Origin: Chitinophagaceae bacterium
Lineage (GTDB): Bacteria; Bacteroidota; Bacteroidia; Chitinophagales; Chitinophagaceae
Direction of reading: 5' to 3'
Length of the DNA stretch: 41,474 bases
Assembly: GCA_023251255.1 (NCBI GenBank)
Contig: JAHEZD010000027.1
Location: 28,028-69,501 of the forward strand
Of the stretch, positions 1-41,474 are shown piece after piece. The stretch's first letter is position 1; every line of letters starts with the position of its first letter. The notes below the pieces were generated by a model. The model was not told the origin of the DNA. It searched no databases and saw only the letters and a program-made list of their open reading frames with translations. The position numbers were made by a program, and so were the translations under genes.

Positions 1-261
1 CCCTTCTGTCAATGTTTGGGTAACCCCATGCTTGGCAGGATAGACTCCCGTAAACAAAGTGGTCCGGCTTGGCGAGCACATGCAGGTATTGCAGAACGCC
101 CTGTCAAAGCTGAAACCGTGACGTTTGAGAAAGGTAAGTGTGGGGAGGTTCTGCTCCTCCCATCCCGGTGGGAAATGCTGGGTGGCCCTTTGCTCATCGG
201 TAAGGATCAGGATAATGTCTGGCTGCTTGGCAATTTGTTGCAGTTTCTTTTTGAGGCTCAT
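1..261 (-). CDS. Sulfatase (formylglycine-dependent, type I), N-terminal part
   Basis: Reading the minus strand from ATG at 261 gives 87 codons open to the left window edge, so the gene is partial. The product starts with a beta strand and metal-site segment (DIILILTDEQR, residues 15-25) and carries the type I sulfatase signature C-S-P-S-R at residues 62-66, followed by the usual LFTGVYPAKHGV stretch. In this family Cys62 would be converted to formylglycine and used to hydrolyse sulfate esters; a maturase (FGE or anSME) would be needed and is not in the window. No signal peptide is visible at this start, so a cytoplasmic enzyme is possible. It lies 45 bp downstream of the alkylsulfatase gene on the same strand and is probably co-transcribed. 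The TDEQR form of the metal motif recalls choline-sulfatase and phosphonate-monoester-hydrolase types, but the substrate cannot be read from the N-terminus. Confidence 0.85.
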   Translation of the reverse strand, partial: MSLKKKLQQIAKQPDIILILTDEQRATQHFPPGWEEQNLPTLTFLKRHGFSFDRAFCNTCMCSPSRTTLFTGVYPAKHGVTQTLTEG

Positions 262-306
262 TGTTTGATTTTTTTATGTTTGAGGTAAAAGATATTAATA
301 GGACTG

Positions 307-2361
307 TTATTGCGGTGCCACGATATTGAACCAGAATTTGAACTCTTCCATCATGCCAATGAAACTGTACCAACTATTGGCATTGCCCGTTATGGTAGCC
401 TTGCCTGTTTGCACGGCATCTTTCATAGCAGCGGTGCCATCAACTGGTCCGCGGGTAATGATTGCGTTCATGGTGTTCTGTGGAAGGCTGATGGTGGCAT
501 CAAAGGATTTGCCTTTGGGTGCACTGGTCAGTATTTCATAATGGATGGCATTGTTTTCCAAACTGATCAACATGGTTGACTTATTGGCACTGGTATTGTT
601 GAAGTTCACCTGAAAATGGTAGACCCGATCTGTTTTCAGGTCGGGCACCAAGTGTATGGCCATAAAGTCAAGGTACTGGTCCAACGGCATGGTATTCATT
701 ACTTCGTTTTCCGGGTACACATTGTTTTTGGACAGCAGTTCCGTTTCCCTCTTGAACCTTAGTTCCTGGGCACCAGTCAGGTAGAAATTGCGCCAGGGTC
801 CCGATTCGGCCTGGTATCCCAATTGCTCATAACTATCCGCCAGCAGGAACCTTGCATCTGTATTATTGGGAAAGGCAAATACCAAGTGGTTCAGTACCAT
901 GGCCGCCCAGCGGTACTCGCCCCTAGTGAACGAAGCATAGGCTTTTTGGAAGGTTTCGTTGGGGCCACCCATAAACTCCACATATTTGAGGCCTGCTTCC
1001 TGTGGTGGTAGTGGGTTCAAATTGGCCGGGTTGCCATCAAACCAGCCAAGGTAAAAGCTGTACACCGATTTGGAATTATGGCTCAGCGTACCATAATAGC
1101 CACGGTTGGCCCATACGGTATCCAGGCTTTCGGGCAGTTTTATTTTCTGGGCTATGACCAATGGGGTATTGCCCTGATTGGCCATGCGCATGCTCTGGTC
1201 ATGTATATAGCGGTACAGGTCGCGCTGTGTAGTGAGCAGGTTGGCAATATTCTGATGGCCCCATACTGGCCAGTGATGGCTTGCAAAAATGATTTCTGCT
1301 GTATGGCCATACCTGTTCAGGGTGGAGTCTATGAACTTGCTCCAAGCAAGGGCATCCCTTACTTTAGCACCGCGTAGTGAGTACACATTGTGCATGGTAT
1401 GGGTTACTTCTTCCGATGCGCAGATGGCCTTGAAAGAAGGGAAATAGAACATCATTTCGGCGGGTGCCTCGGCCCCGGGTGTGCTCCAGAATACTACGTC
1501 AATTCCATCTACTGATAGTGGGGCAGCATTCAGTATGCCATTGGCTATGTTGATATTGTTGGTTACGATACCCGATTTGCCTTTCGCTATGCGCTTACCG
1601 AGTCCGGCATCCACCATCCGCACACTATCGCTCATCAGCAGGGACCCGTACATGTAAGTGGCACGTCTGCCCATTACATTGCCTGCAATCGTGTTTTCGC
1701 TGATGGCATGGTCCAGGAAGCCTGCCGGGCCATAAATTTTTGCGCCTACCGTTAAACGGTCCATAATGCCCAGCACACCACCGTAATGGTCTATATGGCT
1801 ATGCGTGAATATAATGGCCGATATCCTTGTAGGAGGATGGGCATTGAGTTTGGTAAGCACGTTGATCAGCGAATCAAATGCCGCTTTGGCGGTAACGGAT
1901 GATTCAAGGGGGTCAACAACAATCCACCCACTGTTGCCCCTGATAAAAGTGCTGTTCGCCAAGCCGAAACCACGGGCCTGGTAGATGCCTTCCACCACTT
2001 TGAAAATGCCGGGGATATAGTTCAGTTTGGCCTGCCGCCAAAGACTGGGGTTAACAGTATAAGGGGCATTTTTAGAATCGCTTGAATTGAGGAACCCGAA
2101 GGTTGACATGTTCCATGCATCCGATGTGGAACCCTGTTCGGCAATGGTGAGGTTTGGCCAAGTAGCCAGTATGCCCCGATGTGCATCTATAGAATCCGCT
2201 TTGCTGTTGAAGTTCAGGTGTGAACTGTCCCTAACATAATTGTAGGCCGCAATGGTGTAGGAACTGGCTTCCTTGGCCCTAGGAGTGAACTGTGGTTGTT
2301 GTGCAATGGCATTACCGAAGCTTGCCGCCACCAGCCCTGCCAGGAAGATGCTTTTTTTCAT
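307..2361 (-). CDS. Secreted alkylsulfatase, metallo-beta-lactamase fold (SdsA/BDS1-like)
   Basis: The 684-residue product begins with a signal peptide (MKKSIFLAGLVAASFGNAIA, then QQ), so it is exported. The zinc-binding motif T-H-S-H-I-D-H lies at residues 186-192, giving ligands H187, H189, D191 and H192. Further on is a CASEEVTHTMHN...RGAKVRD segment typical of linear alkylsulfatases, in which acidic residues complete the binuclear zinc site. After the catalytic domain come the helical dimerisation region and a C-terminal SCP2-like region. Length is close to that of known SdsA-type enzymes (about 660 residues). The family hydrolyses primary alkyl sulfates such as SDS to alcohol plus sulfate. 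The gene sits 44 bp after the propeller-like gene and 45 bp before a second sulfatase gene, implying one operon for sulfate-ester hydrolysis. Family assignment is firm; the exact substrate is inference. Confidence 0.92.
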   Translation of the reverse strand: MKKSIFLAGLVAASFGNAIAQQPQFTPRAKEASSYTIAAYNYVRDSSHLNFNSKADSIDAHRGILATWPNLTIAEQGSTSDAWNMSTFGFLNSSDSKNAPYTVNPSLWRQAKLNYIPGIFKVVEGIYQARGFGLANSTFIRGNSGWIVVDPLESSVTAKAAFDSLINVLTKLNAHPPTRISAIIFTHSHIDHYGGVLGIMDRLTVGAKIYGPAGFLDHAISENTIAGNVMGRRATYMYGSLLMSDSVRMVDAGLGKRIAKGKSGIVTNNINIANGILNAAPLSVDGIDVVFWSTPGAEAPAEMMFYFPSFKAICASEEVTHTMHNVYSLRGAKVRDALAWSKFIDSTLNRYGHTAEIIFASHHWPVWGHQNIANLLTTQRDLYRYIHDQSMRMANQGNTPLVIAQKIKLPESLDTVWANRGYYGTLSHNSKSVYSFYLGWFDGNPANLNPLPPQEAGLKYVEFMGGPNETFQKAYASFTRGEYRWAAMVLNHLVFAFPNNTDARFLLADSYEQLGYQAESGPWRNFYLTGAQELRFKRETELLSKNNVYPENEVMNTMPLDQYLDFMAIHLVPDLKTDRVYHFQVNFNNTSANKSTMLISLENNAIHYEILTSAPKGKSFDATISLPQNTMNAIITRGPVDGTAAMKDAVQTGKATITGNANSWYSFIGMMEEFKFWFNIVAPQ

Positions 2362-2405
2362 AATGTATTTTTTTTTGAATGGGAAGGATTGGTGTGTATT
2401 GAATG

Positions 2406-3839
2406 TTATTTGAGGTATATGCGATTGAAGATGCCACTGTTCACGGGGCCACCTGTTTCGGTACTGCAGATGTACACGTCGTTGTTCATGCCCGGGAAAA
2501 TGATGCCCATGGTTGTTTCCATTGCTTCCAGTTCCATATAGGCCAGTTCCTCTCCGGTGGACAGTTGCAGCACCACAAAATGGTCATGGCCGTCCTTGTA
2601 ATCGTTGATGTATAAAAGGTCGGTGGAAGTAACAATGGCAGGTGACGCACTGATAAAATAGCTTTTCTCCCATAGCTTCTCCAATGTTCCATCCTTGTAA
2701 AGTCGATAGGCAGCAATCAGTTCGTTGGTAGGGGTGAAGGTAATCATGGTACCATGGTCGGCATTGGAATAGGGGTCGCCACCTACTTTCCAGAAATTGA
2801 TACCCGGCTGGTCTGAAACAGCAACATGTGGTGCAAGTACCTTTGGCGGGTCAGTTACCGGATGCGTGAAGAAATGCAGGGGCTCGGTAATGTATTCGCC
2901 CGGTGCGGAATTGTCGGGGAACACCACATGGCTCTTCATGAACAGCGTACCATTTGCCCAAGTGGTGCTTGTAGCTTCCTCTTCCTTGTAGGTGGCCGTC
3001 CAGTCTTCGTCCAACACGAAATCATCATCGGTTATCCGGAACCGGCGCGACTGTGACATGGTGGGCATATAGGCAAAGGCGGCCCCTGGTTCGGTTTCGT
3101 CAATCATCAGGCGGGCCGACTGCACTTCAATGAATTTGGACACGAGTATATCGAGATTGTTTGGGTCAATCTGCAGTGCCCACCCCTTGCCCATGTTCTG
3201 GGCGGTAAAGCATTTGGTTACAATGCGGCCATTGCCCAGCACCTGGAGGCCATTGTAAATGGTGGAGGTGGCCATGCCCGGTTGTTCACCGTCCACCAGT
3301 GGCAGTTCAATGGAAATAAGGATGTCCATGCTGTCCGGGTCTATTTTGTACAGCACTGTTTGGGCCACGGCATATACAAAACCATTGGCATGCATCAGCA
3401 TTCCGCCTGGATAGTTCACAGCCCTGTCCCTGCCCACCGTCAGTTCCCGCATTTGGTACTGCATGGTTACTGCATCCAGTTTGGCAATGCAGGGCACATG
3501 CTTCCGGTCGTCAAGCAATTGATGCAGTGTATCGGATCTTCCATACGTACTGTGCGTCATGTAAAGCTTGGTGTACATGTTCATCAGGTAGGGCATGCCC
3601 CCCATTACGAATACTTGGCCCTTCTCACGTGTGGCACCCACAATGGGCTGGTCCATTTGGACCGTGTCAATGGCGAGTTGCATCCGGTCAAAATTGGGAG
3701 GTAGGCCTCCAATGGGGGCTGTTTGCGTGCGCCAGGTATCTGCATGTTCCAAGGGCCAAACTGTGTTGTACAGGCCTGCTCGGGACCTGGCATGGGAATG
3801 CTTCACGGCCCCCTCGATATTGTCTATTGAAGGTATCAT
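2406..3839 (-). CDS. Beta-propeller-like protein of unknown function, first gene of the sulfatase operon
   Basis: The likely product from ATG at 3839 has 477 residues; an in-frame ATG at 3992 would add 51 residues with a poor N-terminus (MGPRTFPSNRLS...). That longer form does contain a hydrophobic patch ending in VHSC, which could be a weak lipoprotein signal, so the start is uncertain. The sequence consists of repeated beta-rich units with phrases such as GFVYAVAQTVLYKIDPDSMDIL, GWALQIDPNNLDIL and TDLLYINDYKDGHDHFVVLQL, which resemble PQQ/quinoprotein-type propeller blades. No catalytic residues or cofactor site can be named. It precedes the alkylsulfatase by 44 bp. A role in binding or sensing a sulfated ligand, or an arylsulfotransferase-like activity, would suit the context, but both are guesses. 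I do not recognise a named family. Confidence 0.75.
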   Translation of the reverse strand: MIPSIDNIEGAVKHSHARSRAGLYNTVWPLEHADTWRTQTAPIGGLPPNFDRMQLAIDTVQMDQPIVGATREKGQVFVMGGMPYLMNMYTKLYMTHSTYGRSDTLHQLLDDRKHVPCIAKLDAVTMQYQMRELTVGRDRAVNYPGGMLMHANGFVYAVAQTVLYKIDPDSMDILISIELPLVDGEQPGMATSTIYNGLQVLGNGRIVTKCFTAQNMGKGWALQIDPNNLDILVSKFIEVQSARLMIDETEPGAAFAYMPTMSQSRRFRITDDDFVLDEDWTATYKEEEATSTTWANGTLFMKSHVVFPDNSAPGEYITEPLHFFTHPVTDPPKVLAPHVAVSDQPGINFWKVGGDPYSNADHGTMITFTPTNELIAAYRLYKDGTLEKLWEKSYFISASPAIVTSTDLLYINDYKDGHDHFVVLQLSTGEELAYMELEAMETTMGIIFPGMNNDVYICSTETGGPVNSGIFNRIYLK

Positions 3840-4473
3840 TAATTGATTGTTTAAATGAAGGGATGGTTGTTGGGTGCAGGAATGCACTGGGCCAATGCTA
3901 TTACTGGCCAATATCAATGTTACAGGTAGCCAATCCAAACTGGATCCGGTTGCATTGGATAACCTATTTGAAGGAAATGTTCTTGGTCCCATTTCTGGGC
4001 GATGGTGCTGGGCATCAAGTTAGTTGGTGGCAGCAAATAGGGTTATGTAGGGCTGCTGGTTTTATTGCAGTAGTTTTTTAGGTCCATTAGTTTGGTTGGT
4101 GTTTTAACTGGATGGAGCAATGTTGCTATCCTTTACGGTACAAGGTAAATTGATTAGCTGTGAATTCATAGCATTCTCGGCTCTTTTTTCAAAGATTCAG
4201 TATCAGCACGTAAAAAAATTGCGTGTTACCACGTATGTTTTGTTTGATAAAAATTAGTATGGAACCTGTGCTTATTATGAAGCATCACAATGCCCAATGA
4301 TATAGGAAACTATAAGGCCTGTTATGAGCAGGGGACCTTGAGGCAGTAAATGGTCATTTTTAAAAAGATGCCTTGAAAACATCACTGGTTGACGGAGGAA
4401 GTGTGCAGGATATTTACAATGAAAATAATTTGCAAATTAAAGAGTCCTTTCCTACTTTGCACAAAACAGTTGT
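3840..4473. other. Divergent intergenic region between sulfatase operon and reb genes
   Basis: If the propeller-like gene starts at 3839, about 630 bp separate it from the reb pair transcribed in the other direction. The part from 4081 to 4473 is AT-rich and has no convincing coding capacity. A TACTTTGC element at 4453-4460 resembles the Bacteroidota -7 box (TAnnTTTG) and lies just upstream of the first reb ATG, but no clear -33 partner was seen. Promoters for both units are expected here. Confidence 0.4.
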
Positions 4474-4806
4474 ATGCAAACTAGTGATACTGCAACAAAC
4501 GGCCATACATTATCCAACAGCAATGTGCTGGCAGAAGCACTGCAGGCCGGTTTTGTTTTCAATGTAAACATGCTCATGCAACAGATGGTAGCCAGCCAGC
4601 ATGCCCTGCAGCAGGTGCTCACCGCAGCCACTGCACGTTCCGTGGCCGATATTACCAGTCACTCCGCATCCGATACAGCTACGTTCAAACAGAGTGTTGA
4701 CATTGTGCTGAAGGCCATAGAAGAATCTGCATTGCTGCATATCAAAATGATGCAGCAGTTAACGGAAGAAGCAGTGAAATGCGCCAAAGTACTTAACAAA
4801 CAATAG
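4474..4806 (+). CDS. Small helical protein, candidate R-body component or accessory, upstream of rebB
   Basis: The 110-residue product is predicted by eye to be almost entirely alpha-helical. It has a Ser/Thr/Asn-rich start, then a long Gln/Ala/Met-rich helix (MLMQQMVASQHALQQVLTAA) and a second amphipathic helix (VDIVLKAIEESALLHIKMMQQL). There is no signal peptide or membrane segment. It ends 22 bp before the rebB gene on the same strand, so the two are almost certainly co-transcribed. R-body loci usually carry several small co-transcribed Reb proteins of similar size, and the alternation of NxxMQQM and SQHALQQ patterns is loosely similar to the RebB helix. Membership of the Reb family is inferred from context and composition; no conserved Reb signature is visible. 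Confidence 0.7.
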   Translation: MQTSDTATNGHTLSNSNVLAEALQAGFVFNVNMLMQQMVASQHALQQVLTAATARSVADITSHSASDTATFKQSVDIVLKAIEESALLHIKMMQQLTEEAVKCAKVLNKQ

Positions 4807-4828
4807 TATACTCACCAAAAAAAATACC

Positions 4829-5098
4829 ATGGCAGATATTGTTAACCCACAGATTACCGATGCAGTAACCCAGAGCAATGTAAAAGTAGTTGGCGAAGCA
4901 CCCGCCATGGCCCTTGGCAGCCTTTACCAGGCCACTGCACAGGCATTGTCCATTGCAGCACAGAATGCTGTTAGCCACCAGCAGAACATGAACGTGATTG
5001 CCCAGGCCGCCACTACACAGGGTGTGGCCCTGATTTATTCCGTGGATACTGCGGCTGCAGGGGCAGCCACGAAGGAAATCCTCAATACACCAGCTTAG
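4829..5098 (+). CDS. rebB: RebB family R-body subunit
   Basis: The 89-residue product shows the hallmarks of the RebB 'killing trait' family: the N-terminal VNPQITDAVTQSNVKVVGEAPA segment, then AMALGSLYQATAQALSIAAQNAV, then a QQNMNVIAQAATTQGVALIYSVDT helix. In Caedibacter these small proteins polymerise into R-bodies, ribbons rolled into a cylinder in the cytoplasm that unroll on a pH shift and rupture membranes. The protein lacks a signal peptide, as expected for cytoplasmic assembly. Its length (about 90-110 residues in the family) is normal. It is preceded at 22 bp by another small helical protein gene and followed by a convergent AI-2E permease gene, so the visible locus has two genes. 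Family assignment is confident; whether R-bodies form is unknown. Confidence 0.88.
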   Translation: MADIVNPQITDAVTQSNVKVVGEAPAMALGSLYQATAQALSIAAQNAVSHQQNMNVIAQAATTQGVALIYSVDTAAAGAATKEILNTPA

Positions 5099-5141
5099 CA
5101 GTAAATAGATAGGGTAGTATTTTTTTGTACGGTATCCCTTT

Positions 5142-5172
5142 TTCCGTAGTGCTGTTTGCAGGTACTACGGAA
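5142..5172. terminator. Hairpin between convergent rebB and AI-2E permease genes
   Basis: TTCCGTAGT (5142-5150) pairs with ACTACGGAA (5164-5172); the outer TATCC/GGATA bases can extend the stem with a bulge. It lies between two convergent stop codons. There is no good downstream T-run on either strand, so terminator function is only probable. Confidence 0.4.
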
Positions 5173-5243
5173 GGATATGTATTGTGCCTCTATGCCCTTA
5201 ATACTTATTTACGACCTATGATGCAGGGGCAAGTCATCCTTGC

Positions 5244-6317
5244 TCATTTTTTTGCTTTCTTCTCGTCCTCGCCAAACAATATGCCCCAGGCTTCCAATGA
5301 AGCAATGTTCTCGAACATTATTTTGAGCATGGCTGCCAGTGGTATGAAGAGGAACATGCCCGGTATGCCCCAAACAATATCGCCTACAATCACGGCTACG
5401 ATCATGATGAAAGCATTCAGCTTCATGCGTGATCCCACAATCCTGGGCAGCAGCACAATGCCATCGAGCAAGTGGATGGCCATTAAAACAATGGCCACGG
5501 TAATGGCCGTGGAGCCGCTGCTGTTGGCATAGGTTACCAACATGGAAATAAGGATGGCAGTATAGATGCCTATATAGGGAATGATGTTGAGCAGTGCAGC
5601 AATGATGGCCAGCAGCAGTGCATATTTAATGCCCAGCAATAGCAGTGCCGTGCTGATGAGCACCAGCATAATGGCAAACTCTGCCAGCAGGCCCATGATA
5701 TAGCCCTTGATGACCTTCTTGTTCTCACTGATGATCACGGGCATTTCATCGGGATAGTCCTTCTCCACCAGTTTCATCACGAACCTTACCAACCGGCCCC
5801 GATAGTATAATATGAAAAAAGTATAGATACAAACAAAGAGTATCCAAACCACAATATTGCCCAGCGAAAAAATGAGACTGTACAAAAAGCCGCTCAGGCC
5901 GTTCAGCAGTTCGTTGACCGAATTGCTCAGGTAGTCCAGTTGCTGTGCATTGTTCACATGGAATTTAAGGGTCACCCATTGCTGTAGGGAGGCGAACATT
6001 ATTTTTACCTTGATTACAATATTGGGCAGTTCCTTGCTGAAGCCGCTGATTTGTGAAGTGAGGAAATAGTTCACTATGAAAAAGCAAATGATGAAGCAGA
6101 ATACGGCCACCAAGCAGGCCATGCTTTTGGGAACACGCCACCGCTCCAGTAAATTGGCAATGGGCAACAGCAAAATGGCCAGCAGCAGCCCCGCAAACAG
6201 TGGGATGAGCAAGGTGGCCGCCCCACGGAGTACCAGTACGGTAAACACCAGGCAAACCATTACAATGGTCAACCGGATATAGAAGGGCAGTTTATTGGAT
6301 GTTAAAGTGCTCGGCAT
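5244..6317 (-). CDS. AI-2E family transporter (PerM/YdiK-like permease)
   Basis: The 357-residue membrane protein has the family layout. Two or three N-terminal transmembrane helices (LTIVMVCLVFTVLVLRG, LLIPLFAGLLLAILLLPIANLLERWRVP, MACLVAVFCFIICFFIVNYFLTS) are followed by a soluble helical part, then a C-terminal cluster of helices with the conserved LLAIIAALLNIIPYIGIYTAILI region and a final DGIVLLPRIVGSRMKLNAF...VWGIPGMFLFIPLAAMLKI segment. Members are inner-membrane exporters or permeases, some linked to autoinducer-2, others to Na+/H+ exchange, so the substrate is not known. The C-terminus is charged (GEDEKKAKK). It converges on rebB and is probably monocistronic. Family call is firm; function within the family is open. 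Confidence 0.92.
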   Translation of the reverse strand: MPSTLTSNKLPFYIRLTIVMVCLVFTVLVLRGAATLLIPLFAGLLLAILLLPIANLLERWRVPKSMACLVAVFCFIICFFIVNYFLTSQISGFSKELPNIVIKVKIMFASLQQWVTLKFHVNNAQQLDYLSNSVNELLNGLSGFLYSLIFSLGNIVVWILFVCIYTFFILYYRGRLVRFVMKLVEKDYPDEMPVIISENKKVIKGYIMGLLAEFAIMLVLISTALLLLGIKYALLLAIIAALLNIIPYIGIYTAILISMLVTYANSSGSTAITVAIVLMAIHLLDGIVLLPRIVGSRMKLNAFIMIVAVIVGDIVWGIPGMFLFIPLAAMLKIMFENIASLEAWGILFGEDEKKAKK

Positions 6318-6403
6318 AATGGTTGGTATAAGTGGCCCAAGTTAACCTTTATTGGTGTTGGTTGATAACACTTGGCGGCGGTTCCAGCCCCGTTTGCATT
6401 CTT

Positions 6404-6544
6404 TTAGCTTGCGTTTGCATGCCGCTTGCGTTTCTGCATATCCTTTGCCAATTCGGCCACTCCAAATAATATTGGCTGCCAGTAAAGATGGGGCTGTTCG
6501 TTGCTGACTATGCCCAGGAAGCCTGCCTTCATTTCCTGCGGCAT
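6404..6544 (-). CDS. Possible 46-residue ORF or gene remnant
   Basis: In the 309-bp gap between the AI-2E gene and the sigma-factor gene, the minus strand can encode 46 residues from ATG at 6544 (preceded by AGG), with protein-like composition (GFLGIVSNEQPHLYWQPILF, then VAELAKDMQKRKR). An in-frame stop lies two codons upstream of the ATG. No family is recognised. It may be a decayed gene end rather than a working gene. Confidence 0.2.
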   Translation of the reverse strand: MPQEMKAGFLGIVSNEQPHLYWQPILFGVAELAKDMQKRKRHANAS

Positions 6545-6626
6545 CCTAGCCTATTGCGCAGGGGTACTCTCATGTCTGTATTTCCTGATGTACTTACTGC
6601 TTCTTGGTTTTGAAGGATAAATTAAA

Positions 6627-7355
6627 ATGACCCGAAAATGTGCCAATTTTTTTGTTGGAGTAAACGGGCCAGAGCAAAATGGTGTCTTTAAATTAAGGGG
6701 CATCGGTAAAAAAATAACCCGGTCAATAAGGGTAAGCAGGAAATTTGGTGTACTGTTATTGACAGTAGGCATATTGAAGCATAAACACAACTATTTGCAA
6801 GCGGCAGAAGCACCCATTGCTGGTATTGATTTTTTGGAAAAGGCGTTTCATGAGCATTATGAAGGCATGCACCGTTATGCCTATACCATACTGAAGGAAA
6901 ACGAAGCAGCGAAAGATGCGGTGCAGCAGGTATTCATGCAGGTTTGGTCAAGAAAGGAATACCTGCAAGCAGGACTTTCACTGAAATCCTATTTCTATAG
7001 GGCCATACATAACCATTGCCTCAATGCGAGGTCAAGGGGCACCCGTCATGAAGTGTTGGAGCCGGAAAGTAGCCCAGTGCCCATCCATCCGGATCTTACA
7101 GTGGAGCTGAAGGAACTGCAGATGCAGGTGCTTTCCTCTATTGAACAACTGCCTCCCCAATGCAGGACTGCCTTCCTGAAAAGCAGGGAAGAGGGCAAAC
7201 CTTACAGGCAAATAGCCAACGAAATGGGCATCTCCATCAAAACGGTGGAGGCACAGGTTTCCAAGGCACTGAAAATAATGCGTAAGGCCCTTGCACCTTA
7301 TATGGATATCCTATTGTTGGCCCTTATCAAACACCTCCATCAATTCTTACCATGA
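6627..7355 (+). CDS. ECF-type RNA polymerase sigma factor (FecI-like)
   Basis: The recognisable domains start near residue 66: region 2 (FLEKAFHEHYEGMHRYAYTI, then KENEAAKDAVQQVFMQVW), a linker, and region 4 with a helix-turn-helix (IEQLPPQCRTAFLKSREEG, PYRQIANEMGISIKTVEAQV). These mark a Bacteroidota ECF sigma-70 factor of the FecI type. From the first ATG the product has 242 residues, but the first 55 or so look unlike protein of this family. A TTG at 6795 would give a normal size of about 186 residues, so the true start may be downstream. The stop overlaps the start of the FecR gene (ATGA at 7352-7355), showing translational coupling with its anti-sigma factor. Target promoters are unknown. 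Confidence 0.9.
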   Translation: MTRKCANFFVGVNGPEQNGVFKLRGIGKKITRSIRVSRKFGVLLLTVGILKHKHNYLQAAEAPIAGIDFLEKAFHEHYEGMHRYAYTILKENEAAKDAVQQVFMQVWSRKEYLQAGLSLKSYFYRAIHNHCLNARSRGTRHEVLEPESSPVPIHPDLTVELKELQMQVLSSIEQLPPQCRTAFLKSREEGKPYRQIANEMGISIKTVEAQVSKALKIMRKALAPYMDILLLALIKHLHQFLP

Positions 7356-8341
7356 TGCCCACCAAATCCATATTTCTCAGGTACCTTGAAGGTAAGGCCA
7401 GCCCCGAAGAAGCAGCTATGATAGAGGCATGGCAAGCTGCCTCGCCAAGCAATAAGGAAAGTTTTGACCAGCTATGGAAGCTTTGGCAACCGGCATCCAA
7501 TAAGCCTTATAAAGCTCCGGTTGTAAGTGATGCATGGAAGGACCTGCTAGATAGGATACAGGCGCCCACTACCGGTCAACACATACAGGCAAGGACATTA
7601 CCTGTAAGAAAATACTTTTTTATGGCCACTGGGGCAGCATTCATAGCCTTAATGGTATTTATAGGCTGGCCAAAGGACAGGCAGGAGGCTGCAGTGGTGC
7701 AGAAGCAATCAACTGGTGAATGTGTGAGGGATACCTTGGCGAACGGGCTTGTTGCCGTGCTGGATACCTATAGTTCCTTACGCTATCCAGCCGGAAGTAG
7801 GGGAGGCTTGGAACTTGGTGTCAATGGTGCGGTATTCTTTGAACCCCAACCCATCGGTAACACTCCTGTGACCGTTAAGGCAGGGGAGCTATTACTGAGG
7901 CCAGCAGCAGGTACCGGTTTTTATGTGCGCAATGATTCATTGAACGGCATGGTAGCAGCAGCAGTGGATGCTGGCGTAGTGGTGCTTTCGGACGGCAGCA
8001 ACCAAGTGGCACTGGAACCCGGTGAAGCAGTTGAATACAATAGTAAGCTGCATGTATTTGGCAGCAAGCATGCTGCCAATATCAACAGCTTCAGTTATGC
8101 TACCCGTGTTTTTTATTTTAATGATACACCATTAGCGGAAGCGGTTGGCTATTTGTCAAAAGCCTACCATATTCCCATCAGCATCAATAACCCAGCAGCG
8201 GCAGCATGCAGGATTACCACGCAGTTCGACAATAAAAGCATTGAATATATCATGGATATCATGTCTGCCACTTTACATTTCAACTATGAGTTTGTTCCGC
8301 AGCGCAACAGCATCAATATTTCCGGTGAGGGTTGCAATTAG
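7352..8341 (+). CDS. FecR-family anti-sigma factor
   Basis: The 329-residue protein has an N-terminal cytoplasmic part (IFLRYLEGKASPEEAAMIEAW...), one transmembrane helix at about residues 87-106, a periplasmic FecR beta domain (roughly residues 115-230), and a C-terminal DUF4974-like domain (FNDTPLAEAVGYLSKAYHIPI...). This is the standard architecture of Bacteroidota FecR proteins, which hold the sigma factor at the inner membrane and release or activate it when an outer-membrane partner signals. Its start overlaps the sigma-factor stop by 4 bp, and its end overlaps the next gene's likely GTG start by 17 bp. The three genes therefore form a tightly coupled operon. Confidence 0.92.
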   Translation: MMPTKSIFLRYLEGKASPEEAAMIEAWQAASPSNKESFDQLWKLWQPASNKPYKAPVVSDAWKDLLDRIQAPTTGQHIQARTLPVRKYFFMATGAAFIALMVFIGWPKDRQEAAVVQKQSTGECVRDTLANGLVAVLDTYSSLRYPAGSRGGLELGVNGAVFFEPQPIGNTPVTVKAGELLLRPAAGTGFYVRNDSLNGMVAAAVDAGVVVLSDGSNQVALEPGEAVEYNSKLHVFGSKHAANINSFSYATRVFYFNDTPLAEAVGYLSKAYHIPISINNPAAAACRITTQFDNKSIEYIMDIMSATLHFNYEFVPQRNSINISGEGCN

Positions 8342-9521
8342 GTATGGCATCCTTTTTTTATTGATTACCTTATTGGTGGGCAGGGCAGGGGCACAGCCTG
8401 GCATGGCTGGCAATGTGCAGTTGTCCATTAAGGGAAACCTGTCGTTGGACTCGCTCACCAGCTTGGTGCATGCAAGCACAGGGGTGCGTTTCTCCTTCAA
8501 TTCCGTAAAGGTGAAGGGCAGCAAGCTGATTTTCTTCCCGCAGGGCAGGTATACCGTACGCCAATTGCTGCAGCATGTGCATGCCACCACGGGGCTCTAC
8601 TATTTTCCGTACAAGAAGTATTATATTTTCCAGGATAATCCACCCAAGCCTGCGCCAGTTGCCATTGCCCCAGCGTCCCCAAAAACAGTACGGTCAAGGG
8701 TAGCCATGGTACAGCATGCTCCGGTTAAGAAGCAGGCAGCAAAAAAGCCAACATCAGCAGCACCAACCGGTAGCCCAGGGATGGTACCGATAGTGGAACG
8801 GCCAAGCCCACCAATGGTAATGGTACTGCCCAAGGATACATTGGTACATGCACCAGGCACCCTTCAACCAGTAACCACTGTGCCAATGGACACTTCCACA
8901 CCTGCACCGCTCAAGGTGGAGGCTCCGCCACAAAAAAAGGACAATCCTGTTAAAGGGGAGGGAAGTGCCAGTAACAGCCTTTTCCATTTCCAAACAGGCT
9001 TTTTTTCAACGGAGGTGCTGTATGCCAATGGGGGCGTTGAAATTGGCATCCGCCCTATACAGGCCCATTTTTCCTTTGCCAGCAATTTTGAGGTAAGTGG
9101 CCCAAGGGTAGGGCTAGGCTCCATCATACGGAACAGGGAGGAAACGCAATGGCAGTTGCAGGCAAGTATATGCTGGTTGAAGCGGACCTTTACAATAGAC
9201 AGTGCTTCATTGCCCACTGTATTCAAAATAAAAGGCCAATTGTATAGTGCAGGTATACAATGGTGCAGGAAACTACAGGGCCATTGGGTGCTTAAAGTGG
9301 GCCTCTCCTATAACCTGCTGCATAGTACCTACTACAATAAGGATGACCAGGAGAGGACCTTAAGTGGGTTTCCCTATTTTGAACAGCAACCCGATAAGGC
9401 CATACACCTGCTGCACCCGCCCTATATGCTCAGCAATAGCTATAGCGATTTTACTACCAGCAATAACAAGACTTGGGTGGGGGCTTGCATTGGTTTTTAT
9501 TATACACTGCATAACCGGTAA
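8325..9521 (+). CDS. STN-domain protein with proline-rich linker and beta-rich C-terminus
   Basis: GTG at 8325 is favoured because it gives a clean signal peptide (RVAIRYGILFLLITLLVGRAGAQ); it lies inside the end of the FecR gene. The 398-residue product then has an STN (secretin/TonB short N-terminal) domain (SLDSLTSLVHASTGVRFSFN ... TVRQLLQHVHATTGLYYFPYKKYYIF). A Pro/Ala/Val/Thr-rich linker of about 140 residues follows, then a C-terminal domain of alternating aromatic/hydrophobic strands ending in a WVGACIGFYYTLHNR segment that looks like the last strand of a small beta-barrel. STN domains normally sit in front of a TonB-dependent receptor and touch FecR. Here the receptor barrel and plug are absent, so this may be a stand-alone sensor partner for the upstream FecR. 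The barrel prediction is by eye. Confidence 0.75.
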   Translation: MRVAIRYGILFLLITLLVGRAGAQPGMAGNVQLSIKGNLSLDSLTSLVHASTGVRFSFNSVKVKGSKLIFFPQGRYTVRQLLQHVHATTGLYYFPYKKYYIFQDNPPKPAPVAIAPASPKTVRSRVAMVQHAPVKKQAAKKPTSAAPTGSPGMVPIVERPSPPMVMVLPKDTLVHAPGTLQPVTTVPMDTSTPAPLKVEAPPQKKDNPVKGEGSASNSLFHFQTGFFSTEVLYANGGVEIGIRPIQAHFSFASNFEVSGPRVGLGSIIRNREETQWQLQASICWLKRTFTIDSASLPTVFKIKGQLYSAGIQWCRKLQGHWVLKVGLSYNLLHSTYYNKDDQERTLSGFPYFEQQPDKAIHLLHPPYMLSNSYSDFTTSNNKTWVGACIGFYYTLHNR

Positions 9522-9654
9522 TTCCTTATGTGTTGGGCAATCGTAGCCACATTCCTTACAAATGATCTTTGCAGGCAATAAGGGTAGAATAAGTTTGTTG
9601 TGTATTATGGTAAGGGTGGGTGCATGGTGCATACACCTGCAAAACTTATGGCCC

Positions 9655-9771
9655 ATGTACTATAACGAAGAAGAAAGGGACATGCTCATGGCCCGTTTGC
9701 TGCTGCGCATATTGATTATCGGGGCATTGCTGGTAGCAGGCACCATTTTCCTATTGTGCTGGTGCCTGTAA
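9655..9771 (+). CDS. Small single-pass membrane peptide (hypothetical)
   Basis: A 38-codon frame from ATG at 9655 encodes a charged start (MYYNEEERDMLMARLLLR) followed by one hydrophobic helix (ILIIGALLVAGTIFLLCWCL) running to the C-terminus. The frame can be extended upstream to 9562 but that part looks non-coding. It follows the STN gene by 133 bp on the same strand and precedes a strong terminator, so it could be the last gene of the sigma-factor operon. No family is recognised. Confidence 0.4.
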   Translation: MYYNEEERDMLMARLLLRILIIGALLVAGTIFLLCWCL

Positions 9772-9927
9772 TTGGTCTTCCTGCATATTTGTTTCCTTTA
9801 ACCTGAAAATAATAGCGTTAGCCTGCAATAAGCTGAATGTTGAAATTGTAAAGTACGATAGATAGGTTGTCGTTCATGAATGATAGGAGGGTGCCATCAA
9901 ATATAAATAGCTTCTTAAGGGATAGGG

Positions 9928-9960
9928 AAGGTCCTGACCCTTTCAGGTCAGGACCTTTTT
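9928..9960 (+). terminator. Rho-independent terminator of the sigma/anti-sigma/STN operon
   Basis: A perfect 12-bp stem, AAGGTCCTGACC (9928-9939) with GGTCAGGACCTT (9946-9957), a 6-base loop and a following T-run. It is oriented to end plus-strand transcripts. Confidence 0.85.
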
Positions 9961-9976
9961 AATGATAGTCCACTAA

Positions 9977-10180
9977 TTACTCTTCTTCGTATGTCCTATC
10001 GGTTACATTGCTATTGGTCAGTATATTGGCCGGACTGCCCAATACCGCCCCATCAATAACTTCCTGGCCCTGTTCCCCTGTTACCGGAGCCTTCATGGTG
10101 CAGATGGCTCCCGAACCTGCACAGGTATTAGGCCTGACACTTCTTTCTAAGGCAAGTAAGATGCATACTATTTCAAGCAA
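9977..10180 (-). pseudogene. Possible remnant of a small secreted Cys-containing peptide gene
   Basis: The minus strand encodes up to 67 residues with only a TTG start, ending ...RPNTCAGSGAICTMKAPVTGEQGQEV and a Glu-rich tail. The two cysteines followed by a polar C-terminus recall the small exported peptides common in Bacteroidota (DUF6520/NVEALA-like), but no proper signal peptide precedes them. The frame loses its N-terminus next to the XRE/HEPN island, which fits truncation on insertion of that island. This is a weak call; it could also be non-coding. Confidence 0.3.
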
Positions 10181-10207
10181 GCAACTGTACAGATTGACAA
10201 TAACGAA

Positions 10208-10429
10208 TTAGACTTTAAATAAAACAGCAACTTCAACTTCGAGGGCAGCAGCTAATTCAGCAACCGTAACTAGAGTGGGGTTAATTAAGCCTTTTTCCAT
10301 TTGAGCGATTTTACTAAAATCGACCTTGCAGTTATAAGATAGTTGCCTTAGGCTAAGTCCTTTCTCTTCCCTTATTTTTTTAAGATTCCCACCAAACACT
10401 TTCAATATTTCCTTTTCTTCTGCTGCCAT
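10208..10429 (-). CDS. XRE-family helix-turn-helix regulator
   Basis: The 73-residue protein is essentially one HTH_3 domain: LKKIREEKGLSLRQLSYNC (helices 1-2), then KVDFSKIAQMEKGLINPTLV (recognition helix and turn), then TVAELAAALEVEVAVLF. It is divergently oriented to the 195-residue gene at 10569, with a perfect 24-bp palindrome at 10469-10492 between the two starts. The simplest reading is an autoregulating repressor that also controls the divergent two-gene unit; this regulation is inferred. Small stand-alone XRE proteins of this type are common on mobile islands in Bacteroidota. Confidence 0.9.
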   Translation of the reverse strand: MAAEEKEILKVFGGNLKKIREEKGLSLRQLSYNCKVDFSKIAQMEKGLINPTLVTVAELAAALEVEVAVLFKV

Positions 10430-10468
10430 AATGTTATGCAGCGTAAAGTGGATAAAATAATTTAGAGA

Positions 10469-10492
10469 ATTGTGTACTTATAAGTACACAAT
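10469..10492. promoter_or_regulatory. Perfect 24-bp palindrome, candidate XRE operator
   Basis: The half-site ATTGTGTACTTA (10469-10480) is followed directly by its exact reverse complement (10481-10492). It lies 40 bp upstream of the XRE start and 77 bp upstream of the divergent gene start, where an operator controlling both would be expected. Perfect uninterrupted symmetry of this length suggests dimer binding rather than an RNA hairpin. Confidence 0.7.
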
Positions 10493-10568
10493 CATTATAT
10501 TGCAATAGAGAAGCGATGAACTGGGAAGCTAGATAAACTGATGCTCCAAATTATCTTAAAATCGAGCT

Positions 10569-11156
10569 ATGCTTACAAAGACATCAAAAGAAGATTCTCT
10601 ATATGTGGCCTATAAAACAATAGATGAATTCTTTGATAGCTACAGTATACATAATGCTGTAAGACAAATACAAGATGTAATCAAGGCTGCAACAGACAAT
10701 CAACCGTATAAAATGGGGCAAGCTTATGATGTAGTATTTTTATTAGAAAATCTTTCCGCTTTATATAGAGCAGCCTTAGTGATAGGCAATGAAAAAGAAA
10801 AGAAGGTAATTATCAACGCAAGGGAAAATGGTTACCCTCAAATGACCCAACTACAGTATTATGTGAGTACTAACCATGCTAACAATCAATGGAATTGCTT
10901 CCCTCGTTACCTCACTGCAGAACAGTATTTTAATCCGTATAAGGCAATTCAAGAGGCTTTTGTTGAAATACCAATAGATAATTGGGATTCTGTGCTGAAA
11001 GAAATCCAAAGGTATGCACTCAGCGATGAACCCATAGACCTTGAACAGTCTTCATATAATGTGCTTTGCATCCAGCTAGGATTGCAGTTGCTTGTAGAAG
11101 CCTGCCATTTGTTGTATGTGCGTTTAAGATTAGAAAGAAAACAAAAAGAAGAGTAG
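10569..11156 (+). CDS. Hypothetical helical protein, partner gene of the HEPN protein
   Basis: The 195-residue product is predominantly helical and acidic/aromatic, without signal peptide or membrane segment. Visible features are an N-terminal helix pair (YVAYKTIDEFFDSYSIHNAV), a middle segment with QYYVSTNHANNQWNCFPRYLTAEQYFNPY, and a C-terminal helix ending in RLRLERKQKEE. I recognise no catalytic motif or named family. It is the first gene downstream of the palindrome and ends 2 bp before the ATG of the HEPN gene, so the two are co-translated. Codon use is AT-richer than that of the flanking genes, which points to acquisition together with the HEPN gene. It may serve as antitoxin, adaptor or effector partner, but this is unresolved. 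Confidence 0.75.
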   Translation: MLTKTSKEDSLYVAYKTIDEFFDSYSIHNAVRQIQDVIKAATDNQPYKMGQAYDVVFLLENLSALYRAALVIGNEKEKKVIINARENGYPQMTQLQYYVSTNHANNQWNCFPRYLTAEQYFNPYKAIQEAFVEIPIDNWDSVLKEIQRYALSDEPIDLEQSSYNVLCIQLGLQLLVEACHLLYVRLRLERKQKEE

Positions 11157-11158
11157 CC

Positions 11159-12022
11159 ATGTATTATTTGCCTACAGACAATTTCAAAAAGACTGAAAGA
11201 AAAGTTGTTGAACTAATACTACAACTTGCCCCTGTAGAAAAGCTGTACTTACTTGGCCCAAAGTTTTTTCAACAAAGAACCGAGAACATCTTTATGCTCA
11301 CTAAGCCAACAAGTAGTCATACAGGCCATTGCTGGCTATTAGTATTGGTAAAGAATACAAATAAAAGCAACGCTTATTGGCAGGATAAAATTGAAAGTAG
11401 TTGTCAAACAGTGATGCCAATAACAGCGATTGTATTTAATATATCCACGTTTATTAACTGGTTAAGAAATGGGCACCGTTTTGCAATGGCTGTATGGAAA
11501 ATAGCAGTACTCCTCTACGATAGTAACGATACTCAATTGGATAAAGTGATTTGCGAGCAAAAAATGGTAGAAGAGATATGCTCTACACAGTACGTCAAAA
11601 CCGCAAATGAATTTATTGTGGGTGCAGAGTTCTATTTCCAAAGGCAGCAAAACGGAATGTCTGCTTTTATGTTGCACCAAGCAACTGAAAATGCACTACA
11701 CGGGGTACTAAAAGAAAGTACGGGATTGCATATAAATACACATAATCTCGACAAATTGATACGTTACTGTTCCATGACTACATATAGGATAAATGATATT
11801 CTACCAAGGAACAATGAGATAGATAGAAGGTTGTTTAAATTATTGCAGAATGCATATATAGATGCTCGCTATAAAAAGAATGATAGTATTATGAACGATG
11901 AATTGGTAATCTTATTGAATAGGGTAAAAACTTTATGCCAGATGGTAACTTTCCATCTAGCACCTTATAGGAAGATTAAACATAACTCAATAATTGCAGA
12001 ACACTTAGCGACCACATGTTAA
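11159..12022 (+). CDS. HEPN-domain protein with degenerate nucleotidyltransferase-like N-terminus
   Basis: ATG at 11159, 2 bp after the preceding stop, gives 287 residues. The C-terminal half is a HEPN domain: ANEFIVGAEFYFQRQQNGMS, then AFMLHQATENALHGVLKEST, THNLDKLIRYC and finally NAYIDARYKKND. The N-terminal half (KLYLLGPKFFQQ ... GHCWLLVLVKNT ... FINWLRNGHRFAMAVWKIAVLLYD) looks like an MNT-type nucleotidyltransferase fold that has lost the GSx10DxD catalytic motif. HEPN domains are often RNases or adaptors in toxin-antitoxin, abortive-infection and antibiotic-nucleotidyltransferase systems. The canonical RxxxxxH RNase motif is not obvious; a DARYKK segment sits at that place. An adaptor role is therefore as likely as RNase activity. 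The gene lies in an XRE-controlled island. Confidence 0.78.
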   Translation: MYYLPTDNFKKTERKVVELILQLAPVEKLYLLGPKFFQQRTENIFMLTKPTSSHTGHCWLLVLVKNTNKSNAYWQDKIESSCQTVMPITAIVFNISTFINWLRNGHRFAMAVWKIAVLLYDSNDTQLDKVICEQKMVEEICSTQYVKTANEFIVGAEFYFQRQQNGMSAFMLHQATENALHGVLKESTGLHINTHNLDKLIRYCSMTTYRINDILPRNNEIDRRLFKLLQNAYIDARYKKNDSIMNDELVILLNRVKTLCQMVTFHLAPYRKIKHNSIIAEHLATTC

Positions 12023-12075
12023 CCAATTATTCATCATAAAAAACACGCATTATGAGAAAGCTAAAAACAAAGGGT

Positions 12076-12516
12076 ATGAAACAACTGTTTACAGTATTGG
12101 TAATGACAGCATTATTAAGCTGTAGCAAGAACAAGGATGTGCATCAAATGTCCAATCAAAGAACGGACTTCTTTGCTAACGAAAGCGTAGCAGCCAAAAC
12201 GGTACAAACTGCATTGGATAAAAAGAAGAAAGGGGAGAAATTGGAAAAGATAGAAAGCATATCCTACATTGATGGCAAGGATAAAAGCTATGCTTTTATA
12301 TTTTACAAAACAAATATGGGCGGCGGCAACCTTGTTATTGAACGGGGATATGTCAACAATCAACTGATATTGAAAAGCACCACTTGCGAAGGCGAAGAGT
12401 GTACCTGTAAGGTAAAGACCGTTATTGCAAGTAACGGTGAAGTTTCATTAGCATGTTCCTGCAAGTCCTGTTCCATGGTGATTGACAATTTTGCCGATTC
12501 GGAACTGCAGCCTTAA
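12076..12516 (+). CDS. Small lipoprotein with C-terminal cysteine cluster
   Basis: From ATG at 12076 the product has 146 residues (an ATG at 12052 would add 8). The N-terminus MKQLFTVLVMTALLSC is a lipoprotein signal with cysteine in the lipobox position, followed by SKNKD. The mature part is charged and soluble. It ends in a cluster of six cysteines: CEGEECTC, then a hairpin-like KVKTVIASNGEVSLA segment, then CSCKSC. The pattern suggests metal binding or paired disulfides, but no family is recognised. It lies 53 bp after the HEPN gene on the same strand and is followed by a strong terminator, so it may be read from the same transcript, although its secretion signal makes a shared function unlikely. 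Confidence 0.8.
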   Translation: MKQLFTVLVMTALLSCSKNKDVHQMSNQRTDFFANESVAAKTVQTALDKKKKGEKLEKIESISYIDGKDKSYAFIFYKTNMGGGNLVIERGYVNNQLILKSTTCEGEECTCKVKTVIASNGEVSLACSCKSCSMVIDNFADSELQP

Positions 12517-12533
12517 GATGTCTTACTAAATAA

Positions 12534-12576
12534 CCACAAAAAAAGAGTTGCCCTTTGGACAACTCTTTTTTTGTGG
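12534..12576 (+). terminator. Strong hairpin terminator
   Basis: A perfect 17-bp stem (12534-12550 with 12560-12576, core AGAGTTG/CAACTCT) encloses a 9-base loop; A-run and T-run are part of the stem, so it can work on both strands. It ends the island and lipoprotein transcripts. Confidence 0.85.
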
Positions 12577-12702
12577 TTTTAAAAATACATTAACAAAATA
12601 CAGCACCTCTCTTAACACTTTATATACAAATCATTATGCATTTTAGCATTGCCATATGTAATACAAGTAGTAGTATTTTTTAACCATTAAATAGTAACAC
12701 TT

Positions 12703-13269
12703 ATGGCACAGTCCAAAGACAACATCGTCACCCACGGCCTCAGTGGTAAAGTAGGCAACATCCTGGTATTCTCCCAACGCCACGGCAAAACCTTTGTTGG
12801 CAAGGCACCCAAGAAATCCACCAAAGACGACACCCCCGCACAGGAGGCACACAAACTCAGGTTCCAGCGCGCCATCATCTATGGCCAAACAGTCATTGCC
12901 GACCCAGTAGCCAAAGCAGCTTATGAAGCTGCCGCCGAAAACGGGGAGTCCGCTTTCAACGTAGCCGTAGCAGACCTGCTGCAGGCACCAGACATTGACA
13001 GCGTTGACCTTTCAGGTTACACAGGCCAGGTCGGGGAAAAGATCATCATCTTGGCCACGGATGATTTCAAGGTCACATCCGTAACAGTGAACATTTCCAA
13101 TGGAGATGGTACCTTGGTAGAGCAGGGAGCCGCCGTCCTCGGCAACACGGGTCTAAACTGGGTGTACACCACCACGGCCGTCAATCCCAGCCTAAGCGGC
13201 GATAAAATAACCGTGGATGCTACGGATACCCCCGGTAATACAACAGAAAAGGAAACCATCCTCCCATAA
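12703..13269 (+). CDS. Hypothetical protein, DUF6266-like N-terminus with Ig-like C-terminal half
   Basis: The 188-residue product starts MAQSKDNIVTHGLSGKVGNI and continues LVFSQRHGKTFVGKAPKK. The G-x-x-G-K-V-G-N ... GK ... P pattern recalls Bacteroidota DUF6266-type proteins (GxxGKVGxxVxxxxxGK). A helical segment (QEAHKLRFQRAIIYGQTVIA ... AKAAYEAAAENG) follows, then a beta-rich Ig-like half (IIILATDDFKVTSVTVNIS ... DKITVDATDTPGNTTEKE). There is no signal peptide. Base composition is GC-richer than in the preceding island and the codon use is unusually C-ending, suggesting high expression. It is flanked by terminators on both sides, so it is monocistronic. Function is unknown. Confidence 0.75.
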   Translation: MAQSKDNIVTHGLSGKVGNILVFSQRHGKTFVGKAPKKSTKDDTPAQEAHKLRFQRAIIYGQTVIADPVAKAAYEAAAENGESAFNVAVADLLQAPDIDSVDLSGYTGQVGEKIIILATDDFKVTSVTVNISNGDGTLVEQGAAVLGNTGLNWVYTTTAVNPSLSGDKITVDATDTPGNTTEKETILP

Positions 13270-13320
13270 ATAATCCAAGGGCCAAGTTTGAAGCAAGGAT
13301 CAGCACCCCCAAGTACCCCT

Positions 13321-13350
13321 AACTGCCACTATTGTAGTGGCAGTTTTTTT
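13321..13350 (+). terminator. Rho-independent terminator after the DUF6266-like gene
   Basis: A perfect 10-bp stem, AACTGCCACT (13321-13330) with AGTGGCAGTT (13336-13345), a 5-base loop and a following T-run. Confidence 0.88.
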
Positions 13351-13409
13351 GCTGCCAGCAGTCACTAGCAAGGCATAATAATAAGCAACATCATCAAAAA
13401 AAGTAACCC

Positions 13410-13598
13410 ATGCAATTTACTTTCCAGTTAGAGCACGTTCTGCTGTCGCTGCTAGCTGCTGCTCATGAGCTAGGTTGGCGAAAAACTTTAGCCGATGCGA
13501 TAGTTTTATGCTTTCCGTTGAGGATACCAGTGACTAAAAAGCCTGCAAAGATCTGTACCAAAAAATCACTCGCTTATAACACCAACGGACAGTATTAG
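13410..13598 (+). CDS. Doubtful 62-residue ORF
   Basis: An ATG at 13410 after an A-rich stretch opens 62 codons (MQFTFQLEHVLLSLLAAAHE...). The composition is not clearly protein-like: a hydrophobic start, then a Lys-rich tail. No family is recognised. It ends inside a hairpin and may be chance or the remnant of a gene. Confidence 0.2.
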   Translation: MQFTFQLEHVLLSLLAAAHELGWRKTLADAIVLCFPLRIPVTKKPAKICTKKSLAYNTNGQY

Positions 13599-13637
13599 TA
13601 ACAACAAAGCCGCTCGATTGAGTGGCTTTGTTGTTAC
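13598..13637. terminator. Long hairpin at the end of the RHS/membrane-protein unit
   Basis: GTAACAACAAAGCC (13598-13611) pairs with GGCTTTGTTGTTAC (13624-13637); the stem continues inward with one wobble to a GATT loop. It lies 4 bp beyond the stop of the minus-strand membrane-protein gene. The T-run is weak on either strand, but position and stem strength fit a bidirectional terminator. Confidence 0.65.
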
Positions 13638-13640
13638 TAT

Positions 13641-13970
13641 TTATTTTTCCTTTTTGGTCGATTTCAATTGTTTTTCTTTTTCTCCAACTTCTATTTCCTC
13701 AGGATATTCATCAGGCCAGACATCAGGTGTTCCAATTATTCTTGATGCATACCTGGAAGCCCCGTGCTTCCTCCTAACCTTTTCAGCATACAAAACTCCA
13801 ATAATGACAGAGATTGCTGTAATTACTATTGATAGCCATAATAATTTCTCATTGCCGATATAAATAAACAAAGCAATAAGCCCGCCTATACCAACTGGAG
13901 TTATAAAAAACTGAATCCAAAAAATGCCTTCAACTAATGCAGAAAAAACCTTTTTCATAATCATTTTCAA
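13641..13970 (-). CDS. Small two-helix membrane protein, candidate RHS immunity protein
   Basis: The 109-residue product has two transmembrane helices (IFWIQFFITPVGIGGLIALFIYI and LLWLSIVITAISVIIGVLYA) and a charged C-terminal tail (EYPEEIEVGEKEKQLKSTKKEK), probably cytoplasmic. It starts 41 bp after the stop of the large RHS gene on the same strand, which is where polymorphic-toxin immunity genes sit. AT content matches the RHS C-terminal tail rather than the RHS body. No family is recognised; the immunity role is inferred from position only, and a plain membrane protein is the alternative. Confidence 0.72.
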   Translation of the reverse strand: MKMIMKKVFSALVEGIFWIQFFITPVGIGGLIALFIYIGNEKLLWLSIVITAISVIIGVLYAEKVRRKHGASRYASRIIGTPDVWPDEYPEEIEVGEKEKQLKSTKKEK

Positions 13971-14011
13971 TTTAAAAATTGCCGATACCCTCCTTCAAAC
14001 ATAATTCACTT

Positions 14012-17000
14012 TTAATCAAGAACATATTGTTGAACCCGATTTATCTCTTGCTGATAAGAGCTATTTAGCCTTTGAAGGTCAATAATTTGAGTTCCTATTG
14101 ATTCAATTCTTTTATCTATCCTTTCGTTTTGCTTTTGTATCATGTTATAACGAACTAACCTACCCCCATCATTCCCAGTCCTTGGATCTCCTTTAGTAGC
14201 ATCACTTATGATTTGTTCATTTTGCAACCTTTGTTTTTCTGTGACTTTTGAGCCTGCCAAAGTCTTAACCTCTTCTTTGAGTTCTTTAATGGTGGTATTA
14301 TTTATATCAATTATTTTAGATGAAATTTGTATGTCGACTTTAGCAAGGTCACTTAATTCAAGCTTCTTAGCTATAAGGGGGGAACTTATTGTATTACCAA
14401 CCCCAAGATTAAATACCCCTTTCTTATTTGCAGTGAATCCATTATCCTTTAATAAGGTGACTGCACCCTTATCCTCAATTTTCAAGAACTTTGCTAACGT
14501 CTGGGCATTATCTCCTTTTTCTGATACAAGATTTCCCTTTCCATCCCTTGCCCACATCCCATCAGGATCTAAAAAGCGTATCGGGCCATCAAATGCATAA
14601 GTATAAGGGGACCATCTTCTTCCTTTTTCACCTAATGGGTCTATTGTAATCCATCTTCCTGTTTGGATATCATAATCCCTTGCTCCATAATCGTACCATT
14701 CCAATCCTGAACCATCTGTAAATTCCTGTGATTGTAGTTCCTTTCCATTATACTTCATCCTGTTCACTGCTGTATTCGTTGCCGCCTTGCTGCTTATCGC
14801 TGCCATCATCAGTCCATAGGGATAGTACTGCGTCTCCTCCACCAATGGGCCCCTAGTATGCCCAATGTGCAGGTCATCAAAGAACACCGGGTAGTCCGTA
14901 TTCGTATTGCTCAGGTAAATATACAGGTACCCATTCCTTGTTATGTCGATACCGTCACCTTCGTTTGCCTGCAGCAGGGTCGCTGCAGTGCACCCGCCGC
15001 CCGTTCCTTCCGCCTGCTTGAAGAAATCCGCAAAGCCCGAACCGCTGCTTACCAGCCTGAACTGCTCATCGTCCAGCAGTACCCAGTTCAGGTAGGCCCC
15101 GCCACTGCTGTAGTTGTCCTGCGTACTTAGGAAGTCCGCTATGCCGCCCGACAGCAGGGAGCCGCTTCCCGTGGTGAAGCCGCCATGTTCCCCGCCCGTG
15201 CCCACGATGCCGCCACTGAACAGGGCCAGCAGCAGGTCCTGCAAGGGGGTGAGGCTGCTGGGGTCGGTATCGTTGGTGATGCCATTGCTGAACCACCCGT
15301 TCACACTTGCATCCACATGGTCACCTGCCATTACCTTGATGACCTTGCCCGCACCCACCACGGCACCGTGCCCATCGGAAAGCTTTGCTGCGGCACCAAT
15401 AATCTGCACCTTCTTGTTTTCACCGTTGCTGTCAAAGCAGTTCGGTTTGCCCACAATGTTGGTGTACCTGCTGAACAGTTGCCCCTCTGGGCCTGCATCC
15501 GACTCCTCGAAACCAGCATGGTAAACATCCTTCCTCAGTTCGTCCGTAATCTCTGCCCTTATATTGCCCAGATGGTCCTTCTCAAAATAGTTGTAATAGG
15601 CGGTATCGGTATGGTCGTTTGCCAGCCGCAGCCTGCCTTCCTCATGGGCCATGTATTCCAGCGTGTCGTTCCGGTACACCATGCCATCCAAATAGACGGT
15701 GGTGGTTGTTTTGACAGTGCTGCCTATACTGTCCACCACTTGCTTGGCCAGTTTCCTGCCTGATGCATCATAGGTATAAACAATCTTTCCCTTGCCAAGT
15801 ACCCTTACCTCCTGTGCAAGGTTCAAATGGTTGTAGGTAATGCCCGTAACCTTCTTGTTATTGTCAATGTACATATTGCCATTGGCATCATAGGTATAGT
15901 CGTCACCCGTATTGGTGCCATCGTGGAAGTCACCGAGCTTGTTGTCGGCAGTAATGCCGTCGGTCACCCTTGCCAGTTTATTGCTACTGGTCTGGTAGGC
16001 ATACAACATGCTGTCAATGGTCATGCTGCCGCCGAGGGCCAGCCCCCTTTGCCACATTTTCAATATGTTTCCATTGGCATCATAAGCACTCGTGCCATCA
16101 CTGCCATTGCCCATCTTCATGCTATAGTCAACCCCTGCACTATTGTCCCAGCCGCCGCCCGTTGCTTGGGTGAAGTCACCCTTCAGCAGCCTGTTGGCAG
16201 CATCATATCCAAAGCCGTAGGCACGCTGCTCATCATGCCCCCTGCTGCGCCAGCGGGTACCGGCTATGTTGCCATTGAGCTGTGGGGTACTGAAACCATG
16301 GTCGTAGGCCAGTTCCATACCGAACCAGTTCACTGCACCATTTTCATTCCTCGCATAGTCCTTGTTGATGCCCCGCAGCCAGCCACGGATATTGTAGCTG
16401 TAGCTCAAGGAGTCCATCACGTCCGCTGTATAGGTATTCCAGTTGGTGGCGTCCCTTTTCTGCCCCAGTTTCTTCTGCTTCAACTGCCCCATCTCGTCAT
16501 AGCTGTTCTCCACCAATAGCACTTCTGGGCTGCCATTGATTTTCTTGTAGGTTTTTGTGAGCCTTCCCATGTCGTCGTATTCCAACTTGGTAAGGGTGAT
16601 GTACCGCTGTGCATTGGTACCAGCCTTGGCCTGGCAGGCAAGGCTCCGCAGCAACTTGCCGTCAAAGCTGTACTGCATGGTCACCGTATCCTTCCCACCA
16701 CTGTAATTGGTGCTATGTGTCTGCACTGCCCTTCCCCTGTCGTCATAGAAAGTGGCGCTGTACAGGAAGGTGGATGTTCCCAGTATACGCACCTTGCTGC
16801 CCGTTACCATGCCCCTGGTGGACATGTCGGCCGCAATGGTCCGGGGGTAGGGCCAAGTGTTGTCACTTGGGGAATAGAAGTAATTGGTATTGGAGGCATA
16901 GGTACCTATGAAACTGCTGCTGAGGCCACTGCCGCTGCTGCTTACCCAATCATAACCGTCATAGTAGGTCTCGGTGAGTAGCTGGTCGGGCATGTAGGTG

Positions 17001-18214
17001 TACGGGTCCTCCGTGCCGCAGGCACTCCCTTCCCCACTGTTCACTGCTTCCTGCATGTAGTACCTGCTGCAAAGGTCCTGTACCAGCCATGTTTGCGTGG
17101 GCCTGTTGAGGTTATCGTAGACTGTTTTCAGCCACTGGAAATTGGTGCGCAGGTTGGCATCCTGCACATACACAAGCCTGTCACGCAGGTCGTAGACCAT
17201 GTGCACCTGCCCCGAGCCGGGCACCTTCTTCACAATTGGCCTCTTCCTCCCATCATAGGCATACCAGAAGCAGAGTTCGTCCCTGACCGTGGAACTGATG
17301 TTCCAGAGCCCTGCACCCTGTATGGCCTCCACTGCCTTGGGTGGTATCACGGAACGCAACAATCCGAAATCATCGTACACATAGTAGGTGCATAACCAGC
17401 CTTCATGGTGCGTGGAAGGGGCCGTTGCTATCTGTACCTTCTTCAGCACTGTATGCCCATCCTTGTCCTTATACTCGATTACCTGCTTGCTGTGTTCATC
17501 AGTCACAGTGGTTTTATAAAGTTCATTTGCGGGGTAGCAGCCACTGCTTGTTGGCGTTGCGCCAATGGTTGTAGCTATGTCCCATATCCGCACACTGTCC
17601 GCTGCCGCATTGGCCCCGTATGCCATCGTGGTGCCCACATTGCTGCCTCCCCAACTGTTACCGGGGGCATAGGACCCCACTGGCCTGTTCAGGGGTGATG
17701 CCTCGAACAATGTCTGGCCGTAGTACACCTGCTCACCAATAAGCCCGGGGTTATAGCTACTGTTGTTCAGGAAGGAAGCCTGTTCATTGAACGGGTCACG
17801 TTTGAAGAGGCCATTATTGGTATTGCTGTCAATGGGCACGTAGGGCAGGTACTTGTAGGCTTCCCTGCCGAATGCATCGTAGAGGTCCATGGAAACCATG
17901 TCCCTGCCCGATGGGCTGGCCTGCTTGGCCACTGACTGTATGGGCCTGCCCAGCCCGTCGAAGTACTGCGTGGACTGCTTCACTTCCTGTACCGTGCGGC
18001 TGGTGGACACCACATCCGCCACATCCGTAAAGGGCCTTGTTGCTGTCCATGTGCGGATGAGGTTCAGCTTCGAATTGCTGTAGTAGCCTGCGGGCACTGG
18101 CGCAATGCCCGAACCGATATGCGCGGGGCGGGTGCTGGTATCTGGTATTACTTGGGCGAACGAGCGCCCCATTGCAAACAGGGCAATCACCAATATGTAA
18201 ACAGGTATTCTCAT
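14012..18214 (-). CDS. Secreted RHS-repeat protein with variable C-terminal tail
   Basis: The 1400-residue product has a signal peptide (MRIPVYILVIALFAMGRSFA, then Q) and a DUF6443-type N-terminal domain (TQYFDGLGRPIQSVAKQASP). Many YD/RHS repeats follow (YDDFGLLRSVIPP, YDGRKRPIVKKVPG, YDLRDRLVYVQDA, YDDMGRLTKTYKK, YDANGNMYIDNNKK). After a Gly/Ser-rich insertion comes the RHS-associated core (YDYGARDYDIQTGRWITIDP ... YTYAFDGPIRFLDPDGMW). Beyond it lies a 179-residue tail (about 14012-14551) that starts with a LysM-like stretch and ends in coiled coil. RHS cores form a hollow shell around a C-terminal effector in polymorphic toxins; many Bacteroidota RHS proteins also act as surface or wall-associated proteins. 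The tail is AT-richer than the core, as in exchanged toxin tips, but has no recognised toxin motif. Confidence 0.9.
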   Translation of the reverse strand: MRIPVYILVIALFAMGRSFAQVIPDTSTRPAHIGSGIAPVPAGYYSNSKLNLIRTWTATRPFTDVADVVSTSRTVQEVKQSTQYFDGLGRPIQSVAKQASPSGRDMVSMDLYDAFGREAYKYLPYVPIDSNTNNGLFKRDPFNEQASFLNNSSYNPGLIGEQVYYGQTLFEASPLNRPVGSYAPGNSWGGSNVGTTMAYGANAAADSVRIWDIATTIGATPTSSGCYPANELYKTTVTDEHSKQVIEYKDKDGHTVLKKVQIATAPSTHHEGWLCTYYVYDDFGLLRSVIPPKAVEAIQGAGLWNISSTVRDELCFWYAYDGRKRPIVKKVPGSGQVHMVYDLRDRLVYVQDANLRTNFQWLKTVYDNLNRPTQTWLVQDLCSRYYMQEAVNSGEGSACGTEDPYTYMPDQLLTETYYDGYDWVSSSGSGLSSSFIGTYASNTNYFYSPSDNTWPYPRTIAADMSTRGMVTGSKVRILGTSTFLYSATFYDDRGRAVQTHSTNYSGGKDTVTMQYSFDGKLLRSLACQAKAGTNAQRYITLTKLEYDDMGRLTKTYKKINGSPEVLLVENSYDEMGQLKQKKLGQKRDATNWNTYTADVMDSLSYSYNIRGWLRGINKDYARNENGAVNWFGMELAYDHGFSTPQLNGNIAGTRWRSRGHDEQRAYGFGYDAANRLLKGDFTQATGGGWDNSAGVDYSMKMGNGSDGTSAYDANGNILKMWQRGLALGGSMTIDSMLYAYQTSSNKLARVTDGITADNKLGDFHDGTNTGDDYTYDANGNMYIDNNKKVTGITYNHLNLAQEVRVLGKGKIVYTYDASGRKLAKQVVDSIGSTVKTTTTVYLDGMVYRNDTLEYMAHEEGRLRLANDHTDTAYYNYFEKDHLGNIRAEITDELRKDVYHAGFEESDAGPEGQLFSRYTNIVGKPNCFDSNGENKKVQIIGAAAKLSDGHGAVVGAGKVIKVMAGDHVDASVNGWFSNGITNDTDPSSLTPLQDLLLALFSGGIVGTGGEHGGFTTGSGSLLSGGIADFLSTQDNYSSGGAYLNWVLLDDEQFRLVSSGSGFADFFKQAEGTGGGCTAATLLQANEGDGIDITRNGYLYIYLSNTNTDYPVFFDDLHIGHTRGPLVEETQYYPYGLMMAAISSKAATNTAVNRMKYNGKELQSQEFTDGSGLEWYDYGARDYDIQTGRWITIDPLGEKGRRWSPYTYAFDGPIRFLDPDGMWARDGKGNLVSEKGDNAQTLAKFLKIEDKGAVTLLKDNGFTANKKGVFNLGVGNTISSPLIAKKLELSDLAKVDIQISSKIIDINNTTIKELKEEVKTLAGSKVTEKQRLQNEQIISDATKGDPRTGNDGGRLVRYNMIQKQNERIDKRIESIGTQIIDLQRLNSSYQQEINRVQQYVLD

Positions 18215-18263
18215 TGGTCTGGGTTGTTGTTAAATGGATGTTACCCGAAAGTACGGTAGGGCA

Positions 18264-18303
18264 GGATACCAAACTTCCGTGCAAGCACGCAAGTTTGGTA
18301 TCC
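18264..18303. promoter_or_regulatory. 40-bp inverted repeat upstream of the RHS gene
   Basis: GGATACCAAACTT (18264-18276) pairs with AAGTTTGGTATCC (18291-18303), and the inner CGTGC/GCACG adds five pairs after one mismatch. It lies 50 bp before the RHS start codon. It could be an operator or a leader hairpin; no T-run supports termination. Confidence 0.6.
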
Positions 18304-18728
18304 ATAAAACCCTTATTTTATAGGCCCGTATTCCTGTTGTATTGACTGCAATTACTCAAGGGGGGCAAAAGGAAAAAGAGTCAATTGGTTTTAGGCATTG
18401 ACATTGACCCACTTCGGCCCCGCGCCGCAACCTCCAATTTCCCCTAACTTTCCCGCTTCGACAATCAGCAATCCTTTTTACGCTTCCTTCGCTTCTCCTT
18501 CGCCCCTTGTTCGATAAAACGCCCTAAAAAAAACTGTTTTTTCGGGCGTTTGGATAGTTGGGGAAGGCTTCCATTTCCCTGATAATTTGGCAGAAAAGCC
18601 CCAAATCCTATCTCAAATTCGGAGTACGGCTTGAGTACGGGAACAGTACGCCTTGAGTACGGAAACAGCACCCCAAAAATACCCCCAAATCACCACTGCA
18701 ATAATGTCAGTTTTATTTAAGGCAGTGG
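18304..18728. other. Non-coding region with hairpin and short direct repeat
   Basis: No credible gene. It contains an A/T-rich hairpin at 18517-18551 (AAACGCCC ... GGGCGTTT, inner A-run/T-run), likely a terminator, and two 22-bp direct repeats at 18630-18651 and 18652-18673 that begin CTTGAGTACGG. The left side borders a truncated gene, so part of this may be a deletion scar. Confidence 0.5.
18517..18551. terminator. Symmetrical hairpin with A-run/T-run
   Basis: AAACGCCC (18517-18524) pairs with GGGCGTTT (18544-18551), and inner A-run and T-run extend the stem around an ACTG centre. It would suit a terminator for minus-strand transcripts reading out of the MidA remnant. Confidence 0.5.
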
Positions 18729-19043
18729 TCATTTCCATTTTATTGGTGGCCCTTTTGCTGTACCAGTACCTCGAACCGCAGGCCCGTGCTCGCCGTACTT
18801 TATAATAGTGAAATTCTTTTTGTCCAGTATATTCCACATTTCCTCCAATTGCTTTCCCAGCAGCTCCCCCAATACGGTTGAAACCTGGCAGGCGGTATAG
18901 TAATCGCCCTTCTTCCCGATCTTATTTTTGGGCGAGGTATAATACCCCAGTTCTGGATGGTACAGGGCCATTTCCATAAAATCGCGGAAGGGGACCGGCC
19001 CTTCCGCTTTTATTTTTTTCATGATGATTGCTGCGAGTGACAT
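18729..19043 (-). pseudogene. Truncated MidA/NDUFAF7-like SAM-dependent methyltransferase
   Basis: From ATG at 19043 the frame encodes 104 residues: MSLAAIIMKKIKAEGPVPFR, DFMEMALYHPELGYYTSP, then KNKIGKKGDYYTACQVSTV and LGELLGKQLEEMWNIL. This is the conserved N-terminal region of class I SAM-dependent methyltransferases of the MidA/NDUFAF7 family, which in mitochondria methylate an Arg of complex I. Family members have about 350-400 residues. Here the frame runs into NFTIIKYGEHGPAVRGTGTA and stops, exactly where the SAM-binding glycine motif (EYGAGTG) should be. The rest is absent downstream, so the gene is broken by deletion and the product should be inactive. Confidence 0.82.
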
Positions 19044-19169
19044 GCACTTACCCCAAGTAAAATAATGCCGATCCAGGCGTGGAGCCATTTGGGGAACCGT
19101 GCCCCCTTTTGATGCCGGGGGGCCAGCACGGCACGGTTATTACAGCAGGTACATTCTAAAGCAAATGTC

Positions 19170-20042
19170 ATGGAAACAATCCTTGTACTGACTGATTTTT
19201 CAGCAGTGTCCCATTATGCGGCCTCCTATGCCTGTGTACTTGCCAAGCAATTGAAGGTGCCCACACTTGTGCTTTACCACAGTTACCAAACCGTTATTGC
19301 CCCAAGTGAAACAATCACCTATTTGGGCGATGAGGAAAGCTTGAAGAAAGTGGCCATGCAGGCATTGGAAGACCAGGGTAGGGCCCTTCAGGACCAATTG
19401 CCCATGGGTACCACATTACGATACCGCACAGATACCCGTTTACTGGATGAAGCAAGTATGGTGGCCGCAGAGGAGGCTGCCGTTATGATAGTTATGGGGA
19501 CCACGGGAAAAAGCAAGTTGCAGGAAATGGTGTCAGGCAGCAATGCCATACAGGTTTGCGAAACCAGCCACTTGCCTGTTGTGCTTGTACCTGCTGAAGT
19601 GCTGCTGGAGCCCATCGGTAGCATTGTGTTTGCCTGTGACATGAAAGAAACGGGTGGAACATTGCCCACGGAACGGTTGACCAATGTGCTGGACATGTTC
19701 CCTGTGCCATTGTCCGTGCTGCATGTGGAGAAGGAGGAGCAAGGGCTGCTACCTGAAGAAGTGCCTGAAATGGTGGCACTGAACAAATTATTGCAACCTT
19801 ACCGCCCAGCCTACCAATCCATTAAAGATGACGATACGGCAACGGGCATATTGGAATTTGCCAAGCAGCGGCCGGCATCCATTGTGCTTGTAATTGCCAA
19901 ACGCCACGGGTTCCCTTCCGGATTGTTCCACAGGAGCATTACCAAACAATTGGCCTTCCATACCACCATTCCGTTAATGGTGCTGCAGGCAAAGGAAAAA
20001 GAACCAGCACCCTTACCAGTAATACCGCTACTTGAAATATAG
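19170..20042 (+). CDS. Universal stress protein, two tandem UspA domains
   Basis: The 290-residue protein has two Usp domains. The first (residues 1-135) starts METILVLTDFSAVSHYAASY and carries the ATP-binding pattern G110-x2-G113-x9-G123-S124 (MGTTGKSKLQEMVSGSNA). The second (about 150-275) starts GSIVFACDMKETGG and ends in AFHTTIPLMVLQA; its ATP motif is degenerate. Double-domain Usp proteins are common in Bacteroidota and act in the cytoplasm under starvation, redox or oxygen stress. The gene lies upstream of a YciF-type stress protein on the same strand (165-bp gap), suggesting a stress-linked neighbourhood. No operator was seen. Confidence 0.93.
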   Translation: METILVLTDFSAVSHYAASYACVLAKQLKVPTLVLYHSYQTVIAPSETITYLGDEESLKKVAMQALEDQGRALQDQLPMGTTLRYRTDTRLLDEASMVAAEEAAVMIVMGTTGKSKLQEMVSGSNAIQVCETSHLPVVLVPAEVLLEPIGSIVFACDMKETGGTLPTERLTNVLDMFPVPLSVLHVEKEEQGLLPEEVPEMVALNKLLQPYRPAYQSIKDDDTATGILEFAKQRPASIVLVIAKRHGFPSGLFHRSITKQLAFHTTIPLMVLQAKEKEPAPLPVIPLLEI

Positions 20043-20207
20043 CGATGTACCTGACAATGAACGTGGCGGTATTTTGATGGGCAATGACCAACCCATGCGG
20101 TAGCGGGCAGTATTTTGACATTGTGCCAACAAAATTAATAGTGCAGAAAAGCAAGCGGCACATTTTGTGATGCCCTCTTCCTTTCTTAACCAATTAAAGC
20201 AAAGCGT

Positions 20208-20723
20208 ATGAAAAACAGGAACCATGGCCTGCAGCATTTCTTTATGGAAAGCCTGCAGGATATTTATTATGCGGAAAAGCACTTGGTGGATGCATTGGGG
20301 GCCTTTGGGGCAAGGGCCACCAATCTGAGCCTCAGGCATGCCCTTGCCATGCATGGCGATGTAACCCAGGGGCATGTATTCCGTTTGGAAGAGGTTTTCC
20401 GGCTACTGGACGAACCACCCGTAACGAAACCCTGCCGGGCCATGAGGGGCATCATCAAGGAAACCAATGAAATGATTGATGAAACTGGCATGGACAGCGC
20501 CACCCTTGACGCAGGGCTGATTTTTGCCGTGCAGAAAGCTGCCCACTACCAGATTGCTACTTATGGTACATTGGTAGCTTTTGCGCAGACACTGCAAATG
20601 GAGGACAGCCTGATCAAGCTGCTGTACGAAACCCTGCATGAGGAAAAGCAGGCAGATGCTGTGCTGACAGGCATTGCAAAGGATTTCGTGAACGAACTGG
20701 CACTACTGGAAGAAGAAGCATAA
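20208..20723 (+). CDS. YciF-type ferritin-like protein (DUF892)
   Basis: The 171-residue all-helical protein matches the DUF892/YciE-YciF family: HFFMESLQDIYYAEKHLVDA at the start, then SLRHALAMHGDVTQGHVFRLEEVFRLL, ending in MEDSLIKLLYETLHEEKQAD. Glu and His residues in these helices fit the four-helix ferritin-like bundle with a di-iron site, although metal binding and activity in this family are poorly known. Length is normal. Family members are usually induced by osmotic or general stress. It follows the UspA gene and has its own terminator. Confidence 0.92.
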   Translation: MKNRNHGLQHFFMESLQDIYYAEKHLVDALGAFGARATNLSLRHALAMHGDVTQGHVFRLEEVFRLLDEPPVTKPCRAMRGIIKETNEMIDETGMDSATLDAGLIFAVQKAAHYQIATYGTLVAFAQTLQMEDSLIKLLYETLHEEKQADAVLTGIAKDFVNELALLEEEA

Positions 20724-20744
20724 TGAACAGGGAAGGGGTAGTAG

Positions 20745-20780
20745 GGTTTGGCAGCTTGTTGTAGCTGCCAAACCTTTTTT
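20745..20780 (+). terminator. Rho-independent terminator after the YciF-type gene
   Basis: A perfect 12-bp stem, GGTTTGGCAGCT (20745-20756) with AGCTGCCAAACC (20763-20774), a 6-base loop and six T residues. Confidence 0.92.
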
Positions 20781-21069
20781 ATTTCCCTAAACTGCCCAAT
20801 TATTTTGTCATAGGACCTGCCTGATTATCCGTTAGTTCAAAAGCATGGTTCCTTTGGGCTGAAATGGCCAAGGTTGCCCATTTCCCTACGCAGGTTATCC
20901 CGGGCAGGAAACACTATTTCCTTCCATGAAATTCCTGCAACGTTCCTACCTTGCCCATGATAAGGATAGCTTGGATCCAAAGGGGCAGGCCCTGAATAAA
21001 GTGTATTGGCTATACTGCTTATTTGGTATAGTATGTATATTTTTAAGCCGTTCAACTTTTTTACTGCTA

Positions 21070-22644
21070 ATGATAGAAAATTTCCCTTTTTACTTAAGCC
21101 TTATTGTAGCCATTGTATTGCTGATCATGCTGGCCAATAAAATAAAAGTGGCCTATCCTGTACTGCTGGTACTGGCGGGATTGGTCATTAGTTTTGTTCC
21201 GGGCATTCCGACGATGCACATAGACCCGGACCTTATCTTCCTTATCTTCCTGCCACCATTGTTGTACGAGGCTGCTTGGGCCATATCATGGAAGGAACTA
21301 TGGCACTGGCGGCGCATTATTGGCAGCTTTGCTTTTGTAGTGGTATTCCTTACGGCCCTATCGGTGGCCTTTGTGGCCAACCATTTTATTCCCGGATTCT
21401 CACTGGCATTGGGCTTTTTACTGGGCGGCATTGTATCGCCACCCGATGCTGTAAGTGCAGGTGCCATTTTGAAATTTGTAAAAGTGCCCAAGCGGATGCG
21501 GTCTGTTCTGGAGGGTGAAAGCTTATTGAATGATGCCTCGTCATTGATTATTTTCCGGTTTGCCATGATAGCGGTAGCCACAGGGCAATTTATTTGGTAC
21601 AAAGCGGCTTTCAGTTTTGGTTGGATGCTGGTGGGTGGTGTGGGCATAGGATTATTGATTGGCTGGATATTCATGAAAGCCCATCAATACCTGCCTACCG
21701 ATGCCAATACGGATATTGTGCTTTCCATTGTGACTCCCTACATTATGTACATTACCGCAGAAGAAGTGCATAGTTCCGGTGTATTGGCCGTGGTAAGCGG
21801 GGGATTGTTCTTATCAACAAAGAGGCATCTTTTCCTGAGCAGCACTTCACGGCTGCGCGGTGGTAATGTTTGGGAAAGCTTGTGCTTTGTACTGAATGGC
21901 CTAGTGTTTCTACTGATTGGGCTTGACCTGCCTGAAATTTCTGCAGGGCTTGAAGGGGTGAGCATTCCATCAGCCATTGGTTATGGGGTGCTGATTACCA
22001 TGGTGCTGATCGTGGGCAGGATCCTATCGGCTTATGGTGCCGTAATCGTTACGCTTATTGCCCGTAATTTCATAACTGTTGCAGATGCCCGGAACCCGGG
22101 CTACAAAGTGCCATTGATACTTGGGTGGACGGGTATGCGGGGGGTGGTTTCGCTTGCTGCGGCTTTGTCCATACCGGTAAAGCTTGCCAATGGGGCTGCA
22201 TTTCCCCAACGGAACCTTATCCTGTTTATCACATTTATTGTTATCCTTTTGACACTCCTGCTGCAGGGGCTGAGCCTGCCGTACTTGATCAGGAAAATAC
22301 ATATGCCCGATTTGGGGGATAGCCTGCCCGAAGAAGAAGCGGACAGCCTGATAAGGGTGCAACTGGCCGAACATGCTTTGCAATATGTCAGGAGCCATTA
22401 CAGTGAACAACTCAATACCCAGCCTGTACTGCAACAAATGGCCCGCAAATGGGAAGACAGCATTCTTTCAACTGATGATGTGCTGCTTGCCGAGGAATTA
22501 AAAAAGACCTATGGCGATATCCTGAACCAACAGCGGCAATGGCTGCTGAAGAAAAACAAGGAAGAAAAAATGCTGGATGAGGAAATTGTCCGGAAGCATT
22601 TGCTACGTCTTGACCTGGAAGAGGAGAAGCTGCGCTTTTTGTAG
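21070..22644 (+). CDS. CPA1-family Na+/H+ antiporter
   Basis: ATG at 21070 gives 524 residues and places the first helix at the N-terminus (MIENFPFYLSLIVAIVLLIML), as is usual; an ATG at 20926 would add 48 less typical residues. About 12 transmembrane helices follow. Conserved family segments are LIFLPPLLYEAAWAISWKEL, GFLLGGIVSPPDAVSAGAI (the ion-binding region with acidic D in a PPDAV motif), LEGESLLNDASSLI and TGMRGVVSLAAALSIP. A cytoplasmic charged tail of about 100 residues ends the protein (LLRLDLEEEKLRFL). Members exchange Na+ for protons across the inner membrane for pH and sodium homeostasis. It is monocistronic. Confidence 0.94.
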   Translation: MIENFPFYLSLIVAIVLLIMLANKIKVAYPVLLVLAGLVISFVPGIPTMHIDPDLIFLIFLPPLLYEAAWAISWKELWHWRRIIGSFAFVVVFLTALSVAFVANHFIPGFSLALGFLLGGIVSPPDAVSAGAILKFVKVPKRMRSVLEGESLLNDASSLIIFRFAMIAVATGQFIWYKAAFSFGWMLVGGVGIGLLIGWIFMKAHQYLPTDANTDIVLSIVTPYIMYITAEEVHSSGVLAVVSGGLFLSTKRHLFLSSTSRLRGGNVWESLCFVLNGLVFLLIGLDLPEISAGLEGVSIPSAIGYGVLITMVLIVGRILSAYGAVIVTLIARNFITVADARNPGYKVPLILGWTGMRGVVSLAAALSIPVKLANGAAFPQRNLILFITFIVILLTLLLQGLSLPYLIRKIHMPDLGDSLPEEEADSLIRVQLAEHALQYVRSHYSEQLNTQPVLQQMARKWEDSILSTDDVLLAEELKKTYGDILNQQRQWLLKKNKEEKMLDEEIVRKHLLRLDLEEEKLRFL

Positions 22645-23025
22645 GTGAGGGGAAGCAAGATTGATTAGCGGCTTCGTGTTTACTGCTTATGAAACCAGCG
22701 GGTGAAAACCTGCCTTTGCAGGCAGGCACACTGCTGGGGCGATTGTTGTTTTTATGCTTTTTATTAAAGAGGAACACCAACAGGATCTAGAGAAATGTAA
22801 CCCTTTTTTTTGACGTTTTTACAGTGGCGTCTGCGTATGACAGCCTACGGAACGAACTATGGGTTACGGGTTGCTTCATTATGAAGTCCAGTCTTTGTAG
22901 AAAGTGAACCTGCCGCATGAAACCATCAGGTGAAAACCTGCCATTGCCGTCAGCAGGCACGCTGCTGGGCGGTCGTTCTTTTTTATGCTATTCATTAGGG
23001 AGGAACACCAACCTGAAATTACAAG
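22645..23025. repeat. Intergenic region with two direct copies of a ~95-bp repeat
   Basis: Copy 1 runs from about 22691 to 22786 and copy 2 from about 22919 to 23015. Both begin GAAACCA, contain GGTGAAAACCTGCC and GCAGGCAC, then a T-rich part with TTTATGCT, and end near GAACACCAAC. The offset is about 229 bp. The second copy abuts the truncated response-regulator stub. The core GGTGAAAACCTGCC with a GCAGGCA partner also occurs near 34985 and 39306, so this is a dispersed family. Confidence 0.75.
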
Positions 23026-23109
23026 CTTTGTGTTTTTATGCAGGACGCCCCTGCCTGCGGCTTCATCATCAACAATCAGGATTTCAAGGGTTTCTTTAAG
23101 CTTCATCAT
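23026..23109 (-). pseudogene. Response-regulator stub, probable LytTR-type partner of the upstream kinase
   Basis: ATG at 23109 overlaps the kinase stop by 14 bp and begins MMKLKETLEILIVDDEAAGR, followed by GVLHKN. This is the start of a receiver domain, with the conserved acidic pair in IVDDE. After about 26 codons the sequence passes into the intergenic repeat, and the frame continues only as non-homologous residues to 22879. Receiver plus LytTR proteins have about 240 residues, so more than 85 percent of the gene is missing. The kinase therefore has no intact partner at this site. Confidence 0.8.
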
Positions 23110-26077
23110 TGGGGATAGCAATTTTTATTTCTACCAAGGTTCCTGCGGCTCCATCATTTTCTTCAAGATCGACGATATTCAGCTCTGCCAAACAGTCGTT
23201 GTTCATGCTCTGATATGCTTTCAACCGTTCCCTGATCAGGTTTATTCCCTTGGAAATATGGATGGACGATTTGTTTGAGGAGGATGCCTTCCTTCCAATG
23301 CCATTGTCCTCCACCTGTATTACCAGGACATCATTGGCTTCCATAAGGATCCTCAATGAAATTTTGCCTTCTTTGGCCCCTTTCAATGGCAGTATACCAT
23401 GCCATAGCGCATTTTCTATAAAAGGCTGGATAATTAAGCTTGGGATGTTGCAGGACATAAGCTGGGGTTCAATTTGTGAACTGAAAGTAAATGAGTAGTC
23501 TATCCTTAACTGGTTCAGCTCCACATACAGGTTGATCAGCGCAAGCTCTTCCTCAATGGTGGCAAAAACGGAATCAGACTGGTTCAGTATCATCCTTATC
23601 AACCTTGAGAATTTGCCCAGGGAGTTATAGGCCTCTGTTTTGTCCTTTTCAAGAATGAGGTTCTGTATGACATTGATGCTGTTGAAAACGAAATGCGGGT
23701 CCATTTGTGCCTTTAAAGCGGTGAACCTATATTCAGCAATTGTTTGGTTGATGGCTGCTTTTTCCTTTTCGGCGCCTTTGATTTTCCTTATCCGGAACTG
23801 GATAAACATAAAAATAACGGCAATGCCAACGGATACCATCAATAGCATGCCCCACCATGTTTGCCAGAAAGCGGGTCTAATGGTAAAAGAGAATGTTGCA
23901 GGTGTGGTATCTTCCGTATTGTCGTCATAGAATGTTTTCGCAATGAATGTGTAATTGCCTGGGGGAAGGTTGTCATAATTTACAACATTGCCGGTTGCCG
24001 GACGGAAATCTTTCTCCAGGCCATCCAAACGGTATTTGAAAAATGTACCCCTTTGAGCAATTCGTTTGAATGCTAAGGCATCTACCCGGAAGGTGAGATT
24101 ATTCTTGGTATGGGAAAGAACAGGGCTGCCGTGCAAAGCAATGGAACTATCATTAACAGTAATTCTATTAATGACCGTATTTGGATACGAATTGTGGAGC
24201 AGGTCCCCTACCTTGCTGAATTTACAGAGCCCCTTTGAGCTACTTACATAGAAGCTGTTTTCGAACTGTACAACATTATACACATCACTTGACAGGAGGC
24301 CATTGCTCTTGTCAAGGTTTTCCAAAGTATATTTTTTAAATGTCGTGTCTGTGAAGTTTATTTTCAGCAGACCTTTATTGGTACATGCAAGAAAGGAGGT
24401 TGGATTTACCTGCAGTACATTCCTGCAGCTAATATTTGTTTCAGTTAAGGGAATGGAAGTTTTTAAATTAAAATCTTTATCCAAAATATTTAAACTATCA
24501 CTATTAGATGGAAGCCAGAAATTACCATGGCCATCTTTATAAATTCTATTCACATCGTGGATTGACAAGGTTCCTTGTGTGATGATTTTTTTAGTAGTTG
24601 AAGTATTTGCAGATATAGTTTCTATATACAAACCAAATTTGCTGCAGAACAAAATTTGATGGCTGTTCAATAAATAGCCATGTGTTACTTTTGGATTATT
24701 GGAGATAATGCCCCTAACCTGACTATTTAGCAACCTGTTGATATTAACGTTATTAAAAATATAGAACGTATCCGAGGGGGTGCCAATAATACCATTGTAA
24801 CCAGATAAAAAAGGCTTTAGGGTATAAGTGAAATAGGGGGTATAAACTGGTGTGACTTTTTTTAATTCTTTATCAATAAAATACAGCCCGCCGAATGTGC
24901 TCAAATAATACCCATTTGAAAAATGGACAATATCCGTAACCTTCGGATGTATTTCATTACCTATTGCTTTCAGATAGACAGTGTCTTTGTCAATTGCAGC
25001 AAGGGGCACAGCATCATTGCTGAGGAACAGCTTCCCATTGACTACTTTGCTGAAGGTTATTCCGTTATTGCTACCCAACAAACTACCTGTAACCGTAATT
25101 GATGTGTTAGGACAATAAAAAACACCTTTTTCAAGCGTGGTTGCCCAAATGCCGCCCTCCCTATCTTCTGTGATATTGCTAACAGATATATCATTTAGCA
25201 AATGCAATGGTTTTTTTGAGATATTGCCCCCAGTAAAAAGGAATAGGCCATTTTTTTTGCAGCCAACCCATAGATTTTTTTTGGCATCAACAAAAAGGCT
25301 TTGAATTTGGGTAAACAATTTTGTTTTTTGCGAAACAATTCCCTGCTTTTTGTCAACTAGCAGTGTTTCATTCATTATGCCAATGAAAAAAAAATCCTGG
25401 CTTAAGGGTGCAGAAAAAGCTTCAGCAAAAAAAATATGGGTAAAAGGAACGAGTGGAATTCCCCGATTGCTTAAATGTAATAATAACGAAGCTTCTTTTC
25501 TTCCAGATGTAATGAATGGTTTATCAAAAAGGTTTGCTACATAATCATTGTCCAAAAGCGCATAATCGTTTTTTTTGCCATTTTGTTGTATTCCCCTTGA
25601 AACATAGGTATTTTGAATTTTTGAAACTTCCACGGTTTGAAAGTGGCTCGAAACGAATAGGCTATTGGTAGCATCGTTATATTTAATCTTATAAATTAAA
25701 TCGCCATTTTTTGTTTCTTTATTGTAGAAGTCCAATTCGGGCAGAACAAATACGGAATCATTGCGTATATACCCTATTTTCCATGTGCCTGTTGCAAACC
25801 ATACCCTACCATACTTATCTGCATCCAATGCATATACGTCGTTGTTGGATGGCATTCCATTGCGGGTATTGAATAATGTAAATTCCTTGGAGTTGTACTT
25901 GACCAGACCAGCATCGGTGGAAATCCACATATAGCCCTTGCTATCCTGTATAATCCTGTAGCTTTCATTGGATGGCAACCCCATATCCGTATTGATGTTG
26001 ATGAAATTGAGCTCCTGTGAAAAAGCAGTTGTTGCGTGTAGGGAAAACAATAAGATTACTAGCTTCAGAATTCTCAT
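23096..26077 (-). CDS. Hybrid propeller-Y_Y_Y sensor with LytS-type histidine kinase
   Basis: ATG at 26077 gives 993 residues and a clean signal peptide (MRILKLVILLFSLHATTAFS, then Q); an ATG at 26095 would add 6. A periplasmic two-component-regulator propeller follows, with repeats such as GYMWISTDAGLVKYNSKEF, GRVWFATG and GGIWATTLEKGVF. Then come a Y_Y_Y domain (FKYRLDGLEKDFRPATGN ... LPPGNYTFIAKTF) and one transmembrane helix (WWGMLLMVSVGIAVIFMFIQF). The C-terminal LytS/His_kinase domain has its phosphorylated His in LKAQMDPHFVFNSINVIQNL, and HATPase motifs IIQPFIENALWHG and VEDNGIGR. It probably senses an extracellular ligand. The cognate response regulator, which should follow directly, is reduced to a stub. 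Confidence 0.92.
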   Translation of the reverse strand: MRILKLVILLFSLHATTAFSQELNFININTDMGLPSNESYRIIQDSKGYMWISTDAGLVKYNSKEFTLFNTRNGMPSNNDVYALDADKYGRVWFATGTWKIGYIRNDSVFVLPELDFYNKETKNGDLIYKIKYNDATNSLFVSSHFQTVEVSKIQNTYVSRGIQQNGKKNDYALLDNDYVANLFDKPFITSGRKEASLLLHLSNRGIPLVPFTHIFFAEAFSAPLSQDFFFIGIMNETLLVDKKQGIVSQKTKLFTQIQSLFVDAKKNLWVGCKKNGLFLFTGGNISKKPLHLLNDISVSNITEDREGGIWATTLEKGVFYCPNTSITVTGSLLGSNNGITFSKVVNGKLFLSNDAVPLAAIDKDTVYLKAIGNEIHPKVTDIVHFSNGYYLSTFGGLYFIDKELKKVTPVYTPYFTYTLKPFLSGYNGIIGTPSDTFYIFNNVNINRLLNSQVRGIISNNPKVTHGYLLNSHQILFCSKFGLYIETISANTSTTKKIITQGTLSIHDVNRIYKDGHGNFWLPSNSDSLNILDKDFNLKTSIPLTETNISCRNVLQVNPTSFLACTNKGLLKINFTDTTFKKYTLENLDKSNGLLSSDVYNVVQFENSFYVSSSKGLCKFSKVGDLLHNSYPNTVINRITVNDSSIALHGSPVLSHTKNNLTFRVDALAFKRIAQRGTFFKYRLDGLEKDFRPATGNVVNYDNLPPGNYTFIAKTFYDDNTEDTTPATFSFTIRPAFWQTWWGMLLMVSVGIAVIFMFIQFRIRKIKGAEKEKAAINQTIAEYRFTALKAQMDPHFVFNSINVIQNLILEKDKTEAYNSLGKFSRLIRMILNQSDSVFATIEEELALINLYVELNQLRIDYSFTFSSQIEPQLMSCNIPSLIIQPFIENALWHGILPLKGAKEGKISLRILMEANDVLVIQVEDNGIGRKASSSNKSSIHISKGINLIRERLKAYQSMNNDCLAELNIVDLEENDGAAGTLVEIKIAIPNDEA

Positions 26078-26095
26078 CTGGCTGAAAATAGGCAA

Positions 26096-26794
26096 TAAAC
26101 ATAAATAGGACGCTTACTCAACAAAAAACTATCCATAATTTTTTCTTCACTTATTGATTTTATGTCCTAAAGCGCAAGCACCACATTCGCGCCCATGCCT
26201 ATGTGCAGTTAAATAACCATCTCCAGTGCCATGCAAATAGGAAAGGCTGCACAGTGGCAGCCCTTCCTATTTGTATAGATTCGCTCGTGCTCCTGCTCCT
26301 ATTGTTTTATTAACCGGAGCGTGGCACTCTTTTCGGATGCCCGGAATCCTTTTTGGAAGCGGCTTCTTACAGCCCTTAACAAGCCTTGCCTACCAGCAAG
26401 CTTGTTGAAATATAGACATGCTGCGAATTACAGGGACTAATCGGTTCTTAATAGCACAACAGTTTAAGGATTAGAATGAAGTTGTAAACAAAATAATTTG
26501 AGGCTTTAAACAAAAGGGGCCAAGAAATGATAACCGCTCCGTTTAATTGGTGGTGACCCAGTTTGAATAGTTGAGTGTCAGCCTGAGGCCCTCGAAGGCG
26601 TTTTCTGTTTCCAATTAGGTTTCGACAAGCTCCTGACAATATTTTAAACTGAGTCACTACCGTTTACTTGTGTACTGATAAACTTTGGGCTGCCAAGTAT
26701 TGGGCTGCTATAGCCTCCTCCCATATCGGTGCATGCACCTACATATTACTTGTTCGGTTTATCAGAGTATAATATGTACATCATTGCCATAAAC
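26096..26794. other. Intergenic region with inverted repeat and dispersed repeat fragment
   Basis: No credible gene. It holds a long inverted repeat at 26234-26273 and, at about 26578-26645, a fragment of the widespread 'GTCAGCCTGAG...TTCGACAAGCTC' repeat type (TCAGCCTGAGGCCCTCGAAG, then TTTCGACAAGCTCCTGACA). The kinase promoter is expected close to 26100. Confidence 0.5.
26234..26273. terminator. Inverted repeat, terminator-like
   Basis: CAAATAGGAA pairs with TTCCTATTTG and, after an A/C mismatch, GGCTGC pairs with GCAGCC around a 6-base loop. It lies 157 bp upstream of the kinase start. No long T-run follows, and which transcript it would end is unclear. Confidence 0.45.
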
Positions 26795-26827
26795 AAAAAA
26801 AGTTACCAGTTTTGTACTGATAACTTT
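26795..26827 (-). terminator. Terminator of the tRNA-Lys transcript
   Basis: On the minus strand AAAGTTATCAGT and ACTGGTAACTTT form a 12-bp stem (one wobble) with a 5-base loop, followed by a T-run. It begins 3 bases after the encoded CCA end of the tRNA. Confidence 0.85.
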
Positions 26828-26829
26828 CT

Positions 26830-26905
26830 TGGTGATCCCGCTGGGACTCGGACCCAGGGCCCATACATTAAAAGTGTATTGCTCTACCAACTGAGCTACG
26901 GAATC
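26830..26905 (-). tRNA. tRNA-Lys (anticodon UUU)
   Basis: On the minus strand the 76-nt gene folds into a standard cloverleaf. Acceptor GATTCCG pairs with CGGGATC (one wobble), the D-arm contains AGCTCAGTTGGTAGAGC, the anticodon arm is ACACTTTTAATGT with anticodon TTT, the T-arm is GGGTCCGAGTCCC, the discriminator is A, and CCA is encoded. The anticodon reads Lys codons AAA and AAG. Confidence 0.95.
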
Positions 26906-27071
26906 ATCCTTCCTTCCAACAAAACAGTGTACCCGTTTTGTTTTGGGAGTGCAAAAATAGGGGTATGAATTTTTTAACCAAATTTTTTTATTGTTTTTAT
27001 TTAAGGTTGCCCACAGGTTTATCAACACAACATGCTTGCTTACACTTATTTTTGCCCATCAAATAATCGAT

Positions 27072-27878
27072 ATGTCTGCGTTTACTAATAAAGTAGTGGT
27101 GGTTACGGGCGGTTCCGAGGGCATTGGCAAGGCACTGGTGCAGCAGTTCCTGCAAATGGGCGCCAAAGTGGCCACCTGCGGAAGGAACTACGATAAACTG
27201 TACCAGCTCCAAAAAACATCGCCTACCAAGCCCTTGATGATCCATACGGCCGATGTAAGCAAGGAACAGGATTGCCAGAACTTCATAGAAGCAGTGGTGA
27301 AGAACTTTGGAACCATTGATATACTCATTAACAATGCAGGTATTTCCATGCGGGCACTGCTGGAAGAAGTGGAACTGGAAGCCCTACGGAAGGTCATGGA
27401 CGTGAATTTCTGGGGAACGGTGTACTGCACCAAATTTGCCCTGCCCTATATTATTGCCAATAATGGCACCATTGTAGGCGTATCATCCATTGCAGGCTTC
27501 AGGGGGCTGCCGGGAAGGAGCGGCTACTCCGCTTCCAAATTTGCGGTGAACGGGTTCCTGGAGTCTGTAAGGACCGAACTGCTGGACAGCGGCACCAACG
27601 TTATGTGGGTATGCCCTGGCTTCACGGCTTCCAATATACGCAAGGCCGCACTGAACAAATTCGGGAAGGAGCAGGGCGAAACCTCCATGAACGAAGGCGA
27701 AATGATGAGTGCCGAGGAATGTGCCGAACATATTATCCATGCCATTGAAAAAAGGAAACGCACACTGGTGCTTACCTTCACGGGCAAGCGCACCGTGTTC
27801 ATGACCAAACTGTTTCCCTCGCTTGCCGATAAACTAACTAGGAAATATTTCTTCAAAGAGGGGCAATTGGTGAAATAA
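27072..27878 (+). CDS. Short-chain dehydrogenase/reductase (SDR)
   Basis: ATG at 27072 starts right before the first strand (MSAFTNKVVVVTGGSEGIGK) and gives 268 residues; upstream in-frame codons look non-coding. Classical SDR motifs are present: cofactor-binding TGGSEGIG (residues 12-19), NNAG (87-90) and the catalytic triad Ser138/139, Tyr152 and Lys156 in YSASK. A cysteine-Gly-Arg-Asn stretch after beta-2 (TCGRN) favours NADP(H). The C-terminal extension (KRTVFMTKLFPSLADKLTRK) resembles membrane-associated DHRS7-like oxidoreductases. The substrate is unknown. It is the first gene of a plus-strand run, 30 bp before the SAM hydroxide adenosyltransferase gene. Confidence 0.93.
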   Translation: MSAFTNKVVVVTGGSEGIGKALVQQFLQMGAKVATCGRNYDKLYQLQKTSPTKPLMIHTADVSKEQDCQNFIEAVVKNFGTIDILINNAGISMRALLEEVELEALRKVMDVNFWGTVYCTKFALPYIIANNGTIVGVSSIAGFRGLPGRSGYSASKFAVNGFLESVRTELLDSGTNVMWVCPGFTASNIRKAALNKFGKEQGETSMNEGEMMSAEECAEHIIHAIEKRKRTLVLTFTGKRTVFMTKLFPSLADKLTRKYFFKEGQLVK

Positions 27879-27908
27879 CAATTACAATCATTCTTCGTTA
27901 ACAACACA

Positions 27909-28730
27909 ATGCCTTTACTAACCCTCAGTACCGATATTGGCCAACAGGATTATATAGTTGGGGCCATCAAGGGGCAATTGGTGACCACCAACCAAGCATT
28001 GAACATTGTGGACATCACCCATTACCTGCCCCAGGAAAACTTTCCCCATGCTGCCTATATCTGCAGCAATGCCTTCAAGCATTTTCCGAAAAACACCTTC
28101 CATGTGGTGCTGGTGAACGTTTTTGAGACCAAGGGTGGGCATTTCATCATGGCCGAGCACAATGGACAGTACATCATTTGTCCAGACAATGGCATACTCA
28201 CCATGATCATTGGCGGCATACCCAAAAAGCTGGTCACCCTGCCCGTCATCAATGCAGCCACTTTCCTGGAAATTACACAGACCATAGCCCACGCCGTAAC
28301 CGCCATGATCAATGGCAAGCAAATGGAGGATATCGGCACCAATGGACTGAGCATTGTGGAGAAGCTGATGCTGAAGCCCATGATCGGCAATGACTGGATC
28401 GAGGGGCAGATACTATTCATCGATAATTTCGAGAACGTAATCATCAACATCACCAAGGAAGAGTTTGACAGGGAACGGAGGAACAGGAAGTTCAAAATTG
28501 TGTTCAAGCGCAATGAAGTAATAGAGACTTTGAGTGATAATTATGGTTCGGTAGATGAAGGCCATAACCTGGCCCACTTCAACTCAGCAGGCTATTTGGA
28601 ACTCTCCATGAACAAGGGCAATATGGCCGGACTGTTTGGCCTGAAGAACTACAACGAAAAGATGCAGCAGCAGGGCAATGCCGTTCAGAACAACTGGTTC
28701 TACCAAACAGTAAGGGTGTTTTTTGAATGA
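27909..28730 (+). CDS. SAM hydroxide adenosyltransferase (DUF62 family)
   Basis: The 273-residue product matches the DUF62 / SAM-dependent halogenase-like fold: N-terminal LLTLSTDIGQQDYIVGAIKG, then IVDITHYLPQENFPHAAYIC, VVLVNVFETKGGHFIMAEHN and ICPDNGILTMIIGG. The C-terminal beta-barrel domain holds IDNFENVIINITKEEFD and LAHFNSAGYLELSMNKGNMA. Family members use hydroxide (water) to cleave S-adenosylmethionine to adenosine and methionine, and are related to fluorinase and chlorinase. Halogenase activity is not expected, because those enzymes are rare and have distinct halide-site loops. It lies 30 bp after the SDR gene, so co-transcription is likely. The physiological role is poorly known. 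Confidence 0.9.
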   Translation: MPLLTLSTDIGQQDYIVGAIKGQLVTTNQALNIVDITHYLPQENFPHAAYICSNAFKHFPKNTFHVVLVNVFETKGGHFIMAEHNGQYIICPDNGILTMIIGGIPKKLVTLPVINAATFLEITQTIAHAVTAMINGKQMEDIGTNGLSIVEKLMLKPMIGNDWIEGQILFIDNFENVIINITKEEFDRERRNRKFKIVFKRNEVIETLSDNYGSVDEGHNLAHFNSAGYLELSMNKGNMAGLFGLKNYNEKMQQQGNAVQNNWFYQTVRVFFE

Positions 28731-28798
28731 GGTACCTAAATGGGTAATGAATGGGCCTTGCCCAAACGGAAATAGTCATTTTAACGCTTAAGCATTAC

Positions 28799-29623
28799 AT
28801 GAAAAAGGCAAGGAAAACCATTCTTCGGGCAGCAGGCATCCTGCTAATTGCTTACATTCTTCTATGCCTGTGCTACTATTCATTCCAGGAAAAATTCCTG
28901 TTTACCAATACCAGGCCAACAAGCTATGCCTACCATTTTGACAATCAGTTTGAGGAGCACAATATCCAAACCAAGGACGGCAAAAAATTGAATGGCCTAT
29001 TGTTCAGGTCAAGTTCATCCAAAGGGCTGGTCTTCTATCTGCATGGTGGTGGCCATGCGCTTGATAAATGGGGGCAATACGCAGGCACCTACCTGAAACT
29101 GGGCTATGATATATTCTTCCTTGATTACCGTGGCTTTGGCAAAAGTGAAGGTAATGTGCCTACCGAAAAACAACTGTACAGCGACGTGCAGGATGCCTAC
29201 AACAATTTGAAGGGATCATACCAGGAAGACCGTATCGTGGTGCTCGGCTATTCGTTCGGAACTGCGGCCGCAGCCATGTTGGCTGCCCATAACAGCCCTA
29301 AACTGTTGATACTCCAAGCACCATACTACAATGGTGATGAAGCGGTAAAAGGCAATTACCCATTCCTGTATGCCATCATACCTTCCTTCCTTTTGAAGTA
29401 CAAATTGAAGGTTAACGAGTTTGTGAAAGGAACGCAAGCACCCATTGTGATCCTGCATGGCAGGAACGATAGCACTTTCAGTGTTGCACAGGCCTACCGG
29501 TTGAAGGCGCTGCTGAAGCCAACTGATGAATTAACTGTCCTGGATAAACAGGGCCATGACCATTTCACTGAAAACCCAGCGTATTCAATTGAACTGGAAC
29601 GGATATTCTCAAAATACCCATAG
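28799..29623 (+). CDS. Alpha/beta hydrolase with N-terminal membrane anchor
   Basis: ATG at 28799 gives 274 residues starting MKKARKTILRAAGILLIAYI, a single hydrophobic anchor with Lys/Arg in front; an ATG at 28751 would add 16 residues. The hydrolase fold shows the oxyanion HGGG (residues 82-85), nucleophile elbow G-Y-S152-F-G, acid D224 (HGRNDSTF) and H253 (QGHDHF). The order and spacing are those of the ABHD-type serine hydrolases (bem46/ABHD13-like), attached to the membrane with the catalytic part outside. The substrate is unknown; esterase or lipase-like activity is likely. It lies near a PlsC gene, which may hint at lipid turnover. Confidence 0.88.
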   Translation: MKKARKTILRAAGILLIAYILLCLCYYSFQEKFLFTNTRPTSYAYHFDNQFEEHNIQTKDGKKLNGLLFRSSSSKGLVFYLHGGGHALDKWGQYAGTYLKLGYDIFFLDYRGFGKSEGNVPTEKQLYSDVQDAYNNLKGSYQEDRIVVLGYSFGTAAAAMLAAHNSPKLLILQAPYYNGDEAVKGNYPFLYAIIPSFLLKYKLKVNEFVKGTQAPIVILHGRNDSTFSVAQAYRLKALLKPTDELTVLDKQGHDHFTENPAYSIELERIFSKYP

Positions 29624-29722
29624 TCAACCGGTCCGCTCAACAGCCAGGGCAAAACTCCTTTTCCAGCCACGATTGAACAGTTAAACCTGTGTCTCCTATC
29701 TTTAAAGCATCAACCACTTTAC

Positions 29723-30466
29723 ATGAAATTCATTTTCCGTGTGCTGCAATATATATACTGTGTATATGCCCTGCTATTGTTCATCCTGATCATGTTCCTA
29801 GCATTTCCCCTCATCATTCTGGCTTCACCATTCGGTATCAAGGGCGGCAACCTCATTTATAAAATATGCAAGCGCTGGGCAGGCACCTGGTACCTGCTGG
29901 TGGGCATACGGCACCGGGATATTTTTGAAGCCCCGCACCATACCAGCAAGCAGTACATCTTCGTGGCCAACCATATTTCCTATATGGACATTCCCCCCAT
30001 TGTGTTAACGGCCAGGCAGCCCATTAGGGTACTGGGCAAATATGAAATGGTGAAGATTCCCGTATTTGGCTGGATCTACCGGACGGCCGTGATACTGGTA
30101 GACAGGCGCGATGCGGAAACAAGGGCCAAAAGTGTAAGGGCATTGAAGGCTGCTATTGCAAGGGGCATTTCCATTTTCATCTTTCCCGAAGGTACTTTCA
30201 ATGAAACGGGGCAGCCCCTGAAGGATTTCTTTGATGGTGCTTTCCGCATTGCCATAGAAACGCAAACGCCCATTAAGCCCCTACTGTTTGTGGATACCCA
30301 GAAACGCCTGCATTATAGGGGCCTGTTTGAACTGACTCCGGGCCTTAACCGGGTAGTGTACCTGGAGGAAATAAAGGTGGATGGCCTGACCATGAAAGAC
30401 CTGCCCGCCCTGAAGCAGCAGGTACATGATGTGATGGGGGAGGGGTTGAGGAGGTACAACCCCTAG
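29723..30466 (+). CDS. 1-acyl-sn-glycerol-3-phosphate acyltransferase (PlsC-like)
   Basis: The 247-residue protein starts with a membrane helix (VYALLLFILIMFLAFPLIILA) and carries the acyltransferase signature N-H84-I-S-Y-M-D89 (HX4D), then GWIYRTAVILVDRRD and the substrate-binding F-P-E-G-T motif (154-158). It would transfer a fatty acyl group to lysophosphatidic acid at the inner membrane to form phosphatidic acid for phospholipid synthesis. Length is typical (about 240-260). It is separated by 99 bp from the hydrolase gene upstream and by about 210 bp from priA. Confidence 0.92.
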   Translation: MKFIFRVLQYIYCVYALLLFILIMFLAFPLIILASPFGIKGGNLIYKICKRWAGTWYLLVGIRHRDIFEAPHHTSKQYIFVANHISYMDIPPIVLTARQPIRVLGKYEMVKIPVFGWIYRTAVILVDRRDAETRAKSVRALKAAIARGISIFIFPEGTFNETGQPLKDFFDGAFRIAIETQTPIKPLLFVDTQKRLHYRGLFELTPGLNRVVYLEEIKVDGLTMKDLPALKQQVHDVMGEGLRRYNP

Positions 30467-30675
30467 CCCCTGAAGGGGATTATCGTAGCGAAGATTGTAG
30501 CAAAGAGAGGTGCTCCTGGCCCTGAAGGGGGATGATTGGGTGAAGATTTTTCTGCGGATAACACAAATGATAGGGAAGACAAAATCCACCTTCCACAACT
30601 ATCTTCGTCAACACTTTGGCAAATAAGGACACATATACCGATCTACTTTTCAATGCCCCTTCAGGCGTGGGGGAA

Positions 30676-33123
30676 ATGTATGCTGAAATCATCATCCCAC
30701 TGGCACTGCCCACCACTTATACCTGGGCCATTCCCGCCCATTTGCAGGCAGGGGTGCAGATTGGCGTACGTGTGGAAGTGCAACTGAGGAACAAGAAGTA
30801 CGCGGGCATCATCAAGCATATTTTCACCCAGAAGCCACCGGCCTTCCAGCCAAAAGAAATTATCAATGTGCTGGACGATGCACCATTGGTGTACCTCACG
30901 CAGATCAAGCTATGGGAATGGATTGCCCAATACTATATGTGCAGTGAGGGCGAAGTGATGCAGGCGGCCATCCCCTCCAATTTGAAACTGAGCAGTGAAA
31001 GCATCCTGATATGGAACGAGGAAACGGATTTTGACCTGAACGATGGCAGCCAGTTTGGCGATGAGGAATACATTGTGGCACAGGCACTGGAAGTGAAGAA
31101 GGAACTGCGCCTGAGCGAAGTGCAGCAACTGCTGGATGCCAACCATGTGTACCCCATCATCAAGAAACTGATTGACAAGAAAGTGTGCTATGTATGGGAG
31201 GAACTGAAGGACAAGTACAAGGTGAAAACGGAAACCTATATTACCCTGCACGCCACTTACCATAACGAGGACAAGCTGGCCGACCTGCTGAACAATTGGA
31301 GCAGGGCCCCCAAGCAAATGGAACTGCTGCTGTCCTACCTGCACCTGATCAAAACGGAGGGGGAAGTCACACAAACGGCCTTGCTCAAGAAATCCAATGC
31401 CACTGCAGCACAGTTGAAGGGATTGATAGAGAAGAACATATTGATAGCGGAGAAACGTGCCACAGACAGGGTCAAAGCCCTGCCCAAGGATATTGCTATC
31501 GATTTTACTTTGTCCCACGCACAGCAGCAAGCATTGCATGAAGTGGAACATAGCTTTATTGACAAACATGTTTGCCTACTGCATGGCGTTACCTCCAGTG
31601 GCAAAACGCAGCTTTATATCACACTGATTGAGCAGTACATCAAGCAGGGCAAGCAAGTGCTGTACATGCTTCCCGAAATTGCGCTCACTGCACAGATCAT
31701 CCGCCGCTTGCAACAGCATTTTGGTGGGCATATTGCCATTTACCATTCCAAGTTCAACCCCAATGAACGGGTGGAGATATGGAACAGGATAAAGTCGGGC
31801 GAAACCAAGGCCGTGGTGGGAGCAAGAAGCTCGCTCTTCCTGCCCTTCAAGGACCTGGGGCTCATCATTGCCGATGAGGAACACGATCCCAGCTATAAGC
31901 AGCAGGAGCCTGCCCCACGTTACCATGCCCGTGATGCGGCCGTGTACTATGCTTCCCTGTTCGGGGCCAAGGTGTTGCTGGGATCTGCCACGCCCAGTAT
32001 TGAAAGCTACTTCAATGCGGTGCAGCAGAAATACGGACTGGTGGAACTGAACGAACGTTTTGGCAAGGTGGACATGCCCGTGCTGGAACTGATAGACCTG
32101 AAGAAACTGGTGACCAAGGCCAACCAGAAAATTGCCCTGTCGCCGCAACTGATTGCTGCGGTGGAAACCTCACTGGCACAGAAAAAGCAGGTAATCCTTT
32201 TCCAGAACAGGCGTGGCTACAGTCCCTATATGATCTGCCAGACCTGTGGCTGGATACCTCAGTGCCATCAGTGCAGCGTAACGCTTACCTACCACAAGGC
32301 CAAGAACAAGCTTACCTGCCATTACTGCGGCACCACCTACCCTGTGATCAATACCTGTGCGGCCTGTGGCAGCCACAACTTTATCCAGAAGAACTTTGGT
32401 ACGGAGAAGATAGAGGAGCTATTGGCCGAACAGTTTCCCGATGCCAAGATAGCCCGTATGGACTATGATACCATCAAGGGCAAGAACGACCATGATACAC
32501 TGATCAAGCTTTTTGAACAGCAGCGCATAGATGTGCTCGTGGGCACGCAGATGGTGGTGAAAGGTCTGGACTTTGAACATGTGAACCTGGTGGGCATCAT
32601 AGATGCGGACGGTATTTTGAACTTCACGGACTTCCGTGTAAACGAACGTGCCTTCCAACTAATGGAGCAGGTAAGCGGCCGTGCCGGCCGCAAGGATGGC
32701 AAGGGTAAAGTGTTGGTGCAAGTAAGCAATATCTACCATCCTGTGCTGCAGTTTGTGCAACTGCACGATTACAAGAAACTCTACCAGTACGAGCTGGAAA
32801 GCCGGAAGGCCTACAACTATCCACCCTTCTACCGCTTAATAGCACTTACTTTCAAGCACAAGGAAAAACATATAGCCGAAGAGGCGGCCAATATCATGGC
32901 CAATGGACTCAAGACCAATTTCGGTCCCTACCTCAATGGCCCTGCCCAGCCCGTAGTGGACCGCATACGCAACCAGTACCTCTGGGAAATACTCATCAAG
33001 CTGCCCAAGGATGCCAGCCTTATTAATCAATGCAAAAGGGAGATACAGCAGCAAACAGTGATCATACAAACGAATAAATTGTATAGGGGGGTAACGGTGC
33101 TGCCGGATGTGGACCCGGTGTAG
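30676..33123 (+). CDS. priA: Primosomal protein N' (PriA helicase)
   Basis: ATG at 30676 gives 815 residues starting MYAEIIIPLALPTTYTWAIP, the usual start of the 3'-DNA-binding domain; a TTG at 30616 would add 20. The helicase core has Walker A (LLHGVTSSGKTQLY), the DEEH box (LIIADEEHDPSYKQ) and GSATPSIESY. It is followed by the two zinc sites (CQTCGWIPQCHQC and CHYCGTTYPVINTCAACGSH) and helicase C-terminal motifs (GTQMVVKGLDFEHVNLVGII, then QVSGRAGR). PriA binds stalled forks and D-loops and reloads the replicative helicase. Length is normal (730-830 residues in Bacteroidota). The gene stands alone between the PlsC gene and an intergenic repeat region. Confidence 0.96.
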   Translation: MYAEIIIPLALPTTYTWAIPAHLQAGVQIGVRVEVQLRNKKYAGIIKHIFTQKPPAFQPKEIINVLDDAPLVYLTQIKLWEWIAQYYMCSEGEVMQAAIPSNLKLSSESILIWNEETDFDLNDGSQFGDEEYIVAQALEVKKELRLSEVQQLLDANHVYPIIKKLIDKKVCYVWEELKDKYKVKTETYITLHATYHNEDKLADLLNNWSRAPKQMELLLSYLHLIKTEGEVTQTALLKKSNATAAQLKGLIEKNILIAEKRATDRVKALPKDIAIDFTLSHAQQQALHEVEHSFIDKHVCLLHGVTSSGKTQLYITLIEQYIKQGKQVLYMLPEIALTAQIIRRLQQHFGGHIAIYHSKFNPNERVEIWNRIKSGETKAVVGARSSLFLPFKDLGLIIADEEHDPSYKQQEPAPRYHARDAAVYYASLFGAKVLLGSATPSIESYFNAVQQKYGLVELNERFGKVDMPVLELIDLKKLVTKANQKIALSPQLIAAVETSLAQKKQVILFQNRRGYSPYMICQTCGWIPQCHQCSVTLTYHKAKNKLTCHYCGTTYPVINTCAACGSHNFIQKNFGTEKIEELLAEQFPDAKIARMDYDTIKGKNDHDTLIKLFEQQRIDVLVGTQMVVKGLDFEHVNLVGIIDADGILNFTDFRVNERAFQLMEQVSGRAGRKDGKGKVLVQVSNIYHPVLQFVQLHDYKKLYQYELESRKAYNYPPFYRLIALTFKHKEKHIAEEAANIMANGLKTNFGPYLNGPAQPVVDRIRNQYLWEILIKLPKDASLINQCKREIQQQTVIIQTNKLYRGVTVLPDVDPV

Positions 33124-33574
33124 TGAATAAGGTGGAAGGCATAAGGCTTAGGGTAGAAGGCGAAAGGCTTATCGAAGCGGTCGTTGTGAAGAATGAAGCA
33201 AAGCGGTCTTCTCCAATTGAAGCAGCCGTCATTGCGGTTTTCGTCATTGCGAGGAGTTGCGTAGAATGAAGCAAAGCAATCTGCATCACGAGGAGTGCGT
33301 AGAATGAAGCAAAGCAATCTTTTCCAATCGAAGCAGCCGTCATTGCGAAGAATGAAGCAATCTTCTTCAATCTGAACGGAGGTTTGAATGTAAGATGATG
33401 TCACACTGCTTGTCGAAGTGGGAACTTAGAATGAAGGATTTTTATGAGATCAGCGACAGTATTCCATGGAAACATTATAGACGGCCTGTCCGATTTTATT
33501 TCAGGAGTGCAACCTTCATTGTGCTGTACTTTGGGAAACATTGCACCATGCATGAAATGATCATCAATGCATCC
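33124..33574. repeat. Intergenic region with CEERSDEAI-type dispersed repeats
   Basis: From about 33175 to 33375 the sequence contains several degenerate copies of a known family: CGTCATTGCGAGGAG, then GAATGAAGCAAAGCAATCT, appearing near 33190, 33240, 33290 and 33340 with related TCCAATTGAAGCAGCCGTCA links. Translated, such repeats give CEERSDEAI-like peptides that are often mis-annotated as proteins. The rest to 33574 has no credible gene. Confidence 0.8.
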
Positions 33575-34570
33575 CTATATCCTCCTTTTTCCCCCTGCCG
33601 CTACAATTGGTAGAAAAGGACCATACTTATGCTGTTGTTCACTGAAACTATCCGTATATGGACCAAAGGGATGGTCAAAGGGTTTTGCAGAAAGTCTTGG
33701 CCAGTCTGTCGTCAGTTTTTTTACCGGTCTTGGTTGTGAAGCAATGAATGCTGCCACGTCCCAAGCTTCCTCATCTGTTAGCAAGGGGTCCAGGTAACTG
33801 GCTTCGTTAACAGGCATATTGTTTTTAATGTAACCGGCAAGCTTTGATACACGGTATAGCCCTGCACCTGTATTGAAACTGTTACCGCCCCATACTGGCG
33901 GATAGGTATAACCATATCCTTCCGTATTCAATTGGTCTTCACCATTGCTGCCATGGCAACGTTGGCAGTTGTTGATAAAAACCTTTTTTCCCTTGGTGGC
34001 ATCTGCTGCGCGTTCCAAGAAGGGGATGTCCATGATGCCGCTTCCTTTGGGTTTCCTGCCCCTTGGTACTTCTTTGCCCACCCATTTAAGGTAGGCAACA
34101 ATGGCTTTCATTTCCTTGCTGGCACTATCAACCGCTTTTCCGTTGAGGCTTCTTTCAATGCAGTCATTCACCCGTTTTTCTATGCTTTCCAGTGCCCCAC
34201 TTCTTTCCCTGAATTTTGGATAGGTAGCTGCCACCGCACTGAAGTTATTACCCCATGGAATGATGCCTGCTTCCAAATGGCAGTTCTGGCAGTTCATGCC
34301 ATTGCTTATTGGGCTGAGTTTCCCTTTTGGTCCCCAATAATAAGCGGTGTTGGTAATTAAATAGTAACCATAGCGTTCAGCAGAGTCCGTTTCCTTCAAC
34401 TGGTAATGGTTCCAGCCATACCAAACATAACCAGTTGTATCTATGGGTGATAAGTGGCTGGCATTGTTACTGCAGGACGAAAAGAACAACGCCAGCATCC
34501 ACCCAACAATAAACAGCTTTTGGCATGAACCGATTGGATGGGCGTTATAGGATTGTTGTTTTGCTTTCAT
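33575..34570 (-). CDS. Dihaem cytochrome c lipoprotein, TsdA-like (thiosulfate dehydrogenase family)
   Basis: The 331-residue product has a lipoprotein signal (LFIVGWMLALFFSSC, lipidated Cys33) and two haem c sites, C94-Q-N-C-H98 and C202-Q-R-C-H206. The first site lies in NGMNCQNCHLEAG and is followed by EKRVNDCIERSLNGKAV with Cys137 where TsdA enzymes have their unusual axial Cys ligand; KEMKAIVAYLKW follows. Met252 (NNMPVNEAS) is a possible distal ligand of haem 2. TsdA oxidises thiosulfate to tetrathionate or runs the reverse reaction in the periplasm. A general dihaem electron carrier is the alternative. The lipid anchor suggests attachment to the inner or outer membrane. It is apparently monocistronic. 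Confidence 0.83.
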   Translation of the reverse strand: MKAKQQSYNAHPIGSCQKLFIVGWMLALFFSSCSNNASHLSPIDTTGYVWYGWNHYQLKETDSAERYGYYLITNTAYYWGPKGKLSPISNGMNCQNCHLEAGIIPWGNNFSAVAATYPKFRERSGALESIEKRVNDCIERSLNGKAVDSASKEMKAIVAYLKWVGKEVPRGRKPKGSGIMDIPFLERAADATKGKKVFINNCQRCHGSNGEDQLNTEGYGYTYPPVWGGNSFNTGAGLYRVSKLAGYIKNNMPVNEASYLDPLLTDEEAWDVAAFIASQPRPVKKLTTDWPRLSAKPFDHPFGPYTDSFSEQQHKYGPFLPIVAAGGKRRI

Positions 34571-35066
34571 ATCATGCGGGAACAGTTGCCCATTTATATA
34601 AGCTCACCAACAGACAGGTGCAACGCGACTAAAGTTAAGTAATGGGCCCAACAAAAGCTACCTATAATTTGGAATGCCGACAATTGGGATAAAACTAATG
34701 GTTCCTTGCTTAAGTCCAATGCTCATTTACTTCAACCCGAAGCAGCTATCGTAGTTGTGTGCGATGGCTTGTGCTTAGCACTCCTTAGTATCTATAAATA
34801 TCAAACTGGAGCTGCTATCCTTAGTTTTGTGCGATGGCTTTAGAGCTCAGCTAACTAAGGATTTCTTTACCGTTGGTTTTGCGTCACAGCATAAACTAGA
34901 ATAATAAACGCCGCCCCTGCTGGGTGTTTTTCACCAGCAGGTTTCTCTAGTAAAATTTCGTCAAAACAAATTTGATGTTGGTGAGAACCTGCCTATGCCG
35001 GCAGGCACACCACCTCGGCAAAGAACGAAGCAAAGATTTCAGCGAAGCTCTTCAATAACTAAAATA
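34571..35066. repeat. Intergenic region with repeat copy A of the RCC1-flanking pair
   Basis: No credible gene. A ~180-bp repeat (34870-35048) begins CCGTTGGT, contains ACAGCATAAACTA, GTGTTTTTCACCAGCAGGTTT and AACCTGCCT...GGCAGGCA, and ends near CAAAGATTT.AGCGAAG. Its partner lies at 39197-39379 in the same orientation. Farther left, a weaker direct repeat (GCTATC ... TGTGCGATGGCTT) occurs at about 34744-34770 and 34813-34840. Confidence 0.75.
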
Positions 35067-35091
35067 AAGCCCCTGCAACCTGCAGGGGCTT
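35067..35091 (-). terminator. Terminator of the RCC1-repeat protein gene
   Basis: AAGCCCCTGCA (35067-35077) pairs perfectly with TGCAGGGGCTT (35081-35091) around a 3-base loop. On the minus strand it follows the stop codon by about 56 bp and is followed by a TATTTTAG T-rich tail. Confidence 0.8.
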
Positions 35092-35147
35092 ACAATCTCT
35101 TTCTGCTTATTTTTTCTCGAACAGCTTTTTCTATCAAAGCTTAATTC

Positions 35148-38100
35148 TTATTCAACTATCAATTTTTCTGTTCTTGCTTCCAGACCATTGTTGAACTGTA
35201 TATGGTAGATTCCTGCTGGTAGCTTGCTGATATCAATGTTCTTGCTACCATACTGTACGCTGCCAAGGTTGATATGCTGCAACTGCTTGCCCTCAATATT
35301 GGTAATAACAATACTTGTATTCAATGCCTGCGCCTGGCTATAGCTTAACTGCACCATATTTTTTGCAGGGTTGGGGCCAAGAATGATACTCAGTTCAGTA
35401 ATGGTTGGCAGAACTTTCTCTTTTGCATTGAACACGATACTGAACCTATCTGGCATGGAAGCAGTGCTGCTACTTACGGCAAAACTATAACTGTTATCAT
35501 GGGTCACTTCCGTTAGGATATTGGTCACAGCATCTTTCAGGTACACTTTATTGCCCTTTGTAAAGGCATTCAATGTTTGTGTATGTATAGTGTATCTTCC
35601 TGCTGCTAGGTTATTAATGCCCAAAGCCAGTTCCCTGTTTTCTGCCTGCCAGTTTTTCAACTCGCTGCCATGGTAAATACTATACTTGATTTGTGCATTA
35701 TCCATTACGTATAAATCATGTGCAGCACCGGTCAGGTTTTCCGCATCATAGGCTGGGTCAAAACCATCACTTGCTTGGTCATGTCCAAACCGCATGACTA
35801 CTTCATCAGTATCCTGTGTGCCCTCATTTTTCAGTACCAAACTGATGCGATTGGTAATGGTATTGTTTGCCCGGAATACCGAATTTGTGGGATTGCTGCT
35901 CGTTTTGTCCGTTTCATGCCAACCCAAACTGGGGCTGGCAGCATTGGCCCTCACAAAGAAACTACTGTAAGCTTCTATGTACTGGCTGCCGCCATTGGCT
36001 GCACTGCCATTTATATAACTGCCATAGTTGCCACCACTTAAGGTAGGTCTGTAGGTATAAATGGCGTCATTGGTATTGGTCTTGGTAACTGTTGTCCAGT
36101 CCACATTGCTAGTGTAAGGATTGCTGATCAGGTTCCAGCCTTTTGCAGCAGAAGTGAAGCTTAGGGTCTGTACAAAGTTGCCCTGTCTCGGAATACCGGT
36201 CAGGTCAAGGGTCACAGGATCCGGTGTATAAATGCCCCCTGTTAAGGAACCAGCTTGCCCCTTGCTTCCCCTTATCAATACCCTGAATCCCCGCCCCGCT
36301 GCAATGAGGGACTGGGAGTTGCCACTGGTGAACGCTGTCCAGCCTGCATTACTGCCACTGCCCATTGTTCCATCATCGTTGGCCTCGGTAAAGGAAAAGC
36401 TAGATGGTGCATTACTTGCTGTAGCAGTGAAAACATTGGCATTGCTGCCTGTTATTGTTCCGGTAATATCTATGTCATCGGTAAGGCCTGCAAGCCCTAT
36501 CGTTGAATTGAATGGATGTCCAAGGAAGCGGTACTTCCTGCTTCCACCAGGTATGTACTGTTGAATGGTTATACTGCCACTGATATAGTTGCCCGCACTG
36601 CTGCCTGCTGCTATTCTTGCCGTATGGCTGGCATTGCTGGTCAAGGTGAGCAGGTTATTGGTGGTGAGCACGGCGCCATTGTTCACGGTTAACGTGCCAC
36701 TGAAACTTAGTGTTGACCCTACAAGGGTGCTGCTGTTACCCGCAATAATAAGGTCACCTATACCTGTTATGCCATTTCCATTATTTACGATGTTCTCATA
36801 AATGGTGGCCACCCCACCTGCTGGCAAGCCCACTGAAGGACCGCCGCTATTGATGGAAAGCCTATTAACAGATGCTGCTGTGCCACTGGCAATAATGGGG
36901 TAGTTGGTAACGATGGGTATGGTGACATTTACGCTGCTGGTAGGCACCTGCAGCAGGTTCCAGTTGGTGGCAGTGGCCCAATCTGTATTGGTGGCACCTG
37001 TCCAGCTATAGGCATAAAAATTCTGGCAGGTAAAGTTGGCACTATTGGTAGTGGTGCCGTTCCCCAATTGCCCATTGCCGTTATAACCAGCCAAGCACAC
37101 AGTACTACGGTTAACCTTGATGATACCGGAGTGCAGGTTCCTGGAGCCCCCGCCATTGGCCAATGCCACCACATTGCTTTGGCTATTTACCTGTATGGGC
37201 AGGGCCTGGGTAAAGAAGGTGGTGCCGTCACCAAATTGGCCCTGGTTATTGAATCCCCAAGCCCAAAGGGTGCCATTGCTTTTTAGTGCCATCGTATACG
37301 TATAGCCAGCAGAAACGCTTACCCAATCCGCATCTGTTCCTATTTGCAAAGGACTGCTCCTGTCGGTAGTGGTGCCATCGCCCAATTGCCCATTGCTATT
37401 GTAGCCCCAGCTCCACAGTGTACCATCGCTTTGCAAGGCAATCGTATGGTATTGCCCGGCAGCAACGCTTGCCCATTTGGTATCTATGCCTATTTGTGCC
37501 GGGCTATTTTTATCGATAACAGTGCCATCGCCCAATTGTCCATAAGTATTATAGCCCCAGGTCCAAAGCGTACCATCGTTTTTCAATCCAACACTATAAT
37601 TATCACCAGCAGTTATGCTTACCCATTTGGTATCTACGCCTATTTGTACAGGACTGTTCCGCTGGGTAGAACTACCATCGCCCAAATCCCCATAAAAATT
37701 ATTTCCCCAAGCCCAAAGGGTACCATCACTTTTCAATCCAAGGCTATGATTTTCGCCTGCTGCAATGCTTACCCATTTGTTGTCGGTGCCTATTTGTACA
37801 GGGCTGTTCCTACTAGTGGTGGTACCATCGCCCAATTGCCCATAAGTATTGTACCCCCATGCCCATAATGTGCCATCGCTTTTTAAACCGATAGAATGAC
37901 CAAATCCTAAGGCAACAGTTATCCATTTATTGTCCATGCCTACCTGTACAGGGCTGGTTTTTTGAACACCCGTACCATCGCCCAATTGGCCAGCATAATT
38001 AGCTCCCCATGACCAAAGGGTGCCGTCGGTTTTAACCGCTACAGTATGGTTCCCGCCTGCTGCAACACTTAACATGCCGGATTGTACGCTACTGATAGCT

Positions 38101-39086
38101 ATGGGTGTGGTTTGGTCGGTCGTGCTACCATTGCCCAATTGTCCATTAATATTGTGTCCCCATGCCCAGAGTGTTCCATCGCTTTTTGAACCCATACTAT
38201 GGAACTGTCCAACAGTAATGCTTACCCATTTGTTATCCGTACCTATTTGTACAGGGCTGCTGGTTGTGGCACCATTGCCCAACTGCCCATAATTGTTAAG
38301 TCCCCATGCCCAGAGGGTACCATCACTTTTTAAGCCTAGAGTGTGGGAATAGCCCAAAGCAATGCTTACCCATTTGGCATCTGTACCTATCTGTAAGGGG
38401 CTGCTGGTGCTGGTTGTAGTACCAGCCCCCAACTGCCCATTATCATTCAATCCCCATGCCCACAGCGTACCATCACTTTTCAAGCCTAGGGAATGTGCAT
38501 ATCCAGCAGCAATACTTGTCCAATTGTTGTCTGTGCCTATTTGTATAGGACTGGTGCCATTGGTGGTGGAACCATCGCCTAGTTGGCCCGCCGCATTACC
38601 ACCCCATGTCCACAGTGTGCCATCACTTTTTAAACCCATAGTATGCACATATCCTGCTGCAATACTTACCCATTTGTTATCGGTACCTATCTGTACAGGA
38701 GCATTTTTGGGGACAGTTGTGCCATCGCCCAATTGCCCATTGGTATTATTACCCCAGGCCCATAATGTGCCATCAGTCTTCAAACCAATGGTATGGATTT
38801 CGCCTACGGCAATGCTTGCCCACTTATTGTCTGTGCCTATTTGTACAGGGCTGGTCCTTTGCGTAGTTGTACCATCGCCCAATTGCCCATTGGTATTACC
38901 ACCCCATGCCCAGAGGGTGCCATCGGTATGTATTTCAAAGGATGAAATACTGCTATTGCAACTGGCCATACGTTGGTAATTGTTATGGTAGGCATTGGCA
39001 CTTTTGCGGTGGCTGGTGCTGGTTTGCGCCCCTGTGTGAAAAACGACGCATAGGAACAGGAACAATGTTGTGCAATATTTCATCAT
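35148..39086 (-). CDS. Secreted RCC1-repeat propeller protein with T9SS sorting domain
   Basis: The 1312-residue protein has a signal peptide (MMKYCTTLFLFLCVVFHTGA, then Q) and twelve consecutive ~50-residue RCC1-type repeats with a DGTLWAWG...N.NGQLGDGTT core, plus a degenerate thirteenth. In RCC1 proteins seven such repeats make one propeller, so this is probably nearly two. A beta-sandwich region follows (NTDWATATNWNLLQVPTSSV ...) and a long cell-surface-type beta region. It ends in a type A sorting domain (LGPNPAKNMVQLSY, then LPAGIYHIQFNNG, then EKLIVE). The C-terminus marks it as cargo of the type IX secretion system, delivered to the cell surface or medium. The function is unknown; carbohydrate or protein binding is plausible. 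The 150-bp DNA repeats stay highly similar, so unequal exchange could change their number. It is monocistronic. Confidence 0.93.
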   Translation of the reverse strand: MMKYCTTLFLFLCVVFHTGAQTSTSHRKSANAYHNNYQRMASCNSSISSFEIHTDGTLWAWGGNTNGQLGDGTTTQRTSPVQIGTDNKWASIAVGEIHTIGLKTDGTLWAWGNNTNGQLGDGTTVPKNAPVQIGTDNKWVSIAAGYVHTMGLKSDGTLWTWGGNAAGQLGDGSTTNGTSPIQIGTDNNWTSIAAGYAHSLGLKSDGTLWAWGLNDNGQLGAGTTTSTSSPLQIGTDAKWVSIALGYSHTLGLKSDGTLWAWGLNNYGQLGNGATTSSPVQIGTDNKWVSITVGQFHSMGSKSDGTLWAWGHNINGQLGNGSTTDQTTPIAISSVQSGMLSVAAGGNHTVAVKTDGTLWSWGANYAGQLGDGTGVQKTSPVQVGMDNKWITVALGFGHSIGLKSDGTLWAWGYNTYGQLGDGTTTSRNSPVQIGTDNKWVSIAAGENHSLGLKSDGTLWAWGNNFYGDLGDGSSTQRNSPVQIGVDTKWVSITAGDNYSVGLKNDGTLWTWGYNTYGQLGDGTVIDKNSPAQIGIDTKWASVAAGQYHTIALQSDGTLWSWGYNSNGQLGDGTTTDRSSPLQIGTDADWVSVSAGYTYTMALKSNGTLWAWGFNNQGQFGDGTTFFTQALPIQVNSQSNVVALANGGGSRNLHSGIIKVNRSTVCLAGYNGNGQLGNGTTTNSANFTCQNFYAYSWTGATNTDWATATNWNLLQVPTSSVNVTIPIVTNYPIIASGTAASVNRLSINSGGPSVGLPAGGVATIYENIVNNGNGITGIGDLIIAGNSSTLVGSTLSFSGTLTVNNGAVLTTNNLLTLTSNASHTARIAAGSSAGNYISGSITIQQYIPGGSRKYRFLGHPFNSTIGLAGLTDDIDITGTITGSNANVFTATASNAPSSFSFTEANDDGTMGSGSNAGWTAFTSGNSQSLIAAGRGFRVLIRGSKGQAGSLTGGIYTPDPVTLDLTGIPRQGNFVQTLSFTSAAKGWNLISNPYTSNVDWTTVTKTNTNDAIYTYRPTLSGGNYGSYINGSAANGGSQYIEAYSSFFVRANAASPSLGWHETDKTSSNPTNSVFRANNTITNRISLVLKNEGTQDTDEVVMRFGHDQASDGFDPAYDAENLTGAAHDLYVMDNAQIKYSIYHGSELKNWQAENRELALGINNLAAGRYTIHTQTLNAFTKGNKVYLKDAVTNILTEVTHDNSYSFAVSSSTASMPDRFSIVFNAKEKVLPTITELSIILGPNPAKNMVQLSYSQAQALNTSIVITNIEGKQLQHINLGSVQYGSKNIDISKLPAGIYHIQFNNGLEARTEKLIVE

Positions 39087-39665
39087 AGCAGGGACTTAAG
39101 ATAAGGTTATGGGTGGAGTAATTATAAATTACTGGACAATAATAATTAAATTATCAATAAGATGAGGGTCAGTAGCACGTATTCCTAAATTGTTCGCCGT
39201 TGGTCTTCCTTTACAGCATAAACTAAAATAAGCAACAGTTGCCTTGCTGTGTGTTTTTCACCAGCAGGTTTCATTAGTAACATCCCGGCAAACAAATTCA
39301 AGGTCGGTGAAAACCTGCCTCTGCGGGCAGGCAGGTACAGAACCTCGGCGAAGAACGGAGCAAAGATTTTAACGAAAGGTAGAATAAGATATCCGAGGCC
39401 TGGCCATCAGAAAAATCATCCTCAACCGCTGACGAGGTTGGAACCGCCGTCAGGATTTGATTGATCATTAACTGATGTTACGCAAAGATTGTGGGAATAA
39501 TGTTAGCCTGAGGTTCTCGAAGGAAGCTGGTTTGCAAATAGGTTTCGATAGGCTTGCCTACCGGCAGGCAGGCTCAACCCCGGATAGTCGGGGCGGGCTC
39601 TGACAACAGTATTTGACATTTTGCGTAATATCAGTTATTAAGAAGGGTATGAGCTTATTTATTTC
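39087..39665. repeat. Intergenic region with repeat copy B and a TTCGA-type repeat fragment
   Basis: No credible gene. Repeat copy B (39197-39379) matches copy A near 34870 over about 180 bp in the same orientation. At about 39510-39605 lies a fragment of the TGAGGTTCTCGAAGG ... TTTCGATAGGCTTG type, similar to that at 26578. A short palindrome-rich run CCTACCGGCAGGCAGG is inside it. Confidence 0.7.
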
Positions 39666-41474
39666 CTACAAAAGCTTATCCGGCGTAATCGGCAGTTCCC
39701 TGATGCGCTTGCCAGTGGCATGGTACACGGCATTGGCCACGGCGGCTGCAAAACCGATCAGGGCAATTTCGCCCATGCCCTTGGAGCCCATGGGGTTGAG
39801 GATATAATCGGGCCTGTCAATAAAAATGGTATCGATATGTGGCACGTCTGCACTTACGGCTACATGGTAATCGCCAAAGTTCTTATTGGCCAACCTGCCC
39901 GTGCGGTAATCGATCACCACTTCCTCCGTCAATGCCATGCCAATACCGCCGGTAACGCCACCGATCATTTGGCTGGCGGCCGTTTTGGGGCTCACGATTT
40001 TCCCCGCATCGGCAATGGTCACGGCCCGCTTCACTTTTACCACCCCTGTTTGGGGGTGTACACGCACTTCCGCAAAATGGATGGAGAAGGAATAGATGGA
40101 GTATTTGGCCTGCTCTGCACCGGCGCCTTTGGAATCCTCCGTTGCCTCGATCAAGGGCAGGTTGTTTTCTTTCAGTACCTGTTCCAATGAAATGGCTGCA
40201 CTGCCCGGCAGGGCCACGCCCTCCTTGCCGAAGACCAGTTCCTCCGGCTTGGCGTTCCTGAACGCTGCATTCTTTTCAATCAGCATTTTGGAAATGCTTG
40301 CCTTCAAGGTATTGCATACCCCGTTCACCGCCGTGCCCATGGAAGAAGTGGTGGAGGAGCCGCCCTGCGTGGGTGCAGGTGGCAGCATGGAATCACCCAG
40401 TTCAAATTTTATCTTGCTTACGGGTATGCCCAGTACCTCATGGGCTATCTGTGTCATGGCCGTGCCGGTTCCCGTACCGATGTCCGTAACGGAACTCTGC
40501 AATAGCAGGGAACCATCTTTCTGCAGGATGGCCTTGCAACTGGCACCGCTCCTGTAGGCACCAAAAGTGCCGCTGCTCATGCCATAGCCCACCATCCATT
40601 CCCCATCCTTCATGGAAGCGGGTAGGGGATTGCGCTTGTACCACCCAATTTTATCTGCCCCCAATTGGTAGCCTTCCTTCAGGTTCTTGCTGGAGAAGGG
40701 CTTGCCGTTCTGCGGGTCCACATCGGCATGGTTGATCACGCGGAACTCAATGGGGTCAAGGTTCAGCTTGTAGGCCATTTCGTCCATGGCCGATTCCAGT
40801 GCAAAGGAACCCGTGGCCTCACCGGGGCCACGCATCCAGATGGGAACGCCCCTGTCCAGCGGAACAAGCCTGTACTTGGTCACCACGTTGGGGCAGGCGT
40901 ACATGAACTTGGTCATGTTCACCGTACCCTCCGTAAAATCATCGTAAGTGGAAGTTTCACCAATGGCTTCATGGTACATGCCCGTGAGCTTTCCGTCCTT
41001 GCTGGCACCGAGGCCAATGGTCTGCAAAGTTGCGGGGCGGTAGCCCACCAGCGTAAACATCTGCTCCCGTGTCATTACCAGCTTCACTGGGCGTTTCACT
41101 GCTTTGGCTGCTGCGGCCACCACCACTTCCTGCGGCCATGTACGCAGGGCCATGCCAAAACCGCCCCCCACAAATTCAGCAATCACCTGCACATTCTTTT
41201 CGTCTATTTTGAACGCACTGGCCAGGGTTCGCTGTGTTGACTTTACGCCCTGCGTTTTGGCATACACGATTAGTTTGTCCTCTGCTGTCCAGTTGGCTGC
41301 TATGCCATGCAGTTCCATGGGGTTGTGCACTTCGGCAGGCATCACATATTTTTCCTGCAGGGTCACTGCTGCATTTTTGTAGGCATCCCCATCACCGCGC
41401 TTGTAGTCACCGCCACCACGTTTGGGTGCCACGGCCTTGCTGGCGTTTTCTTCCAGGTTGGTTTGCGGGGCAGT
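39666..41474 (-). CDS. Molybdopterin-binding subunit of a xanthine/aldehyde dehydrogenase-type enzyme, partial
   Basis: The frame is open to the right window edge, so the N-terminus is missing; 602 residues are visible, beginning TAPQTNLEENASKAV. The visible part has the second half of the molybdenum-cofactor domain: EKYVMPAEVHNPMELHGIAA, FVGGGFGMALRTWPQEVVVA, IWMRGPGEATGSFALESAMD, SSVTDIGTGTGTAMTQIAHE, QGGSSTTSSM and, near the end, GSKGMGEIALIGFAAAVANA. The E in GMGE is the conserved catalytic glutamate position. This is the YagR/CoxL-like large subunit of xanthine dehydrogenase-type molybdo-enzymes, which oxidise aldehydes or N-heterocycles with water. The FeS and FAD partners must lie outside the window. 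The stop is at 39666; nothing follows in the operon here. Confidence 0.93.
   Translation of the reverse strand, partial: TAPQTNLEENASKAVAPKRGGGDYKRGDGDAYKNAAVTLQEKYVMPAEVHNPMELHGIAANWTAEDKLIVYAKTQGVKSTQRTLASAFKIDEKNVQVIAEFVGGGFGMALRTWPQEVVVAAAAKAVKRPVKLVMTREQMFTLVGYRPATLQTIGLGASKDGKLTGMYHEAIGETSTYDDFTEGTVNMTKFMYACPNVVTKYRLVPLDRGVPIWMRGPGEATGSFALESAMDEMAYKLNLDPIEFRVINHADVDPQNGKPFSSKNLKEGYQLGADKIGWYKRNPLPASMKDGEWMVGYGMSSGTFGAYRSGASCKAILQKDGSLLLQSSVTDIGTGTGTAMTQIAHEVLGIPVSKIKFELGDSMLPPAPTQGGSSTTSSMGTAVNGVCNTLKASISKMLIEKNAAFRNAKPEELVFGKEGVALPGSAAISLEQVLKENNLPLIEATEDSKGAGAEQAKYSIYSFSIHFAEVRVHPQTGVVKVKRAVTIADAGKIVSPKTAASQMIGGVTGGIGMALTEEVVIDYRTGRLANKNFGDYHVAVSADVPHIDTIFIDRPDYILNPMGSKGMGEIALIGFAAAVANAVYHATGKRIRELPITPDKLL

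Follow-up and report, generated by a model that had tools for sequence, protein, structure and literature searches.

A RebB-family gene and a conserved small helical partner gene form a two-gene locus in Bacteroidota

Locus organisation and candidate transcription signals

The window (the whole stretch of DNA analysed, 41,474 nt from a Chitinophagaceae bacterium) was found to carry two small ORFs in tandem, encoding a protein of 110 aa, here termed P1, and a RebB-family protein of 89 aa. The pair is flanked on either side by unrelated genes of the opposite strand. The features of the locus are as follows:

2406-3992, minus strand: flanking gene of 528 aa without a Pfam family (Pfam search)
4429-4459, plus strand: promoter-like element, TTTG, a 20 nt spacer and TACTTTG (4453-4459), ending 14 nt 5' of the P1 ATG
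4474-4806, plus strand: P1, first gene of the pair, a helical protein of a new partner family (relatives and AlphaFold2)
4564-4671, plus strand: Reb-like segment, P1 residues 31-66 (hhalign and broad RebB-superfamily HMM)
4807-4828, plus strand: intergenic gap of 22 nt (34-39 nt in five relatives)
4829-5098, plus strand: rebB, RebB-family R-body protein of 89 aa (PF11747, E = 7.9e-32)
5139-5175, plus strand: stem-loop of 15 pairs directly 3' of rebB (pattern scan)
5227-5255, plus strand: terminator-like stem-loop with a T run 3' of it, overlapping the 3' end of the convergent transporter gene
5244-6317, minus strand: convergent AI-2E-type transporter gene (Pfam)

A TANTTTG motif was found to begin 21-27 nt 5' of the P1 ATG at all six loci that carry the pair (that of the window and those of five relatives described below), with a TTG at a spacer of 19-20 nt from it at three of the six (window, L028 and L116); motifs of this type were present in 6-16% of shuffles of the same 80 nt. 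The TTTG/TACTTTG element resembles the Bacteroidota -33/-7 consensus. Between positions 4200 and 5300, seven terminator-like sites were identified on both strands, compared to a mean of 0.9 in shuffles. With the TANTTTG element at all six loci and stem-loops following rebB, a single transcript is the simple reading, and the spacing of the genes and the upstream promoter-like motif indicate that P1 and rebB are probably co-transcribed.

A gene pair for an ECF sigma factor and a FecR-type anti-sigma factor lies 1.5 kb downstream of rebB (6627-8341, plus strand). The sigma factor FecI2 is reported to be required for rebP1 expression in Pseudomonas (excerpts of PMC8322103). A role for the ECF sigma/FecR pair of the window as regulator of rebB was set aside, because the three Fluviicola loci compared (L027, L028 and L033) share no flanking gene with the window.

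The RebB protein

R-body proteins of the RebB type build coiled ribbons which unroll and are able to rupture membranes, the trigger for unrolling in the Caedibacter system being low pH. The original prediction that the 89-residue protein is a RebB homologue was confirmed by profile search, with a match to PF11747 of 109.6 bits (cut-off 24) in which residues 9-76 cover profile positions 1-68 of 68. This makes it a full member of the R-body subunit family to which Caedibacter RebA, RebB and RebD belong, and it is 55.6% identical to a Caedibacter plasmid protein over residues 5-76. Features of primary Reb proteins, as given in excerpts of PMC13430693, are a proline-flanked QITD, KXXXD/E, NAV, QQ(Q), a domain-2 tyrosine and few cysteines. 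The window protein possesses QITD at residues 8-11, prolines at 7 and 25, K19-VVG-E23, N46AV and Q51Q52, and lacks cysteine, with Y33 being placed by the present analysis as the domain-2 tyrosine; the longer motif form QITDN of the same excerpts reads QITDA. By its profile match and these primary-Reb motifs, ORF 4829-5098 is a full-length RebB-family member.

A structural model of RebB gave a single long helix (pTM 0.37), too weak for fold comparison, and a sequence search of the PDB returned one irrelevant match (E = 0.35). No phage record searched with RebB matched. PHROG 32040, whose function is unknown, matched at E = 8.4e-25, and two viral contigs held merely a 26-residue piece of Reb motif within an ORF of 140 aa. 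This ORF (2830-3252 in both L135 and L136) contains a stretch near the N-terminal QITD motif of Reb proteins, and no further Reb match was found in it outside that stretch.

The P1 protein and its likeness to Reb proteins

Relatives of P1 were identified as five proteins of 110-111 aa from the Fluviicola group, with the start codon kept. Searches with P1 gave nothing over cut-off in Pfam and NCBIfam and nothing at E ≤ 1 in PHROGs and PADLOC, while sub-threshold Pfam matches (for example T6SS_FHA_C, E = 0.013) share no common direction. None of the six P1 proteins matched PF11747 at E ≤ 10, and BLASTP of P1 against RebB produced no alignment. AlphaFold2 (six sequences) predicts P1 to be a two-helix hairpin of residues 10-61 and 67-108 (pLDDT 76.6, pTM 0.56); a fold search of the PDB with this model returned 492 matches at E ≤ 10 and none at E ≤ 0.001, the best being generic helical proteins. 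P1 has 16 charged residues (K/R/D/E) versus 7 in RebB, and the content of A/Q/S/T/N is 48% and 55%, respectively.

The second protein had been described as showing no obvious Reb signature, a description which stands as far as matches over cut-off are concerned, but which has to be qualified for residues 31-66, where short Reb sub-profiles are weakly matched beyond what shuffles reach. The hhalign alignment of these residues fell in the C-terminal half of two sub-profiles of short Rebs, in the same register. The sub-profile of 54 short Rebs lacking QITD scored 24.95 and that of 20 RebD-like Rebs 25.77, each with none of 400 column shuffles as high, and at a probability of 34-37%, which is weak. 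P1 was rejected as a primary Reb, its score against these being ordinary (10 of 400 shuffles as high; 120 of 195 primary Rebs used). For narrower sub-profiles, the number of 150 shuffles scoring as high was 0 for HP1.4, 1 for RebB (in a different register), 1 for RebD, 3 for HP1.3 and 42 for HP1.2. In excerpts of PMC3583457, HP1.1 (about 360 aa) and HP1.2 (about 110-120 aa) are Reb-cluster proteins of group 1. P1 is of the size of HP1.2 and fits its two-part layout, yet the match between the two is no better than shuffles, and P1 was not accepted as an HP1.2 protein.

With a broad RebB-superfamily HMM, the six P1 proteins scored 10.7-17.9 bits from residue 33-34, compared to 12.7 bits for the best of 1800 residue shuffles; P1 of the window scored 13.3 bits, and 9.1 bits in a whole-sequence score. 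Ranked by this HMM together with 1214 non-Reb ORFs of 80-140 aa, a set unmatched in composition, the six took places 1 and 3-7. When seven Reb-type HMMs were applied to P1, the median lay above all residue shuffles for two (broad RebB and HP1.4), while for the other five the real P1 median was reached by 48, 348, 796, 50 and 198 of approximately 1800 shuffles (48 for broad HP1.2; 50 to 796 for RebD, RebB-tight, HP1.2-tight and HP1.3). In the reverse direction, the top 30 matches of the P1 profile were all Reb proteins. This enrichment is not taken as proof, because column-shuffled P1 profiles also draw many Rebs: a median of 14 among the top 20, all 20 in 2 of 40 profiles, and twice a best match at E = 0.0013 or better. 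Composition explains part of the likeness between P1 and Reb proteins. Distant homology between them is likely, on tests that are mixed and fall short of proof.

Recurrence and selection of the pair

Among the 14 genomes of the genus of Fluviicola chungangensis (G680), here called the Fluviicola group, P1 was found in five, exactly one RebB in the same five, and neither in the remaining nine. By arithmetic, an independent draw would give the same five of 14 once in 2002, a figure that ignores kinship, two of the five relatives (G681 and G1119) being nearly alike. P1 lies directly upstream of RebB in all six pair genomes, the window's included, with order and strand unchanged. P1 is more than a chance neighbour of rebB. 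The original prediction of a two-gene unit, in which the 110-residue gene is conserved beside rebB, was thus borne out, and on the two points that it had named as able to overturn it, P1 co-occurs with rebB and the 89-residue protein matches the RebB profile.

Identity between the window and the five relatives is 47-50% for P1 and 57-75% for RebB. A RebB tree (101 rows, 91 columns) was poorly resolved, and the RebBs of the pairs formed no single supported clade in it; the rows nearest to the window were the RebBs of four of the five relatives, L116 not being among these. When five flanking genes of the window were compared with ORFs of at least 100 aa in L027, L028 and L033, P1 was the sole match between loci. 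No neighbour beyond P1 and RebB is common to these three loci, so the conserved unit is the pair itself.

P1 was further searched for among the ORFs of 103 of 105 loci, two loci of the window's own genome being left out. Strong relatives (E = 6.4e-27 or better) occurred at three Fluviicola loci alone, with the next match at 0.013. A class-wide search with P1 matched three of 395 genomes, namely that of the window, G949 (Fluviicola group, at the same place as in G1029) and one marginal, and within the family around G680 four of 100 genomes matched, one of them marginally. The two marginal matches, in G794 (E = 0.0042, within an ORF of 303 aa) and G1024 (E = 0.0077, within an ORF of 455 aa), respectively, were taken as chance. 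Viral contigs and plasmids yielded no P1.

Pairwise dN/dS values of 0.06-0.31 were obtained at dS of 2.2 or less, mostly between one relative and another. The window's own synonymous sites are close to saturation, and just one of its comparisons (P1 with L116, 0.26) lies within this dS range. The pair is under purifying selection among the relatives.

Reb genes across genomes

RebB of the window is the sole RebB match of its genome at E ≤ 1, and within the genus RebB was found in one of ten genomes, that of the window. In a sample of the family, six of 294 genomes matched RebB at E ≤ 0.01, with matches over cut-off in two, the window's own and G253, and in a sample of the phylum RebB was found in six of 395, the window's own being counted. 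G253 (65% complete) has six Reb matches on contigs C109 and C110 (L002, L007-L011), of the ordinary multi-gene cluster type. This patchy distribution of RebB fits horizontal transfer, which has been inferred for reb genes in PMC13430693 (excerpts).

Genome contigs scanned with RebB, for the best 80 of 209 relatives, gave 79 loci. Within this set, the top two relatives by E-value are from Fluviicola, three loci are of Fluviicola, and 67 of the 79 named loci hold at least three Reb-superfamily ORFs. Two loci, L039 (4884-5660, Lysobacteraceae MAG) and L053 (4770-5660, Lysobacter sp.), carry ORFs matching Reb that, at 258 and 296 aa, are about three times as long as usual, which may reflect either a long extension in frame or a fusion of Reb repeats.

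Comparison with known R-body systems

The R-body producers described in the excerpted literature have several Reb paralogues, in contrast to the one RebB of the window genome. RebA, RebB and RebC are together reported to suffice in E. coli (excerpts of PMC3583457), while Azorhizobium needs rebAZC3, rebAZC4, one of rebAZC1/2 and AZC_3784 (excerpts of PMC5527310). The last of these is essential, without similarity to known reb genes, and judged by its authors to be an assembly factor and not a component. The SDS-insoluble material of Pseudomonas contains RapA along with Reb subunits, and RapA shares its localisation with RebP1 (excerpts of PMC8322103); by description alone it can be likened to P1, as a non-RebB protein conserved together with RebB subunits. 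The Pseudomonas cluster, unlike the window pair, includes two RebB homologues, RebD, rcgA and fecI2 (same excerpts).

Group 1 clusters of the Bacteroidota Pedobacter and Reichenbachiella have RebB paralogues beside HP1.1- and HP1.2-like genes. The HP1.1 and HP1.2 queries were alignments of three and seven rows, whose labels were given in this analysis according to size and gene order. Neither family was found in the six pair genomes: HP1.1 matched in none of the six, and HP1.2 in none of the five relatives, while in the window genome it matched only rebB itself (E = 0.92). Both queries matched G682, G683 and G684; as all three had supplied HP1.1 rows and two had supplied HP1.2 rows, the independent control is the HP1.2 match of G682 alone (E = 5.7e-34). 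The P1-rebB locus does not have the group 1 synteny, in which HP1.1 and HP1.2 are present.

Solitary rebB genes of Chryseobacterium resemble the window in being the one RebB of their genome, outside a larger cluster, but differ in having no adjoining P1. In the two such genomes of the Chryseobacterium group, HP1.1 was absent and HP1.2 reached E = 0.14 and 0.18 at best. Their rebB genes (L047 4968-5267, Chryseobacterium cheonjiense; L014 1447-1725, G594) have neither P1 nor other reb genes nearby and occupy the same site, between aldo/keto-reductase-like and lipoprotein-like genes (named by eye), possibly as a one-gene version.

The use of reb genes in Bacteroidota had been thought undescribed, which did not hold, as such genes are published for Kordia algicida (excerpts of PMC3583457), and for Flavobacteriales and at least 10 species of Chryseobacterium (excerpts of PMC13430693). 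According to the latter excerpts, this 2026 survey dropped any cluster that had fewer than three reb genes and stated that all potentially functional clusters remain. With one RebB at E ≤ 1 and P1, the present locus has fewer than the at least three reb-related genes per cluster that the survey required, and the pair is a candidate conserved counter-example to that filter. Among open-licence PMC papers, none was found on R-bodies of Fluviicola, and none of those listed dealt, going by title and the opening of the abstract, with a two-gene unit.

Proposed function of the pair

The reading we favour, at a probability of roughly 0.55, is that of a minimal R-body-type operon, in which RebB would be the polymer subunit and P1 a co-assembling partner. 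One promoter would drive both genes, RebB would polymerise into a detergent-resistant coiled ribbon, and the ribbon would unroll on a trigger, which in Caedibacter is low pH. P1, a two-helix protein that has the Reb-like segment and an additional helix at its C-terminus, would assemble with RebB and, as a scaffold, cap or co-subunit, would stand in for the other Reb subunits and the accessory proteins that larger clusters encode. Physical association of the two proteins, ribbon formation and a trigger are presumed in this scheme, and the pair may act ecologically, for instance against grazing protists. The proposal draws on the RebB match and motifs, the single RebB, the conserved pair and the lack of HP1.1 and HP1.2 matches, together with the low dN/dS where measurable and the Reb-like segment of P1. 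It is weakened by the likeness of P1 to Reb proteins being weak, and absent with respect to primary Rebs and HP1.2. Furthermore, systems studied at the gene level use more Reb paralogues (in the excerpts available), so one RebB with P1 may make no ribbon.

P1 could instead stand outside the ribbon and serve a RebB homopolymer as an assembly or control factor (a chaperone, a seed or a brake), which we consider the less probable role while giving it real weight. Such a role has been suggested for RebC of Caedibacter and for AZC_3784 of Azorhizobium, the latter being non-Reb, essential and viewed by its authors as an assembly factor (excerpts of PMC5527310), and P1 is both less conserved than RebB and more charged; its Reb-like segment and A/Q/S/T/N content, however, suit a co-subunit too. 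That the pair forms a helical polymer or filament other than a coiled, extensible R-body appears rather improbable. The single RebB, the failure to find HP1.1 and HP1.2, and the lack of a two-gene R-body producer in the open-licence PMC literature searched are in keeping with such a filament, but RebB retains the features of a primary R-body subunit and its relatives in the pairs are under purifying selection. Larger clusters being usual among the best 80 of 209 relatives, with six Reb matches in G253 of the window's own family, the locus might also be taken for what is left of a larger reb cluster in decay. This is very unlikely, as leftover pieces would need to coincide by chance in six genomes, where the two genes stand in unchanged order with low dN/dS where measurable, and the pair genomes have no further RebB match and no HP1.1.

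A bolder form of the minimal-operon reading, put forward tentatively and on balance doubtful, is that the pair is the smallest R-body machine: a Reb subunit and a bipartite, Reb-derived P1 would suffice for a triggerable ribbon, P1 would merge scaffold and assembly roles, and the pair would move between distant Bacteroidota as a unit.

Significance

The R-body systems studied so far comprise several Reb paralogues and unrelated helpers (excerpts of PMC3583457 and PMC5527310). Reb genes in Bacteroidota were already known; what appears new, going by the open-licence papers searched, is a conserved two-gene unit with P1 as partner. A survey filter of at least three reb genes can discard conserved, selected loci. 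With two genes in about 600 bp, the P1-rebB unit allows the minimal requirement for an R-body to be tested directly, and it would be an appealing basis for engineering a membrane-breaking actuator. The recurrence of the bare pair in Fluviicola suggests that an R-body kit may be smaller than those studied.
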